Of a DNA stretch of 64,000 nt, positions 1 through 64,000 are shown piece after piece (the first letter of the stretch is position 1; each line of letters opens with the position of its first letter). The notes beneath the pieces are model-generated. The model ran no database searches. It had not been told where the DNA came from and saw nothing but the letters and a program-made list of their open reading frames with translations. This DNA comes from Archaeoglobaceae archaeon (lineage in GTDB: Archaea; Halobacteriota; Archaeoglobi; Archaeoglobales; Archaeoglobaceae): the NCBI GenBank assembly GCA_027064525.1, contig JAMOPJ010000038.1, positions 1 through 64,000 on the forward strand, read 5' to 3'. The translations under genes were made by a program, and so were the position numbers.

Positions 1-54
1 GAAATAATGTCCCATCTTAACCACTTCCATCGACTTGCAATGTGGACATATCAT
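1..54 (-). CDS. N-terminal fragment of a zinc-ribbon protein (cut by window edge)
   Basis: The first 18 codons of a minus-strand gene start at position 54 with Met-Ile-Cys-Pro-His-Cys-Lys-Ser, a typical CPxC zinc-ribbon half, and run off the window. A GGGAG ribosome site lies a few bases upstream of the ATG and a TATA-like ATATAAAT lies at about 62-70. The motif is seen directly. Whether this is a stand-alone zinc-ribbon protein or the N-terminus of an IS1-like transposase cannot be told from 18 residues. Confidence 0.5.
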   Translation of the reverse strand, partial: MICPHCKSMEVVKMGHYF

Positions 55-95
55 CTCCCATTTATATCCCTAAGTGAATATAAACATTACTGTAG

Positions 96-668
<573 letters not shown>

Positions 669-691
669 ATTTTTTCTTTTTTGGAGGTGGT

Positions 692-1386
692 CATACGTAT
701 CGCAGGATATTCGAGGATCTCTATCAGATAAAGCCGGGAAGGCTTTCGAGTCACTGTTATTTGATCACAGCCGATAGAATAGCTTTGGTAGATTCAGGAA
801 CTGCAAAGGACTTCCCGACGCTTGAGGAAGAGTTGAGCTACATAGGACTGAAGCCCGAAGACATAGACATCGTTATAAATACACATGAACACTACGACCA
901 CATAGGTGGAAATCTTTTTTACACGATCATTCGATTATAATGGCGCACAGATTTGCGGCTGTTAAGATAATATATGGGGATGACGAGGTTACGATGTGCA
1001 GAGCCCATGGGCAAAAGCCGATCGGCTATAAGGTTCACGTTTGGCTGAACAACACAGATGTCATTGATTTAGGCAGCTGGTTTCTAAAGGTTATATACAC
1101 CCCCGGGCATACTTCTGGCTGCATCTGCCTATACGAGCCGAGAAAAAGGATTCTCTTTTCTGGGGATGCACTATTCGCGAGTGGAACGTTATCTACGATA
1201 TTTAAGTCTGGAAGCTTGGCTGAATACTTCAACTCCTTAAGAAGGCTGAAGACAATGAAGATCGACCTCCTTCTGCCCGGTCATGGTAGGATTTCGAGAA
1301 GCGTTGACGAGGATATCGAAAGAACTATCGAGAACGCCATAAGGAAGTTCCCAGAGGCTGGGCACCTCATAAATATGTTTGCATAA
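692..1386 (+). pseudogene. Metallo-beta-lactamase-fold hydrolase, frameshifted
   Basis: A metallo-beta-lactamase domain is spread over two frames. The first frame (about 692-940) carries VDSGT and the zinc motif HEHYDHIGG. The second (about 922-1386) carries TPGHTSG, FSGDALF and LLPGHGR, which supply the other metal ligands. The switch falls at a run of six T around 914-919, and one base change there would restore HDHSIIMAHR after GGNLF. No in-frame ATG/GTG/TTG is visible at the expected N-terminus, although GGAGGTGG sits at 683-690. The best reading is a decayed gene. A homopolymer sequencing error is possible but would not explain the missing start. Confidence 0.75.
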
Positions 1387-1420
1387 AAACCTTTAAATTG
1401 GGTTTAGGAGGCCATAAAGC

Positions 1421-1745
1421 ATGAAGAAGCCTATCAGAGTTACGGTAGCTCTCGACGAAGAAAATTACGAGATATTTAATCGTCTTAAGGATGAAATGCG
1501 AGTTTCGCAGAGCGAATTAATCAGAAAGGTTCTTAAGTTCTATTCCATCTACAGGGATCTCGAAAAGCATGAGAGCGAAAAGATAAAGATCTACGTTGAG
1601 ATGCTTGCAGAAGAAGAGCACGTTATCTTGGACATAGACCACTGGATCACTTTTCTGAGATTCATCGAGACGCATCCAGAAAAGGAGGAGTTCTGGAACA
1701 TACACAGAGATATAGCAAAGGCTCATGCAGAGCAGTTTATGGGTA
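1421..1745 (+). pseudogene. Ribbon-helix-helix (CopG-like) protein, 3' truncated
   Basis: The first ~105 codons look intact: an N-terminal ribbon-helix-helix DNA-binding domain (residues 4-42, RVTVALDEENYEIFNRL, then VSQSELIRKVLKFY) followed by a charged helical region ending AKAHAEQF. GGAGG lies just upstream of the ATG. After about 1745 the frame stays open to 1867 but the residues stop looking like a protein core, and the same DNA encodes an amidotransferase N-terminus on the other strand. The regulator has therefore probably lost its C-terminal domain at a rearrangement junction. Target genes are unknown. Confidence 0.7.
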
Positions 1746-1865
1746 AGCATCTCTCAACTCCGGCTTTTCCTCTTCATAAACATATTCTATACCTTTCTCT
1801 TTCAACAGATCTTCTATGTAGCCCATCGGCTCGTGTGGGACATGCTGAATCGCAACGACTTTCAT
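1746..1865 (-). pseudogene. 5' fragment of a class I glutamine amidotransferase-like gene
   Basis: Reading leftwards from ATG at 1865 gives about 40 residues, MKVVAIQHVPHEPMGYIED then LLKEKGIEY. This is the opening strand-helix of GuaA-like class I amidotransferases (family knowledge: xVLxxQHxPxEGLGxIxxxL). At about 1746 it runs into the reversed ribbon-helix-helix gene, so the catalytic Cys/His/Glu portion is missing. It overlaps only the aberrant tail of the plus-strand frame. Confidence 0.7.
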
Positions 1866-1910
1866 GAAATTCGCTCGAAACATCGGTTAATATCTGTTTT
1901 TAAGAAAAGT

Positions 1911-2633
1911 TTAATAAAGGGTTCTCGGATACGTTCGCTTCGCCCTCTCAGCCTCATCCACGTCGACATCTACGGTTACGAATTTTTTCTTTTGCGATGT
2001 CGATGCGAGAACGTCTCCTTCAGGGGATATTATCCATCCCCTCCCGCTAAAGCCGTTGTCATATCGGTTTGATGATGCAACGAACGCTCCGGAGACGATG
2101 GCCGTCATCTTCAAAGCTATCAGCCACCTTTTTATAGCTTGAGTCGCACGAGGGACGAAGATCACATGGACTCCCAATTTTGCGTATTCTCTCGCAAGCT
2201 CTTGAAAGAAAACTTCACTACATATCAGAACTCCCAACCTGATTCCGTTCCATTCTACAACTTTAGCTTCTCTATCTCCTTTGTCGAACCATCTCCTCTC
2301 GTAGAATCCCTCCTCGTTTGGCATGTAGTATTTGGATCGAATCGGAACGTATTCACCGTTCCACAGAAAGGCCTGATTCAGCCTCTGCCGGGTAGGACGA
2401 GTTGAAACTACTGCGATCTCTCCAAGCTTAGCTATGAGATCATCGTGCGCCTTCAAAGCTTCATTCCAAATCCTTTTGTTGAACTTCGAATACTTTGCAA
2501 ACCATGGATAGGCCGGTAGCTCTGGCAATAGAACGATATCACCCGAATTTTCGGATATCTTCAACCAATCTTTCCAGAAATTATCATCTGAAGTTTCACA
2601 TACGGTTATCTTCACACCGTAAAGAGCGATCAA
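1911..2633 (-). CDS. Carbon-nitrogen hydrolase (nitrilase superfamily)
   Basis: A 240-residue protein with the complete nitrilase triad: Glu38 in LLPELPA, Lys101 in RSKYYMP and Cys138 in GVLICSEVF. The alpha-beta-beta-alpha fold signature continues with FVPRAT, VSGAFVASSNR and the C-terminal GRGWIISPEGD. The length is near the lower end for the superfamily. Such enzymes hydrolyse amides or nitriles. The substrate cannot be read from the sequence. It stands alone between broken genes, which suggests it is kept under selection. Apparently cytoplasmic: no signal peptide. Confidence 0.88.
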   Translation of the reverse strand: MIALYGVKITVCETSDDNFWKDWLKISENSGDIVLLPELPAYPWFAKYSKFNKRIWNEALKAHDDLIAKLGEIAVVSTRPTRQRLNQAFLWNGEYVPIRSKYYMPNEEGFYERRWFDKGDREAKVVEWNGIRLGVLICSEVFFQELAREYAKLGVHVIFVPRATQAIKRWLIALKMTAIVSGAFVASSNRYDNGFSGRGWIISPEGDVLASTSQKKKFVTVDVDVDEAERAKRTYPRTLY

Positions 2634-2664
2634 GATTTATTTAGTCGTTACCCAACGATTTAAG

Positions 2665-3060
2665 ATGCACAGAGCAGAACAGATGGATTCGACTCTAAAT
2701 AGCCGAGGAAGCTATAAAGATCGCCGAAGATGTGATCGAACTTGTTGATAGAGTTTTTAAGGAGGAGTGCCGAGATCGTTAAAAATTACCAGAAATTCAT
2801 ACCGAATATCGTATCCGCTATCAGAGAAATCCTCGGAGATGCAAGGGTTATCTTTTCGGTAGCGTCGTTGAAGGGAGGGCCGTGGGAGGTAGCGATATTG
2901 ACATCATGATCGTAGCCGATGTTAGGGGAAATTTGAAGAAAGCTGAGATCATCGCTAAGATCGAAGAAATGGCAGGTTTGCCCTTCGAATTTACCTACTA
3001 ACGGACGATGAATTCGAGAGATGGGGAAGGATCTTCAAACTAAGCTCGTCGAATTGGAAT
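2665..3060 (+). pseudogene. Remnant of an MNT nucleotidyltransferase, possibly with a HEPN partner
   Basis: Between 2665 and 3060 several frames carry pieces of one small-nucleotidyltransferase gene. About 2700-2770 reads AEEAIKIAEDVIELVDRVF, about 2777-2845 reads KNYQKFIPNIVSAIREILGD, and about 2852-3000 reads LFGSVVEGRAVGG then SDIDIMIVAD. GSxxxG followed by SDIDI is the polymerase-beta-type active site. At least three frameshifts separate the pieces, with a stop after FEFTY before LTDDEFERWGRIF. MNT proteins usually act as antitoxins with HEPN toxins; the helical first piece may be part of such a partner. Not functional as it stands. Its 3' end meets the 3' end of the ABC remnant on the other strand. 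Confidence 0.6.
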
Positions 3061-4069
3061 GACGGATGTCACGCATATCTGAACTTCGCTACCCTCCTCA
3101 AACCCATTCTGATAGCCTTGGATTTTATAGTCTCCGCGATGAGCTCCACGCCGTCCACATACAAAAGATCCACACCGTGGAGAGAGTGAGCGGATAGACG
3201 TCCAAAACTCTTGCAATGAGCACGTTCTCACTCCTAAATCTACAATTGCTACTGCTTATTATCAGAATGTCTTCAGGTCGGATTTCAAGCATGATGTCGC
3301 CGCAATCATAATTTCCGTCGAGTGTAACCCTTATTCCACCGTCAAACACGTAGTGTCCGTTCTCTCTGACGATCTTACCCCTAAGCAGATTCTTAACTCC
3401 TACAAACTTAGCGACGAACTCGTTCTTTGGATTCCTCAGAATCTCCTCAACGCTCCCACACTGCTCTATCTTTCCATCCTTAAGAACTGCTATTCTGTTT
3501 GCAAGGGAGATGGCTTCGATGAAATCATGAGTTACATGAACGAACATCGTTTCGGTGCTTTCGTGTATCCTCCTAAGCTCAAGTAATAGATTCTCATGGG
3601 CAAGCCTGTCCAGAGAATTTAGAGGTTCATTCAGAAGGATTACCCTCGGTTCTACTGCTAAAGCTCCGGCTAAAGCTACTCTCTGCTGTTCTCCCATGCT
3701 GAGGGTTTCAGGCTTTCTGCTCAACAGATGCTCTATTCCGAGCATCCCCGCAACTTCTCTAACATTCTCTTTTCGTCTTCGTTTATCCTATATACCATAA
3801 CCTATGTTTTTCTCGACGCTCAAATGGGGGAATAGAAATCCCCCCATGACACATGACAATTCTCCGTTCGTTTTTCGTAATATCTTCACTATCGAGCAGG
3901 ATTCTACCAGAATCCGGCCTCCTAAACCCAGCGATAATCTCAAGTAATGTCGTTTTCCCAGCACCGCTCGAACCCAAGAAGACGAAGTGTTCTCTTGCAT
4001 TCACCTCAATCCTATCGATTTCAAGGGTGAAGTCTCCAACCTCTTTCTCAGGTTTTCGATTACGAGCAT
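3040..4069 (-). pseudogene. Decayed ABC transporter ATPase (molybdate/tungstate/sulfate type)
   Basis: From ATG at 4069 the reading passes through Walker A (LGSSGAGKTTLLE), a Q-loop region (FLFPHLSVEKNIGYG), the signature LSMGEQQRVALAGAL, a Walker B-like ILLNEPLNSLD, the H-loop FVHVTHD and a C-terminal TOBE-like part (EIRPEDI). It needs a frameshift near 4040, another in the G-rich stretch near 3840, readthrough of an in-frame TAG at 3788-3790, and at least one more shift near 3190. Walker B has Asn where the catalytic lineage has Asp (LDEP). No permease or binding-protein gene adjoins it. The order of domains and the TOBE end suggest a WtpC/ModC-type importer ATPase, now dead. Confidence 0.78.
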
Positions 4070-4547
4070 TTTTGGGCTGTGTGACCTTTCAATTTATAAA
4101 TTTAATTTATAATTTTTCATAATTTTTAGGAAGATCTCCTATAGTTGTGCTCCGATCACGAAAAGCTGATGTCGTTATCTCCGTTCTCGTGAGTGTAGAG
4201 GTAGCCCAAATGTATTTGGGATCTATAGGAATGGCAGAACTGCTGTCTCAATAATAAAGCTCGCTGCTAAAAACTTTTAATGTTTCTTCGTTCATGAGCG
4301 TATGTATTCAACCAATAGTTGACTTAGGAAAATTTTGGCTGTTATTGTTCAGAAGAGTCCGTAATTAGTCACAAATAAGACGGTTTAACTCTCAATCACC
4401 ATTAAATACGTTAGGAGCGTTAATGATATCGATGAGCAGATGAGAAGGCATGGGTTGAGATTATTACGTTCCTACCAGTAGAAGACTGGTGGTTCGAAGA
4501 ATCCTAACTTTTAATTCAACCATTAGCTCAACAAGAGTAAGGTTACG
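4070..4547. other. Gene-free stretch of about 480 bp
   Basis: No frame here looks like a protein I recognise. The left part (about 4090-4130) is very A+T-rich. Around 4474-4490 there is a small hairpin-forming sequence, ACCAGT-AGAAG-ACTGGT, without a T tract. Two short open stretches (about 4141-4253 and 4421-4480, plus strand) have protein-like composition but no start signal and no known motif. Given the neighbours it is most likely eroded gene debris. Confidence 0.5.
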
Positions 4548-5153
4548 CTAAGGTAAGCGAAGTCCCAGTGAAGACAGGATTTTGAGTATATCATCTGCTT
4601 TATCAGCTGGTATGAACATGATTCCAGCGTTGGCAGCGCACAAACGGTCGTATTCAGTATCTCCGATCAAAACCCCATGTGAAACGCCAAGTTTTTTGAG
4701 TGCGAGAAGTACCGGTTCTGGATTAGGCTTACCATGCTTCACATCATCTCCCGTGATTACAACGTTAAAGTACGATCGCCATTTGAAATGATCCAGGATT
4801 GTCTCCGTAAACTGCCTATTTGACGATGTAATTAGTCCAGTTGGGCACACGCTGGAAACGATTGGCAGTAAGCGTGAAGGAGGGAGTGGCTTTATAAGAT
4901 CAACCCGTGAGAAGACGATCTCCCTACGAATTCTTTTTAACTCCTCAATTTCACCGTCCGACATGTTTGGGAAGATTTCTTTGATTATATCTACGAAGCG
5001 TTTTCCTAATCTTTGTCTAAACGCTTTCGCGTGTTCTTCATTAGCATTGTATCCAATCTTTTTCAGAGCTTCGATAAATGCGTATACGTGCAAGTCTGCA
5101 GTATCTATGAGCGTTCCGTCCAGATCCCAAAGAACTGCAAAGTTCACTCTCAT
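4548..5153 (-). CDS. HAD-superfamily hydrolase (phosphoglycolate-phosphatase-like)
   Basis: 201 residues with all four HAD motifs: nucleophile Asp10 and acid Asp12 in LWDLDGTL, Ser110 in LITSSNR, Lys142 in KHGKPNPE, and the metal-binding GDTEYD with Asp165/Asp169. Residues 16-85 form a helical cap of the C1 type. These enzymes dephosphorylate small phosphorylated metabolites through a phosphoaspartate. In an autotroph a 2-phosphoglycolate role is plausible, but only the superfamily is certain. The gene is intact although both neighbours are decayed. Confidence 0.85.
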   Translation of the reverse strand: MRVNFAVLWDLDGTLIDTADLHVYAFIEALKKIGYNANEEHAKAFRQRLGKRFVDIIKEIFPNMSDGEIEELKRIRREIVFSRVDLIKPLPPSRLLPIVSSVCPTGLITSSNRQFTETILDHFKWRSYFNVVITGDDVKHGKPNPEPVLLALKKLGVSHGVLIGDTEYDRLCAANAGIMFIPADKADDILKILSSLGLRLP

Positions 5154-5318
5154 GCGACTGACCTAATTCTACCATCAAATAAACTCTTTCATAGCTATGA
5201 GTTACAGAAATTTGATTTGAGTGGTAGCTAGCTCAAGCTCGCGATCACATTGATCGATATTAAAAGTTAAGATTTTTTTATACATAAAAATTATATATGT
5301 TCTGGCTTACTTTCGATC

Positions 5319-5825
5319 ATGCTGAAGGTTCTGTTTAAGGGGAAAAAGGTCATCGGTTACGCTGATCGAGACCTCGAAGCACAACATACTCGTAGATACA
5401 TCCTCAAGCGATCTGAGGGAACTCATAGTTCAGAAGAAGATGGATTGAGCTTGGAGGACATCGACGTTATAATCAACACCCACTTACACCCCGGTCACAC
5501 TGGAAACAACGAGATATTCCCTAAAGCGTCGAGATGTGCAAGGGTTGCCTGATATACTCCCACGAGTTCAAGCTCACGCCGATCAAAGAGCTTGAAGATA
5601 ACGATCATAAACACACCCGGTCACACTTGGGTAAGCATATCCATCCTTCACGACGATTACATAGTCGTAGGTGATGCCATTCCAGACAGAACTGCTATAT
5701 TACTCAGAAAGCTCGCCAAGTGCGTTGATGAAATTTCTGCAAAGAGCAGTTTGACCAGAATTCTCAGGCTTAGAAAGAGCATCGTAACCGGGCATGATGG
5801 TGTAATAAGGGCCGACAAGCTATGA
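5319..5825 (+). pseudogene. Second metallo-beta-lactamase-fold gene, multiply frameshifted
   Basis: Pieces of a metallo-beta-lactamase domain appear in changing frames: MLKVLFKGKKVIGYADRDLE from ATG 5319, then SKHNILVDTSSSDLRELIVQ in another frame, then LSLEDIDVIINTHLHPGH, then IYSHEFKLTPIKELEDND, and finally IINTPGHTWVS, VVGDAIPDRT and IVTGHDG up to 5825. In HLHPGHTGNN the position normally held by the metal-binding Asp is Gly. At least three frameshifts are needed, so it is a pseudogene. TATA-like elements (TTATATATG) precede the start at about 5290. Confidence 0.7.
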
Positions 5826-5839
5826 AGAAAACAGCTTTT

Positions 5840-6379
5840 TCAACCCTCACGACCTTCATAACAATCCCACCTCTCAACTATTCGCTCTATCGCCAAACTC
5901 ATAACGATTACAAAGATGACCGTCAAAGTTAGCCTTGCCAGCATAAATCTAAATCCCAAAAACTCAAGTTCTACAAGCTCTTGGGGAATTTTGATGCACG
6001 ACCATGCGGAAAGAAAGACGACTATGTTGGAAATACGAGCACCTTTTTTGAGTAAGGCTGAAGCTATTGGAAACGCTATATAGAGGGGGCCGGTAGGCAA
6101 AGCACCCATGATTATCGCAAGGAAAATACCCCTTATCCCAGCATCTTTACCTAAATACCTTACAACCAAATCCTTCGGCACAAAGACCGCAAAAATACCT
6201 ATCAACACCATTACCGCCGGAAGGATCGAAATCATTTCAACTAAAAATTCCCAAGAGGTTGTGATTACAGCCGCTCGCCTACCGGGGAAGATTGAGAGTA
6301 AAACGATAGCAACGATCGAGACGAATCCCAGAAATGTCAGATCTCGTGTTAAATCCTTTCTCTGTTTCACAGTATCCAC
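5840..6379 (-). CDS. Half-size permease, COG0701/ArsP-like (C-terminal-type partner)
   Basis: 179 residues with five or so hydrophobic segments. The central LPTGPLYIAFPIASALLKKG then SCIKIPQE is typical of the COG0701 permease family (related to ArsP). Full-length members have two such repeats; here each repeat is a separate gene. This one follows the gene ending at 6367 with a 13-nt overlap, implying co-translation and probably a heteromeric channel. Substrate unknown; thiol, arsenical or metal-complex export has been proposed for relatives. Membrane protein. Confidence 0.7.
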   Translation of the reverse strand: MDTVKQRKDLTRDLTFLGFVSIVAIVLLSIFPGRRAAVITTSWEFLVEMISILPAVMVLIGIFAVFVPKDLVVRYLGKDAGIRGIFLAIIMGALPTGPLYIAFPIASALLKKGARISNIVVFLSAWSCIKIPQELVELEFLGFRFMLARLTLTVIFVIVMSLAIERIVERWDCYEGREG

Positions 6380-6849
6380 CCCATAATGAGTCCAATGACG
6401 ATTGCGATGATGAAGCTCATTCCATTTCTGAGCAAGGCCATCTTCTTTCCCAACTCTTTTATTTCGATGGGCAGGGTGACAACTCCAATCATGGTCAACG
6501 TGGTTATGAAAACAGCAACTGCAGTGATAGACGCTCCGCCTTCAAGGAGAGAAGATGCCAAAGGAAACGAAATTAAGGAGGGGATGTGCAGTATTGCTCC
6601 CAATATTGCAACAATAAGTATTCCCTTAAATCCAGCTTGCTCACCGATGACCCTGGAAATTACATACTTAGGCACGAAACTCAAAAGTAGTCCTATGAAA
6701 ATTACGATAGCAACGACCATAGGCAAAATGCGGACAAATGACTTCAATGCGATCATAATTGCTTGTTTAGTTTTTGTTCCGTCCTTGACAAAGGCTATGA
6801 TCAAGGAAATAAGGGCAAAAACGTTAATGATTACTGTAGCCACATTCAT
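6367..6849 (-). CDS. Half-size permease, COG0701/ArsP-like (N-terminal-type partner)
   Basis: 160 residues with four to five membrane segments and the paired motif GAILHIPSLISFPLASSLLE then TMIGVVTLPIE, the counterpart of LPTGPLYIAFPIAS in the next gene. It starts right at the end of the RND-exporter remnant (the TGA of that frame touches this ATG) and overlaps the second half-permease by 13 nt. The two together would build one complete permease. No dedicated promoter is obvious, so it may have been transcribed with the now-truncated exporter. Confidence 0.7.
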   Translation of the reverse strand: MNVATVIINVFALISLIIAFVKDGTKTKQAIMIALKSFVRILPMVVAIVIFIGLLLSFVPKYVISRVIGEQAGFKGILIVAILGAILHIPSLISFPLASSLLEGGASITAVAVFITTLTMIGVVTLPIEIKELGKKMALLRNGMSFIIAIVIGLIMGWIL

Positions 6850-7185
6850 ATCGATTTCACCCCTTCAGCTAACACGTTCGGAAATTTAACTCCAAACCTT
6901 TCGGCTATCATCAGGAATGCGGAAACTACAGTCAAAGCTGAGATCAGGCTGAATAATATCGAAATCAACGCTAAGATACCAAAATCGTGAATTGGCTGGA
7001 AAGTTCGATAGAGCTAAAGCTCCGAAACCACCGGCCATCGTTAGTGCTGAGGTTACGATAGCCTTGCCAGTTCTCTCAATCGTCCTCTTTACAGTATCGA
7101 TCGGTGAGAAGTTCAACATCTCCTCGAAGTGTCTCTCCGTCACATAGATCAAAAAGTCGATACCCAAACTGCCAGAGAATAACAT
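6850..7185 (-). pseudogene. 3' remnant of an RND/MMPL-family exporter
   Basis: About 110 codons of the C-terminal membrane domain survive: LGIDFLIYVTERHFEEM, then KRTIERTGKAIVTSALTMAG and FGALALSNFP. After a one-base frameshift near 7010 the reading continues PIHDFGILALISILFSLISA and on to a stop at the start of the half-permease gene. GxGIDF and the long hydrophobic helices are typical of the second half of archaeal RND proteins (usually >700 residues). The upstream ~600 codons are missing. A deletion and a frameshift make it non-functional. Confidence 0.75.
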
Positions 7186-7339
7186 CGACTCAACCTCTCT
7201 TGTTCTCTGCTGGATTACAGACCATCATATTAATCGTCTTGTAGTTTCCTCTTGTCAAGTGATCTGATTCAGTTTATCTTCGCATATTAAAGTTTTAAAG
7301 TTGTTAATAAAAAATTTCATTACTTCCACATCCCGAAGA

Positions 7340-7966
7340 TCAACTCAAAACACCATTCTTAAACTCCTCAAAGCCGATAGATTCTATGAAATCACCCAAT
7401 CTCTGTCCCTTCTTCGCGTTACTTTTATAAAATTCAATTATCCTCTCGACAAGTTCAACTGCTTCATCAGGCTTGATCTTTTCGGCCAATTTCCAGCCAA
7501 TTCTCGGTTTTCTTCCAGCCGAACCCCCAACAAATACGGTGAACCCATCCCTAGTTCCCATCAAACCTATATCTCTGACTGCCGGTTCCGTGCAAGAATT
7601 CGGACAGCCGGAAACCGCGATCTTCATCTTAGAGGGTAACTTCAATCCTTCAAACTTCTTGAGCTTCTCAGCTATGCTAATTGTATCCTGCAAACCGAAG
7701 GTGCACAAGGCGTTGCCCGGGCAGAACTTCACACTCCTAACAACACTTCCCACCGCCGGTGCAAGTCCAACGCCCATCTCCTTGCAAAGCTCGTCGAGCT
7801 TTTCAGGATCGACTCCAACGACTACCATCCTCTGCGACTCGCTAAACTTTACTAACTTTGCACCATGTCTCTCCAAGACTTCAGCGATCTTCTTGAGTTC
7901 TTGTGGCGTAGTTATGGCTACATCTAAAACTACCGCATAGCTACCATCTTTCTGCTTTATTGCCAT
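7340..7966 (-). CDS. Small siroheme-[4Fe-4S] sulfite/nitrite reductase-like protein
   Basis: 208 residues forming one NirA/DsrA-like module. An N-terminal ferredoxin-like half (residues 10-65) is followed by the siroheme/4Fe-4S cysteine set Cys82-x5-Cys88 (FCPGNALCTFG) and Cys121-x3-Cys125 (VSGCPNSCTEP). The length fits the low-molecular-weight assimilatory-type sulfite reductases of archaea (about 200-220 residues) and not the dissimilatory DsrAB subunits, which are twice as long. It likely reduces sulfite or nitrite in the cytoplasm. Electron donor unknown. It is divergent from an HTH regulator, with an inverted repeat over its promoter. Confidence 0.8.
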   Translation of the reverse strand: MAIKQKDGSYAVVLDVAITTPQELKKIAEVLERHGAKLVKFSESQRMVVVGVDPEKLDELCKEMGVGLAPAVGSVVRSVKFCPGNALCTFGLQDTISIAEKLKKFEGLKLPSKMKIAVSGCPNSCTEPAVRDIGLMGTRDGFTVFVGGSAGRKPRIGWKLAEKIKPDEAVELVERIIEFYKSNAKKGQRLGDFIESIGFEEFKNGVLS

Positions 7967-7972
7967 AATTTT

Positions 7973-7993
7973 ATATTGGTCTCAACACAATAT
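7973..7993. promoter_or_regulatory. Inverted repeat over the promoter of the siroheme reductase gene
   Basis: ATATTG-N9-CAATAT lies 7-27 bp upstream of the minus-strand start at 7966 and overlaps its TATA-like element (TATAAAAT, about 7966-7974). Such placement suits an archaeal repressor blocking TBP/TFB. The adjacent divergent HTH gene is the natural candidate binder. This is inference from position and symmetry. Confidence 0.4.
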
Positions 7994-8048
7994 AGATATT
8001 CATGCGAACAAATTCGAAATTATAATATCTCAAAATCAAATTTGATGT

Positions 8049-8579
8049 ATGCTCAGGGTTAAGATTAGAACTTCAATTCCGAAGTATTGCATAGCGAAGC
8101 ATTATCCAAACGCTGTATTAAAGCTCAGATGCGTTTGCAGAGGTGAAAAAGGTATCAAAGCATTCGTGAATCTTAAAACTCCAGATGAAAAAACGATCAT
8201 AGTCATAGATGAACACAGATGTCCCCTAGCCCAAAAGATTCTAAATTCTGGAGCGATGGTGCCCTCCGCAGAGATCCACAAAGATATAGTCTGGAACATC
8301 GTCTGCAACGATGAGACTTTCAAAAATTTGATGAACGCACTTGAAAGATCCAAAGTAAATTACGAGCTCATAAGCAAGGAAATGTTTTCAGAAGAGGACG
8401 AAATAACTTACAGAGAATACATGATTCTCAAGCTTGCGTTTGAGAGGGGTTTCTTTGACAGCCCAAAGAAGATAAAACTGGAAGATATCGCAAAAGCCTT
8501 GGATATTTCAAAATCCACAGCATCTGAAACGCTCAGAAGGGGTTTGAAAAAAGTGTTGAAGATGTTCTTCGAGCTATGA
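8049..8579 (+). CDS. HTH_10 (bacterio-opsin activator-like) transcription regulator
   Basis: 176 residues. The C-terminal ~55 residues (120-175) are an HTH_10/Bat-type helix-turn-helix: EYMILKLAFERGFFDSP, then KLEDIAKALDISKSTASETL and RRGLKKVL. The N-terminal ~115 residues form a sensor-like region with three cysteines near the start (Cys14, 28, 30) and one at residue 58, which might bind metal or react with oxidants. It is divergently transcribed from the siroheme reductase, with an 82-bp shared promoter region, so it most likely controls that gene. A TATA-like ATTATAATATC lies about 25 bp upstream. Confidence 0.8.
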   Translation: MLRVKIRTSIPKYCIAKHYPNAVLKLRCVCRGEKGIKAFVNLKTPDEKTIIVIDEHRCPLAQKILNSGAMVPSAEIHKDIVWNIVCNDETFKNLMNALERSKVNYELISKEMFSEEDEITYREYMILKLAFERGFFDSPKKIKLEDIAKALDISKSTASETLRRGLKKVLKMFFEL

Positions 8580-8657
8580 AATCTTGCACAAAACATACCC
8601 ATGCTTATCTTAGATGCAGTCGTAAATGCTTAAATCGTCTCAAAACTAACAAAAAAT

Positions 8658-8732
8658 ATGGACATCGAAAGCATCCTCAAAAAGGCGTTGGAAATGGTGT
8701 TAGAGGCTATCGATGAGTATGCAAAGATTCTT
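8658..8732 (+). pseudogene. Possible 5' stub of a lost plus-strand gene
   Basis: From ATG 8658 about 25 codons read MDIESILKKALEMVLEAIDE then YAKIL, a well-formed amphipathic helix. A TATA-like GCTTAAATC lies about 28 bp upstream, as for a leaderless archaeal gene. After roughly 8732 the DNA belongs to the minus-strand membrane-protein remnant. The pattern is the same as at the amidotransferase and cyanase stubs, but no family can be named and chance is not excluded. Confidence 0.3.
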
Positions 8733-8734
8733 CG

Positions 8735-9731
8735 CTCACGAATTATCTCGCCCAGAGCTTCCGTATAGAAAACGATCAAAGCTGTGAAGACAGTTAGCAA
8801 TCCAAAAGTTGCGAATTCTGGCAGTTTATCGATCGGCATGAAGTAATCCCAGATTTTCAAAGTGTAGTAGAACACGGCAACGAACTCGATTACAACTGCA
8901 GCTGCCTGCAGTGATGAAGTTCGTCTCTGCAACTCCAAATACTCCCTATTCCTAAGAGTATCGAGTCTAAGGGAGATAAGACTGAATAGATCTCGAATGC
9001 CGATTAAGGTCTGCTCAAACTTGGATTCAAAATATCTGAGCCTCTCAATAGCTCCCTACTGATCGCCTCGCTTCTCATTACAGCTGAAAAGAGTTCTTCG
9101 TTGACATCCTTGAATCTGATGAACTTGCTGAAGAAGTCGGTATGGTAACTCGTGATCTCCGACAGTAAGTCCTCAAGCTCCGAAATGTCGCTGGAACTTT
9201 TAGCGACCTGCGATAGCTCTGATATTCTGCGAACAATCACCTTCTCTTCATCTGATGGTCTTTCCACTATGTGGCTACATTCATTGATTAGAATTTTGAT
9301 TGTGATGATCTCGATTAGCAGAGCCGGGATATAATCGTAAAATAGCTCTTCGCTGAATTTTGCATCCATCCTCAAAATATCGTCTTCAAACTTGCAAATT
9401 TGGAATTTTCAAACGTCTCATCTGCTGTGGTCAGTTCTACTATAAATTTGTCGGTGGTGATATAGCACTGTTGATGAAATCATTTAAATCATACACAATG
9501 TGAAGTCACGACCAATTTGTCTAAGTATTCGCATGGAATCGATACATCCTCGCTCGAAACTACGAACACAACGTTTCGATACTTTCCAACCACAGCATGA
9601 TTCGATGCCAAAATTTCTGTTCGTTTAAACTTCTTGAATCTAGGCTTTAGATCATCTAAACTTGTAACAATCTTCTCCAAGTCTTCGGAGTGGAGGAATA
9701 GGTAGCTGAGTTTCACAAATCGATTTGGCAT
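8735..9731 (-). pseudogene. Broken gene for an uncharacterised membrane protein
   Basis: Three minus-strand pieces seem to belong to one protein. From ATG 9731: MPNRFVKLSYLFLHSEDLEK then a mixed alpha/beta part (YRNVVFVVSSEDVSIP). From about 9420 to 9040: a helical part (YDYIPALLIEIITIKILI and a long coiled region). From about 9045 to 8740: RYFESKFEQTLIGIRDLF, then two membrane helices (AAAVVIEFVAVFYYTLKIW and ATFGLLTVFTALIVFYTEAL). A single-base shift near 9045 would join the last two. A stop and about 30 bp of unclear reading at 9450-9490 separate the first two. The end near 8735 looks truncated against a plus-strand fragment. I do not recognise the family. Confidence 0.55.
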
Positions 9732-9775
9732 TCCTATGGTTATAAGCGTTTGCAAATAAAAATAAAATTTTGAAA

Positions 9776-10126
9776 TCAAGCGACTTCTATCTTCTTGCTG
9801 CTCTCCCAAAGCCCGTGCTTGTTGCAGTATGCCAAAGCAAAGATAATTCCACCCTTTTCAAGCTTGAGCTTCAGCGTAACTTCTGGATTCACGTATTCCG
9901 GCGTAAATATGGCTTTGGCAAGCTTTATCGGATTGAATTCCCTACCATTCTCGTAGAAGTATACCTCTATGAACCTTATCGAATGATCGACTCTGCTCGG
10001 ATGTCCGCTGACATAAACCTTGAGCTCGAACTCCTCTCCTGCTTTAACGGAATCGGGACATTCTATGATCGGCTTGTGGTTCTTAGCTTTCTCACCCTCA
10101 GTGTAAATCAGATCACCGAACCTCAC
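9776..10126 (-). CDS. Superoxide reductase (neelaredoxin type)
   Basis: 116 residues, the size of a one-iron neelaredoxin without the N-terminal rubredoxin-like domain. Iron ligands are visible: His17 in AKNHKPII, His42 and His48 in SGHPSRVDHS, and Cys101 plus His104 in AYCNKHGLW. Glu12/Lys13 near the site match the usual lid residues. It reduces superoxide to hydrogen peroxide, which the two rubrerythrins and the peroxiredoxin just upstream can remove. It starts 11 bp after the second rubrerythrin, so it is probably the last gene of that operon. Confidence 0.92.
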   Translation of the reverse strand: MRFGDLIYTEGEKAKNHKPIIECPDSVKAGEEFELKVYVSGHPSRVDHSIRFIEVYFYENGREFNPIKLAKAIFTPEYVNPEVTLKLKLEKGGIIFALAYCNKHGLWESSKKIEVA

Positions 10127-10137
10127 GCTATATCACC

Positions 10138-10710
10138 TCACAGGCTCAGCATATCCAAAGCGACGTAGTAAGCTTTGGAATGTCCGCAAGATGGGCATTT
10201 TTCAGGCGGTTCTTCCCCATAGTGGATGTATCCACACTCTAAGCATACCCACGCGACCTCTTCATCCCTCTTAAACATAGTTCCGCTCTCAATCGCTTCG
10301 AGCAACTTCTCGAACCTCTTCTTATGGTGCTCCTCCGCTTTAGCAATAGCTCTGAGCCTTCCCGCTACTTCGTTCAGACCATCCTCTTCAGCTATCTTAG
10401 CAAACTCTGGATACATCTTCTCCCATTCGTAAGTCTCACCCTCTATCGCAGTTTTGAGGTTCTGAACGGTGTCACCTAAAACTATCGGGGCTTCTGCTTC
10501 GGTCTTAACGACCGTCGTATCACCTCTAACCTTCTGAATTAGTTCAAGCAAAGTCTCAGCGTGCTCCTTCTCGTTCTCAGCTGTTTCCAAAAACACCTTT
10601 GCAACGAAAACGTAGCCCTCCTCTTTCGCAACCTTCGCATAGAAGGTGTATCTGTTCCTCGCCATGCTTTCTCCAATAAACGCTTTAACTAAATTTTCAA
10701 TTGTCTTCAC
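10138..10710 (-). CDS. Rubrerythrin (second of a tandem pair)
   Basis: 190 residues from GTG 10710, preceded by GAGGTGG and overlapping the upstream paralogue's stop by 3 nt. Residues 1-140 form the ferritin-like di-iron domain with Glu14, the ExxH pair Glu47/His50 (ENEKEHAE) and a second helix pair (KAEEHHKKRF). The C-terminal ~40 residues are a rubredoxin-like Fe(Cys)4 domain, CLECGYIHYG then CPSCG. Rubrerythrins reduce hydrogen peroxide to water with electrons from rubredoxin or NAD(P)H carriers. It belongs with the paralogue, peroxiredoxin and superoxide reductase around it. Confidence 0.93.
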   Translation of the reverse strand: MKTIENLVKAFIGESMARNRYTFYAKVAKEEGYVFVAKVFLETAENEKEHAETLLELIQKVRGDTTVVKTEAEAPIVLGDTVQNLKTAIEGETYEWEKMYPEFAKIAEEDGLNEVAGRLRAIAKAEEHHKKRFEKLLEAIESGTMFKRDEEVAWVCLECGYIHYGEEPPEKCPSCGHSKAYYVALDMLSL

Positions 10711-11279
10711 AAAACCACCTCTATCAGATCTTTCGCAACGAAGTTGTAGAACTTCGCCCCGCAGTTGGGACAAACTTCAGGCGGGGCGTTACCGTGATGG
10801 ACGTATCCACAAACGAGACAGACCCAATCTACCTCCGCATCCCTCTTAAACATCTTTCCAGCCTCTATTTCCTTTAACAATCTACCAAACTTCTCCTTAT
10901 GCCTTTTCTCAACATCTGCAAGGGTTCTAAGCTTCTTCGCAACATCTACGAATCCTTCTTCTTCGGCAATTTCGGCAAGCTTGGGATAGAGCTCCTCAGC
11001 CTCGAACTTTTCACCTTCAACAGCCGACTTGAGGTTTTGAGCGGTATCGCCAAAGGTTATCGGAGCCTTGACCTCAACTTCAACGGGCTCGACCTTTATC
11101 CTCTTCAGAAATTTCGCAAATATCTCAGCGTGGCTCTTCTCGTTCTCAGCAACTTCCAAAAATACCTTCGCAACGAAAACGTATTGATCATCCTTCGCAA
11201 TCTGGGAATAGATTATGTATCTGCTTATAGCAACGCTTTCACCGATGTAAGCTTTCAAAAGGTTTTTCGGAGTTTCCAA
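10707..11279 (-). CDS. Rubrerythrin (first of a tandem pair)
   Basis: Also 190 residues and clearly a duplicate of the next gene: Glu14 in GESVA, Glu47/His50 in ENEKSHAE, the downstream EKRHKEKF helix, and the C-terminal rubredoxin cysteines CLVCGYVHHG and CPNCG. The two copies differ mainly in the linker around residues 60-75 and in the last residues. The stop overlaps the next start, so both are translated from one message. Peroxide reduction in the cytoplasm is the expected role. It follows the peroxiredoxin gene after a 36-bp gap. Confidence 0.93.
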   Translation of the reverse strand: METPKNLLKAYIGESVAISRYIIYSQIAKDDQYVFVAKVFLEVAENEKSHAEIFAKFLKRIKVEPVEVEVKAPITFGDTAQNLKSAVEGEKFEAEELYPKLAEIAEEEGFVDVAKKLRTLADVEKRHKEKFGRLLKEIEAGKMFKRDAEVDWVCLVCGYVHHGNAPPEVCPNCGAKFYNFVAKDLIEVVL

Positions 11280-11315
11280 ATATTACACCTCAATAAAAAA
11301 TTGATTTTAAAATAT

Positions 11316-11969
11316 TTAAATCTTCTTGTAGCAGAACCACCAATCGAAGCACTCGATCTCTCCAGCCTTTGCCTTCTCAAGCCTCTCTTTCGCTGTCTGC
11401 TCGTCTGTAGCTGGTGGAATAATGACTTTGTCGTCGATCAGTTCGTTGTTAGGCCAGTTCGCTGGTAGTGCCACTCCATTCTCATCGCTGACCTGCAATC
11501 CCTTGACCATTCTGAGTATTTCGTCGATGTTTCTGCCCAACTCCTGCGGATAGTAGAGTATTGCTCTGATAACCCCCTTCGGATCGATGATGAATACAGC
11601 TCTCACCGTATTCGTTCCCTTGGCTGGATGGATCATTCCGAAGAGTTCGGCAATCTTACCCCTGTCATCTGCAATTATCGGAAACGGAATCTCTATACCA
11701 AGCTTCTCCTTTATCCATTCCACCCACTTCATGTGGCTGAAGACTTGGTCGATACTCAAACCAATCAGTTCGCAGTTAAGCTTCTTAAACTCTTCATATC
11801 TCTTAGCAAAAGCCACGAATTCCGTCGTGCAGACTGGGGTAAAATCTGCTGGATGGCTGAACAAAACAACCCACTTTCCCTCAAAATCTTTTGGAAACTC
11901 TATAACACCTTTTGTGGTTAGAGCTCTAAATTCCGGAGCTTTCTCACCTATCGTAGGAATCCCGCTCAT
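11316..11969 (-). CDS. Peroxiredoxin (archaeal 2-Cys, Prx6-subfamily)
   Basis: 217 residues from the ATG at 11969; an in-frame ATG seven codons further up (11990) is less likely because it precedes the conserved [14 protein letters not shown] start. The peroxidatic Cys47 sits in FTPVCTTE, and Cys207 and Cys213 lie in the C-terminal [12 protein letters not shown]. This is the same layout as the thermophilic archaeal Prx enzymes that form large ring oligomers. It reduces peroxides. It leads the stress operon (peroxiredoxin, rubrerythrin, rubrerythrin, superoxide reductase) and faces an Lrp-type regulator across a palindrome. Confidence 0.93.
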
Positions 11970-12007
11970 GTTACATTCTAAATACTTCAAAATACAAAAA
12001 ATATTTC

Positions 12008-12022
12008 GTTCGAAAATCGAAC
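12008..12022. promoter_or_regulatory. 15-bp palindrome between peroxiredoxin and Lrp-type regulator genes
   Basis: GTTCGA-AAA-TCGAAC is a perfect inverted repeat. It lies between the TATA box of the regulator (ATATATATAC, about 12029-12038) and an A+T-rich promoter stretch of the peroxiredoxin gene (about 11985-12005). Fifteen base pairs with a short A/T centre is the usual size of an Lrp/AsnC operator. Likely bound by the product of 12061-12477 to control both directions. Symmetry is seen; binding is inferred. Confidence 0.55.
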
Positions 12023-12060
12023 AAAGAAAATATATATACTATGCAAGTTAGGTTTTAATT

Positions 12061-12477
12061 ATGGATGAAAAGGACGAAAAGATTATATCTATATTGATGA
12101 AAAACGCGAGGATTCCGAAGACGAAGATTGCAGAGGAGCTAAACGTTACTGAGACTGCGATAAGGAAGAGGATTTCGAAGCTTGAGAGAAGCAAGGTTAT
12201 CTTGGGCTACAAAGCAGTTATAAACTACAAGACCGCTGGATTGTCAGCCTCTTTGACTGGAGTTGACGTTGAGCCAGATAGGCTCTGGGAGGTGATAGGG
12301 AAGCTGAAGGACATCGAAGAGATAAAGTCGATCTACCTAACGACTGGCGATCATATGCTCATGCTCGAAATAGTTGGGAAGTCTGTTGATGAGCTTTCGG
12401 AAATCCATGAAAGGATATCGAAGCTCGAGGGAGTAAAGAGAATATGTCCAGCCGTAATTTTGGAGGTCCTCAAATGA
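12061..12477 (+). CDS. Lrp/AsnC-family transcription regulator
   Basis: 138 residues: winged helix-turn-helix at residues 3-50 (KIISILMKNARIPKTKIAEE, then LNVTETAIRKRISKLE), linker strand, then an RAM/ligand-binding ferredoxin-like domain (70-135). The start is leaderless, with a TATA box about 25 bp upstream. It is divergent from the peroxide-detoxification operon, so a role as redox- or metabolite-responsive regulator of that operon is plausible. No cysteine in the DNA-binding domain; one near the C-terminus (ICPAVIL). Confidence 0.9.
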   Translation: MDEKDEKIISILMKNARIPKTKIAEELNVTETAIRKRISKLERSKVILGYKAVINYKTAGLSASLTGVDVEPDRLWEVIGKLKDIEEIKSIYLTTGDHMLMLEIVGKSVDELSEIHERISKLEGVKRICPAVILEVLK

Positions 12478-13042
12478 ACATTCTCGCAATTTCACCAACG
12501 CTCTTAACGGTTATCCGCTCGCCGTCGTAGAATCTACCCCTCCTATCATCATCGACGAATCTTCTCACACTTTCGAACTCTCCAAGCTTACCCAAAGCCC
12601 AAACAGCGTAAACAACAAAATCACCCGTTCTTATCTCTTCTATCTTCTCCAAAAGCTTTTCCACCGGATTTGGATACGCGTCCTTGATTATTTCAGCTGT
12701 CCTTCCAATTCCATAAGCCACGTATCTCCTCTCAACCTCCCAATCGTCCAAGAGCGAAACGAACTTGTTCTTAAACCCTTCAAACTCCTTTGGGTTGTTT
12801 CTGCCAATCTCTGCAATTCCCAAAGGAGCTCCGATGCAGTAAGCGCCGCTTTCATCACTTAAATGCCAGAAGAGGCGAAGTATGAAGTTCCTCGCTTTCT
12901 CGCCCCTGCAGAGGTAGCCAAGGGCTTCAGCACCTCTGAACCGGTAGAACTCGTCTCCGTCGTATAAGAAGGCCATGGCTAAGCTTGGCTTCTTTATGGC
13001 GGAGAAGTCTCTCCTTTTTAAGAGCTCTCTCAGCCGATCCAT
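12470..13042 (-). CDS. HEAT-like repeat protein, possibly DVU0298 family
   Basis: 190 residues, almost wholly helical, with repeated HEAT-like pairs. RFRGAEALGYL, RRYVAYGIGRTAEII and VVYAVWALGKLGEFESVRRF each show the A-x-x-x-L-G/x pattern of one repeat. I read it as similar to the DVU0298-type HEAT proteins found in sulfate reducers, but without a search this is a guess. Probably a protein-interaction scaffold. It is convergent with the Lrp gene (8-nt overlap of 3' ends) and divergent from the orphan ABC ATPase. Confidence 0.6.
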   Translation of the reverse strand: MDRLRELLKRRDFSAIKKPSLAMAFLYDGDEFYRFRGAEALGYLCRGEKARNFILRLFWHLSDESGAYCIGAPLGIAEIGRNNPKEFEGFKNKFVSLLDDWEVERRYVAYGIGRTAEIIKDAYPNPVEKLLEKIEEIRTGDFVVYAVWALGKLGEFESVRRFVDDDRRGRFYDGERITVKSVGEIARMFI

Positions 13043-13084
13043 GTTTGTGTAAAGGCTTTAAAGGATATTAACCTAATCGTGTAG

Positions 13085-13849
13085 ATGATAGAGGTCAAAA
13101 GCTTAGAGTTCGAATATGATTCCTTTTGCGTTCGAGTTTCGTTCGACGTTAAGGAGGGTGAGGTTCTGACGTTGCTCGGGCCAAACGGAAGCGGAAAGAC
13201 AACGATATTAAAGTGCATATACGGATTGCTAAGACCGAAGGGATGCGTTCTTATCGATGGAAAGGACTTCCATGAGATCCCAATTAAGGAAAGGGCCAAG
13301 GTTGTAGGTTACGTCCCCCAAACTCACAACCCTCCGTTTCCTTATTCCGTTTTGGATGTCGTCGTTATGGGAATCACACCCCAGCTCGGACTGTTCGAAG
13401 TTCCAAAAAAAGAGCATTACGAGAAAGCTTTGGAGAAGTTGAGGTTGTTGGGAATAGAGGATCTGAAGAACAGACCATACACTCAGCTCAGTGGAGGTCA
13501 ACTCCAACTCGTTTTGATTGCCCGTGCACTCGTTCAGGAACCGAAAATATTGCTCTTAGACGAACCGACGGCCCACTTGGATTTCAAGAATCAGGTGCAG
13601 ATACTCGACATCGTCAGAAAGTTGACGAGATCAGAAGGTATATCGGCGATAATGACTCTGCACGATCCGAATTTAGCCTCCCTCTACTCTGACAGAATAG
13701 CACTGATAAAGGATGGCTCGATCGTCGCGATAGGTAAGCCGGAGGATGTAATAAGGGAAGATCTGCTTGAGGAGGTTTACGAGATACCCATACGAACTTT
13801 CAAGCTCAACGGTTACAGATTCATCCTACCAGCCTGCCATCCTTCATGA
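13085..13849 (+). CDS. FecE/BtuD-type ABC transporter ATPase, no permease nearby
   Basis: 254 residues with the Walker A box LLGPNGSGKTT, Q-loop VPQTHNP, signature LSGGQLQLVLIARAL (a GGQ form usual in iron-siderophore/cobalamin importers), Walker B LLLDEPT and the H-loop TLHDPN. It is intact, but no FecB/FecCD genes are next to it. Its 3' end overlaps the 3' end of the convergent importer ATPase by 29 bp. Iron-chelate or corrinoid import is the family expectation. The partner must be elsewhere. Confidence 0.85.
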   Translation: MIEVKSLEFEYDSFCVRVSFDVKEGEVLTLLGPNGSGKTTILKCIYGLLRPKGCVLIDGKDFHEIPIKERAKVVGYVPQTHNPPFPYSVLDVVVMGITPQLGLFEVPKKEHYEKALEKLRLLGIEDLKNRPYTQLSGGQLQLVLIARALVQEPKILLLDEPTAHLDFKNQVQILDIVRKLTRSEGISAIMTLHDPNLASLYSDRIALIKDGSIVAIGKPEDVIREDLLEEVYEIPIRTFKLNGYRFILPACHPS

Positions 13850-14507
13850 TAAGGATCCTATCCGCTACGACCCTCGCTAGCTCCAGATCGTGGGTTATGA
13901 AGAGGTAAGACATTCCAAGCTTCCTCTGCAGATCCATCAGCAGTCTAACGATCGAAGCTTGAGTTGATAGGTCGAGCATCGATGTGGGCTCATCGCATAC
14001 TATGAACTTCGGATTCAAAGTCAAAGCCCTTGCAATAACAGCCCTCTGCAACTCTCCACCACTCAATTCATATGGATAACGGGATAAGTGCTCCTCCTTA
14101 AGCCCCACAGCCCTTATAAGTTCGAGAACCTTGTCCTCCTCTTCAGATCTATTGCAGAGCTTGTGGATTCTCAAAGGCTCCGCAATGCTGTCGTATATCC
14201 TCCACCTTGGATCCAAAGCTTCATCCGGATGTTGTGGAATCAACTGCATCTTCATCCTGATTTTCCTCAACTCCCTTCCCCTAAGCTTGGTCAGATCGAT
14301 CCCATCGAAGATAACCCTGCCCTCATCTGGTCTGATCAGCATCAGCAGAATCCTACCGAGCGTCGATTTACCACTACCGCTCTCTCCAACCAGAGCGACC
14401 GTCTCTTCCTCTTCGATCTTTATATTCACGCCATCGACAGCTATGATTGTCTTGCCGCTAAATATTCCCGACTTAAAGATCTTTCTGAGCCCCACTCCTT
14501 CAATCAT
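13821..14507 (-). CDS. ABC ATPase of nickel/oligopeptide importer (NikE/OppF-like)
   Basis: 228 residues: Walker A VGESGSGKSTLG, Q-loop LIPQHPDEALDP, signature LSGGELQRAVIARAL, Walker B FIVCDEPTSMLD, H-loop ITHDLELA. It ends soon after the D-loop/H-loop region and lacks the oligopeptide C-terminal extension seen in its partner, which is common for NikE-type subunits. It overlaps the upstream ATPase gene by 8 nt. Last gene of the importer operon. Confidence 0.9.
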   Translation of the reverse strand: MIEGVGLRKIFKSGIFSGKTIIAVDGVNIKIEEEETVALVGESGSGKSTLGRILLMLIRPDEGRVIFDGIDLTKLRGRELRKIRMKMQLIPQHPDEALDPRWRIYDSIAEPLRIHKLCNRSEEEDKVLELIRAVGLKEEHLSRYPYELSGGELQRAVIARALTLNPKFIVCDEPTSMLDLSTQASIVRLLMDLQRKLGMSYLFITHDLELARVVADRILIMKDGRLVG

Positions 14508-15411
14508 GCAGCCAACACCTTACAGATCTCCCGTTCAAGTTGAATAGGGGAGGTTCCCTCCTACATCTCTCGCTCGCGAATTCGCACCTCTCCCTGAACC
14601 TGCATCCGCTGGGAGGATTCATCATGCTCGGCTGGAATCCCCTTATCGGCTTGAGCCCTCTCGAAGGCAAAGAATCGAGCAATCCCTTTGAGTAGGGATG
14701 TAGTGGTTCGTTGAAGAACTCTTTTGCCGGAGAGACTTCGACTATCTTACCGCAGTACATAACAGCAATTCTGTCAGCAAGCTTTTCGGCAAAGTTCAGA
14801 TCGTGAGTAATTATCAACATGGTTCTATCTTCGATTCTCCTAAAAAGCCCCACTACCTGAGCTCTTTTGGATGCATCCAAGCCCTTCGTCGGCTCATCCG
14901 CAATTATTAGCTCTGGACTTGTTGAGATTCCCATAGCAACCAAAACTCTCTGCCTCATCCCACCGCTAAACTGGTGAGGGTAGTCTTTTGCACGGTTTCT
15001 CCCAATCCCAAGGAAATCGAAGATCCTGAGAACTTTTGCAAAAGCCGATTTCTTATCAAAGCCAAGATGTTCGATCATAGGCTCCGCAGATTGAAATCCA
15101 ACCGTCAAAACGGGATTGAGCGAGGATTGACTCTGCGGAATCCAAGCGATTTTTCTGCCTCTTATTCTTCTCATCTCTTCTTCACTAAGCTCAAGCAGAT
15201 TCTTACCGTTAAAAACGATTTTTCCGCTGATTTCAGCGTTTTTTGGAAGTAATCTTAGGATGGAAATAGCTAGAACTGACTTTCCGCTCCCACTTTCTCC
15301 GATAAGCGTAAATCTCTCCCCTTTGTGGACCTCCAAATCCACACCATCGACGGCTTTAACTATTCCAAGATCGGTTTTGAAGTACACTTTAAGGTTCTCA
15401 ATCTTGAGCAT
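14500..15411 (-). CDS. ABC ATPase of nickel/oligopeptide importer (NikD/OppD-like)
   Basis: 303 residues with Walker A IGESGSGKSV (Gly38-Ser45), Q-loop WIPQSQSSLNP, signature FSGGMRQRVLVAMG, Walker B LIIADEPTKGLD and H-loop ITHDLNFA. The C-terminal ~60 residues hold the oligopeptide-type extension with clustered cysteines (CRFRERC, ERC, RCW), which can carry an iron-sulfur centre in related proteins. It begins after a 127-bp gap containing a NikR-like operator and TATA box, so the ATPase pair probably has its own metal-controlled promoter besides readthrough from the permeases. Confidence 0.9.
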   Translation of the reverse strand: MLKIENLKVYFKTDLGIVKAVDGVDLEVHKGERFTLIGESGSGKSVLAISILRLLPKNAEISGKIVFNGKNLLELSEEEMRRIRGRKIAWIPQSQSSLNPVLTVGFQSAEPMIEHLGFDKKSAFAKVLRIFDFLGIGRNRAKDYPHQFSGGMRQRVLVAMGISTSPELIIADEPTKGLDASKRAQVVGLFRRIEDRTMLIITHDLNFAEKLADRIAVMYCGKIVEVSPAKEFFNEPLHPYSKGLLDSLPSRGLKPIRGFQPSMMNPPSGCRFRERCEFASERCRREPPLFNLNGRSVRCWLHD

Positions 15412-15459
15412 GTTACCACCTTGTTACCCTATTGCAGAATGGTAACATGATTTATAACA
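15409..15459 (-). promoter_or_regulatory. Promoter with NikR-like operator ahead of importer ATPases
   Basis: TTGTTAC-N14-GTAACAT (15421-15447) matches the published NikR-type arrangement GTGTTAC-N13/14-GTAACAC known from Geobacter and predicted in related taxa (from memory). A further GTTACC copy at 15412-15417 makes an alternative perfect 9-bp inverted repeat, CATGTTACC/GGTAACATG (15409-15417 with 15441-15449). On the minus strand TTATAAAT (15452-15459) is a good TATA box, placing the start of transcription inside the operator: a layout for repression. Sequence is seen, regulator identity inferred. Confidence 0.55.
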
Positions 15460-15538
15460 GTTTATCGCGCAATTGTCGTAATATGCTATAATAATAGCAT
15501 TTTAATGCTTAACTATTGAGTTAGCTGTCCTTACAGCT

Positions 15539-16411
15539 TCAGTATTCCAATGTCCTCTTCTCCAAAACGTCTCTCAATCCTTCTCCCAATAGGTTGAAGC
15601 CAAGTACTGACAGAGCTATGAACAAACCCGGAAAGAACGTTATCCAAGGTGCTGTCGTTATGTAATTCTTGCCAGAGTTGAGAATCTGCCCCCATTCAGG
15701 CGTTGGTGGCTGAATTCCTAAGCCCAAAAAGCCCAAGCTTGCGATGGTCATAATGACATTTCCCATGTTGAGCGTTGCGAGCACGATTATCGGCCCGATC
15801 GCATTTGGAATCACATGTCTCAGCAAAATGTATGAATCCCTAGCTCCTATAGCCTTTGCACAGAGAACGAATTCTTTCTCCTTCAGTGAGAGCACTATAC
15901 CTCTCGTAATCCTTGCATAGCTTACCCAGTTGGTTATAACTACAGCCAAGATTACGTTCCAAGTTGACACCCCATAAGCTACGCAGAATATTCCAACTAA
16001 AGCGATGTTAAATACAAGCTCTGGAATGGCCAAAAACACGTCGATAATCCTTCCGATTATATCATCAATTATCCCGCCGAAGTATCCGCTTACCGCACCG
16101 ATGAGACAACCTATCGCCATCGAAATTAGAGAGATCGTCATAGCAACGAATAAAGATGTCCTAGCTCCGTGAACTACCCTAGAAAACAGATCCCTTCCCA
16201 ATTGATCCGTGCCGAAAGGGTGCTCTAAGCTCGGAGGTTTTAGTCTCTCAGCTAAGTTCGTCTTATAGGGATCGTCTGCAATTACCGGAGCCAGTAGACC
16301 AAGCATGGCTATAAACAGAATTATTCCAAATCCGATTGTGCATAGATTGTTTTTGAATATCCTGCTTCTGAACACTTCCGAGGCAAATGCGAACTCCATT
16401 CTAATCACCAT
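15539..16411 (-). CDS. Importer permease C (NikC/DppC-like)
   Basis: 290 residues, inner-membrane permease with about six helices. N-terminal helix IGFGIILFIAMLGLLAP, then the DppC-type periplasmic segment (PSLEHPFGTDQLGRDLFSR), and the cytoplasmic EAA loop AKAIGARDSYILLRHVIPNA followed by GLGIQPPTPEWG, both diagnostic of the peptide/nickel family. It overlaps the upstream permease gene by 11 nt. It pairs with that gene product to form the membrane channel. Confidence 0.93.
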   Translation of the reverse strand: MVIRMEFAFASEVFRSRIFKNNLCTIGFGIILFIAMLGLLAPVIADDPYKTNLAERLKPPSLEHPFGTDQLGRDLFSRVVHGARTSLFVAMTISLISMAIGCLIGAVSGYFGGIIDDIIGRIIDVFLAIPELVFNIALVGIFCVAYGVSTWNVILAVVITNWVSYARITRGIVLSLKEKEFVLCAKAIGARDSYILLRHVIPNAIGPIIVLATLNMGNVIMTIASLGFLGLGIQPPTPEWGQILNSGKNYITTAPWITFFPGLFIALSVLGFNLLGEGLRDVLEKRTLEY

Positions 16412-17336
16412 ACCTGATACGAGGATCGATCACTGCGTAGAGGATATCCACAACCAAGTTTACGATGACGAACAACACTCCAGATATGAACACCAAAGCT
16501 TGAACCACGGGAAAATCCCTCTTAAACACGGATTCAACAAGCAATGAACCTAAGCCCGGCCATGAGAAGACCACTTCAACCATAATCGAGCCGACGATCA
16601 GGTGGCTTATCGACAGCGAGAAGTACGTTATTATCGGTATTAGAGCATTCCTCAACGCATGTCTAAGGACTACAATTCTTTCGGGCAAACCCTTTGCTCT
16701 TGCGGTGATTACATAATCCTGCGAAAGAGCCTCAAGCAAACAACTCCGCACGAACCTTGTCTTTATGGCCATGAAGGAAAAGCTCCAAGTAAGGACTGGC
16801 AAAATCAGATGCTCAATTCCTCCATAGCCGAATGCTGGCAAAAGACGTAGCTGAACTGAGAAAATCCAGATCAAGATTAAACCAAGCCAGAAACTTGGAA
16901 TACTTATGCCGAGCAATGAGAATATTCTGCAAAAATGATCCACAGCCCTGTCCTTATAAATTGCTGAGATTATCCCCAAAAGCATGGCAAAGGCTATGGA
17001 TATTGCAAACGTCGTGAAGAAAAGCTGAGCTGAAGCTGGAAGTCGCTCCAGTATCAAATCCATAACCGGCTTGTCTTCAGTCCAAGATTTTCCAAAGTCG
17101 CCTCTTACGGCTTTGGAGAGCCAGTCGAGGTATTGAACTAACATCGGTCTGTCCAATCCCATCTCCATCCTTATCTTCTTGACCATCTCTTGAGTCGGCT
17201 CGACAGCGTATCTAGCCTCAACTATGAACTCAGCTGGATCTCCAGGGAATATGTAGAGTAGGGAAAAAGAAATAATAGATATTCCCAAAAGGGTTGGAAC
17301 GATTTGGAGCAATCTCCTCGCTATGTATCTAAGCAT
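16401..17336 (-). CDS. Importer permease B (NikB/DppB-like)
   Basis: 311 residues. Starts with the family N-terminus RRLLQIVPTLLGISIISFSL, contains the DppB loop MGLDRPMLVQYLDWL and RGDFGKSW, and the EAA loop ARAKGLPERIVVLRHALRNA followed by VEVVFSWPGLG. Six membrane helices. The start overlaps the end of the binding-protein gene upstream by 8 nt. Confidence 0.93.
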   Translation of the reverse strand: MLRYIARRLLQIVPTLLGISIISFSLLYIFPGDPAEFIVEARYAVEPTQEMVKKIRMEMGLDRPMLVQYLDWLSKAVRGDFGKSWTEDKPVMDLILERLPASAQLFFTTFAISIAFAMLLGIISAIYKDRAVDHFCRIFSLLGISIPSFWLGLILIWIFSVQLRLLPAFGYGGIEHLILPVLTWSFSFMAIKTRFVRSCLLEALSQDYVITARAKGLPERIVVLRHALRNALIPIITYFSLSISHLIVGSIMVEVVFSWPGLGSLLVESVFKRDFPVVQALVFISGVLFVIVNLVVDILYAVIDPRIRYGD

Positions 17337-18870
17337 ATGCCCTCACGTATGCGGAGTAGAACCTTGGCTCCGAGTATTCAAACTTAACACCTTCAACGTT
17401 TGGTTTCTCAACGACTGCAACTACTTCGTAATAGAGGGGTGCAACCCCAGCTTCTTCGTAGAGGGCTTTGTAAAATTCGACGAACTTCTGCCTCCTCTTA
17501 GTTTTGTCGAACTCCTTAACGACTGCCATCGCCTTCTCGGTGACGTTGTCACTCATGTAAACCTTCCAAGGCTTTTCAGGTGGCAGAAACCTCCAGAATA
17601 TCCTCATGTAAAAAGTCCTCTCCGAGCCACCTATGTAGTATATTCTAAGATCGTAATCTCCCGAACGAACCCTATCCCTGTAAACTCCCCTTTCGAGGGT
17701 TTCAAGTTTTACGTTCAACCCCACATCTTTCAGCTGTTGCTGGACGAGTTGAGCAACGAGAACCTGATCGCTCTGAGAGTTATCTACTATGAATTTGATC
17801 TCACCGACATCCTTACCACTCACGATATCCCTGGCTTTCTCCAGATAGTATTCGTATCTTACATTTGCCTCAGCCATTCCCGGTGCTTCTGGAGGAAACA
17901 TACCATCCCAAGCTGGTCTAACCCATTCATCGAATATCTTAGCAATTTCATCTCTGTTTATCGCGTAGTTTACCGCCCATCTCATCTCGACGTCGTTGAA
18001 AGGCTCCTTCTTGTAGTTGAACGCCACTATCCACGTATACGGTATGTTCTTCGTCAGAACTTTGAAGCCATCTCTCTTCAACGCACTCAACTGATTTCTC
18101 GGGGTGTAATCGTATCCTCCATGGTAGTTGTCTATAAGAACGTCAACCTCTCCGCTCCTCAAAGCGAGAACCCTCGTATCTTCATCCGGAATAACCTTAA
18201 CGATCAGCTTCTTGATCTTTGGCTCCAAACCCGTTCGTTCGAACCAGTATCTGTTTGGTTCGAGCACTGTATATTGATTTTCAACGTATTCGACGACCTT
18301 AAACGGCCCGGTTCCTATCAAATTAACGAGCGTTCCGTTTGGATCTCCCTCAGGCTCAACGGATTTTGGAGACATAACACCCAAGCCGTGAACATCCTGC
18401 AGTTTGGCGAAATTCAACACCCATGCCTCATCGAAGTTGAAAGCGACAGTGTAGTCGTCGATAACCTCAACGCTCTTGGGAGCTACGGAATGCTTTCTGA
18501 CAACGAGTATGTCGTATGTAAACTTAACCGCATTAGCATCCATCTCAGTTCCGTCCGAGAACAGAATCCCCTTTCTAAGCTCGAACACGATCCTCTTTCC
18601 ATCGTTCTCGATCTCCCACTTCTTCGCCAAAGACGGAACGAAATCATCCGAGCTTAGATCGTATTCTATGAGTCTTTCAAGCACGCAGAATTTCGGAATC
18701 GATCTGTCGATCTTCGCTGGATCTCCTCTCAGTTTTAAATCGTCGGCGTAACCTATAACCAGTGTGTCTTTGAACGTTTCCTTCTTCGTGCAACCTAACA
18801 GACTCATTCCCAAAAATGTTGAAATTCCAATTCCAGTGAACTTTACAAAGTCCCTTCTCGTCAGCCTCAA
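17329..18870 (-). CDS. Substrate-binding lipoprotein of nickel/peptide importer (second copy)
   Basis: 513 residues from TTG 18870 with GAGAGGTG just upstream. N-terminus: twin-arginine motif TRRDFVKFTG, hydrophobic helix, then lipobox LLGC with Cys27, so a Tat-exported lipoprotein anchored outside the membrane. The rest is a type-5 (SBP_bac_5) fold: KKWEIENDGKRIVFELRKG, FTYDILV, GTGPFKVVEY, DEDTRVLALRSGEVDV, FNYKKEPFNDVEMR and a C-terminal GVAPLYYEV. It is a close paralogue of the next gene upstream. Nickel (or a nickel chelate) is suggested by the operator and the DUF4198 gene; peptides remain possible. Confidence 0.9.
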   Translation of the reverse strand: MRLTRRDFVKFTGIGISTFLGMSLLGCTKKETFKDTLVIGYADDLKLRGDPAKIDRSIPKFCVLERLIEYDLSSDDFVPSLAKKWEIENDGKRIVFELRKGILFSDGTEMDANAVKFTYDILVVRKHSVAPKSVEVIDDYTVAFNFDEAWVLNFAKLQDVHGLGVMSPKSVEPEGDPNGTLVNLIGTGPFKVVEYVENQYTVLEPNRYWFERTGLEPKIKKLIVKVIPDEDTRVLALRSGEVDVLIDNYHGGYDYTPRNQLSALKRDGFKVLTKNIPYTWIVAFNYKKEPFNDVEMRWAVNYAINRDEIAKIFDEWVRPAWDGMFPPEAPGMAEANVRYEYYLEKARDIVSGKDVGEIKFIVDNSQSDQVLVAQLVQQQLKDVGLNVKLETLERGVYRDRVRSGDYDLRIYYIGGSERTFYMRIFWRFLPPEKPWKVYMSDNVTEKAMAVVKEFDKTKRRQKFVEFYKALYEEAGVAPLYYEVVAVVEKPNVEGVKFEYSEPRFYSAYVRAYA

Positions 18871-18873
18871 CGC

Positions 18874-20460
18874 TCACACCTCTCTCACTCCGACTGCGTA
18901 GAACAGAGGTTCTCCAAACGGTATTCCGTTCGGGTAGTGGAACATATCCTCGTAGCTTATGTCAACGTTCTTGCTAGCTACTGTCGTCATTATGTCGAAG
19001 TACAGCGGGACAACTCCGTGTTCTTCGTGAATAGCTCTGTAGAACTCTATTAGGTACTGCTTCCTCTTCTCCTTGTCGAATTCGGTTAGTATCTTCTCGC
19101 ACAGATCTCCGGTTCTCTCACTTACGTAAGCCTTCCACTTCCTTGCCGGATGGAACCTCCAGAACATTCTCAAATAGAATCTCCTGTCAGTTCCGCCGAT
19201 GTAATACAATCTCATGTCGTATTCACCGGCATCTCTCTTCTGCTTGTATGCACCCGTTTCGAGGATCTCAAGATTGACGTTGATACCTATATCCTTGAGC
19301 TGTTGCTGAATTAGCTGGCATACGAGGATCTGGTCGCTCTGAGCCTTATCGACGATCATATTTACCTCAATGCCAGCACATCCTAACTCATCGATAATCT
19401 GCTTGGCCTTCTCTGGATTATATTCGTACGTAACTCCAGCCTCCTTTACGCCCGGAGCATCCTCTATGAACAAAGTTCTTGCTGGCAGAACTTGGTTATC
19501 GAATATCTTTACGACCTCATCCCTGTTTACTGCTAAATCGACAGCTTCCCTCATTTTAACGTCGTTGAAGGGTTCCTTCTTGTAGTTGAAGGCTATGATC
19601 CAGGTGAGAGGAATTACCCTCTTGAAGACCTTGTAGCCTTCTCTCTGCAAAAGTCCCAGCTGATTTCTTGGTGTGTAATCACTTCCACCGTGAGAATAAT
19701 CTGAGATTGCATCAACCTCACCACTCTTCAAGGCCATTACCCTTGTATCCTCATCCTTTATGAATCTGACAACGAAACGCTTGAACTTCGGTTTTATGCC
19801 AAATCGCTCATACCAGAACTCGTTTGGAGCATAGACAGCATACTGCTCCTCCTTGTAATCCACAACCTTGAACGCTCCGGTTCCTATCGGCAGAACGAAC
19901 TCACCCTTCGGATCACCTTCGGGCCTAACGCTCTTCGGAGACATTATGCTCATGTGGAATTCGGCCATCTTCGCCAAGTTAAAGAACATCGCATCCTTGA
20001 ACGTTATCGATACCGTGTAGTCATCCACAATTTCGGCGGATTCGAATGTTTCAGAGCCCAAAGGGTGGTTGATCTTGAGCCACTCGACCGTGAATTTCAC
20101 CGCCTTAGCGTCAAACTCGCTCCCATCCGAGAATTTTACACCTTTGTTCAGCTCGAAGGTTAGAACCTTGCCATCCTGCTCTACCTCCCATTTCTTTGCG
20201 AGACACGGAACGTAGTCGTCGTTCTTCAGATCGTATTCCACAAGTCTTTCTAGAACGTGTATCTTCGGGAAGAAGCCTATTCCCCACTTTCCCCCTCTAA
20301 GTCTGTGATCCTTTCCGTAACCAAGCACGAACTCAGCCTTATAGGTTGGAGTGGTCGGCGTTGCCGTTGGTGTGGCAATCGGTGTCTTCTTGGCACAGCC
20401 CAAAAGAAGTGTGGCAGAACCCAAAGTCATATACTTCAGAAAATCTCGCCTCGTAATCAT
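18874..20460 (-). CDS. Substrate-binding lipoprotein of nickel/peptide importer (first copy)
   Basis: 528 residues. N-terminus MITRRDFLKYMTLGS with lipobox LLLGC (Cys22), again a Tat lipoprotein, followed by a Thr/Pro linker (TPIATPTATPTTPTYK) typical of archaeal cell-surface lipoproteins. The body is SBP_bac_5: AKKWEVEQDGKVLTFELNKG, IGTGAFKVVDY, DEDTRVMALKSGEVDA, FNYKKEPFNDVKMREAV. It shares long identical stretches with the following gene, so the pair arose by tandem duplication. The two copies may bind different chelates or give higher capacity. Only 3 bp separate its stop from the next start. Confidence 0.9.
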   Translation of the reverse strand: MITRRDFLKYMTLGSATLLLGCAKKTPIATPTATPTTPTYKAEFVLGYGKDHRLRGGKWGIGFFPKIHVLERLVEYDLKNDDYVPCLAKKWEVEQDGKVLTFELNKGVKFSDGSEFDAKAVKFTVEWLKINHPLGSETFESAEIVDDYTVSITFKDAMFFNLAKMAEFHMSIMSPKSVRPEGDPKGEFVLPIGTGAFKVVDYKEEQYAVYAPNEFWYERFGIKPKFKRFVVRFIKDEDTRVMALKSGEVDAISDYSHGGSDYTPRNQLGLLQREGYKVFKRVIPLTWIIAFNYKKEPFNDVKMREAVDLAVNRDEVVKIFDNQVLPARTLFIEDAPGVKEAGVTYEYNPEKAKQIIDELGCAGIEVNMIVDKAQSDQILVCQLIQQQLKDIGINVNLEILETGAYKQKRDAGEYDMRLYYIGGTDRRFYLRMFWRFHPARKWKAYVSERTGDLCEKILTEFDKEKRKQYLIEFYRAIHEEHGVVPLYFDIMTTVASKNVDISYEDMFHYPNGIPFGEPLFYAVGVREV

Positions 20461-20465
20461 TTAAA

Positions 20466-21110
20466 TCACCTCAAAACCGTTAAGGTTGTTACCATACTCC
20501 TCTTTACATAGCCAACCTCATCTACAAACCTTGCAGATAGAACGTTAACACCCTTGGCGAGCTTAACGACATCTCCAGCATTGAACTCAAAGGAGCCTTC
20601 CGAATTCCTCAGCTTGATCTTTCCTTCCACGGGCTTGCCTCTAAACAGTATCTCAACTACAACCTCGTCATCGATGTTGTCAGGCATAAGTTCAAACTCT
20701 AAGCCTAAAGGTCTCACGTCATCGCTCAAATAAGCCTTGGCAAAACCCAATATGTGCCTGACCTCCTCAACGGAGTATTTCGGAGGAACGCTTCTTCCAA
20801 AAATCCATTTTCCATCGCTGGTGAGAGTATAGATACCCTTGTCGTATTCTACGGCCAAAGCATCCGCCTCTTCGAACTCCAAGAATATTCCACCCTTCGC
20901 TGAGGAATCCTTATCCATGCCAACAACAACGGGCTTTGTAAATCCATTGGCAACTGCAAAAGCCCTCGTTATGCTCAAAGGATCGAGCTTACCATCTATT
21001 TCTGGAAAATGACCCCATTTCAGATACGCTCTGCCATCTCCAAGCTCTATCCAAGCTTCGTGATTTACGATTTTAATTAGATTCTCAATTTTATCACTAT
21101 TTGCTAACAT
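20466..21110 (-). CDS. DUF4198-like protein, first gene of the importer operon
   Basis: 214 residues. The beginning NHEAWIELGDGRAYLKWGHF (His17, His34) and the C-terminal Ig-like domain (VVVEILFRGKPVEGKI, GDVVKLAKGVNVLSARF) match DUF4198 proteins, which are commonly linked to nickel/cobalt transporters (NikK-like). Most relatives are exported; here no signal peptide is visible from this start, and no better upstream start was found. It lies 5 bp ahead of the binding-protein gene and leads the seven-gene operon. Histidines near the N-terminus suggest metal binding. Function unproven. Confidence 0.65.
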   Translation of the reverse strand: MLANSDKIENLIKIVNHEAWIELGDGRAYLKWGHFPEIDGKLDPLSITRAFAVANGFTKPVVVGMDKDSSAKGGIFLEFEEADALAVEYDKGIYTLTSDGKWIFGRSVPPKYSVEEVRHILGFAKAYLSDDVRPLGLEFELMPDNIDDEVVVEILFRGKPVEGKIKLRNSEGSFEFNAGDVVKLAKGVNVLSARFVDEVGYVKRSMVTTLTVLR

Positions 21111-21203
21111 TAGCCAAATCGATCACAATATAGTATATCAAGTTTTTCAAAACGATCGTCGAATCGTAACAATTTTTAATAATAATTTTTTGATGTCATA
21201 ACA

Positions 21204-21944
21204 ATGAACGTAAAGGCTCTGATCAAGGAATACTGGGATTCAAGGGGAGAGAGCTACGACAGATCTCCGGGACACGTTTGTCTCCCTGAAGTTTGGCGAG
21301 CTATTCTAAGGGATGTCTTCAATTCCAATATTAGAATCTTAGATGTCGGAACGGGAACGGGGTTCTTGGCTTTGATATTGGCAGAATTGGGACATGATGT
21401 TGTCGGATTGGACATATCCAAAGCTATGCTGAGAGTTGCGAGAAGGAAGGCTGAGAGAAAGGGTTTGAATATTAAGTTCGTTTTGGGAGATGCAGAAAAT
21501 CTTCCATTCGAAAACGAAAGCTTCGATGCTGTTATCTGCAGACATCTCGTATGGACGCTCCCAAATCCGAACCTCGCACTGGCTGAGTGGGCGAGGGTTG
21601 CGAGGGAGAGGGTTGTAGTTATAGACGGCAAGTGGATGGATACTTCGTTGAGCACGAAGCTGAGGAAGTTCTTCGGCAGAATTCTAATAGGGCTATACGA
21701 GAGGAGGAATCCGTTTAAGCAGTTCCACTATAGAAAAGAGATAAACAAAGCTTTGCCGTTTTACGGTGGAGCTGAGACGGATGTGATGCTCGAAATGTTC
21801 AGATCGATTGGTTTAAAACCGAAGGTTAGAGATCTCATGTGGATCAAAGAATTGCAGACGAAGGACATGCCATTCGTTTACAGGATCGCTTGGGTTAAAA
21901 GGGACTATTTCATGATCGAGGGTTTTAAAAGTCAGAAAGGGTAG
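21204..21944 (+). CDS. Class I SAM-dependent methyltransferase (UbiE/Methyltransf_11-like)
   Basis: 246 residues. Motif I DVGTGTG at 47-53, the acidic end of strand 2 in VVGLDISKAM, motif II/III FVLGDAENLPF, and post-motif LPNPNLALAEWARV are all present. The C-terminal ~80 residues are a basic, aromatic-rich extension. Divergent from the importer operon with about 90 bp between. Its substrate is unknown; a link to metal-chelate or cofactor metabolism is only a guess from position. Confidence 0.85.
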   Translation: MNVKALIKEYWDSRGESYDRSPGHVCLPEVWRAILRDVFNSNIRILDVGTGTGFLALILAELGHDVVGLDISKAMLRVARRKAERKGLNIKFVLGDAENLPFENESFDAVICRHLVWTLPNPNLALAEWARVARERVVVIDGKWMDTSLSTKLRKFFGRILIGLYERRNPFKQFHYRKEINKALPFYGGAETDVMLEMFRSIGLKPKVRDLMWIKELQTKDMPFVYRIAWVKRDYFMIEGFKSQKG

Positions 21945-23088
21945 CTTGAATCCTGAACATCCCCAATATCTCGCGGATTTTCTTCTCGTCAACTTTCCTC
22001 CGATTCCTCAAGGCTCTCCTAACCCCCTCCTCAACTACCCAGACTCCCAAAGGAGCGAAATATTCGGGCTTAATCTCTCTAACGACGAACACTCTGCCTT
22101 GCTTTTTCATCTTCCTCAAAAACTCCAAAACTGGAAGTCTTGCCGCGTAATACCCTCCTCCAAGCACGGAATATTTCCTCTTTCTCAGAATTGTCTCGGA
22201 ATCGTAGCCGATCCACGTTGAGTCGGGACTCCAGAAACTCCTCTTCCTCCACACCTCCACCAAGTTGAAAGAGTATCTTCCGGGGAGTATGAGAACTTCG
22301 AAGCGATTTCCGAAGTGTTCGTAACTGAAGAACATAGCCTCACTCACAGAATCAAAATCTGCGATCTCCTTCTTCAAGCTCTCCCCTAAGATGTCGTGAA
22401 CGGCCGTTATGCTCCACCTCGTAGGAACAAGTCTTTTTTCCACTCCGAGCATGCCAATTGAGAATAGCTTTTGGATATAGTATGTGCTGAATCCCGAATC
22501 GAATAGCATTTTTACGGCTTTAACTGCTTTAATCTCATCGCTCCAAACCTTCTCAACCTTCTTTGGTATCTTGGGATTGTCAACAAGCTTCACGTCCTCT
22601 ATCTTAGCTGAGGCACCCATCGGCTGAAGGACATCATCAAATATTGGTTTCTCAATCACTTTTTCGATCTTACTCTCAAGATCCACATGCCTTACCGAAG
22701 CGGTTGCTTCCTGAAGCGTCTCTATTAACCTATCGCTCGATCGAACATCTAAGAGCTTCATTCCCCTGATGAGTGACATTCTTATCCCGATTATATCGTC
22801 CACACTCCCCTCCCAGAGCCAAGGAGAATCCAAGAACTCAGGATTGTTGTCTTTCAAAGCTATTAGAGGGCCGACGAAGACCTTCGGATAACCGATCCTT
22901 CCAACGAAAACCGACGGTGGTGTAGGCTTTTCGATTTCTCCAGCCTCCACTCTAATCTTTTTCAGCCTAAATTTCTCCAAAAGAGGACACTTTAACCTTC
23001 CGCAGAACAATCTTCCCTTGCATTTGGCACAGAGCACGTTCAAACTAAGATTGTTTAGGTAAAAAGCGTTGTGCACAAAACATATCAA
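21925..23088 (-). CDS. Nre-family DNA repair protein (NreA-like)
   Basis: Up to 387 residues. A zinc-finger-like cluster (LCAKCKGRLFCGRLKCP) at the N-terminus and a PCNA-binding PIP box at the extreme C-terminus (QATLSDF, residues 381-387) bracket the two Nre domains (ELD-type motifs such as SVFVGRIGYPKVFVGPL and GYYAARLPVLEFL). In haloarchaea NreA works in repair of DNA damage together with PCNA (family knowledge). The first ~15 residues shown are uncertain: GTG or TTG codons nearer the zinc finger are alternative starts. Convergent, with a 20-bp overlap, with the methyltransferase gene. Confidence 0.88.
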   Translation of the reverse strand: MICFVHNAFYLNNLSLNVLCAKCKGRLFCGRLKCPLLEKFRLKKIRVEAGEIEKPTPPSVFVGRIGYPKVFVGPLIALKDNNPEFLDSPWLWEGSVDDIIGIRMSLIRGMKLLDVRSSDRLIETLQEATASVRHVDLESKIEKVIEKPIFDDVLQPMGASAKIEDVKLVDNPKIPKKVEKVWSDEIKAVKAVKMLFDSGFSTYYIQKLFSIGMLGVEKRLVPTRWSITAVHDILGESLKKEIADFDSVSEAMFFSYEHFGNRFEVLILPGRYSFNLVEVWRKRSFWSPDSTWIGYDSETILRKRKYSVLGGGYYAARLPVLEFLRKMKKQGRVFVVREIKPEYFAPLGVWVVEEGVRRALRNRRKVDEKKIREILGMFRIQATLSDF

Positions 23089-23149
23089 AAGGGTTAAATA
23101 TGTTGATGGTTATTGTTATAATGATGTAACCGCTTGGGGAGGTATTCGT

Positions 23150-23395
23150 ATGACCATAATACTCCTCCAAGTCAAGCTCAGAAAGGTTGTTGCCGTGATA
23201 CGTGTGGATATCGATAATAGAAATTATTCCGTTGTCAACTGTTCCAACCATGAAAGATGCCAAAGTTGCGGGCTCTCCAACTGTCCAGCCTATTGTGAAA
23301 TCGTGGTTGCGGCAAAAGATTTTGCATATGGAAGGAGAAAGCCAAAGGCTAATGTCATGGAAATCCCCCATAACGAAATCAGAGTTGAGGTTTAG
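23150..23395 (+). CDS. Small cysteine-rich protein, unknown family
   Basis: 81 residues from ATG 23150 with a strong ribosome site GGGGAGGT (23136-23143), which decides this start over upstream alternatives. A beta-rich N-terminus is followed by a compact cysteine cluster: Cys31, Cys37, Cys40, Cys45, Cys49 (CSNHERCQSCGLSNC then PAYC). Five cysteines plus His34 could hold a zinc or iron-sulfur site. It overlaps the 3' end of the convergent DUF429 gene by 17 bp. I do not recognise the family. The coding strand is supported by the ribosome site and the motif; the opposite strand also has an open frame but no such signals. Confidence 0.6.
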   Translation: MTIILLQVKLRKVVAVIRVDIDNRNYSVVNCSNHERCQSCGLSNCPAYCEIVVAAKDFAYGRRKPKANVMEIPHNEIRVEV

Positions 23396-23903
23396 GTATC
23401 AAAATTGCCCCATCTCTCCCCTCAACGATTTCACCCTCACCTTCGATGTGCAGTCTGACCGTTAGAGCTGAGATTATCGCATCGATGATGTTGTGGTCAT
23501 CAACATCCTCAACGTCGATGAATCTCCTCAAATCGCTTAAAATCGCTAACCTTCCTTCAGCCTTCTTTTTATCCACCTTAGGCGCTATGTTTAGCAGAAC
23601 CCTCGTGGCGTAGGGATAAACTTCGTAAACTACGACACCCTTCTTTTTAAGTCCTTCAGCGATTTCAATACCTTTCAAAGCAATTCTCTCGATGAATTTA
23701 GGCGGGAGTAGCCTTATCCCCATCCTATGTAGCTTTCTCTCGCACTCCCTGAAGTATCCCTCCTTCGGAAAGCTCAAAGGAGCATCTATGCCTGCGAATT
23801 CGAATTCAACGTCACAATTCTCAAGCGTTCCGACGTAAACAATTTTTCTTCCCTCTATCACAGCAATATAGCTAACTTTGCCAACGTCAATTCCAGCTAT
23901 CAT
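23379..23903 (-). CDS. DUF429 protein (predicted RNase H-like nuclease)
   Basis: 174 residues beginning IAGIDVGKVSYIAVIEG, the first acidic strand of an RNase H-like fold, then the DUF429 hallmark GIDAPLSFPKEGYFRECER, LLPPKF and the C-terminal acidic motif DDHNIIDAIISALTV. Nuclease activity is predicted from the fold only. It starts 4 nt inside the end of the HD-domain gene, so the two are translationally coupled. Confidence 0.8.
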   Translation of the reverse strand: MIAGIDVGKVSYIAVIEGRKIVYVGTLENCDVEFEFAGIDAPLSFPKEGYFRECERKLHRMGIRLLPPKFIERIALKGIEIAEGLKKKGVVVYEVYPYATRVLLNIAPKVDKKKAEGRLAILSDLRRFIDVEDVDDHNIIDAIISALTVRLHIEGEGEIVEGRDGAILIPKPQL

Positions 23904-24466
23904 AACTCAACTCCAGCAAGCCTTTCGAGCTCCTCTTTAATTTTTATTATTCTTTCTCTCGTCCTCTTCGTAAACCAAGCAGTTTCTGGATGCTCCTTCT
24001 CAAGGTCATCGAGCCTCTTCAAAAACTCCTCGAAAGATATCTCCTTGTCTCCTCTGGTAACCTTGTCAGCGTAGCAGACGACCTTTTCCTCAATCGTTTC
24101 AGGCATGAAGCTTTTGACGACTTCAAGCCCTAATTTCTTAGCTTCCTCCTCCGTAACTCCGGCCGAGAAGTGTCTCTCTGCAATCCTAACGATCTTCTCG
24201 TCAAATCCCTCTTTTCTAAGCAACTCCCCGCTTATTATGAAGTGTCTAAAAGGCTCATGGGTTACCGCCCTTCCCAAATCGTGCAACAGAGCACCTTTCT
24301 TAACCGCCTCAAGATCTATGTTATGTCCGTTCCGCTTTATCCTCTCTGCAATTCTCAAAGCTATCTCGGCAACCTTCATGCAGTGTCTTCGGACATTTTC
24401 CGGTAGGCGATATTTGTCCCAAACCTTGAGGACATCTTCTGGAATTTCCATCGAACATCTGCTCAT
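23900..24466 (-). CDS. HD-domain phosphohydrolase (TIGR00295-type)
   Basis: 188 residues with the HD metal site: His28 in RRHCMKVA, His-Asp in LLHDLGRAVTHEPFRH, further His in IAERHFSAG and Asp in VVCYADKVTRG. The FEEFLKRLDDLEKEHP tail is usual for this archaeal family. Metal-dependent hydrolysis of nucleotides or phosphates is expected; the actual substrate is unknown. It overlaps the DUF429 gene by 4 nt. Confidence 0.82.
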   Translation of the reverse strand: MSRCSMEIPEDVLKVWDKYRLPENVRRHCMKVAEIALRIAERIKRNGHNIDLEAVKKGALLHDLGRAVTHEPFRHFIISGELLRKEGFDEKIVRIAERHFSAGVTEEEAKKLGLEVVKSFMPETIEEKVVCYADKVTRGDKEISFEEFLKRLDDLEKEHPETAWFTKRTRERIIKIKEELERLAGVEL

Positions 24467-24556
24467 ATCCTACGTTATTATATTGTTTCGCAGATCAGCG
24501 AAAACTTAAAATCCATTATGATATACTTCTAAAAAACAAGGAGGTAATGGGCGAAG

Positions 24557-24862
24557 ATGTCGGAAATTTGTCCGATTTGCGGATTGCCGAAGGATATTTG
24601 CGTGTGCGAGGAAGTGGCAAAGGAACAGCAACAGATAGTAATCAGAGTTGTCAGGAGAAGGTATGGAAAGGAGGTAACTATAATCGAGGGAATCGACGGC
24701 AGTGAGATCAACTTGGAAGATCTCGCGAAGTTTCTGAAGACTAAACTCGCGTGCGGTGGGACGGTTAAGAATGGTGTTATTGAACTGCAGGGAAATCATG
24801 TCGCGAGGGTTAAAGAGTTACTGATCAAGAAGGGATTCAATCCGGAGAGGATCAAAGCTTAA
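24557..24862 (+). CDS. Translation initiation factor aIF1 (SUI1 family)
   Basis: 101 residues. N-terminal zinc-knuckle [15 protein letters not shown], then the SUI1 fold: [56 protein letters not shown] ribosome site at 24540-24545 supports this ATG. It acts on the small ribosomal subunit in start-codon selection. Convergent with truA (3' ends overlap by 4 bp). Confidence 0.95.
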
Positions 24863-25647
24863 TCCGTAAACATAGAGAACAGCTTGTATATCGTTCCGTG
24901 ATATTTTACTATGTTTTCTATTCTATGCTGTAAAGTTTTCCAAGCGTATTCGTCCACCTCGAACTCAACATCATCGTATATAACGTCCTTCAGAATTAGG
25001 CCATAAGGTGGAGCCGGTTCTATCCTCTCCCTGTGCTTCTCCGGATTCAGCATCGATTCGAACCACTCCAAATCCCTGTGTCCGCTTCCAACCTCCTCAA
25101 GCGCTGTAACTATACAACGAACCATGTTCCAAGTGAACGCATTTCCTTCAATCTCGAATATTATGAACTCCTTATCAACTCTGAGCTCGACGTTGTAGAT
25201 CGTTCTGACACAACTTTCACCTTCTCCAAACTTCTTAGTGAAGTTTGAAAAATCGTGCGTGCCTAAAAGTAGTTTTGCGGCTTTTCTCATAGCTGAAATA
25301 TCGTAATCTCTTGCAAATAAAACGTAGGTGTATATCCTGCTTTTAGCATGCCTCGGGTTAAAATCATCGCTAACTTTAGCCCAAGCCCAAACGGTGATAT
25401 CATCAGGCAGATGAGCGTTTACAGCCCTTGGAAATATAGGTTTTTCAACATTCAAAGCTACAACTTGCCCAAAAGCGTGAACACCGGCATCTGTTCTTCC
25501 AGCACACTTGTAGTTAGCTTTCTCGACATCTATTCCAAGTTCTTCAAAAGCTTTAAACAGTTCTCCTTCAACGGTTCTGACGTTTGGCTGGTATTGAAAG
25601 CCGTGAAAATTCGTTCCGATGTATGCCAGCTTTAGGGCTATTCTCAT
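24859..25647 (-). CDS. truA: tRNA pseudouridine synthase TruA
   Basis: 262 residues. The catalytic aspartate is Asp53 in [15 protein letters not shown], with the fold continuing [26 protein letters not shown] and [12 protein letters not shown]. It converts uridines at positions 38-40 of tRNA anticodon arms to pseudouridine. Start ATG at 25647 is followed by the family's usual [20 protein letters not shown]. Stand-alone transcript. Confidence 0.95.
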
Positions 25648-25682
25648 GGATAGGTGAAGATAATTAAAAACATATTTAAGTT

Positions 25683-26276
25683 TTAAGGATTTGCAAGCTT
25701 CAGGAAGTATTCGTGAATTCTCGTATCATCAGTTAGCTCCGGATGAAAAGCCAAGCCCAAGATGTTATCCTGCTGAACAGCTACGATGTAATCCTCAAAC
25801 GTTGCTAAAACTTCAACCCTTTCACCAACCTTCGTTATGGCCGGAGCTCGAATGAAGACTGCATCGAACTCTCCAATGTGCTTGACGTTAAGCTTGACTT
25901 GAAAGCTTTCTCTCTGCCTTCCAAATGCGTTTCTCTTGATCCAAACGTCCAACAGACCAAGCAGCTTCGTTTTTGTCTTCTCAACCTGCTCATCTCCGTG
26001 TTTCGAAAGCAGAATCAAGCCAGCACAAGTCCCCATAACCGGCTTACCGCTTTCAGCAAGCTCGATGATCTCGCTTGCGATGGAGTCTCTGAAGATTAGC
26101 TTGCTTATCGTCGTGCTCTCTCCACCGGGGATTATCACAGCGTCTGACTTTGAAACTACTCCGTGTCTTCTCGTTGCGACAACTTCACCATCTATTCCCA
26201 AATTCTTCATCGCCTTCTTAGTCGCTATTACGTGCTCCTCCACCGCCCCCTGCACTCCAACTACGGCTACTCTCAT
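25683..26276 (-). CDS. pdxT: Pyridoxal 5'-phosphate synthase glutaminase subunit PdxT
   Basis: 197 residues. Class I amidotransferase triad: Cys84 in GTCAGLILL, His178 and Glu180 in AFHPELTDD; the GGESTTI motif at 51-57 is specific for PdxT. It provides ammonia to PdxS for vitamin B6 synthesis. The start overlaps the end of pdxS by 4 nt. Confidence 0.96.
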
Positions 26277-27280
26277 ACTCCCCTTTCCTGCAATCTCTCT
26301 TCTTTGCTCAACTTGAAAACGTCGAGACCCTTCATCGCTTCGCCAATTCCCTTGCTCACTTCAGCAACGACTTCCGGCTCATCCCAGTGCTGGACAGCCT
26401 CAACTATAGCCCTCGCATACGCTTCTGGATTGGACGACTTAAATATGCCAGAACCCACGAAAACGCCATCAGCTCCAAGCTGCATCATGAAAGCAGCATC
26501 CGCTGGGGTTGCAATTCCTCCAGCTGCGAAGTTAACTACCGGCAATCTTCCCATCTTTTTCACTTCAAGCAGAACCTCATACAACCCTTCGACGATATCA
26601 TCCCAAGTGTATTCCTCGTATATCACGTCGTTTGGCTTTATATCCGTCGGCAGACCCATTTCCTGTCTCACCAACTTCGCAAGCTGAACGTATCTCTCAG
26701 CGTATTTCTCAGCAACCGCATAGACCTTCTCATCCGGCATTCTCTGAAGTTCAGCGATCGCGTAGTTCATTATCCTCATGTGCTTCACAGCTTCAACAAC
26801 ATTACCAGTTCCAGCTTCACCCTTCGTTCTGATCATCGCAGCTCCTTCCCAAATTCTTCTGACTGCTTCACCCAAACTCCTTGCACCGCAAACGAAAGGA
26901 ACGACGAACTTCCTCTTGTCTATGTGGAAGAATACGTCAGCTGGAGTAAGAACTTCACTTTCATCGATCATGTCAACTCCGAGCGCTTCGAGCGCTCTTG
27001 CTTCAGCAACGTGACCAATTCTGCATTTTGCCATGACCGGAATCGTTACAGCATCCATTATTTCCTGAATCTTCTTCGGATCAGCCATCCTCGCAACTCC
27101 GCCAGATGCTCGAATGTCAGCCGGAACCTTGTGCAGTGCCATCACAGCAACAGCACCAGCATCCTCTGCAATCTGAGCTTGCTCGGCGTTTGTGACATCC
27201 ATTATTACTCCACCTTTCTGCATCTTGGCGAATCCTCTTTTTATGAGCTCGGTTCCAAATCTGAGTTCCTCAAGCTTCAT
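26273..27280 (-). CDS. pdxS: Pyridoxal 5'-phosphate synthase subunit PdxS
   Basis: 335 residues of a TIM barrel with Asp28 (VIMDVTN), the two reactive lysines Lys85 ([10 protein letters not shown]) and Lys153 ([11 protein letters not shown]), and the phosphate-binding end [13 protein letters not shown] and [12 protein letters not shown]. It makes PLP from ribose/ribulose 5-phosphate, glyceraldehyde 3-phosphate and ammonia. Twelve PdxS and twelve PdxT normally assemble together. pdxST forms a two-gene operon. Confidence 0.97.
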
Positions 27281-27305
27281 CGTTTAGAGATGGGTCGACT
27301 GATAT

Positions 27306-27536
27306 TTAACTTCTGCGGGCTGAACGTTCTTTTAGCTCTTTCAGTTTTCTCTCACAAAACTCGAAGATCTCCTTGCCTTCTTCCTTGCTAAGTTCTCCGC
27401 TTGCAATGTAGGATCCTATGTGCGGGTATACGATGTTGTCGAGCTCCCATTCTATCCTCTTGACGTCCACTCGTTCCTTCTCCATGAGTTCTTCGAAGAA
27501 TCTCTTCAAAGCAGCCATTACTTCGTCCTTTACCAT
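27306..27536 (-). CDS. Small conserved-looking helical protein, unknown
   Basis: 76 residues from ATG 27536 (MVKDEVMAALKRFFEELM). Helical and highly charged, with ELDNIVYPHIGSYIASGEL then SKEEGKEIFEFCERKLKEL. An alternative ATG at 27581 would add 15 residues but leaves only 11 bp to the divergent Nob1 start. I do not know the family. The position between pdxST and nob1 gives no clear role. Codon pattern and even spacing support it as a gene. Confidence 0.6.
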   Translation of the reverse strand: MVKDEVMAALKRFFEELMEKERVDVKRIEWELDNIVYPHIGSYIASGELSKEEGKEIFEFCERKLKELKERSARRS

Positions 27537-27592
27537 GACGGTAGCTTTGCAGGAAAGCTTATCTATAGTTCGGTTCAACATCGATATTGTCG

Positions 27593-28063
27593 ATGAAGGT
27601 ATACGTAATAGATTCAAGTGTAATATTCCTCAGGAAGGCCCATTACGGAAAGATGGTAACAATTCCGGAGGTAGTTGACGAAATAAAAGATGAAAATTCC
27701 CGTTTGTATCTCTCTTTACTCGACATTAGAGTTGAGGAAGCTTCGAACGAGAGTGTCGAAAAAGTCATTAGGACAGCTAAAAAGACTGGAGATATTCACA
27801 AGCTTTCGAATACAGATATAAAGTTGCTTGCAAAGACGCTTGATGAAATGAAGAAAGGTCATGAGGCCGTTTTAGTTACAGACGACTACTCGATCCAGAA
27901 CGTCGCAATGTTTTTGGGATTGAAAATTGAAAATATTATACAGCCTACAATATCCAAAGCATTTAAATGGATTAAGGTCTGTAGGGGATGTGGAAGAAAG
28001 ATTGAAGGAGATGTCTGCCCGGTGTGTGGTAGTGAAGCTATATTGAGGAGGGTTAAGAAGTGA
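27593..28063 (+). CDS. Nob1-like endoribonuclease (PIN domain + zinc ribbon)
   Basis: 156 residues. The PIN domain carries Asp7 (YVIDSSVIF), a Glu in VVDEIKDE, and Asp residues in LSNTDIKLLAKTLD and VTDDYSIQN. The C-terminus is a zinc ribbon CRGCGRKIEGDVCPVCG. Nob1 cleaves the 3' end of pre-16S/20S rRNA in ribosome maturation. ATG 27593 is preferred over a TTG six bases upstream. The stop overlaps the next start by 4 nt. Confidence 0.92.
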   Translation: MKVYVIDSSVIFLRKAHYGKMVTIPEVVDEIKDENSRLYLSLLDIRVEEASNESVEKVIRTAKKTGDIHKLSNTDIKLLAKTLDEMKKGHEAVLVTDDYSIQNVAMFLGLKIENIIQPTISKAFKWIKVCRGCGRKIEGDVCPVCGSEAILRRVKK

Positions 28064-28650
28064 TTGAGGATCTTATTGAGAAGGCGAAAAAGTTGAAGGA
28101 GAAGGGTCTTACTACTGGCGAGATCGCCGCTGAGTTGAACGTTTCTAAGGAAACCGCGATGTGGCTTCTTGCAAAAGCTAAGAAGGCTGAAGCTCCACCC
28201 TCAGACGTTTATGTTGACCTTAGGAATATCGCAAGTCCGTTCAGAATGAGGTGCATAGCAAGTGCGATGACGGACATGATAATGGAGTGTCTCGATGAGA
28301 GGCCCGATGTCGTTGTTGGCATCGCCACGAGCGGTATTCCTATTGCGACGCTTGTAGCTGAAGAACTTGGGGCGGATTTGAGCATGTATTATCCGAAAAA
28401 GCTCAAGTGGGAGGGAAAGGAGCAGAGGGTAGGTGGACTTTTCAGCGAGAACTTTGCGAAGGTCGATGAAAAGAGTTGTGTTATCGTCGATAACGTGATA
28501 ACTACGGGAACGACGATAAGAGAAACGGCAGAGCAGATAAAGAAGAGAGACGGTAAGGTTCTCTGCGCTGCGGTGATAATCGACAAAAAGGGAATCAATG
28601 AGATCGACGGCTTCCCGGTTCTGAGCATATTCAGAATAGTCCGACTGTAG
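28060..28650 (+). CDS. GfcR-like HTH-phosphoribosyltransferase regulator
   Basis: 196 residues from GTG 28060. Residues 10-45 are a helix-turn-helix (GLTTGEIAAELNVSKETAMW); residues 60-190 are a type I PRTase fold with the PRPP loop CVIVDNVITTGTTIRETAEQ and GIATSGIPIATLVAEELGAD. This is the PyrE-like GfcR family, shown in haloarchaea to regulate sugar-catabolism genes. It could also retain orotate phosphoribosyl transfer. In this organism its targets are unknown. Coupled to nob1 by a 4-nt overlap. Confidence 0.85.
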   Translation: MIEDLIEKAKKLKEKGLTTGEIAAELNVSKETAMWLLAKAKKAEAPPSDVYVDLRNIASPFRMRCIASAMTDMIMECLDERPDVVVGIATSGIPIATLVAEELGADLSMYYPKKLKWEGKEQRVGGLFSENFAKVDEKSCVIVDNVITTGTTIRETAEQIKKRDGKVLCAAVIIDKKGINEIDGFPVLSIFRIVRL

Positions 28651-28651
28651 C

Positions 28652-29569
28652 ATGGATGTTTGTATTCTAATTCCAACGCTGAATGAGGAGAAGAGTATTG
28701 GCGATGTAATAGACAGATTCAAGCGTTTGGGCTTTGACAATATACTAGTCATAGACGGGCACAGCACCGACAGAACAGTTGAAATTGCAAAGAGTAAGGG
28801 AGCAAGAGTAATTCTTCAGAGCGGAAAGGGGAAGGGACAGGCGATAGCTGAAGCATTCCAGCTCCTAGACAACGAAGTAGTCGTGATGATCGACGGCGAT
28901 GGGACTTACTTGCCAGAGGATGTCCACAAACTCCTCAAACCCATCCAGAACGGGATTGCTGAGCATGTTGTGGGAAACAGGCTTGTCGATTTCGAGAAGG
29001 GGGCTTTCACGAGGCTTAATCTCATAGGGAACAAGATCCTCAACTTCATATTCAGGATGATGTATGGGGTGGAGTTGCACGATATCCTTTCCGGCTACAG
29101 AGCTCTAACAAAGGATGTTTACAAGAGCGTTGAGTTAAAGAAACATGGATTTGAGATTGAAACTGAACTCACCGTTGAAACCCTCGCAAAAGGATTCAGA
29201 ATTGTTGAGGTTCCAATAAAGTATAAGAAACGTGCCGGAGAGACCAAGCTCAAACCGTTTAGAGATGGAATGAGAATTGCTCTAACGATCTACGAGCTTT
29301 TAAGACGATACAGTCCAGGAAGATATTTCTATTTTATCGGAATACTGCTAATCCTCGCCGGTTTTGTTATAGGTGTTAAGGTCGTTTTGGACTGGCTTAG
29401 ACACATAACCCATTATCTTATGGCAACCCTCACCGCTCTGCTCATAGTGGCCGGACTGCAGATAATGATCTTAGGCGTCCTGAGCGATTTCGTATTCAGA
29501 AATAATGCACAGCTTAGGAGAGAACTCATAGAGCTAAGGAACGAGATTAAGAAGTTGAAAAATCGATAA
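28652..29569 (+). CDS. Membrane glycosyltransferase family 2 (AglJ/dolichyl-phosphate type)
   Basis: 305 residues. Catalytic GT2 domain 1-215: LIPTLNEEKSIGDVI, IDGHSTDRTVEIA, the metal-binding MIDGDGTYLPED, HDILSGYRALTKDV and KKRAGETKLKPFRDG. Then two C-terminal membrane helices (YFYFIGILLILAGFVIGV and MATLTALLIVAGLQIMILGV) and a coiled end. It looks like the archaeal enzymes that load the first sugar on dolichyl phosphate for N-glycosylation (AglJ-like). The window's archaellin is a potential glycoprotein target. Begins 1 bp after the GfcR stop. Confidence 0.82.
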   Translation: MDVCILIPTLNEEKSIGDVIDRFKRLGFDNILVIDGHSTDRTVEIAKSKGARVILQSGKGKGQAIAEAFQLLDNEVVVMIDGDGTYLPEDVHKLLKPIQNGIAEHVVGNRLVDFEKGAFTRLNLIGNKILNFIFRMMYGVELHDILSGYRALTKDVYKSVELKKHGFEIETELTVETLAKGFRIVEVPIKYKKRAGETKLKPFRDGMRIALTIYELLRRYSPGRYFYFIGILLILAGFVIGVKVVLDWLRHITHYLMATLTALLIVAGLQIMILGVLSDFVFRNNAQLRRELIELRNEIKKLKNR

Positions 29570-29599
29570 CGTTTTAATTCTTGAAAGTTCATCCATCAC

Positions 29600-30625
29600 A
29601 TGTGGACTCCAAAAAAGATTGAAGAATTATTTTACCAAGATCTTCACGAGTTGGGAATGAGGGCCAATTCTATGAACGATAACGTCGTCACGTTCGTCAT
29701 AAATCGGCACATAAACTATACCAACATCTGCGTTTCGAAATGCCCACTCTGTGCTTTTCACAGAAGCAAAGGAGATGATGACTCCTACCTAATGAGCGTT
29801 GAGGAAGTCGTTAAGAAGGCGGAAGAAGCTGTTCGATTGGGTGCTAAGGAGTTGCACATAGTCGGTTCTCACAATCCCGATGTCAGCGTCGAATATTTCG
29901 AGGAGATGTTTTCGGAAATAAAGCGTAGATTTCCCGATGTTGTGATAAAGGCTCTAACAGCTACTGAGATTCACTTTTTAGCCAAGAAGGAGAGAATGAG
30001 TATTAGAGAACTCCTGAGCAGGCTGAAAGATGCAGGATTGCAAGCGATGCCTGGAGGAGGAGCGGAGATACTCGTCGATGAAATAAGAAAGAAGATCTGC
30101 CCGAACAAGGCAAAGGCCGGGGAATGGCTCAAAGTAATGGAGATAGCCCACAGTTTGGGAATAAGGAGCAACGCGACCATGCTGTTCGGACACATTGAAA
30201 GTTACAGACATAGAGCGATTCATCTTTACAAGCTTTGGAAACTGCAGGAGAAAACTCACGGCTTTTTGGCATTCATACCTCTCGTATTCCATCCGAAGAA
30301 CACGAAGCTTGAAGAGATTGTGAAGGATAAGACCGATCCCGTGGATGTGCTCAAGACCATAGCTGTTTCGAGGATCGTCCTGAACAACTTCAGGAGTATT
30401 AGAGCATACTGGGTTATGCTCGGAGAAAAACTTGCACAGATAGCTTTGAACTATGGAGCGAACGACATAGATGGAACTCTGATGGAGGAAAGAATCACTC
30501 ATTCAGCCGGAGCGGAAACACCCGTTTATCTTCCCCTCGAAAGAATTCTGAGAATAATAAGAGGTGCAGGAAAGGTTCCGGCTGAGAGAGATACTTTTTA
30601 CAACATCTTGAAGATTTATTCATAA
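29600..30625 (+). CDS. mqnE: Aminofutalosine synthase MqnE (radical SAM)
   Basis: 341 residues. The radical SAM cysteines are Cys44, Cys48, Cys51 (CVSKCPLCAF), preceded by FVINRHINYTNI, and the C-terminal half has the MqnE-type MPGGGAEILVDEIRKKICP, SNATMLFGHIESYRHR, IPLVFHPKNTKL and AYWVMLGEKLAQIALNYGAN. This favours MqnE over the related CofH. It joins an SAM-derived adenosine to the enolpyruvyl-benzoate precursor in the futalosine route to menaquinone, the membrane quinone of Archaeoglobus-type respiration. Confidence 0.88.
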   Translation: MWTPKKIEELFYQDLHELGMRANSMNDNVVTFVINRHINYTNICVSKCPLCAFHRSKGDDDSYLMSVEEVVKKAEEAVRLGAKELHIVGSHNPDVSVEYFEEMFSEIKRRFPDVVIKALTATEIHFLAKKERMSIRELLSRLKDAGLQAMPGGGAEILVDEIRKKICPNKAKAGEWLKVMEIAHSLGIRSNATMLFGHIESYRHRAIHLYKLWKLQEKTHGFLAFIPLVFHPKNTKLEEIVKDKTDPVDVLKTIAVSRIVLNNFRSIRAYWVMLGEKLAQIALNYGANDIDGTLMEERITHSAGAETPVYLPLERILRIIRGAGKVPAERDTFYNILKIYS

Positions 30626-30670
30626 GATTTCGCAAAAAGATTGATATTCCTCTCTCTTTAACTTAAATCC

Positions 30671-30757
30671 ATGGATGAGATCGTTGAAGAGACGAAGGGA
30701 TTGACATTTGAAGAGATAGCTAAAGAATTGGATAGAAGTCCAGTTTGGGTTTCATTT
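30671..30757 (+). pseudogene. 5' stub of a cyanase (cyanate lyase)-like gene
   Basis: From ATG 30671 there are 29 clearly coding-like residues, MDEIVEETKGLTFEEIAKEL then DRSPVWVSF, which match the N-terminal helical domain of cyanase (family: KGLTxxEIAxxxGRSxVWxAA). At about 30757 the frame enters the reverse strand of the pth2 gene, so the catalytic Arg/Glu/Ser region is absent. A TATA-like element lies in 30640-30662. The stub overlaps the last codons of pth2 by a few bases. Confidence 0.65.
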
Positions 30758-31102
30758 AAGCAATGGCAAGTTCCCGGTAACTCTGTCGATCTTTTTAGCC
30801 TCATCAGGCCCTATAACAATGGCCGTCACGGTTCCCGGTGGGATCTCCGTAAGTCCTGCATCCACCACAACGCCCGTCGGAAGTCCAAGCTTTTCAGCCT
30901 TCTCCTTTATTTCCATGAGCCTTCGCAGATCAGGAACCTTCAGAACTATCTTCTTCTGCCCCCGCATCTTCCAAGCTTCGACTATCCTTTTGTCCGCTTT
31001 CTCATATCCTATTATCGCAGCGTGAGCAACTTGAACAGCCAACTTTCCTCTCGAAAGCTTTAGATCCTCTCTAACAACGATTACCTGCTTAAACTCACTC
31101 AT
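30752..31102 (-). CDS. pth2: Peptidyl-tRNA hydrolase Pth2
   Basis: 116 residues, full length for the archaeal Pth2 family: [51 protein letters not shown] and the closing [20 protein letters not shown]. It frees tRNA from stalled peptidyl-tRNA. The start overlaps the preceding small gene by 8 nt. Confidence 0.96.
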
Positions 31103-31358
31103 ACTTCATTCTTTCTAACTCTTCCAAGCTGACGGGCTTCGATTTTTCGATCACCCAAACCTCTCCCAATTCTCTGGCCTTCTTCTCGTCGAAATCCGAA
31201 ACGTGGATATTTTCCGCCTCAACCTTGACTATGCAACTCTTTGGAATCGCTATGAACTTATCGCCCACCTTGACTATTAGACAGTTCTCGTAAACATCTA
31301 TGCTCTCACCAAGCTTTTTGCCATTTTTTATAACGTATTTGCATATTAGATCGTCCAT
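31095..31358 (-). CDS. Small archaeal beta-barrel-like protein (DUF5749-like)
   Basis: 87 residues. Short beta strands dominate ([40 protein letters not shown]), then a charged helix. It resembles the DUF5749 proteins of Archaeoglobales and methanogens, though this name is from memory. A TATA box (TTATATTTTT, about 31375-31386 on the minus strand) about 20-25 bp upstream of ATG 31358 suggests a leaderless start. Coupled to pth2. Confidence 0.55.
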
Positions 31359-31366
31359 AGCTGAGA

Positions 31367-32683
31367 GTGAGACCTCAAAAATATAAGGTTATCCGTCCCC
31401 AAGGTATTTATTCAGCCAACGATAACTACGTCAATATGTCCGAATGGTATCTCGATTTTGTCCAGTTAGGTTACGAGCCAAAGGAGAACGAGCTGATCTG
31501 TATCTTCAGAGTAGAGCCTGATGGGATTTCTATGGAAGAAGCTGCTGGCAGAGTAGCCTCGGAGAGCTCGGTCGGAACTTGGACTACTTTAGCGAGGTTG
31601 CCAGAGAGGATAAAGAAGATAATGGCCAAGGTCTTCGAGATAGACGGAGATATCGTTAAAATCGCCTACCCGCTCGATCTATTCGAAGAAGGAAACATTC
31701 CACAGCTACTCAGCTCTATAGCTGGAAACATCTTTGGAATGAGGGCTTTGAGGAACCTGAGACTTGAGGATGTAATATTTCCTGAAGAATACGTTAAATA
31801 CTTTAAGGGCCCACAGTTCGGAATCGAAGGGATCAGAGAAAGGTTGAAAATCAAAGATCGCCCTCTCACAGCTACAGTCCCCAAGCCGAAGGTCGGTTTT
31901 GATGTGGACGAATACGCCGAAGTCGCATGGGAGGCTTGGACTGGAGGAATCGACTTGCTTAAGGATGACGAGAATCTTACGAGTCAAAACTTCATCCGAT
32001 TCGAGAAGAGGCTTGAGAAAGTGATGAAGATCAGAGATAAGGCAGAGGCTGAAACCGGCGAAAGAAAGAGCTATCTCGTGAACATCACAGCGGAATGCAG
32101 AGAGATGCTCAAGAGGGCAAAGCTTGTCGCAGACTATGGCAACGAATACGTTATGGTAGATATAATAACAACGGGTTGGTCTGCTCTGCAAACGATAAGA
32201 GATGAATGCGAAGATTTAGGGCTTGCAATTCATGCTCATAGAGCTATGCATGCAGCGTTCACGAGAAATCCAAAGCATGGAATATCTTTGAATGTCATAG
32301 TCAAGCTCGCGAGACTCGTTGGAGTTGATAACATGCACGTCGGAACGGGCGTGGGTAAGATGGTCGGAAAGGCTGAAGAAGTGAGAAGACTCACAGATCT
32401 TTGCAGAAACGAGTGGTTCCATCTAAAGCCGGTCTTTCCGGTCTCATCCGGTGGATTGCACCCCGGACTCGTTCCAGACATAATAGATCTCTTCGGAATA
32501 GATGTGATAATTCAAGCTGGGGGAGGAGTTCACGGACATCCGAAGGGAACCCACGCAGGAGCTAAGGCGTTGAGGCAGGCAATAGATGCAACGTTGCAAG
32601 GTGTAAGTTTGGAAGAATATGCAAAAGAGCATAAAGAGTTGAGAGAAGCTTTGGAGAAGTGGGGCCATCTTAAGCCTAAATGA
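31367..32683 (+). CDS. rbcL: Ribulose-bisphosphate carboxylase, type III
   Basis: 438 residues. All key residues are present: Lys173/Lys175 (TVPKPKVG), the carbamylated Lys199 with Asp201/Glu202 (GGIDLLKDDENL), His291/Arg292 (HAHRAMH), loop-6 Lys331 (VGTGVGKMVG), and GGGVHGHPKG near the end. Sequence and length fit archaeal form III, which works in the AMP/nucleoside ribose-phosphate pathway. No AMP phosphorylase or isomerase is next to it. GTG 31367 gives the long N-terminus (RPQKYKVIRPQGIYSANDNY); ATG 31436 is an alternative start. Confidence 0.95.
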   Translation: MRPQKYKVIRPQGIYSANDNYVNMSEWYLDFVQLGYEPKENELICIFRVEPDGISMEEAAGRVASESSVGTWTTLARLPERIKKIMAKVFEIDGDIVKIAYPLDLFEEGNIPQLLSSIAGNIFGMRALRNLRLEDVIFPEEYVKYFKGPQFGIEGIRERLKIKDRPLTATVPKPKVGFDVDEYAEVAWEAWTGGIDLLKDDENLTSQNFIRFEKRLEKVMKIRDKAEAETGERKSYLVNITAECREMLKRAKLVADYGNEYVMVDIITTGWSALQTIRDECEDLGLAIHAHRAMHAAFTRNPKHGISLNVIVKLARLVGVDNMHVGTGVGKMVGKAEEVRRLTDLCRNEWFHLKPVFPVSSGGLHPGLVPDIIDLFGIDVIIQAGGGVHGHPKGTHAGAKALRQAIDATLQGVSLEEYAKEHKELREALEKWGHLKPK

Positions 32684-33563
32684 CATCCAAGACTTCAATC
32701 TTTAAAAAGTTTTTATCGAGGAGTTTGTATCTGTATTCACAGAACTGTGATAGGTAATTCAGAATCTCCGTCACGCTAGGAAACCTCTTGAACTGCGGGA
32801 TGAGAGAATAGTAGAGCTCGAAAAGCTCTGCCTTCTCTGGCTCTAAATCAGAAAAGACTTCGGAGAATATGACTATTACTCCGTTGCCACCCAAAGCCTC
32901 GATGGCATTCCTAAGCACAGCCCCAACGTCGGCATACTGCAATATCGAAGAGCATATCACGTAATCGTATCTCCTCTTAAATATAAGCCTAGTATCAACG
33001 TATTCCTGCCTCAAATTTACCCAGTCCAGATGGTTCTCTCTAACCCTTATTCTAGCCAGATTTAGGAGAGGCTTCGAGAAGTCGATGCCAGAGTATAGGC
33101 CGTTTGGCCCAACTATCTCACCGTAAAATAGTGGAGATGAACTTCCACAGCCGAAATCGACGACCTTGTCTCCATTGGAAAGTGAGAGCATTTCTGCAGT
33201 CTTCTCTCTTGCAACTCTGAATATTCCCTCCCTGAGCCAAAGATCCCAAAGGTCAGCATCTTTGATGAAACCCAAAGTTATGTTTGGATGCTCCTTGTGT
33301 ATCAACGCGAAGTATGAGGATCTATCCAAACAGTCGAACAAGTTTAAGCAGTCCGACGATGGCGGTGTAGAAATTAGATCGAAGGCTTTTCTCAGCAATG
33401 ATTCGAAGTCAGTCCTATTGCAGAACTCTCTCCAACGTCTAACGTATTCCGAGTTCGGATAGTCTGAATTCTCGATATTCGTTTTTATCTTGAAGAAGTA
33501 AGACTTCAGAATCATGTATCCGTAGATAAAATCAACATCGCTCACGCTTAGACTCTTAAGCAT
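32676..33563 (-). CDS. SAM-dependent methyltransferase coupled to earA
   Basis: 295 residues from ATG 33563 (GGGGGAT just upstream; a longer frame to 33593 lacks a better signal). Residues 1-130 form a helical N-terminal part of unknown type. The Rossmann domain starts with KVVDFGCGSSSPLFYG, then YSGIDFSKPLLNLAR, and YDYVICSSILQYA. It overlaps the EarA-type gene by 8 nt, so the two are co-translated. The target could be a sugar, protein or small molecule. Methylation of an archaellin glycan is a guess from position only. 3' end overlaps rbcL by 8 bp. Confidence 0.75.
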   Translation of the reverse strand: MLKSLSVSDVDFIYGYMILKSYFFKIKTNIENSDYPNSEYVRRWREFCNRTDFESLLRKAFDLISTPPSSDCLNLFDCLDRSSYFALIHKEHPNITLGFIKDADLWDLWLREGIFRVAREKTAEMLSLSNGDKVVDFGCGSSSPLFYGEIVGPNGLYSGIDFSKPLLNLARIRVRENHLDWVNLRQEYVDTRLIFKRRYDYVICSSILQYADVGAVLRNAIEALGGNGVIVIFSEVFSDLEPEKAELFELYYSLIPQFKRFPSVTEILNYLSQFCEYRYKLLDKNFLKIEVLDVI

Positions 33564-33891
33564 GGATGATCCCCCTGTAAAGTTCTCTAACATGCTTGGC
33601 TACCTTTCTACCCAGTTCCGTAACTCTGTAATATTTATAACCATCCCTTTCGACCACTTCTACAAGCCCAAGTTCTATAAGAGAGCTATTTCCGTTGTAA
33701 CGGTTGCCCATTCCTCTAAGACATCCCAGGACATTCGAAGGATCGCTACCTATCATCCTCGCGATGTTGGTCAGGTAGTCAGCGTTAGGATAAATAGAAT
33801 CTAAATACAATAAAACTTTTTTCCTAAGCGAACTCTTGTTTATCGATCTCAAGATGTGTGGATCGATCGTGAGTATACACGATTCAAACAT
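33556..33891 (-). CDS. earA: EarA-type archaellum transcription activator
   Basis: 111 residues from ATG 33891, chosen because GTGAGGTGG lies at 33898-33906; a longer frame to 33999 has no such signal. A winged helix-turn-helix: SSLRKKVLLYLDSIYPNADY, LTNIARMIGSDPSNVLGCLR, GMGNRYNGNSSLIELGLVEV, YKYYRVTELGRKV. The SDPSNVLG-LRGMGNRY signature is what I know from EarA, the activator of the fla operon in Methanococcus. It lies directly downstream of flaJ on the same strand, 155 bp away, with its own promoter. Confidence 0.78.
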   Translation of the reverse strand: MFESCILTIDPHILRSINKSSLRKKVLLYLDSIYPNADYLTNIARMIGSDPSNVLGCLRGMGNRYNGNSSLIELGLVEVVERDGYKYYRVTELGRKVAKHVRELYRGIIHA

Positions 33892-33959
33892 CTCACACCA
33901 CCTCACGATCTCATGATGATTATTGTTATTATCAGTCAAAATAATCGTTGACTTTAAGC

Positions 33960-34004
33960 TATAAAAGTTTTTCGAATTCTGACCGAATAGATATAACATA
34001 TGTA
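33960..34004 (-). promoter_or_regulatory. earA promoter with upstream TACATA element
   Basis: On the minus strand a TATA box TTTTATAG (33960-33967) lies about 70 bp ahead of the earA start, and a TACATA hexamer (33999-34004) about 32 bp further up. TACATA is the EarA-binding core as I remember it from Methanococcus. The same motif sits at nearly the same distance from the flaB TATA box. Autoregulation is inferred. Confidence 0.4.
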
Positions 34005-34046
34005 TTTATTATAAAATTTAATAATTTCATTAAATTTCAAACTTGT

Positions 34047-35696
34047 TCATAACCCCAAGAGATGCGTTATTACCAGCTGTGATACGTAACCCGATATCGC
34101 TGCAAGCCATATCATGCCAACGAGGTGCATGAATCCGCTCATCCATCTTCCACCGTCTACCATCTTAATAGCTATCGAAGCTATTATAGCGTGGAAGAAC
34201 AGAATGAATAGAATCGCGACATTCAGATATGCCAAATCCAAGCCAGAAACCGTATGCAACAGACCTTGAATGAACTTACCTGGAATCTTGAGCAAAGAGA
34301 ACATCTTGTTCATAGCTTCAACGACTCCAAACGATACATAAAGAGAGAAAGCTATTCCGATTATAACTCCGTAACATATTCCGACGAAAGAGCTCGCACT
34401 TCTATCTCTCCTCTCCCTAAGGCCATTTATTATCGCAAAATTTTTCGAAACTATCTCAGCGACATCCTTTGGATCACTACCCAGAGTTATGGCTTCAACG
34501 AACATGTCTATGAACCTATAGATGAGGTTGCTACCCGTATCTATACTGAACTTCTCCCAAGCCCTTTTTTTGTCTATCCTCGTGCATAGCCTCTTATATA
34601 ATGCTCTAACGTCTTCGGTCAGCGCTCCAAAGTCGTGAGCGGTTAAGAACTTCAGAGATTCGAGAATATCTCCTCCCCTTGCAGAGGCCGAAGCTCCCAA
34701 GCTCATTATGAACGAAGGTGCGTTCTTATCCTTGTCCTTAATTATCGCTTCCTCCCTCTTCGACAAATATCCCGGAATTACTAGCGGCGTTACGGAGAGG
34801 GCTATTATGAAGGGTGGCGGGATCTCAACAACTCCCCAAACGTATGTGATGAACAGTGCAAAAGTGAAAACTACCAAGCATAACGCACAGGAAACATAAA
34901 ACGATTTGTATAGCTTCCAGTCCGTTTGGGTTAGTTCTCCAGAGGTCTGCCATATTGGATCGACCGGAGCTACAGCCTTCAGATACACGAGTATGGCTAT
35001 CTCGACCACGACAAAAAATATAACGATTATATTCAAAATGAGCGTAACGCTCAAACCGGTTAGGAAGGGAGCTATTATGGCGAAAGCGGCAAAGAATGAA
35101 AGTGAAAGAACAAGGGATACGTAAACCTCCTTGAAAACATCGACACTGTATAGCTTACCCTGATATAGAATCGAGAACGCGTTCATAACTGTTTCCTGCT
35201 CCCTCTTTATGAACTCCCTAAAATCCTCACCGCTGTCCAACTCATGTGCCATTCTATCCAAGAAGTCCGCGAATATCTTGCTCGGAGTCCTTCTTGCTAA
35301 AAACCTGCACGCCTGAGCAAGGTTCTTGTTCCACTTCTCCATGAGCAGATATATCTTTCTCGTCTCTTCTGCCAAAGCCTTGTATTCTTTCCTCTCTGAG
35401 AGCATCTTCATCATTTCCTTTCTGCTAACTTCCGAAGTTGCCAAAGCACCCAGATGGGTTATGTAGAAATGTATGTTATCTTCTATCTCCTTTCTCACCC
35501 TTCCTCTAACTATTTTCGGATAGAGGAGTGCGGTGATAATCACGAACATCGGGATTATGTATAGTAAGAGTGCAAACAGTCCCAAAGAGATCAAAAGAGT
35601 CCTGAACAGAGTGAGAAGCAGTAGGAAGTATATCAGCGCGAAGATTGTCGATGGAAGCAGAACGAACCTGACATACTTCTGAGTATTGACATACAT
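34047..35696 (-). CDS. flaJ: Archaellum membrane platform protein FlaJ/ArlJ
   Basis: 549 residues from ATG 35696 (GAGGTG 6 nt upstream). It contains two clusters of membrane helices (residues 10-60, 190-280; then 420-545) around cytoplasmic T2SF-like domains. The first holds ARRTPSKIFADFLDRMAHEL and SGEDFREFIKREQE, the second SLGASASARGGDILESLKFL and GSDPKDVAEIVSKNF. FlaJ is the polytopic core on which the FlaI ATPase drives archaellum assembly and rotation. Last gene of the operon, 1 bp after flaI. Confidence 0.95.
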   Translation of the reverse strand: MYVNTQKYVRFVLLPSTIFALIYFLLLLTLFRTLLISLGLFALLLYIIPMFVIITALLYPKIVRGRVRKEIEDNIHFYITHLGALATSEVSRKEMMKMLSERKEYKALAEETRKIYLLMEKWNKNLAQACRFLARRTPSKIFADFLDRMAHELDSGEDFREFIKREQETVMNAFSILYQGKLYSVDVFKEVYVSLVLSLSFFAAFAIIAPFLTGLSVTLILNIIVIFFVVVEIAILVYLKAVAPVDPIWQTSGELTQTDWKLYKSFYVSCALCLVVFTFALFITYVWGVVEIPPPFIIALSVTPLVIPGYLSKREEAIIKDKDKNAPSFIMSLGASASARGGDILESLKFLTAHDFGALTEDVRALYKRLCTRIDKKRAWEKFSIDTGSNLIYRFIDMFVEAITLGSDPKDVAEIVSKNFAIINGLRERRDRSASSFVGICYGVIIGIAFSLYVSFGVVEAMNKMFSLLKIPGKFIQGLLHTVSGLDLAYLNVAILFILFFHAIIASIAIKMVDGGRWMSGFMHLVGMIWLAAISGYVSQLVITHLLGL

Positions 35697-35706
35697 ACCC
35701 ATCACC

Positions 35707-37353
35707 TCACAGCTTGAACGGCAACCCCTGCAAACCTTTCTTGTAGAACGCCCAAATTATCTTCGTAACCTCGTAGTAGTTGAATATCTTGAGCTCGACC
35801 ATCCTCTGCAGAATTCTCGCTCTAAGAAACATCTCTTCGTAGATCTGCCTCGGATCTTCAAAACCGGCTGTTTGAGCGATCTTGTTTTCGAGTATGTATG
35901 AGTTGTATAACCCTCTGAAGATGTGTTTATCCGTTACAGCATCCCATTCGAAGACCGTTCTCGTAACAACACCTCCAACCTCCTCATAGTAACCTTCGAT
36001 CTCCTCAACGACCAAACATCTCCTCAAAAACTGTCCTCTTCTATAAACGGCCTGCTGAATCAGAACGACATTTAGATTATCTATGAACGTTATCGGAACG
36101 TTTATCGGATCACCAGTCAACCTCTGAATTAGCTTCTTGACGCTACCAGCGTGGAAAGTTGCCAAAACGGGGTGTCCAGTCTGCATAGCTTGGAAAGCTA
36201 TAGCACCTTCCTTTCCCCTGATTTCACCGACTATGATGTAATTCGGTCTACTCCTCAAAGCTGCCTTAAGCAAATCGAACAGATCCACCTTTCCTTCTGA
36301 TCCCCTCTCCCTCGTGCAGAGTTGCTGCCAGACTGGGTGAGGAACCTGAACCTCAGGAGTATCCTCAGCCGTGTAAATCTTAGATTGTGGCTTTATGAAC
36401 GGAATCATAGCGTTGAGAGTTGTAGTCTTTCCACTCGCAGTCTCACCGCTGACCCATATACTCATGCCATATTCCAAGCACAGCCAGAGATATGCAGCTA
36501 TCTCAGCTGAGAGTGTCCCCCAAGCTATTAGCTGGGTTATACTAATTGGAACGGCTGTAAACTTTCTTATCGTAAAAGATGGTCCTTTGAGGCTGACATC
36601 TGTGCTGAATATTATGTTTATTCTGCTTCCATCTGGAAGTGTTCCATCGACGATTGGAGTTCTCTCACTTACCGGTCTTCCGATTCTCTCTCCTAAATTT
36701 TTCAGGTATTCGGCCATGTAGATTTCATCCTTGAAGTCGATGTTCGTCGGAAGCATGTCAAAGATCTTGTGGACGATGTGGGTGTTATGTGGCCCAATGA
36801 CGTGGATGTCCTCGATGTATGGATCCCTTATGAGGGGCTCGAGAGGTCCAACCCCAATAACATCCCTCTTTATGAGATATTTGAACTTGTAAACCTCCTC
36901 CTCGGTAAGCTTCAGCTTCTCGAACCCCAACGTTAGGAACTTTCTCTTCCTCTCTAGTGGAACCTTCTCAGGAACTATCTCAACAATTTTGTCCATCAAC
37001 CTATCTATAAGTTCGCTAAGCTCCTCATCATCCTTTGGAGTCCTTTCCTGAGGAGCGAGTTCAAGCATCTTGTCCATCAAAGCCTGATACTTCGGTTCTT
37101 CATCTGGCGTTAGCCTCGGTTCTATCGCAATGTATTGTCTGTTCCCTTCTCTGTCGGTGTATATGTGAATGAAAACGGGATCTCCTACCGGGTAGATCAG
37201 GTTTGGCCTCGGGAGGGATTTCATATCTCTGCTAAGGGATGGGACGAAAGTCGGAACTACCCCCTCCTTCTTCTTGAACTCTTCTATATATCTCCTGAGG
37301 TGAGGATTCCTTCTCAAAGCGTCTTCCAGCGTATCAGACTTTACGACCTTCAT
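35707..37353 (-). CDS. flaI: Archaellum motor/assembly ATPase FlaI/ArlI
   Basis: 548 residues, a type II/IV secretion ATPase. N-terminal domain to about 230; then Walker A in WVSGETASGKTTTLNA, Asp-box/Walker B in SRPNYIIVGEIRGKEG, His-box GHPVLATFHAG, and Arg-finger region RPVSERTPIVDGTLPDG. It powers both secretion of archaellins and rotation of the filament. It overlaps flaH by 4 nt and leads straight into flaJ. Confidence 0.97.
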   Translation of the reverse strand: MKVVKSDTLEDALRRNPHLRRYIEEFKKKEGVVPTFVPSLSRDMKSLPRPNLIYPVGDPVFIHIYTDREGNRQYIAIEPRLTPDEEPKYQALMDKMLELAPQERTPKDDEELSELIDRLMDKIVEIVPEKVPLERKRKFLTLGFEKLKLTEEEVYKFKYLIKRDVIGVGPLEPLIRDPYIEDIHVIGPHNTHIVHKIFDMLPTNIDFKDEIYMAEYLKNLGERIGRPVSERTPIVDGTLPDGSRINIIFSTDVSLKGPSFTIRKFTAVPISITQLIAWGTLSAEIAAYLWLCLEYGMSIWVSGETASGKTTTLNAMIPFIKPQSKIYTAEDTPEVQVPHPVWQQLCTRERGSEGKVDLFDLLKAALRSRPNYIIVGEIRGKEGAIAFQAMQTGHPVLATFHAGSVKKLIQRLTGDPINVPITFIDNLNVVLIQQAVYRRGQFLRRCLVVEEIEGYYEEVGGVVTRTVFEWDAVTDKHIFRGLYNSYILENKIAQTAGFEDPRQIYEEMFLRARILQRMVELKIFNYYEVTKIIWAFYKKGLQGLPFKL

Positions 37354-38042
37354 GCTACCGCCGCTATCTCAACTACTAAGCCTATCTTCGGCTCAACCCT
37401 AAACGCGATCTGCTTAGAATACTGACCAGCAGCCAAATTAAATTTTTTTATAATCATCATATTTTTAAGATCGGTTCCAAATTTCTTTATGGTGGTTTCT
37501 GCTATGAACGAACATGCCGATTCGATCTCTTCCATTGTGTCTTTTTCGAGCTCATCTAGAGCTGTCAGAATCACCGCCTTGCCGAGGGCTGAAATCCTCT
37601 TCAGAAATCCCATAAGCTTTATTGCCGAATTCGGGTCTATGTCGAACTTTACGAGCGATGAAAAGCAGTCTATTATGATCACATCCTTCTCAAAAAGCTC
37701 TCTCGCGTTCATGAGCTTCTCTGAGTAATCCATTCTCTTCTTAGGCTCTTGCAACAGAGGATAAACCGGAATGAACAGCAATTTCTTTTGGATTATGTCA
37801 CGTGCAATATCGTATCCTAGTGAGGACATCTGCTTTATGAAGTCGATCGTCGTGAGCTGTGTTGAAATGTATGTCACGGATACATCGTTCTTAAGCAGTC
37901 CATAGGTTATTCTCTGGCAAACTATCGATTTCCCGCTTCCGTGCCCCCCCATTATCAATCCAATAGTTCCGGCTGGAATTCCGCCTCCAAGCTTCTTGTG
38001 GAACTCGTCGTTTGCAAGTTGAACTGAGAATATCCTCGCCAT
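37350..38042 (-). CDS. flaH: Archaellum protein FlaH/ArlH (RecA-like)
   Basis: 230 residues from ATG 38042, set by GAGGTG just before it. RecA/KaiC-like fold with Walker A GGHGSGKS (Gly32-Ser39) and a Walker B strand ending in VIIIDCFSSL. FlaH binds ATP without strong hydrolysis and forms a ring with FlaI in other archaea. Gap of 10 bp from flaG; 4-nt overlap with flaI. Confidence 0.95.
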   Translation of the reverse strand: MARIFSVQLANDEFHKKLGGGIPAGTIGLIMGGHGSGKSIVCQRITYGLLKNDVSVTYISTQLTTIDFIKQMSSLGYDIARDIIQKKLLFIPVYPLLQEPKKRMDYSEKLMNARELFEKDVIIIDCFSSLVKFDIDPNSAIKLMGFLKRISALGKAVILTALDELEKDTMEEIESACSFIAETTIKKFGTDLKNMMIIKKFNLAAGQYSKQIAFRVEPKIGLVVEIAAVA

Positions 38043-38052
38043 ATCGATCACC

Positions 38053-38511
38053 TCAGATCGTGAAGTCCAAAGAGTCGGAAACCCCGTTTTCGAGTATCAC
38101 AGTTATTCTATGATTTCCAGAGCTGAGCGACGTGATCACATCCAACTCTCCAACATCTCCGGGATTCAAAACCGAAGGATTTGTCGTTACATTCTGCTTA
38201 GGAATTATCACACCGTCTATCAAAACCGTTATAGTTTCGTTTGTGAACGCAAACGGAGAATCACCAACATTCTTAATATAGAACACATAGGCTGTATAAC
38301 CTCCTACAGTTGTATTCGGAATCATCTTCGGATCGTTTATTATTTCGAAGTTCGTTGACAATACTTCTTTAATATATTCACCTTGATTCTTTATCTCTAT
38401 CGACATCTTTTCTATGGTGACGATCATCACCGCTGAAACGGAGCTCGCTATGAGTATCGTCGCGATGAAGAGTATCATGTGAGCAGCACTCTCTCCGGCC
38501 ATGGCCTTCAC
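38053..38511 (-). CDS. flaG: Archaellum stator protein FlaG/ArlG
   Basis: 152 residues. One N-terminal membrane helix (AAHMILFIATILIASSVSAV) followed by an extracellular beta-sandwich (YTAYVFYIKNVGDSPF, TVLIDGVIIP, LNPGDVGELDV). FlaG/FlaF anchor the motor to the S-layer. It overlaps flaF by 4 nt. Several Asn-x-Thr/Ser sequons occur in the extracellular part. Confidence 0.92.
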   Translation of the reverse strand: MKAMAGESAAHMILFIATILIASSVSAVMIVTIEKMSIEIKNQGEYIKEVLSTNFEIINDPKMIPNTTVGGYTAYVFYIKNVGDSPFAFTNETITVLIDGVIIPKQNVTTNPSVLNPGDVGELDVITSLSSGNHRITVILENGVSDSLDFTI

Positions 38512-38945
38512 CCCACAACGAACGTCGCATACCTCTCGATTCCGTTGTCGGAAACCACCTTCAGCCTGTGTGTGCTTCCCACCGTTCCAGACAAATTCTC
38601 AGCAGTGAACTCAGCGTATTCGAGCGGATAGAGCTTTGAAACGTTGCAAGTTGCGTTGATTACCTTTCCATCGACGAGCAGTGTGAACTTCGTGCAGTCG
38701 AACGTTGTTGAGCCTGTGTTTTCAATTACGACGGTCAAGTTGTATTCCGTTGCCGTAACATTCACAGCTGTAACGTTCACTATTTCAAAGTCCGATCCCT
38801 TTAGCTCAATTTCTTCTTTATTCTTAAGTTTTGCAATTTTGTTTAGTTCCTTAACCTCGCTAATAGTCACGGTTGCAACAACTCCAAACGCAATCAACCC
38901 GGCTATGAATAGCAGTGCAAAGCCAGCGGTAGTGCTAAATCCCAT
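38508..38945 (-). CDS. flaF: Archaellum stator protein FlaF/ArlF
   Basis: 145 residues with one N-terminal helix (GFALLFIAGLIAFGVVATV) and an extracellular beta domain (YNLTVVIENTGSTTF, FTLLVDGKVI, THRLKVVSDNG). Two cysteines (in FDCTKF and ATCNVS) could form a disulfide outside the cell. It contains several Asn-x-Thr/Ser sequons. It overlaps the flaD/E end by 11 nt and flaG by 4 nt. Confidence 0.92.
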   Translation of the reverse strand: MGFSTTAGFALLFIAGLIAFGVVATVTISEVKELNKIAKLKNKEEIELKGSDFEIVNVTAVNVTATEYNLTVVIENTGSTTFDCTKFTLLVDGKVINATCNVSKLYPLEYAEFTAENLSGTVGSTHRLKVVSDNGIERYATFVVG

Positions 38946-39756
38946 GGATCTCTGCTACCTCCTTTTTTATCTTATAAATCTCCCTCTCCACCTCCATTAC
39001 GAGCTCCTTATTGAATCTGCCAGTTCTGAGGGCTTCTATGAACAAAAGTGACGTTATATGATCCTGGACATTCATGTATCCCACAGGCCTCCAGTCAGAG
39101 TTCTGATGGTATAGCCTGATGCCCTTAGCGTATCTTAGAATTGTGAATAGAACGTTGTCGCTTATCCAGTTTATGTCAACGTAGTAGTTCAAAAGCTCCT
39201 CAAGCCCGTCGTAGCCTACCCTTTCTATCATGAACTCGATCCACTTGAGCAGTATCATTATGCTTTTAGCATCGTTCGGAATCTGCTTCAATCGAGGTTC
39301 CTGCGAGGTTGATATAACATCCAATCTCGGCTGATCTCCAGAAGATGCTAATTGAACCTGTGCGGATGCTTGCGGTTGGACTTGAACTTGATGAGCTGAT
39401 TCTAATGAGGGTTGAGCTATCTGCTGAACTGCATCAGACGTGTTCAACTGTTCCATCACTTGGGCGCTCTGGGTTTTGATCTCCGATTTGGCTTCTACCC
39501 TCTGCTTCAGCAGTGATTCTATATTCTCAAGCTTCCTGAATATCTCGTCGATCTTTCTTGCATTCGTCAGATTCTCCTCGATCTTCTTTATTATCTTGTC
39601 AACCTGCTCCTTCGTTACATTCTTGCCCTTCAGCTTGTTGTATAGGTCATCCAGCAGAACCGATGGTATCCGCCCTCGAAACCTGTTGAGATACTCCTTA
39701 AGTTCGTTATCATCAAGTTCATCTATTCTGATTATATTCCTGTTGTCAGCTTCCAA
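38935..39756 (-). CDS. flaD: Archaellum accessory protein FlaD/E
   Basis: 273 residues from TTG 39756 with GGAGGTGAT upstream. N-terminal charged helical part, a coiled/linker region rich in Gln, Ser and Val (about 85-150), and a C-terminal FlaE domain: AKSIMILLKWIEFMIERVGY, LEELLNYYVDINWISDNV and VQDHITSLLFIEALRTGRFN. In euryarchaea FlaC, FlaD and FlaE form a cytoplasmic ring linking the motor to chemotaxis. Here D and E are one gene. Confidence 0.9.
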   Translation of the reverse strand: MEADNRNIIRIDELDDNELKEYLNRFRGRIPSVLLDDLYNKLKGKNVTKEQVDKIIKKIEENLTNARKIDEIFRKLENIESLLKQRVEAKSEIKTQSAQVMEQLNTSDAVQQIAQPSLESAHQVQVQPQASAQVQLASSGDQPRLDVISTSQEPRLKQIPNDAKSIMILLKWIEFMIERVGYDGLEELLNYYVDINWISDNVLFTILRYAKGIRLYHQNSDWRPVGYMNVQDHITSLLFIEALRTGRFNKELVMEVEREIYKIKKEVAEIHGI

Positions 39757-39757
39757 A

Positions 39758-40219
39758 TCACATCACCTCCTCGTAAAGAATTTCATCAATAATTTTATCT
39801 AAATCGATATTAATAATAAGCTTGAGATCTTTTTCGAGGTTATCCACCCTTCTCTTCAACTCTCCAACATCTACAATGCCAGAAGATGAGACGAAAGGAT
39901 TGATCTGTGATGAAACTACCTCATACAGAACCATAACATCCTTGAGCGTGTCGTCCATCTTCTGCAGTCTAGATTTAATATCATCCAATTCTCTCTTCAG
40001 CCCATCGATCGACACGTCTATCCTCGGCAGTCTGTTCTCAATTTCGTTTATCCTCTCCATGAGCTTGGTTGTTAAATCTGACTCCTCTCTTGGCTTAGAT
40101 TCGGTTTCCTCTTCCTTCTTGATCTCCTCCTCAAGTTCCTTTTCAATCTTTTCTTCTTCCTTCTTCTCTTCATCCTCCTTGTCTTTCTTCTTGATCTTCG
40201 GCTTCGGAATCTTGAGCAT
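39758..40219 (-). CDS. flaC: Archaellum accessory protein FlaC
   Basis: 153 residues from ATG 40219 (GAGGTG at the right distance). The first 60 residues are an extreme Lys/Glu-rich coil (KKKDKEDEEKKEEEKIEKEL), then coiled coil, then the FlaC core DTLKDVMVLYEVVSSQINPF. The short form with a separate flaD/E gene is as in other Archaeoglobales. It is 80 bp after flaB with a T-rich terminator between. Confidence 0.88.
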   Translation of the reverse strand: MLKIPKPKIKKKDKEDEEKKEEEKIEKELEEEIKKEEETESKPREESDLTTKLMERINEIENRLPRIDVSIDGLKRELDDIKSRLQKMDDTLKDVMVLYEVVSSQINPFVSSSGIVDVGELKRRVDNLEKDLKLIINIDLDKIIDEILYEEVM

Positions 40220-40269
40220 AAACATCACCTCAGTTTTTACGTAAAATTATTAAATTTTCTTATGTTATT

Positions 40270-40299
40270 ATTGAAAAAAATAAGGAAAAAAATTGAAGG
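40270..40299 (-). terminator. T-rich terminator after flaB
   Basis: Just behind the flaB stop codon the minus strand has two runs of seven T (complement of 40286-40292 and 40274-40280), the usual archaeal oligo-T termination signal. Partial readthrough would give much archaellin mRNA and less of the accessory genes downstream. No promoter of comparable strength is obvious before flaC. Confidence 0.55.
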
Positions 40300-40983
40300 T
40301 TACTGTAGCTCAACAACGTATTCCGTGTATGCTGGTGGCGTCGTGAACTGGATTATACCCGGAGCACCGAACTCTGGTCTGACCTCACCGAATACGGTCG
40401 TTCTTGGCTGAATGCCACCAAAGATTGCACTAGCATTTACAGCCAAAACAACCTTATCTCCAGCGTTGAGGACTGGATATTGTGACGTTAATGATCCATC
40501 AGAATCCTGCAACACTATGATACCGAAATGTAGATCCGCTGGATACACACTCGTATTATTAACGTCAACATCACTCACTACATCGAATATATCTGAGTAT
40601 GTTCCACTATCATTGAAATATGTTGGGTCGTATGTTAGAACAACATGTTTACTTCCATCACTGATTGAAATCGTCGTCTTATTTAAGTCGATGTCCTGTC
40701 CACCTGTGTTCGGCTCAATCAAGATCGCAAGCTTGTCTATTTTACCATTTACATCGTTTGGAGTGTCAACATGACCCAAAACCTGAATGACCTTTATACC
40801 ACTTGCAACTTCCTGAGTGGTCTCTCTACCCGTAGCGGTTGCCTTCTGCTGGAGGTAGCCGACTGTTTGAATGAGCACTGCTGCACTCACTGCAGCCACT
40901 AAAACGATGGCTATGAACACTATCAGTATCTCAATACCTATCGCTCCTTTCTTGTCCTTCTTCAATCTCTTCAGCCAACTCAC
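40300..40983 (-). CDS. flaB: Archaellin (flagellin) FlaB
   Basis: 227 residues from GTG 40983 with a very strong ribosome site (GGGGAGGTGAT, 40987-40997). Class III signal peptide KKDKKG-AIGIEILIVFIAIV, to be cut after Gly13 by the prepilin-like peptidase, then the hydrophobic assembly helix. The surface domain (70-220) is Asp/Asn/Thr-rich with N-glycosylation sequons (NKTT, NDS, NNTS, NAS). It is the only archaellin gene in the window, so the filament may be made of one main protein unless others lie elsewhere. Confidence 0.96.
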   Translation of the reverse strand: MSWLKRLKKDKKGAIGIEILIVFIAIVLVAAVSAAVLIQTVGYLQQKATATGRETTQEVASGIKVIQVLGHVDTPNDVNGKIDKLAILIEPNTGGQDIDLNKTTISISDGSKHVVLTYDPTYFNDSGTYSDIFDVVSDVDVNNTSVYPADLHFGIIVLQDSDGSLTSQYPVLNAGDKVVLAVNASAIFGGIQPRTTVFGEVRPEFGAPGIIQFTTPPAYTEYVVELQ

Positions 40984-41075
40984 CGTATCACCTCCCCTAC
41001 CCTCAATGAGTGGTTGTAATTATAATAATATTTAACAATTTTTTGCGTATATAATTCCATTTACCAGTGTAAAAA

Positions 41076-41119
41076 TATTTATATGTATATAGGTTACTAT
41101 TTGTGCACATGCTTATGTA
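41076..41119 (-). promoter_or_regulatory. flaB promoter with two TACATA elements
   Basis: On the minus strand ATATAAATA (41076-41084) is the TATA box, giving a leader of about 65 nt before the GTG. TACATA occurs at 41082-41087, touching the TATA box, and at 41114-41119, about 30 bp upstream. The spacing matches the earA promoter. EarA activates fla through TACATA sites in Methanococcus (recalled), so this is a candidate for the same control. A 6-mer is short; chance is not excluded. Confidence 0.5.
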
Positions 41120-41154
41120 GGTAATTTCAAATTTAACGAAAAAATTTAAAAACA

Positions 41155-41910
41155 CTAAAGAATTAAACCGCTTCTAAGCTCCTTAAGCTTCTCTTCAAGC
41201 GGATCAATCGCTTCTTCGCCATATTTACCGATTATATCAACTATCGCACTTCCCACAACTACTCCATCTGCACCGGCTTTAATCAGTTCTCTAACGTGTT
41301 CGGCTTTCGAAACTCCAAAGCCGACAGCTAACGGCTTCGAACATACTCTTTTAGCTCTGTTAAGCAGATCGAAGGCAAGCTGAGAAAGCTTATCTCTCGC
41401 TCCAGTTGTTCCGTATAGCGAGATAAGGTAAACGAATGCTGAGCTTGCTTCATCGATCATCCTCAATCGATCGTCCGGTGTGTTAGGAGCCGCCAAAAAC
41501 ACCGTCCCCATCTCGTATTTCTCGCAGACGTTGAGGTATTCACCAGCCTCCTCAAGCGGAAGATCCACGACTATCATCGCATTTACACCGCTCTCCTTAG
41601 CTTCAGCTACAAATCGCTCAACTCCTCTGCGATAGACGGGATTGTAGTATGTCATCAGAACGATTGGCGTCTCAGAATGCTCCCTAAACTCCCTAACCAC
41701 GTTGAAAACATCCTTAACTTTCGTTCCCGCCTTAAGTGCTCTGACATTAGCCTTCTGAATTGCCTTTCCGTCAGCCATAGGATCGCTGAACGGAATTCCT
41801 AATTCTATAACTTCGGAATATTTATCGAGTGTCAGTAGAAATTCGAGCGTCGCTTTGATGTTTGGATCGCCAGCGGTTATGAAGGTTATAAGGGCTGGCT
41901 TACGGAACAT
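41155..41910 (-). CDS. trpA: Tryptophan synthase alpha chain
   Basis: 251 residues of a TIM barrel with the catalytic Glu36 ([12 protein letters not shown]) and Asp47 (MADGKAIQ), and the phosphate-binding [10 protein letters not shown] and GVVVGSAIV. It cleaves indole-3-glycerol phosphate to indole, which passes to TrpB. It begins 25 nt inside trpB. Last gene of the operon. Confidence 0.97.
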
Positions 41911-43067
41911 GACAACGCCTCCATAACTATTCCCAAATCCTTATCTCCTCTTCCCGACAAATTGACGACTATTATTTCATCATTGTTCATCTCTTTGGCA
42001 AGTTCCATGGCGTAAGCTAAGGCATGAGCAGACTCAAGGGCTGGTAAAATTCCTTCAGTTTTGGAAAGCTCCACGAAGGCTTTCAGCGCTTGATCGTCAG
42101 TAACTGCTACATATTCAGCTCTTCCCGATTCCTTCAACCAAGCGTGTTCCGGACCAACGCCCGGATAGTCCAAGCCGGCAGCGATGCTGTGCGTTGTTGC
42201 TATTTGTCCGTCTTCGTCCTGCAAAAAATACGAAAGCATGCCGTGCAGAACCCCCTTTTCTCCAGCACAGAGCGATGCCGAGTGTTTCCCAGTGCTAAGA
42301 CCTTTGCCAGCGGCTTCAACACCAATGAGTCTGACAGATCGATCTTCGATGAATGGATGAAAGATTCCTATCGCGTTGCTTCCTCCGCCGACGCAAGCGA
42401 CTATCGCATCTGGCAGAGTTCCTTCGAGCTCAAGGATCTGTCTCTTAGTCTCCCTGCCGATGACCGACTGGAAGTCTCGAACCATGGTTGGATATGGATG
42501 AGGACCCACGACCGAGCCGATGAGATAGTGCGTGTATTCGAAAGTGGCAACCCAATCTCGCAGGGCTTCGTTTATCGCATCTTTCAGCGTTTTGCTCCCG
42601 CTGTGCACGGGTATGACTTCAGCACCAAGCAGTTTCATCCTGAACACGTTCATCTTTTGCCTCTCAACATCCTCAGCACCCATATATACATCAACCTTAA
42701 GCCCGAGTAAAGCTCCGGCTATGGCAGTAGCTACTCCATGCTGCCCCGCTCCAGTTTCAGCTATAAGCCTCGTTTTACCCATCTTCTTCGCAAGCAAAGC
42801 TTGTCCTATGGTGTTGTTTATCTTGTGCGCACCGCTGTGCAGTAAATCCTCACGCTTGAGGTAAATCTTAGCCCCTCCTAGCTTCTCAGTTAGATTCTTC
42901 GCAAAGTATAGCGGTGTGGGTCTTCCAGCGTAGTTTCGTAAGTAGTAGTCCAACTCTTTCTTAAACTCTTCATCGTCTTTCAGCCTTTCGTAAGCCTTCT
43001 CCAACTCTTTCAGCGGTGGAATCAGCACTTCTGGGACAAACTGCCCACCAAACTCTCCGAATTTCAT
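41886..43067 (-). CDS. trpB: Tryptophan synthase beta chain (TrpB1 type)
   Basis: 393 residues. PLP lysine Lys82 in [13 protein letters not shown], Glu in [13 protein letters not shown], phosphate loop [12 protein letters not shown], and the C-terminal [10 protein letters not shown]. The N-terminal [20 protein letters not shown] and its pairing with trpA identify the canonical TrpB1, not the stand-alone TrpB2. It condenses indole and serine. Starts 4 nt inside the ACT-protein gene. Confidence 0.97.
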
Positions 43068-43432
43068 GGGATCACCTTCTCAAAACCCAAACCTTCCAAA
43101 ACATCCAATGCTCTATCAACATCCTCGCCTTTCACGAGAATATGGTCGGTCGAATAAGAAGAAAACACCAAAACGCTAATTCCAGCTTCTGCCAAGGCTG
43201 TCGAAACCTTCGAAATGAATCCAACAAGATCGAATGGCAAAACAGTATCGAACGTCAGCAATCTAAAACCCCTTTCACAACTCATCATACTGCCGATCTT
43301 CCCTAATTCGGACTCCGGCAGAACTACTGTTATACCTCCAGTATCCTTAACGATCGCAAAAAAATCTACATTCGGAACATCCCTTACGTTAACCACAGCA
43401 AAGCTTTCGGGATGAAGAACAACCCTAACCAT
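43064..43432 (-). CDS. ACT/CASTOR-like domain protein inside trp operon
   Basis: 122 residues. Two ACT-like units: [15 protein letters not shown] to [12 protein letters not shown], then [20 protein letters not shown] and [20 protein letters not shown]. The layout is that of the small COG3603 proteins (CASTOR-ACT type) that bind amino acids. It lies between trpF and trpB with 8- and 4-nt overlaps, so it is translated with the pathway. A tryptophan- or serine-sensing regulatory role is plausible but unproven. Confidence 0.75.
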
Positions 43433-44051
43433 GACCTTTCACCCTGCCAACGAACTCCCTAATCAGATCTTCATCCTTTCTGCCATTTCTCTCAACTCCG
43501 CTCGAAACATCCACTCCAAACGGTTTGACGAATTCCACTATCTCGCAGACATTTTTAGGACTCAAACCTCCAGCCAGAATTATGTCAAACTTCTTGGCGA
43601 TTATTCTACTGACGCGATGATCGTGAATAAGACCACTTCCTTTGCCGGTATCGAGCAAAATTCTATCGACTTCGAATTGCTCTATTCGCTCCACGAGTCG
43701 CTCCGCATCCTCCTCCGGATTTTCGCTCCTCTTAGGAACTTTGAAGGCTTTCATCACGAAGACCCCGAACTCAGTCTTTATCCTATCTACCACTTTAGGA
43801 TCTATTGAATCCGTGTGTATCTGAACGAACTCAGCATTTATAGTATCTATAATTCCGCTCCATCCTTCGAAATCGCTCAAAGTGGAGACTGCAAAGACTG
43901 GAATCTCCGCGTTCTCTATAATCACCCTCGCTTCATTCAAGCCTATGCGACGCTTAGATTCGCATTCAACTACAACTCCGGTAGCATCGGCGTATCTTTC
44001 GACAATACGCAGATCCTTCAGATCCCTTATCCCGCAAATCTTCACAAACAT
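43425..44051 (-). CDS. trpF: Phosphoribosylanthranilate isomerase
   Basis: 208 residues. Catalytic Cys6 in KICGIRD, the Asp in DRILLDTGKGSG, phosphate loop ILAGGLSPKNV and FGVDVSSGVERNGRKD. It overlaps the 85-residue gene upstream by 10 nt and the ACT gene downstream by 8 nt. Confidence 0.97.
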   Translation of the reverse strand: MFVKICGIRDLKDLRIVERYADATGVVVECESKRRIGLNEARVIIENAEIPVFAVSTLSDFEGWSGIIDTINAEFVQIHTDSIDPKVVDRIKTEFGVFVMKAFKVPKRSENPEEDAERLVERIEQFEVDRILLDTGKGSGLIHDHRVSRIIAKKFDIILAGGLSPKNVCEIVEFVKPFGVDVSSGVERNGRKDEDLIREFVGRVKGHG

Positions 44052-44299
44052 GCCAACACCCTCAGTCTCGCTTCTATCAGCAGATCTAATTCCTTTTTTA
44101 AGCCCAATCCCGTAGCTTTATCTATCATCTCACCTACCAATCCTACAAGCATTCTTAGTCCAGCACTGAAGCCGAAGCTACCGAATTCTTCTCTTACATC
44201 TTCAAGCACATCGAGCATAACTCTCAACTTACTGCACTCATCTCTAAAATGCTCGTTTGAGCAAACTTCATCAAGAATTTCAAAAACCCTACCGATCAT
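44042..44299 (-). CDS. Unknown 85-residue protein within trp operon
   Basis: Entirely helical in appearance, with Cys13, Cys22 and Cys84, and a hydrophobic central stretch (SAGLRMLVGLVGEMIDKATG). It overlaps trpG by 4 nt and trpF by 10 nt, the same tight coupling as the known genes, which argues that it is really translated. I know no trp-operon protein of this kind. It might help TrpE/TrpG or be a lineage-specific regulator. No functional claim is made. Confidence 0.65.
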   Translation of the reverse strand: MIGRVFEILDEVCSNEHFRDECSKLRVMLDVLEDVREEFGSFGFSAGLRMLVGLVGEMIDKATGLGLKKELDLLIEARLRVLACL

Positions 44300-44877
44300 C
44301 TTCGACCCTTACACAGATAAACAAAATTCTTTATAATCTTCAACCCCTCTCCAGCGTGATATTCGGTAAGAACGCTCTCAGGATGGAACTGCACACCTTC
44401 TATCGGCTTTCTCTTGTGTCTTATGCCCATAATTACTCCGTCGCTCAACGAAACCGCGGATACCTCGAACCCCTTAGGAACCTCCAAGACCGCCAAGGAG
44501 TGATACCTCCCAGCTTCGAGCGGATTTTTAATCCCACTGAATATCGTTTTTCCGTCGTGCTTAACCAGGCTCGATTTGCCATGTAGGGGCCTAACCCTCC
44601 CAACTCTTCCACCAAACACATGCCCAATTATCTGATGCCCCAAGCAAACACCCAGTATCGGGACTTCCATTTCGAGCACAATTTCGGGACTGTTGCCAAC
44701 GTCTCTCTTGCTTTCCGGTGAACCGGGGCCGGGAGAGATTATTATTCCATCCGGGTTTATCCTCCTAACTTCAGCGAGCGTAATTGTGTTAGGCACAACT
44801 TTGACCTTATCGAAGATCGAAGCGTATTCGGCCAGATTCCAAACGAAGGAATCTCTGTTATCGACAAGCAGAATCAT
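44296..44877 (-). CDS. trpG: Anthranilate synthase glutaminase subunit
   Basis: 193 residues. Triad Cys78 (GVCLGHQIIG), His165 and Glu167 (VQFHPESVLTEYH). ISPGPGSPESKRDVG forms the oxyanion loop. It delivers ammonia to TrpE, whose gene ends 4 nt inside the trpG start. Folate-type PabA use is possible too. Confidence 0.96.
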   Translation of the reverse strand: MILLVDNRDSFVWNLAEYASIFDKVKVVPNTITLAEVRRINPDGIIISPGPGSPESKRDVGNSPEIVLEMEVPILGVCLGHQIIGHVFGGRVGRVRPLHGKSSLVKHDGKTIFSGIKNPLEAGRYHSLAVLEVPKGFEVSAVSLSDGVIMGIRHKRKPIEGVQFHPESVLTEYHAGEGLKIIKNFVYLCKGRR

Positions 44878-46178
44878 TCTATCACCTCCAAAGCCTTAAG
44901 AACGGCGCTCATCTTTCTTTCAGTTTCCACAAACTCTTTCTCTGGCTTGGAATCTGCGACAATGCCGGCACCAGCCCTAACTCTGCAAACGTCGTCTATC
45001 TCGACCATTCTAATTGCAATAGCCATGTCCGCCCAGCCGTTGGCTGAGAAGTAGCCAACACAGCCCCCATAAACTCTTCTCTTTGATCTTTCAAGCTCGT
45101 CTATTATCTCCATGGCCCTGATTTTCGGCGCTCCAGTTAACGTTCCAGCTGGAAAAGCCGCTTCCATCGCATCGAAGGCAGTCTTATCATCCTCAAGCTC
45201 TCCGATAACTTCGCTCTCTATGTGCTGAACATGGCTATACTTTATAACTTCCATGAACATCGTAACCCTCACACTTCCAGCCTTGCTAACCTTTCTGACA
45301 TCGTTTCTGGCCAAATCAACGAGCATGATGTGCTCCGCTCTCTCTTTCTCATCCGAAATTAAAACCTCAGCTATTTTGTGGTCTTCTTCCTCGTTTTTGC
45401 CTCTTGGAGCAGTTCCGGCTATTGGGTTTATTTTGACTATTCTCCCTTCAACGGATGCCATCGTTTCGGGAGAAGCTCCAACAACATCTTTACCGAACTC
45501 CAAGCAGAACATGTATGGGCTCGGATTTATCGCCCTCAAGTTTCTGTAAATCTGGAACGGTGAGTAATCTGTATCGATCTCATATTCTCTCGAAAGGACT
45601 ATCTGAAATGCATCTCCGGCGAATATGTATTCTTTAGCCTTCAAAACCATATTCTCGAACTCTTCCTTATTTGCATCACATCTCAGTATTTCAGAACCAC
45701 CCCCCTCATCATCGAACTCGAACCTCTTGGCCTTCTCGACGATTCTTTCCGCATCCATCTCAGATTTGTTCATGTCGAGGAAGTAGAATTGATTAGTTAT
45801 GTGATCGTAAACGAAAACGTCCTCGTAGTATCCAAAGACGGAGGGCTCATCGATACTACCATCTATAAAATTGTGGACAGCATCGTAAGCAACGTAGCCA
45901 ACGAAACCTCCGACAAACCTCTCACCATCAGCCTCGAACTCGAAAAGGTCTTTAAGAGCCTTAAAGGGATTCGTTTCGTTACTAATTTTCTTTCCATCGA
46001 TCCTCGTTCCTATTCCGTCCACCTCAACTATAAATTTTGGATTTGCCGAGATGTATGTATATCTCGCTTTTCTTTCGTGCTTTCCTGCAGATTCGAGGAT
46101 GAACGGAAAATCGCATTCCTCCCTTATCACAGCATAAAGTTTCAGAGGATCGACGTATTCAAGCTTTTGGACACGCAT
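44874..46178 (-). CDS. trpE: Anthranilate synthase component I
   Basis: 434 residues. Chorismate-binding core: DAFQIVLSREYEID, PSPYMFCLEFGKDVVGASPE, GTAPRGKNEEEDH, FPAGTLTGAPKIRAMEIIDE and RAGAGIVADSKPEKE. The N-terminal LES (28-30) followed by KARYTYIS is the usual tryptophan feedback-inhibition site. It begins 20 nt inside the end of trpD. Confidence 0.97.
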   Translation of the reverse strand: MRVQKLEYVDPLKLYAVIREECDFPFILESAGKHERKARYTYISANPKFIVEVDGIGTRIDGKKISNETNPFKALKDLFEFEADGERFVGGFVGYVAYDAVHNFIDGSIDEPSVFGYYEDVFVYDHITNQFYFLDMNKSEMDAERIVEKAKRFEFDDEGGGSEILRCDANKEEFENMVLKAKEYIFAGDAFQIVLSREYEIDTDYSPFQIYRNLRAINPSPYMFCLEFGKDVVGASPETMASVEGRIVKINPIAGTAPRGKNEEEDHKIAEVLISDEKERAEHIMLVDLARNDVRKVSKAGSVRVTMFMEVIKYSHVQHIESEVIGELEDDKTAFDAMEAAFPAGTLTGAPKIRAMEIIDELERSKRRVYGGCVGYFSANGWADMAIAIRMVEIDDVCRVRAGAGIVADSKPEKEFVETERKMSAVLKALEVIE

Positions 46179-47133
46179 TTACGATCTCCTCCAGCTTGTT
46201 TAAAGCTTCCCCGCTCAAAACCGATTTCACCAACTCAACGCATTCATCGAAATCCGCAACATCCGCTGAGTAGAGGGCCAAGCTCGCGTTCGCTATTATG
46301 AAAGCTCTGTCCACCTCCCTCCCATTGCCGGCAAAAACGGCTTTTATCCTTTCGGCACTTTCTTCTGGGCTTTCGCAAGGAACGATTTTTACCGGCTTTA
46401 AGCCGAAATCTTCGGGCTTAATCTTATATCTCTCGATTTCATTCCCGCCAACCTCAGCGACAATAGTCTCCTTGGCAGGATTCACTTCATCCAAGCCGCT
46501 TCCGTGGATCACCAACGCTTTCTTAACTCCCAAGAAGCTCAAGGCTTCAGCCACTTTTTCCACCAAATCCGGAGAGCTGACTCCAACGATCTGATAATCA
46601 GGTTCGGCAGGATTGGCCAAAGGTCCCAAGACGTTAAAGATCGTCTTAACCTTTAGCTCTTTCCTGACAGGCATAATTCTTTTCAGCGTCGGATGGTAGA
46701 GTGGGGCAAATAAGAAAGCGAAGTTAGTTTTCTCGATTACTGATTTAACTTCCTCCGGCTTAAGATCTATCTTCATGCCAAACGCATCAAGCACGTTTGC
46801 AGAACCGCTTTTTGACGTTATCGAAACGTTTCCGTGCTTTGCTACCCTCTTGAAGCACGATAGAATTATTGCACTTGCAGTGCTGACGTTTATCGTCGAT
46901 GCTCCGTCGCCTCCAGTTCCGCACGTATCGCAAACTTCTCCAAGCTCAAGCTTTACAGCATTGTCCCTCATAGCCTTCGCAAAACCGGCAAGCTCTTCAG
47001 CGGTGTAGCCTTTGGTCTGCAAAGCTACGAGATAACCGGCTATTCTGACATCGGACTCCTTAAGCAGGATGTTGTAGAGCTCGTATGCCTCTTCAAAACT
47101 CAGATTTTTACCTTCAACGATCTTGTTCAGCAT
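46159..47133 (-). CDS. trpD: Anthranilate phosphoribosyltransferase
   Basis: 324 residues. PRPP loop CDTCGTGGDGASTINVST, KHGNVSITSKSGSANVLDAF, and FAPLYHPTLKRIMPVRKEL. It joins anthranilate to PRPP. The end is overlapped 20 nt by trpE; its start lies 7 nt inside trpC. Confidence 0.97.
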   Translation of the reverse strand: MLNKIVEGKNLSFEEAYELYNILLKESDVRIAGYLVALQTKGYTAEELAGFAKAMRDNAVKLELGEVCDTCGTGGDGASTINVSTASAIILSCFKRVAKHGNVSITSKSGSANVLDAFGMKIDLKPEEVKSVIEKTNFAFLFAPLYHPTLKRIMPVRKELKVKTIFNVLGPLANPAEPDYQIVGVSSPDLVEKVAEALSFLGVKKALVIHGSGLDEVNPAKETIVAEVGGNEIERYKIKPEDFGLKPVKIVPCESPEESAERIKAVFAGNGREVDRAFIIANASLALYSADVADFDECVELVKSVLSGEALNKLEEIVNACPKA

Positions 47134-47813
47134 AATTTCGCCTCCACAAACTCTTTAACGATCTTTTCAGGATCCTCAGCTTTCATAAAAGCCGTTCCGA
47201 TCAGAACAGCATCAGCATGACTTAGAGCGATCTTCAAATCTTGGAGAGATGATATTCCGCTTTCACTAACCTTCACAAACCTATCGGGGATTAGAGGGGC
47301 GAGTTTGGCCGTAAGCGTGACGTTTCCGTCATCCTTCTCAAGCCTTCCTATATCTCTGTTGTTTATGCCGATCATCGTCGAATTCGTTTCGACTGCTATG
47401 AGCAGTTCGTCGTAGCTGTGAACTTCAACGAGAGTATCGAGCCCATGCTCCAATGCAAAATCAACGAACTCTGCTGTCTTATTCCTCAAAATCCTCGTAA
47501 TGATCAAAACCGCAGAAGCTTCAGCTTCAGCCGTTCTTTCGATTTCCTCCTTAGTTGTTATGAAATCTTTTCTTAGAACGGGCAGATTTGTCTCCTTGCA
47601 AATACGTCTAAACAACTCGAAATCGCCCTTGAAGAACTTGGGTTCTGTTATGTAAGAAATTCCCACCGCTCCAGCCCTCTCGTAAGCTCTCAGAATTTCA
47701 ATCGGATCTCTGTTTCTTAATAAATCACCGTATTTAGGTGAATGAACCTTAACCTCAGCGATAACAGCATTCTTCTTGCAATTCCTAATCGCTCTGCTCA
47801 GTCCAAAGTCCAT
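47127..47813 (-). CDS. trpC: Indole-3-glycerol-phosphate synthase
   Basis: About 228 residues. Catalytic Glu and Lys in VIAEVKVHSPKYGD, a second Lys in PVLRKDFI, NNRDIGRLEKD and the phosphate site SESGISS. A GTG one codon upstream is an equal start candidate. First gene of the trp operon, with TATA box about 40 bp upstream. Confidence 0.96.
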   Translation of the reverse strand: MDFGLSRAIRNCKKNAVIAEVKVHSPKYGDLLRNRDPIEILRAYERAGAVGISYITEPKFFKGDFELFRRICKETNLPVLRKDFITTKEEIERTAEAEASAVLIITRILRNKTAEFVDFALEHGLDTLVEVHSYDELLIAVETNSTMIGINNRDIGRLEKDDGNVTLTAKLAPLIPDRFVKVSESGISSLQDLKIALSHADAVLIGTAFMKAEDPEKIVKEFVEAKLC

Positions 47814-47851
47814 CACCTATCTTCACCATACATGCCTAATTCCAAAATCTG

Positions 47852-47860
47852 TATTTAAGC
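47852..47860 (-). promoter_or_regulatory. Putative TATA box of the trp operon
   Basis: CTTAAATAC on the minus strand, preceded by a purine-rich BRE-like AAAATG, lies 39-47 bp ahead of trpC. No TGTACA-type TrpY box was seen. Another possible, bidirectional TATA element lies in the repeat region at 47953-47961. Confidence 0.4.
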
Positions 47861-47919
47861 ATTTTCATTGAGATCGATTCCACATAATGGGAATAATCTC
47901 GCTGACATACAATAGAAAG

Positions 47920-48017
47920 CATTAAAGCCGGTGCTGACCCTTTTAGGTTAGACTTTATATACAGCGAGGCTTTAATGTGGTTGCTTTAACCATTATGGGG
48001 TCAGCACCATTAAAGCC
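47920..48017. repeat. Composite repeat element between trp operon and tRNA-Lys
   Basis: Element A, CATTAAAGCC, occurs at 47920-47929 and again at 48008-48017; its exact reverse complement GGCTTTAATG lies at 47968-47977. Element B, GGTGCTGACCC (47930-47940), has its exact reverse complement GGGTCAGCACC at 47998-48008. Between them is a TATA-like TTTATATA (47954-47961) usable in either direction. A with A' and B with B' cannot pair in one simple hairpin at the same time. Possible nature: double operator, alternative RNA fold, or a small mobile-element scar. No coding sequence here. Confidence 0.7.
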
Positions 48018-48026
48018 CACGAAAAA

Positions 48027-48036
48027 GATTTATATC
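48027..48036 (+). promoter_or_regulatory. Promoter TATA box of tRNA-Lys
   Basis: GATTTATATC preceded by GAAAAA (BRE-like) lies 22-31 bp upstream of the first base of the mature tRNA, the standard archaeal spacing. Confidence 0.6.
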
Positions 48037-48057
48037 GAATTGCCATCATTACGCTGA

Positions 48058-48131
48058 GGGCTCGTAGCTCAGCCAGGTAGAGCGACGGGCTTTTAACCCG
48101 TCGGTCGCGGGTTCAAATCCCGTCGAGCCCG
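48058..48131 (+). tRNA. tRNA-Lys (anticodon TTT)
   Basis: Complete cloverleaf of 74 nt. Acceptor GGGCTCG (48058-48064) pairs with CGAGCCC (48124-48130); D arm GCTC-AGCCAGGTA-GAGC; anticodon stem ACGGG/CCCGT around loop CTTTTAA, giving anticodon TTT; T arm GCGGG-TTCAAAT-CCCGT. Discriminator G. CCA is not encoded. No intron. Confidence 0.97.
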
Positions 48132-48158
48132 CTTTCATCTCAACTTTGGTGGTGGGAT

Positions 48159-48470
48159 ATGAAGATTAGGTTGCAGGATCACATACTCGTTCCGAAGCAT
48201 GAGGTTTTGAGTAAGGAAGAAGCTGAGGAGGTTTTAAAGACCTTGGGCGTTAAGCCGGAGCAACTGCCAAAGATTAGGGCAGATGATCCTATAGCCAAGG
48301 AGATCGGAGCTAAAGTTGGCGACATCGTCAGGATCATCAGAGAAAGTCCAACGGCAGGAAAATCCATAGCTTATAGGCTTGTAATTCCGCCTTCAATAAA
48401 AACTTCAAAGCTTGTAAAGGAGGAGAAAGAAGAGGTTGAGTCCGAAGTTGAAGAGGAGGAAGAAGTCTAA
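48159..48470 (+). CDS. rpoH: RNA polymerase subunit H (Rpo5)
   Basis: 103 residues. [60 protein letters not shown] are the conserved archaeal H core; the last ~20 residues are an acidic tail ([13 protein letters not shown]). GGTGG precedes the ATG. It starts the polymerase gene cluster. Confidence 0.96.
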
Positions 48471-48548
48471 AATTATGAGACATGACAATTTTTCACGAAT
48501 AAGTTTAAATTACCAAACTTTTAACTTAGCCTACTTCAGGTGGTGGTT

Positions 48549-50024
48549 ATGTTAGATAGGAGGGTTTTGGCGAGAGCCTACTTCACGCATGAGAGGCTCG
48601 TCAAGCATCAGATAGATTCGTTTAACCGATTCCTAGATGAGGGTCTGCAAAGGGTAATCGACGAGCAGAAGATCATCGAATTGGACATTCCCGATACTTA
48701 CGTTAAGCTTGGGAAGGTTTGGGTTGGCAAACCAATCGTAAAAGAGGCTGATGGTTCAAGGAGAAAGCTATTCCCAGCTGAGGCAAGACTCAGGAATCTA
48801 ACATACGCCGCGCCGATATACTTAGAAGCTCAAATCATAGATGAGGGACGAGAGCTCGAAGAGGAGGTAGTTGAGATAGGAATGCTTCCCATCATGCTCA
48901 AATCCAAAGCCTGCAACTTGAATGAGGTTGACGACGTAACGAAGGTTGGAGAAGATCCATTGGATCCGGGTGGATACTTCATAATAAACGGAAGTGAGAG
49001 AGCCTTGATGACTTTGGAAGATCTCGCTCCAAACAAAATTCTCCTTGAGAAAGAAGAGAGATACGGTGAAGAAATAGAAATTGCAAAGTGCTTCAGTCAG
49101 AGAGCGGGATACAGAGCGCTTGTAGTCGTCGAAAGAACAAAAGGCAACATACTCGAAGTTACGTTCCCACAACTGCCTAAGCCGATCCAATTCGTCGTTC
49201 TGATGAAGGCTTTGGGTGTTGAAACTGATCAGGAGATCATCGAGATGGTCAGCACCAACCCGGAGATCATGAAGTTCATGCTTGAAAATGTAGAAGTTGC
49301 AGAAGTTGAAACGCAGGAGGAGGCTATAGAATACATCGGAAGAAGGGTCGCTCCGGGGCAGAGTAGAGAATACAGGATTCAGAGAGCCAATCAGGTATTG
49401 GATCAATACTTCCTACCACACTTGGGCGTTGAGCCTGAAGCAAGGAGGGCTAAAGCTTTCTTCTTAGCAAGAATGGCTGAGATGGTTTTCGAGCTTGCGT
49501 TGGGATTGAGAAGAGAAGATGACAAAGACCACTACGCAAACAAGAGGCTGAAGTTGGCTGGAGATCTTATGGAGGAGATATTCAGAGTTGCACTCCTTAG
49601 GCTCATCAAGGATGTGAAGTATCAGCTTGAAAGGGCTAAAGCAAGAGGTAGGCCTCTTAAGATGACCACAGCTGTAAGGGCCGACGTTCTGACAGATAGA
49701 ATCATGCACCCGATGGCTACTGGAAATTGGGTTGGTGGAAGGACCGGAGTTTCCCAGCTCATAGATAGACACAACTACATGTCCGTTCTTTCCCACTTAA
49801 GGAGAGTCATTTCTCCGCTTTCAAGATCACAGCCTCATTTCGAGGCAAGAGATCTCCACCCAACTCAGTGGGGTAGGGTTTGCCCGAACGAAACCCCGGA
49901 AGGGCCGAACTGTGGATTGGTTAAGAACTTCGCGCAGTATGCTGAGGTTAGTGTAGGAACGAATGAAGAGGAAATCAAGAGGGTGCTGTTTAATTTGGGT
50001 GTAGAACCTATAAGGGGTGGTTGA
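48549..50024 (+). CDS. rpoB2: RNA polymerase subunit B'' (Rpo2 N-terminal)
   Basis: 491 residues from ATG 48549 (AGGTGGT upstream). Contains [31 protein letters not shown], the fork-loop region [18 protein letters not shown], and the C-terminal [20 protein letters not shown] that meets B'. Split B'' and B' genes are typical for methanogens and Archaeoglobales. The stop overlaps the B' start region. Confidence 0.97.
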
Positions 50025-50025
50025 T

Positions 50026-51840
50026 TTGGAGAGGAAGTGTAGAGTTTACGTTAACGGTGCTCTAATCGGTTTTGTAGATGACGGTCAGATGTTAGCCGAG
50101 CAGATCAGAGAGTTGAGAAGAAACGGCAAGATCTCAATTCAGGTTAACGTTGCTTACTATCCCGACTCAAATGAGGTCAGGATAAATACCGATGCCGGAA
50201 GGGCTAGAAGACCGCTTATAGTTGTTAAAGATGGAAAACCGCTCGTTACTGAGGAGGACATCGAGAAACTCAAGAATGGAGAAATTACTTTTGATGATTT
50301 GGTCAAGCAAGGAAAGATCGAGTTCTTGGATGCTGAGGAGGAGGAGAACGCTTACATTGCCGTGAATGAGGAAGACTTGACTCCAGAGCACACACACCTC
50401 GAATTAGATCCTTCGCTAATAGCTGGAATCTGCTTGGGTTCGATTCCATATCCAGAACACAACGCATCTCCGCGTAACACGATGGGTGCTGCAATGATCA
50501 AGCAGAGCCTTGGTTTGCCCTATGCAAATCTCGCGTGGAGGGCCGATACGAGAGGACATTTATTACATTATCCACAAGTTCCTATCGTAACCACCGACAC
50601 GCAGAGAGAAATCAAATACGACGAGAGACCCTCTGGACAGAACTTCGTCGTTGCGGTTTTGAGCTACGAAGGATACAACATCGAAGATGCTCTTATCTTC
50701 AACAAAGGTAGCATAGACCGTGGTTTGGCAAGATCGCACTTCTTCAGAACTTACGAAGCTGAAGAAATCAGATACCCTGGTGGTCAGGAAGACAGATTCG
50801 AAATCCCGCCAGCGGATGTTTCTGGTTACAGAGGTGCCGAAGCATACATGCACTTAGATGAAGACGGACTCGTATTCCCAGAGACTGAAGTTGGTCCAGA
50901 CGATGTCCTAATCGGTAAGACTTCGCCACCAAGATTCCTTGAAGAGCCCAAATTGGGAATAAGCCCCCAAAAGAGAAGAGAGACTTCAGTTTGCATGAGG
51001 AGCAACGAGAAAGGAATCGTAGATGCCGTCTTCCTGATGCAATCGGAAAGCGGTTCAAAGCTTGCTAAGGTTAGGGTTAGAGATCTGAGAATTCCAGAGC
51101 TTGGAGATAAGTTTGCATCGAGGCACGGACAGAAGGGTGTAATAGGTTTGATCGTGCCAGAAGAAGACATGCCTTGGACCGAATCTGGAATAGTTCCAGA
51201 TATGATCATCAATCCGCATGCGATTCCATCAAGAATGACCGTCGGTCACGTTTTGGAGATGATAGGTGGTAAAGTCGGTTGCTTAGAAGGCAGGAGAATC
51301 GATGGAACTATATTCCATGGTGAGAAAGAATGGGATCTTAGAAAGGCTTTGGAGAAGTTTGGATTCGTTCACACTGGTAAAGAGGTTATGTACGATGGTA
51401 TAACTGGAAAGAGGTATGTCGTAGACATATTCGTCGGTGTTATCTACTATCAGAAGCTCTACCATATGGTTTCAAGCAAGATTCATGCGAGGAGCAGGGG
51501 GCCAGTGCAGATTCTCACAAGGCAACCTACGGAGGGTAGAGCTAGGAAGGGTGGTCTGAGATTCGGAGAAATGGAAAGAGATGTGCTCATAGGGCATGGA
51601 GCTGCCTTACTGCTCAAAGATAGATTGCTTGAAGAATCAGACAAGATAGAGGTCTACGTTTGCGGAAACTGCGGACATATCGCAACCTACGATTATAGAA
51701 GAGGTAACGCCTACTGCCATGTCTGTGATGATGATAGCAACATCCACAAGGTTGAGATGAGTTATGCGTTCAAGCTGCTTTTGGATGAGCTCAAATCGAT
51801 GATGATCGCTCCAAGATTGATTTTGGGAGATAAAGCTTGA
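50026..51840 (+). CDS. rpoB1: RNA polymerase subunit B' (Rpo2 C-terminal)
   Basis: 604 residues from TTG 50026, with GGGGTGG at a proper distance; GTG 50017 is an alternative. Key parts: [56 protein letters not shown], and the C-terminal zinc finger [20 protein letters not shown]. It forms the second half of the catalytic cleft. Confidence 0.97.
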
Positions 51841-51850
51841 GGTGGTTGTG

Positions 51851-54475
51851 ATGATTCCTAAGAGAATTGCGGGTATTAAGTTTGAGGTTTTAAGCCCTCA
51901 GGAGATTCGTCGAATGAGTGTTGCCAAGATCATCACTCCAGAAACTTACGATGATGACGGTTTTCCGATAGATGGAGGTCTAATGGATCTAAGGTTGGGA
52001 GTTATAGATCCCGGACTCAGATGCAAGACTTGCGGAGGTAAAGCTGGCGAGTGCCCCGGACACTTTGGGCACATAGAACTTGCCGCTCCGGTCATTCACG
52101 TCGGTTACGCCAAGCTTATAGCCAAGCTTCTGAATGCTACCTGCAGAGAGTGTGGAAGACTCCTGCTCAAGGAGAAGGTAAGGGACAAGTTTATCGAGGA
52201 GATCGAGAACCGCAAAAGACTTGGTCAAGATTACGAAGAAATCATAAAAGAGGTATACAGAAGGGCTAAAGCCGTGAAGAAGTGTCCTCACTGCGGTGCC
52301 GATCAGATAGAGGTCAAATTCGAGAAACCGACATTCTACTACGAAGGAGAACACAGACTAACGCCAAAAGACATCAGGGAGAGGTTGGAAAAGATTCCAG
52401 ACGAAGATCTGCCCGCTTTGGGCTTGAATCCGAAGGCTGTAAGACCGGAATGGTTCGTGCTCACAGTTTTGCCCGTTCCGCCTGTAACCGTCAGACCTTC
52501 TATTATCCTCGAAACTGGTCAGAGGAGTGAAGACGACCTCACTCATAAGCTCGTAGACATAATCAGAATCAACCAGAGGTTCTTGGAGAACAAGGAAGCC
52601 GGAGCTCCTCAGCTGATCCTTGAGGATCTTTGGGAGCTACTGCAGTATCACGTAACCACTTATTTGGACAACGAGGTAAGCGGAATTCCCCCAGCGAGGC
52701 ATAGAAGTGGAAGACCGCTTAAAACCCTCGCCCAAAGACTAAAGGGCAAGGAGGGTAGGTTCAGAGGTAGTCTGAGCGGTAAGAGAGTAAACTTCTCCGC
52801 GAGAACTGTAATTAGCCCAGATCCATGCTTAAGCATAAATGAAGTAGGAGTGCCAAAGGTTATCGCTGAGGAGCTTACGGTTCCGTTGTATGTTACCGAG
52901 AGGAACATCGATGAAGCTAGAGAATATATCCTAAGGACCGAACATCCTAAGGCCAACTACGTAATCAGACCAGATGGCAGAAGAATTAGAGTGATGGATA
53001 CGAACAGGGAGGAGTTGGCCGAGAAGATCGAGCCAGGTTGGATTGTAGAAAGACAGCTCAAGGATGGAGATATAGTCCTCTTCAACAGACAGCCCTCCTT
53101 ACACAGAATGAGCATTATGGCTCACTATGTTAGAGTTCTGCCCTACAAGACGTTCAGACTCAACCCAGCCGTCTGCCCACCATACAACGCTGACTTCGAC
53201 GGAGATGAGATGAACTTGCATGTGCCCCAGAGTTTGGAAGCTCAGGCTGAAGCGAAGATCTTGATGGCCGTTCAGGAACACATACTCAGCCCAAGATTTG
53301 GTGGACCTATCATAGGAGGTATCCACGATCACATATCCGGCTTATACCTGCTTACAAGAGGTGAGAGGAGGTTTACGAGAGAAGAGGTCATGTCGATAAT
53401 CAGACCTCTCAACGTCAAGGAACTTCCACCACCGAAGTATGCTGAGGATGGTAAGGAATACTGGACCGGAAAGCAGATATTCAGTCTAATTCTGCCAGAC
53501 ATAACGCTCGAATTCAAAGCCGAGATCTGCCAAGGATGTGACGAGTGCAAGAAGGAGGAGTGTCCGTATGACGCTTACGTCATTATAAAGAACGGTGAGC
53601 TGATCAAGGGAACCATCGATGAGAAGGCTGTAGGAGCTTTCAAGGGCATTATAATCGATGAGATCGTCAGGAAGTATGGAACCGAGAAGGCTAAAGAGTT
53701 TATCGATCAGATGACTCATCTGGCTATTAGAGCTATAATGTTCACAGGTTTCACGATCGGTATAGACGACGAAGACATCCCGCAGGAGGCTATTGAGCAG
53801 ATAAAGGAGGTTATCGCCGAGGCTGAAAGGAGAGTCGAGGAGCTAATCAAAGCTTACAGGGAAGGGAATTTGGAACCTATGCCGGGAAGAAGCTTAGAGG
53901 AGACTCTTGAGATGATGATCATGCGAGAATTAGGTAAGGCAAGAGACCAAGCCGGTAAAATTGCTGGAAAGTTCTTGGGTATGGACAACGCTGCAGTTAT
54001 CATGGCTGTCAGCGGTGCAAGAGGTTCGATGCTCAACCTAACCCAGATGGCAGCCTGCATTGGACAACAGTCTGTAAGAGGAGAGAGAATTAAAAGAGGC
54101 TACACATACACGAACAGAACCCTCCCGCATTTCAAGCCCGGAGATCTAAGTGCTAAAGCCAGAGGCTTTGTTGAGAGCAGCTACAAGCGAGGTTTAAACC
54201 CAATAGAGTTCTTCTTCCATGCCATGGGTGGTAGAGAAGGACTGGTTGACACAGCTGTCAGAACTTCCCAGTCCGGTTACCTGCAGAGGAGACTTATCAA
54301 CGCTCTGCAAGACCTGAAGGTTGAATATGACGGAACTGTCAAAGAGCAGACATCTGGAACACTCGTTCAGTTCAGATACGGTGAAGACGGTGTAGATCCG
54401 ATGAAGAGCTTTAGAGGTAAGTCGGTCGATATAGAAAGAATCGTTAAGGAAGTTTTTGCTGAAGAAAGGAGGTGA
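51851..54475 (+). CDS. rpoA1: RNA polymerase subunit A' (Rpo1 N-terminal)
   Basis: 874 residues from ATG 51851 (GAGGTGG 5' of it). N-terminal zinc site CKTCGGKAGECPGHFGHIEL, a second CRECGR...CPHCG pair, clamp and rudder region SGKRVNFSARTVISPDP, and the Mg-binding NADFDGDEMN with Asp448, Asp450, Asp452. An additional cysteine cluster CQGCDECKKEECPYD is in the insertion around residue 565. It carries the active centre. Six bp to the next gene. Confidence 0.97.
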   Translation: MIPKRIAGIKFEVLSPQEIRRMSVAKIITPETYDDDGFPIDGGLMDLRLGVIDPGLRCKTCGGKAGECPGHFGHIELAAPVIHVGYAKLIAKLLNATCRECGRLLLKEKVRDKFIEEIENRKRLGQDYEEIIKEVYRRAKAVKKCPHCGADQIEVKFEKPTFYYEGEHRLTPKDIRERLEKIPDEDLPALGLNPKAVRPEWFVLTVLPVPPVTVRPSIILETGQRSEDDLTHKLVDIIRINQRFLENKEAGAPQLILEDLWELLQYHVTTYLDNEVSGIPPARHRSGRPLKTLAQRLKGKEGRFRGSLSGKRVNFSARTVISPDPCLSINEVGVPKVIAEELTVPLYVTERNIDEAREYILRTEHPKANYVIRPDGRRIRVMDTNREELAEKIEPGWIVERQLKDGDIVLFNRQPSLHRMSIMAHYVRVLPYKTFRLNPAVCPPYNADFDGDEMNLHVPQSLEAQAEAKILMAVQEHILSPRFGGPIIGGIHDHISGLYLLTRGERRFTREEVMSIIRPLNVKELPPPKYAEDGKEYWTGKQIFSLILPDITLEFKAEICQGCDECKKEECPYDAYVIIKNGELIKGTIDEKAVGAFKGIIIDEIVRKYGTEKAKEFIDQMTHLAIRAIMFTGFTIGIDDEDIPQEAIEQIKEVIAEAERRVEELIKAYREGNLEPMPGRSLEETLEMMIMRELGKARDQAGKIAGKFLGMDNAAVIMAVSGARGSMLNLTQMAACIGQQSVRGERIKRGYTYTNRTLPHFKPGDLSAKARGFVESSYKRGLNPIEFFFHAMGGREGLVDTAVRTSQSGYLQRRLINALQDLKVEYDGTVKEQTSGTLVQFRYGEDGVDPMKSFRGKSVDIERIVKEVFAEERR

Positions 54476-55917
<1,442 letters not shown>

Positions 55918-55928
55918 GGTTTGGTATT

Positions 55929-56348
55929 ATGGAGGTGAAGCTCTCAGCGGAGAGCATTCGTTATCTTACTCTTTTTGAAAGTCTAACCGGAGCAAGTGTC
56001 AAGGACTGCATAGTGCAAGATGACAAGGTGATATTCGTAGTCAGAAAGGGTGATATGGGCATTGCAATAGGCAAAGGGGGTATAAACGTCGAAAGAGCAA
56101 GAGAACTAATAGGCAAAAAGATTGAGATTATTGAGCATTCTGATGATCCTGTTGAATTTATTACCAACATTTTTAAGCCTATAAAGGTGACTGTTAAGAT
56201 CGTCGAGAGGGGTGGAAAGAAGATAGCACAAGTTAGTGTAAATCCTCAATATAAGGGTTTGATAATAGGCAAGGGTGGAAAGAACATAAACAAGGCTAAG
56301 GAACTCGCAAGAAGGCATCACGATATTGATGATATAATTGTGAAATAA
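55929..56348 (+). CDS. nusA: NusA-like KH-domain transcription/RNA-binding protein
   Basis: 139 residues from ATG 55929 (preferred to an ATG at 55914 because the conserved region begins MEVKLSAESIRYLTLFESLT). Two KH domains with GxxG loops GMAIGKGGINVERARELIG and KGLIIGKGGKNINKAKELAR. The archaeal form lacks the S1 and N-terminal domains of bacterial NusA. Confidence 0.94.
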   Translation: MEVKLSAESIRYLTLFESLTGASVKDCIVQDDKVIFVVRKGDMGIAIGKGGINVERARELIGKKIEIIEHSDDPVEFITNIFKPIKVTVKIVERGGKKIAQVSVNPQYKGLIIGKGGKNINKAKELARRHHDIDDIIVK

Positions 56349-56446
56349 TAGGTATGGTGGGATTACCAATGGCTATTTATACTCCTCTAGTTCCGAGATA
56401 AAGTTTAAAAAATCAGAACAACCCTAATTGTTAGGAGGTGACGCTC

Positions 56447-56875
56447 ATGGGTAAGGGGTTATTTGCGGCGAGAAAGCTGATAGAAAACAGGAAAAAGTTC
56501 AGATGGAGCGACAGAAGATACGTTAGAAGAATACTCGAACTTAAGGAGAAATCAGACCCATTGGAAGGTGCTCCACAAGCGAGAGGTATAGTGCTTGAGA
56601 AGATTGGAATCGAAGCCAGACAGCCGAACTCAGCTATCAGAAAAGCCGTGAGAGTCCAGCTGATTAAGAACGGTAGGCAGGTTACAGCATTCTGCCCCGG
56701 AGATGGAGCGATAAACTTCATCGACGAACACGACGAAGTGATAATCGAAGGTATCGGTGGAAGAATGGGTAGATCGATGGGTGACATCCCCGGTGTAAGA
56801 TACAAGGTAGTAATGGTAAACGGTGTATCGCTTAAGGAACTTGTAAGAGGTAGAAAGGAGAAGCCGCTCAGGTGA
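56447..56875 (+). CDS. rps12: Ribosomal protein S12
   Basis: 142 residues from ATG 56447 (GGAGGTGA 56434-56441). The decoding-centre loop [20 protein letters not shown] and [20 protein letters not shown] are clear. About 100 bp upstream of it are free of genes and contain a possible TATA (GTTTAAAAAA, 56403-56412), so a second transcript may start here. Confidence 0.97.
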
Positions 56876-56879
56876 GACC

Positions 56880-57464
56880 ATGAAATATGGATTCACAAAG
56901 GAGGAATTATTGGTATTCGGAAAGTGGGATCCTGAGGAAGTCGAGGTAAAGGATCCGGCACTTAAGAACTACATCTGCTTGGAGCCGAGATACGTAATTC
57001 ACACGCATGGAAGACATGCGAACATTCCGTTTGCTAAACAAAACGTGTTCATCGTTGAGAGGCTCATAAATAAGGTGATGAGAAAGGGCAAGAACACTGG
57101 CAAGAAGATGCTCGCATACGACATCGTCAGGCAGGCTTTCGAGATAATCCATCGCAAGACCAAGAAGAACCCACTGCAGGTGTTGGTGGATGCTATAATT
57201 AACGCTGGCCCAAGAGAGGAGGTAGTCAGACTCAAATACGGTGGTATCGCAGTTCCGAAGTCGGTTGATACTTCATCGCTCAGAAGGGTCGATGTTGCAC
57301 TTAGAAACATAGCTGAGGGAGCACGTTTGGCAGCTTTCAAGTCGAAGAAGAGCATTGCTGAATGTTTGGCTGATGAGTTAATTGCTGCAGCCAACAACGA
57401 TCCGAAGAGTTACGCAGTTGCCAAGAAGGAAGAAGTAGAGAGAGTTGCCAAGTCTGCAAGATAA
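56880..57464 (+). CDS. rps7: Ribosomal protein S7
   Basis: 194 residues. [60 protein letters not shown] and the C-terminal [18 protein letters not shown]. Binds the 16S 3' major domain. Only 4 bp behind S12. Confidence 0.97.
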
Positions 57465-57517
57465 CCATTTTTTAATGTTTATTTTTATTGAATAAATTAT
57501 ATATGAGGTGGTAATTT

Positions 57518-59707
57518 ATGGTTAGAGCAAAGAAAATGGTTGATAAGATTAAAGAATTGATGTGGAAACCGGAGCAGATCAGAAACATGGGTATAGTCGC
57601 GCACATCGATCACGGAAAAACGACGTTGAGCGATAACCTGTTAGCCGGAGCCGGAATGATCAGTGAAGAGCTTGCGGGGCAACAGCTCTACTTGGACTTC
57701 GATGAGCAGGAGAAAGAGAGAGGTATTACTATAAACGCCGCAAACGTTTCGATGGTTCACGAATACAAGGGTAAAGAATATCTGATCAACCTGATAGACA
57801 CACCCGGTCACGTTGACTTCGGAGGAGACGTAACGAGAGCAATGAGAGCCGTTGACGGTGTAATAGTCGTCGTTGATGCTGTCGAAGGAGTAATGCCACA
57901 GACCGAAACGGTGCTCAGGCAGGCGTTAAGAGAGAACGTCAAGCCCGTGCTTTTCATCAACAAAGTTGACAGACTCATCAGAGAGCTTGAGCTCACACCG
58001 GATCAGATGCAGGAAAAGCTGATGAAGGTCATCTTGGAAGTAAACAAGCTCATCAAGGCTATGAAACCGGAGAAATACAAGGAGTGGATGTTGAAAGTCG
58101 AAGACGGTAGCGTAGCCTTCGGTTCTGCCCTTTACAAGTGGGCGGTCAGCGTTCCGGCGATGAAAGAGACTGGCATCGGTTTCAAAGAAGTTTACAAGTA
58201 TCTCAAGGAGGACAATTGGAAAGAGCTGGCTAAGAAGTCTCCACTGCACAAAGTAGTGCTCGACATGGTTATCAAACACCTACCCAACCCAATCGAGGCT
58301 CAGAAGGAGAGAATCAAGATCATCTGGAAAGGCGACATCAACAGCCCAGAAGGACAAGCTATGGTTAATTGTGATCCGAAAGGTCCGGTAGCTCTTATGA
58401 TTACGAAGATAATCGTCGATCCTCATGCCGGAGAAGTTGCTGTAGGAAGACTGTTCAGCGGAACGCTCAAGCCGGGAATGGAGCTATACATCGTTGACAG
58501 GAAGGCTAAGAACAGAGTTCAGACCGTAGGGCTGTTCATGGGGCCAAAGAGGGTTGAAGTGCCGGAGGTTCCGGCTGGTAACATCGTAGCAGTAGTAGGT
58601 TTGAGAGATGCCGTAGCGGGTTCAACTTGCTCTACGCTCGAGCACTTCGAGCCGTTTGAGGAGATCAAGCATATCAGTGAGCCAGTCGTTACGATGGCTA
58701 TCGAAGCTAAGAACCCAAGAGACTTGCCGAAGCTCATAGAAGTTCTCAGACAGCTGGCTAAGGAAGACCCAACTCTGCATGTCACACTTAACGAAGAGAC
58801 CGGAGAGCACCTAATCAGCGGAATGGGTGAGCTACACTTGGAGGTTAAAGTTGAAAAGATAAGAAGAGAGAAGGGTATTGAAGTTATCACCTCACCGCCG
58901 ATTGTAGTTTTCAGAGAGACTGTAACCTCCACTTCGCCAGTTGTAGAGGGTAAATCGCCAAACAGACACAACAAGTTCTACATCGTAGTTGAACCCTTGC
59001 CGCAAGAGGTCATCAAGCTCTTCAAAGAGGAAAACATCGACATAAGAAAGGCTGATAAGAAGGAACTAAGGAAGAAGCTTGTTGACGCTGGCTTGAGCAA
59101 GGAAGAGGCAGCCGGTATCGTTGACTACTACGAGGGTAACGTGCTGTGCGATGTTACCAAGGGTATCCAGTATCTGAACGAGACGATGGATCTGATCATT
59201 CAGGGATTCAGAGAAGCCATGAGCGCCGGGCCTTTGGCCAAAGAGCCTTGCATGGGTGTTAAGGTTAAGCTTGTAGACTGTAAGCTACACGAGGATGCTG
59301 TCCACAGAGGTCCAGCTCAGGTAATTCCAGCAGTTAAGGGTGCCATATATGCGGCTATGCTACAAGCTAATCCGACGTTACTTGAGCCATACCAGAAGGT
59401 GTTCATCACAGTTCCACAGGATATGCTTGGAAACGTAACAAGGGAGATCCAAGGTAGAAGAGGTCAGATCTTAGAGATGAGAACTGAAGGAGATCTGGTT
59501 ACCATCGTAGCTAAGGCTCCTGTTAAGGAAATGTTTGGATTCGCCGGAGCCATTAGATCAGCGACTGCCGGTAAGGCGATGTGGAGCGTTGAGCATGCTG
59601 GCTTTGAACCGGTTCCACAAGCATTGCTTGACAACTTCATCATGGAAGTCAGAAAGAGAAAGGGTATGAAGTTAGAGCTACCCAAGCCTGAGGACTTCTT
59701 GCCGTAA
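57518..59707 (+). CDS. fusA: Elongation factor 2
   Basis: 729 residues. GTPase P-loop AHIDHGKT (Ala28-Thr35), switch [24 protein letters not shown], and NKVD. In domain IV the diphthamide histidine is His596 ([13 protein letters not shown]). Own promoter: ATTATATATG at about 57498, GAGGTGGT ribosome site. The usual EF-1alpha gene does not follow S7 here; EF-2 takes that place. Confidence 0.97.
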
Positions 59708-59752
59708 TTTTTCTATTATTACTCTTTTAGCTTTTTTTGCTTTATTATTTTT
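59708..59752 (+). terminator. Oligo-T terminator after EF-2
   Basis: Several T runs (TTTTTC, CTTTTAG, CTTTTTTTGC, TTATTATTTTTG) begin directly after the EF-2 stop codon. No hairpin, as usual in archaea. It closes the polymerase/ribosome cluster. Confidence 0.6.
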
Positions 59753-59794
59753 GATACTGAAACGCTAAAATAATCTGAGAACTCAATTTGATCA

Positions 59795-60397
59795 ATGCGG
59801 GAATACATTGAAAGACTAAAGAAGATTGAAAATCCATTTAAGCGGAGACTCTTACTTGTGGGAATTTTGACCAAGGAGCTTGAGAAAAGAGGAGTAATTC
59901 CAATTCTTGTTGGCGGTAATGCACTCGAATTATACACTTTAGGTGGTTACTCCACTTCAGACATCGATTTGATTTGTTTGGATAGAGAACTTGTCGGAGA
60001 AGTTTTGGAGAAACTTGGATTCAGAAAATTTGAAAGATTTTGGCTGAATGAGGAACTTGGGATAGTTGTAGAAATTCCAGATATCACACTGGCAGGTAGC
60101 ATGGATAAAATAGAGATTTTCGAAGTTGATGATTTCAAGGTTTATGTCATAGGTAAGGAAGATCTAATCGTCGATAGGCTTAATGCTTGTGTTTTTTGGA
60201 AATCTAAGGACGATTGTAGATGGGCAAAGGAGCTAATACTACTCTATTACGATAAGATAGACTGGAGATATCTTGAAGATAGATGCAGAAAGGAAGGTGT
60301 TATAGATGAACTAATCAAAATTAAGATGGAAGTGGAGGAGATTTTGAATGAGGTTGGAGGAACTGATAGAAGAGAAAAGAAAGAAACTGTGGATTAG
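59795..60397 (+). CDS. Nucleotidyltransferase-fold protein (DUF6036/AbiEii-like)
   Basis: 200 residues. IPILVGGNALELYTLGGYST (Gly40-Gly41) and SDIDLICL with Asp56/Asp58 form the minimal nucleotidyltransferase site; the C-terminal half is helical with Lys/Glu-rich end. Related proteins act as toxin or antitoxin components. Its 3' end overlaps a small basic gene in another frame by 50 nt, which suggests a two-gene unit. Confidence 0.7.
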   Translation: MREYIERLKKIENPFKRRLLLVGILTKELEKRGVIPILVGGNALELYTLGGYSTSDIDLICLDRELVGEVLEKLGFRKFERFWLNEELGIVVEIPDITLAGSMDKIEIFEVDDFKVYVIGKEDLIVDRLNACVFWKSKDDCRWAKELILLYYDKIDWRYLEDRCRKEGVIDELIKIKMEVEEILNEVGGTDRREKKETVD

Positions 60398-60548
60398 AGG
60401 CTACTTAAAGAAAAAGATAAGAAGAAGGCCAAGAGATCCTGAAAAAGAGAAATTGTTGATCATACTTGACTATATGCGCTTTAGAAGGTTTATTCAAGAA
60501 GGAAAGCTCGAGATTATTGGAGATCGAAGATACAGGTTAAAGATTTAA
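60348..60548 (+). CDS. Small highly basic protein, possible partner of the nucleotidyltransferase
   Basis: 66 residues, with about one third Lys/Arg (EKRKKLWIRGYLKKKIRRRP) and a C-terminal YMRFRRFIQEGKLEIIGDRR. It begins 50 nt before the end of the preceding gene in a different frame. Might be an RNA- or DNA-binding partner. No family recognised. It may also be chance coding in an A/G-rich stretch. Confidence 0.45.
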   Translation: MRLEELIEEKRKKLWIRGYLKKKIRRRPRDPEKEKLLIILDYMRFRRFIQEGKLEIIGDRRYRLKI

Positions 60549-60569
60549 GGGCACCTCATCAACTGTTAT

Positions 60570-60986
60570 TCAATAAACATCAGACTCAATCGCAACGTAT
60601 TTCATCTCTCTCAGATAGCCTATCGGAATTCCCTCCTGCTTAGCCTTCTTCTTGAGTCTCTTGTCGTTCGTGATCAAAACGCAACCGAACCTTCTGGCAG
60701 TTTCAAGCAGAGCTACATCGGTTCCAACAGCTTCGATCTCAACAACCTCACAAAATCTCTCAACCAAGCTCAATGCGAACCTTGTCGCTTGCCTTTCTTT
60801 GCCAGTTAACGAAATCGACAGATTCTTGAGCTCTTCAACGACCTTCGACGGAACGATAAACTTGTTAAAGCCCAATTCTCTAAGCTGGGCAAAGACGTCA
60901 ACCCTTTCGGTAAAAATATACATGAGAACGTTCGTATCTAAAACAGCACACCTTACCTTATAGTTCCCGCACCTATCAATCTCCAT
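60570..60986 (-). CDS. PIN-domain RNase (Fcf1/Utp24-like)
   Basis: 138 residues. Asp17 in [12 protein letters not shown], Glu51/Glu52 in VVEELKN, and the Asp in [17 protein letters not shown] are the PIN metal ligands. The archaeal PIN protein next to aIF2-gamma is conserved and resembles rRNA-processing Utp24. It starts 34 nt inside the aIF2-gamma gene with GGTGGGAG before its ATG. Confidence 0.85.
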
Positions 60987-62182
60987 CTCCCACCGACTCT
61001 TCTGCTTATAGCAACTCTCCAGCCCGACTCAGCACAGACCGGTCTCTTGAGCTTGACCTCCACCACGTCATCTCTCGCTGAGGTTACAGTTCCAAGTGTC
61101 ACTGCAGTTCCAATTACGAGCATCAGAGGCTCGTTCATCTTGATCTTCTCAACTTTTATCTCCTTCTCAACTCCTACAACCCTTTCAAGCAGATGAACAT
61201 CCATCGTGAACTCCGTAAGGACATCTGGCAGTTCGTTCGGATGACCCAAGACATTACCAACCAATCCATCGCTTTTAGTCAAAGCTGGGTCGAGCTTCGT
61301 TGAAACACCAATTAATCCGCCGGGTGTTGCTTCTTCAACCTTTCTGCCCGAAGCCATTATGCTAACAACTTCTGAATGGAGAGGCTGCCAGTTTCCTCTT
61401 TCATCCTTTATCCCCGGTCTTATCTCGATCTCATCTCCAACTCTCAGCCTTCCTCTCGCTAAAGATCCTCCAACTACACCCCCAATGAGATTCTCAGGTT
61501 TTGTGCCAGGTTTGTTCACATCGAAGCTTCTCGCTATGTGCATCAAAGGTGGAGAATCCAGATCTCTTTCGGGCGTTGGAATTGTCTCCTCTATCGCCTC
61601 AATCAGCGCATCGATGTTAACCTTTTGCTGGGCTGAAATCGGGATTATAGGTGCGTTCTCAGCAATCGTTCCCTTAATGAACTCCTTGATCTCCTGGTAG
61701 TTCTCCAGTATCCTCTCCTTCGGAACGGTGTCGATCTTGTTCTGGGCTATCACGATTTTATCTACTCCTATAATTTCCAAAGCCATCAAATGTTCTTTCG
61801 TCTGCGGTCTTGGGCACTTTTCGTTTGCTGCTATTACCAAAATCGCCCCATCCATCAGTGCAGCACCGCTGAGCATAGTAGCCATCAGCATCTCGTGTCC
61901 AGGGCTATCTACAAAGCTTACAGTCCTAAGAATTTCGGTCTTAACGCCGTGAATCGGGCATATTCTCTCGGTTGTGTAAGCTTGAGGAGGCTCACATTCG
62001 GGACATTTCCTAAAAGTTGCATCTGCATAACCCAACCTTATAGTAATTCCTCTTTTGATCTCCTCACTGTGCCTGTCAGTCCAAACGCCGCTCAAAGCTG
62101 CAACCAATGTCGTTTTACCGTGATCAACGTGACCAACCAATCCTATATTAACTTCCGGAAGTGGAGCGTCTTCATCTATCAT
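60953..62182 (-). CDS. Translation initiation factor aIF2 gamma
   Basis: 409 residues. P-loop GHVDHGKTT (Gly17-Thr25), switch [14 protein letters not shown], zinc knuckle [43 protein letters not shown]. It delivers initiator tRNA-Met with GTP to the small subunit. It may use its own promoter just upstream of 62182. Confidence 0.97.
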
Positions 62183-62249
62183 GATGTTTTAAGAAGTCCG
62201 GCAATGTATTTAACTTTTTGCAAGACTAAAAGTTTTATTATAATTCTAA

Positions 62250-63434
62250 TCAAATTTTTTCAAACACGTTCTTAGCGATCTCATCATCAGTCAGATAGCA
62301 GTCCGGATCGTCTCCCCAAAGATCCCCGGCTCTTAAAGCTCTAAGCCTGAACCCACCACAGAACTGCCTGTAGGCACAGCGCCCGCATCTTCCCCTAAGA
62401 TACTTAGTCTTGTTCCTGAGCTTTATCAGAAGTTCATCCTTTGGATTTAGCCAGATCTCACTAAATCTATCCTCCCTAACGTTTCCACACGTATGATCCC
62501 ACCAGAACTGGTTCGGATGGACATCTCCAAACATGTCTATGTTGGCTAGCTGTGCACCGCTCCTATCTCCTCCCCTAAACTTCAGAAATTCGAACGCCTT
62601 GATCGCAAGCTCCTCGTCTATCTCCTTAAGCTTCAAGCAGACGTAAACACCATCGCACGGATTATCTACGGTTAATATTTCGGTCTTACATCCTTCATCG
62701 TGCAACTCGATAGCCTTATCGAAAAGCCAGTCCAAGAGTTCTCTCCTCTCCTTCAAGCTTATATCGTAGCTGAAATCAGCCCTTCCAGATGGGACGAGAT
62801 GATAAAGGCAAAATCTCGGAATTTCGTTTTCAGCAAGTAGATCTACAACAGCTGGTATGTCCTTGATGTTGAACTTCGTCACTGTAAACCTTATTCCAGT
62901 CAGCAGTCCAGCCTCTTTTGCATTGATCAAACCCTCAAAAGCTCTCTCAAAAGCTCCTTCGACACCTCTAAACTTGTCATTCGTATCCTTCATCCCGTCT
63001 ATACTAACACCCACGTATTCGAATCCAGCCTCCTTAAGACTATCCGCAACTTCCGGAGAGACGAGAGTTCCGTTCGTTGAAAGGGCGATCTTCAGACCCT
63101 TTTCTTTAGCGTAGCTCGCGAGCTCGAATATATCTTTTCTGAGTAACGGTTCTCCACCGCTGAAAAGGATGAGAGGAACCTTCATCTCCGCAAGATCGTC
63201 TATGACAGCTTTGCACTCTTCAGTTGTAAGCTCGCCGCTCGTGCTCGAGTCGGCAGAAGCGTAACAGTGAACGCATTTTAAGTTGCAAGCTTTAGTGACG
63301 TTCCAAACTACAACGGGCTTGAGACTTTTGCTGAGTTCTACAAGCTTCTTAGGAACATGACTCCTATCACCTTCATACGTGATTCTCTCAGAGACTGTAG
63401 CCTTACCAGTTGCCATCTTAGTGATGCTGATCAT
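62250..63434 (-). CDS. ahbC: AhbC, 12,18-didecarboxysiroheme deacetylase (radical SAM/SPASM)
   Basis: 394 residues. Radical SAM Cys50, Cys54, Cys57 in TKACNLKCVHCYAS, preceded by SLKPVVVWNV, the GGEPLLRKD motif, LSTNGTLVSPEVADSL, GVSIDGMKDT, and a SPASM-type C-terminus (CGRCAYRQFCGG, DPDCYL). The N-terminal ITYEGDRSHVPKKLVELSKS and overall sequence match AhbC rather than AhbD as I recall them. AhbC removes acetate side chains on the way from siroheme to heme in sulfate reducers and archaea. No other ahb gene is nearby. Confidence 0.85.
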   Translation of the reverse strand: MISITKMATGKATVSERITYEGDRSHVPKKLVELSKSLKPVVVWNVTKACNLKCVHCYASADSSTSGELTTEECKAVIDDLAEMKVPLILFSGGEPLLRKDIFELASYAKEKGLKIALSTNGTLVSPEVADSLKEAGFEYVGVSIDGMKDTNDKFRGVEGAFERAFEGLINAKEAGLLTGIRFTVTKFNIKDIPAVVDLLAENEIPRFCLYHLVPSGRADFSYDISLKERRELLDWLFDKAIELHDEGCKTEILTVDNPCDGVYVCLKLKEIDEELAIKAFEFLKFRGGDRSGAQLANIDMFGDVHPNQFWWDHTCGNVREDRFSEIWLNPKDELLIKLRNKTKYLRGRCGRCAYRQFCGGFRLRALRAGDLWGDDPDCYLTDDEIAKNVFEKI

Positions 63435-63457
63435 GCGGATCGTTGGATCTCTCGATA

Positions 63458-63850
63458 TTAAATTTGACGATGCTCAAGCTTAAATATAAAATCAGCTAAG
63501 TCTTCAACTTCGGTAACTTCTTTACCGATTATTGAAAAAATTCTCCTTCTAATTTCAATGTTTGGAACAACCCCCCAAGAAGAGAACTTTATTACCAAAT
63601 CGTCCTTCAACGCTTCACCCTTCTTGTCCCAATCTGTCAGAATGATAACCTCCCTACACCCGATCAGATCCACGAGCTCAGCATTTGAGTGGTTTGAAGA
63701 TGTCAGAATCTCTCCCCTAACTCCCAACCTTCTCAGCGACTGCTTATCGTTCTTCCCCTCGACGACAATAACCGCTCCCTCTTCAGATCTCTCTATCAAC
63801 TCATCTATAGCTGCCTTAAGCTTCAGATAAGCTTCTAATTTCAGCTTCAT
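63458..63850 (-). CDS. Toprim-domain protein (UPF0292-like)
   Basis: 130 residues. Toprim motifs: Glu in VIVVEGKNDKQSLRRLG and Asp-x-Asp in VIILTDWDKKGEAL. A compact single-domain form occurs through archaea (UPF0292); role in nucleic-acid processing is assumed from the domain. Starts 4 nt inside the end of the preceding gene (ATGA). Confidence 0.85.
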   Translation of the reverse strand: MKLKLEAYLKLKAAIDELIERSEEGAVIVVEGKNDKQSLRRLGVRGEILTSSNHSNAELVDLIGCREVIILTDWDKKGEALKDDLVIKFSSWGVVPNIEIRRRIFSIIGKEVTEVEDLADFIFKLEHRQI

Positions 63851-64000
63851 ATCAATTTGTCGAGTTTTCTTAGGTTTTCCTCCTTTCCAATCACGAATAG
63901 AACATCGCCCTTCTCAAGCCTTATGTTAGGATCCGGAAGTATCAGGCTTCCGTTTCTCGCAATCGCTACGACCATACATCCGAACTTCCTCCTCAAATCG
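63847..64000 (-). CDS. RCK_C (TrkA-C) domain protein, C-terminal part only
   Basis: The window ends inside this gene. The last ~51 residues contain FGCMVVAIARNGSLILPDP then NIRLEKGDVLFVIGKEENLR, a classical RCK_C domain that binds a ligand in potassium channels and Trk-type transporters. The full protein is not visible. Overlaps the Toprim gene by 4 nt. Confidence 0.85.
   Translation of the reverse strand, partial: DLRRKFGCMVVAIARNGSLILPDPNIRLEKGDVLFVIGKEENLRKLDKLI

Follow-up and report, generated by a model that had tools for sequence, protein, structure and literature searches.

In this heat-loving archaeon, a 28-bp inverted repeat in front of the two ATPase genes of a probable nickel importer is very probably the operator of the archaeon's own NikR, and nickel-loaded NikR would repress nikDE only. 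The box lies at positions 15448-15421 of the window, the whole stretch of 64,000 nucleotides that was analysed here. This reading is drawn from the sequence, namely from the box, its position, its conservation, the presence of nikR and the separate unit that the ATPase genes form in relatives.

The importer genes are arranged in the order DUF4198-like gene, two binding proteins, two permeases, a gap of 127 bp and two ATPases:

13821-14507, minus strand: nikE-like ATPase, overlapping the end of nikD
14500-15411, minus strand: nikD-like ATPase (OppD/NikD family), first gene of the predicted operator-controlled unit
15539-16411, minus strand: permease (permC), NCBIfam Opp2C 'nickel transporter permease' (310 against a cut-off of 300)
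16401-17336, minus strand: permease, NCBIfam Opp2B 'nickel ABC transporter permease' (364.9 against a cut-off of 350)
17329-18870, minus strand: second solute-binding protein (SBP_bac_5)
18874-20460, minus strand: first solute-binding protein (SBP_bac_5), closest to the curated NikA model but below its cut-off
20466-21110, minus strand: first gene of the operon, weak DUF4198 match, without an N14 operator upstream

Both permeases score above the curated nickel-permease cut-offs, as is expected of a NikABCDE/Opp2-type nickel importer, and support nickel as the substrate, which the first-pass annotation had proposed. Among the models, NikE fitted the second ATPase best, and the two binding proteins scored best with NikA. 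The cut-offs of the E. coli-type NikA-NikE equivalogs (TIGR02294, 02789, 02790, 02770 and 02769) were not reached, with scores of 181 vs 393 for NikA, 180 vs 319 for NikD and 229 vs 333 for NikE. The second binding protein is 88% identical to a binding protein of G012, a genome of another genus, and is missing from the operons of the relatives G001, G002 and G004, so it was likely gained laterally.

The promoter region of the ATPase pair contains the following elements:

15450-15457, minus strand: TTATAAAT, the TATA-like box for the ATPase pair; a single base separates it from the operator downstream
15421-15448, minus strand: predicted NikR-type operator, ATGTTAC-N14-GTAACAA on the gene strand, kept in relatives
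15415-15422, minus strand: AAGGTGGT, the likely ribosome-binding site of nikD
15411-15417, minus strand: third copy of the half-site, GGTAACA (= TGTTACC), over the ribosome-binding site and start codon, found only in the genome of the window (G000)

On the gene strand, TTATAAAT (15457-15450) is followed by the operator (15448-15421), by AAGGTGGT (15422-15415) and by the ATG (15411). The ribosome-binding site was assigned from 5-mer counts upstream of the window ORFs, where AGGTG and GGTGA were the commonest 5-mers (55 ORFs). Read on the plus strand, 15421-15448 is TTGTTACCCTATTGCAGAATGGTAACAT, the pair TTGTTAC-N14-GTAACAT that the earlier annotation had described as overlapping the likely transcription start of the ATPase pair. 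In archaea the distance from the TATA box to the transcription start is usually about 25 bp. With the box at 15457-15450, the start is therefore expected at about 15427-15430, close to 15428 and inside the site, so that both the pair and the overlap hold. The half-sites are two helical turns apart and share 12 of their 14 arm bases with GTGTTAC/GTAACAC. In its length and spacer the site agrees with the inverted repeat of 27-28 bp and the spacer of 13 or 14 bp that mark NikR sites. A scan for sigma-70 promoters gave no match, as expected in an archaeon.

The spacing of 14 bp was then considered in other archaeal genomes. A search of 392 genomes of the phylum with the strict pattern GTGTTAC-N13-15-GTAACAC found 10 places against 18 for the reversed control, and hence no enrichment. 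Seven of the places had the N14 spacing. Two of these were between nikM/cbiM and its ATPase gene (G218 and G350) and one was at the start of the nickel hydrogenase gene frhA (G030), while for the other four no link to nickel genes was found. Because of these three places, the upstream regions of cbiM/nikM genes were examined, with 300 bp for each gene. The query protein of this set carries the NCBIfam name cobalt transporter CbiM, and the 32 archaeal loci were the best 30 of those from 48 genomes with a match, together with L145 and L146. When g was varied from 8 to 21 in GTGTTAC-Ng-GTAACAC, the mismatches summed to 113 for g=14, and the remaining 13 spacings gave totals of 147-176. For the 23 non-redundant upstream regions the N14 total was 83, whereas 200 resamplings gave 129.7 +- 3.5 with a minimum of 120. 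From the cbiM/nikM variants the archaeal consensus GTRWTAC-N14-GTAWYAC was drawn up by eye.

The frhA pair of G030 (L134:3057-3084) is a perfect GTGTTAC-N14-GTAACAC just downstream of a TATA-like stretch at the ORF start, about 150 bp ahead of the part that matches the FrhA model. An N14 pair in hdrA of G003 and G004 consists of codons for the conserved HdrA start and was set aside as coding.

The operator lies within the importer gene cluster, and the first-pass annotation had suggested that the ATPases are controlled apart from the binding proteins and permeases. Upstream of the first gene of the operon, at 21110, it had seen no such pair, and we confirm this since the best N14 match there has 6 mismatches in 14 to the archaeal consensus. 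The corresponding best pairs have 3 mismatches in G001 and 4 in G002 and G004. The pair AAGTTAC-N14-GTAATAA at the first-gene promoter of G001 was not counted because it is missing in the closely related G002. Both of these genomes carry the ATPase pair on another contig than the binding protein and the permeases, with its TATA box and operator retained, so that it forms a transcription unit of its own there. The separate control is thus supported by the TATA box of the ATPase pair, by the separate pair of the relatives and by the missing operator at the first gene.

It is possible, though on balance doubtful, that most nikDE transcription is read-through from the upstream promoter and that the role of the internal one is limited to trimming or boosting ATPase expression; the internal operator would then matter less. 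The permC stop and the nikD start are on the same strand with 127 bp between them, and no terminator was found in this gap. The hairpin that precedes the TATA box (15479-15504) is only moderately more stable than shuffled sequences (z -1.9) and, by eye, is not kept in G003; it is not claimed as a terminator. Read-through is opposed by the arrangement in G001 and G002, where the ATPase pair stands elsewhere with its box and TATA sequence, and by the upstream promoter without an operator.

Next to the importer, at 21204-21944 on the plus strand of the window, lies a gene for a class I SAM methyltransferase. Its homologues adjoin the importer in 9 of 13 other genomes examined, in six of them in the direction of the binding protein, and a metallophore-related role is conceivable. 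At the Nik operon starts of genus g5, in G019 (L097) and G008 (L096), TTAACAT/C-N14-ATATTAC pairs were seen upstream of the methyltransferase gene and downstream of TATA-like boxes. The half-sites of these pairs are reversed relative to the consensus.

A regulator that could bind the box is encoded in the same genome. The main nikR, on contig C2, codes for a ribbon-helix-helix protein that matches NikR_C with 101.5 bits and exceeds the cut-off of four of the five NCBIfam NikR models. Its closest solved relative is 2bj1, a nickel responsive regulator which we take to be the Pyrococcus horikoshii NikR. All four nickel ligands (H, HxH, C) are kept, so that the nickel site is complete, and the DNA-contacting strand is R-I-G-V-S. 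This R-G-S pattern corresponds to the Arg-Gly-Ser strand in the NikR of Geobacter uraniireducens. The absence of nikR had been named beforehand as a finding that would speak against the operator, and the gene is present. NikR_C was found in 40 of 40 relatives (in G003, which is 81% complete, only as the weak second form), so having the gene is not a discriminating feature. The R-G-S strand was found in 36 of 40 NikR-like proteins; G028 and G037 have R-C-S by eye, and the strand of the G030 and G039 proteins was not parsed by the script.

The genome encodes a second NikR-like protein (L002:1333-1728, contig C33 of G000). It matches NikR_C with 34 bits, has the R-G-S strand and adjoins an ABC-3 metal permease gene. 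HxH and C are kept, and by eye the first histidine is replaced by glutamate. This protein is possibly a sensor of zinc or another metal. A NikR homologue of Methanothermobacter that adjoins a zinc transporter has likewise been suggested to respond to zinc (PMC3087415). If the second protein bound the box, the ATPases would answer to zinc or another metal instead of nickel. We regard this as very unlikely, since weak second NikR_C matches occur in few of the 40 genomes (G000-G004 and G015, grouped by eye from the scores), whereas N14 boxes upstream of cbiM/nikM occur in methanogens and the 10 genomes examined have a single NikR_C match each.

The assignment of the box to the main NikR is consistent with its conservation at nikD. 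A nikD relative was found in 27 of the 40 genomes searched. In G001, G002 and G003, which belong to the same genus and have a nikD that is 80% identical, the promoter has TTATAAATCGTGTTAC-N14-GTAATAACATG at the same position, and the left arm is exactly GTGTTAC. A later scan of named genomes, with the consensus already settled, added an out-of-sample case, the Archaeoglobaceae MAG locus L221 (JAMOMT010000196.1; nikD 73% identical), with GTTATAAATAGTGTTAC-N14-GTAATACCCATG and permC upstream as in the window. Its box, GTGTTAC-N14-GTAATAC, matches the archaeal consensus at all 14 positions. In these four other genomes with the operator the distance to the TATA box is the same as in the window, while the spacer sequence varies. 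TTAATAC-N14-GTAATAC is present in the permC-nikD gap of G012, in another genus. The box occupies the promoter of a predicted nickel gene and has been kept in relatives, although it is absent from G004, of the same genus, and from G010, both with a nikD that is 75-76% identical.

From a list of 80 nikD loci, 46 were entered and 44 scored, two being dropped because too little DNA was available upstream; L239 and the loci at the end of the list, most of them from bacteria, were left out. At N14, a pair with no more than one mismatch was present in five of the 44 upstream regions; the 13 other spacings (8 to 21) gave no such pair. Most of the more distant nikD upstream regions have no site, and with up to two mismatches the count was 6 of 44. 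In 327 upstream regions of the family, five N14 pairs with at most one mismatch were found, four of them nikD promoters, and again none at 13 other spacings. With up to two mismatches there were eight, at five nikD genes, one cdhA and two others. These 327 regions have mechanical ORF starts, overlap in part and come from stretches mostly chosen for nik/cdh genes or motif matches, with those promoters included.

The extra GTTACC copy of the first-pass annotation exists, but the second register that it was said to offer was not borne out. The copy (15417-15411 on the gene strand) stands 11 bp from the copy at 15422-15428 and extends into the start codon of nikD. It is missing from G001, G002, G003 and L221 and so is a small insertion peculiar to G000. 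Its spacing to the far arm is N25, so that the third half-site is neither conserved nor correctly spaced, and it coincides with the ribosome-binding site and the start codon.

The strict dyad TGTTAC-N14-GTAACA occurs once in the 1.89-Mb genome, where about 0.03 copies are expected, and about 0.001 are expected in the window. When three mismatches were allowed, the window gave two matches, both from a single site that was counted on either strand; shuffles gave 3.7, hence no excess. The loose pattern GTTAC-N10-24-GTAAC was at chance level in the genome (14 vs 13). The remaining isolated sites in G000-G003 that had one mismatch or none fell in coding sequence or were not shared among the genomes, and were discarded. 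That the inverted repeat is a product of chance or belongs to translation, through the AAGGTGGT ribosome-binding site and the AT-rich leader, with no regulator involved, is about as unlikely as control by the second NikR-like protein, because against the chance-level loose counts and the third copy over the ribosome-binding site stand the rarity of the strict dyad, a TATA distance that is fixed while the spacer differs, and an N14 spacing that stands out in two gene sets.

We therefore return to NikR as the regulator of nikDE. We infer that NikR binds the box, that nickel is the signal and repression the effect, and that the permease operon escapes. At high cell nickel, Ni-loaded NikR would occupy both half-sites, which follow the TATA box directly and cover the expected transcription start, and initiation of the nikDE transcript would be stopped. 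The binding-protein and permease genes, with their own promoter that has no operator, would be outside NikR control. As the upstream operon has no operator, nickel would hold back the importer through the supply of its ATPases. The finding provides a precise predicted site of 28 bp and an archaeal consensus, and an importer that nickel appears to control solely through its ATPases.

The first-pass annotation had suggested a search for further copies of the motif, for example at hydrogenase or CO dehydrogenase genes. No second strict copy was found, but a weaker N14 pair exists upstream of cdhA, which encodes a subunit of the nickel CO dehydrogenase (TIGR00314, 1328.9 bits vs 781.3):

L206:1388-1415 (contig C8 of G000): weaker N14 NikR-like pair upstream of cdhA, conserved in G000-G004

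When the five same-genus genomes are aligned, each has GTGTTAA/C-N14-ATARYAY in identical columns, and a conserved box, TTTATAATC or in G000 TATATAATC, follows about 35 bp downstream. Similar pairs are found upstream of cdhA in G010 and G015. For 15 cdhA genes of 13 genomes, the N14 mismatch total was 44 vs 55-70 elsewhere, and 6 of the 15 had at most two mismatches. At the cdhA genes of G014 and G018, and at the closer of the copies in G008 and in G019, there were 4 or 5 mismatches and hence no site. Since the pair lies upstream of the promoter, its position suggests a role other than blocking. We tentatively consider, as a rather unlikely extension, that the NikR of this lineage works in two ways, with nickel-dependent repression of the importer ATPases only and an action at cdhA, perhaps activation, the latter being a guess from the position. 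Carbon monoxide dehydrogenase, which is central to the Archaeoglobaceae, would thereby have a candidate link to the nickel supply.

The arms and the spacing of the present site resemble those of the delta-proteobacterial NikR operators, for which the consensus GTGTTAC-[N13/14]-GTAACAC was independently derived in Geobacter and Desulfovibrio (PMC545781). Those sites control nikMNQO/nikKMLQO operons or hydAB (PMC545781), whereas the present site is at the ATPase pair of an Opp/Nik-type importer. The E. coli operator of nikABCDE, GTATGA-N16-TCATAC, is likewise a 28-bp inverted repeat at the promoter of a nickel importer (PMC7055735). However, it has another half-site and controls the whole operon from nikA, and here only the ATPase pair would be concerned. 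For methanogens, NikR sites of nikMNQO operons were predicted in a 2006 study (Rodionov, as cited in PMC10617489). There, as here, the NikR is archaeal, and the N14 pairs of the present analysis also lie upstream of cbiM/nikM genes, but nikMNQO is an ECF-type transporter and the present one an ABC importer with solute-binding proteins. In the literature searched, no experiment on an archaeal NikR operator was found. The half-sites of the Helicobacter pylori NikR differ from those described here. This NikR is both a repressor and an activator (PMC9860126, PMC4464171). A parallel might be seen in the pairing of the operator at the importer promoter with the additional site upstream of the promoter of cdhA, a nickel-enzyme gene; an action at cdhA would then be likened to the activation of urease. 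Taken together, the site is a predicted archaeal case of a known type of switch, with an unusual target, the ATPases only.
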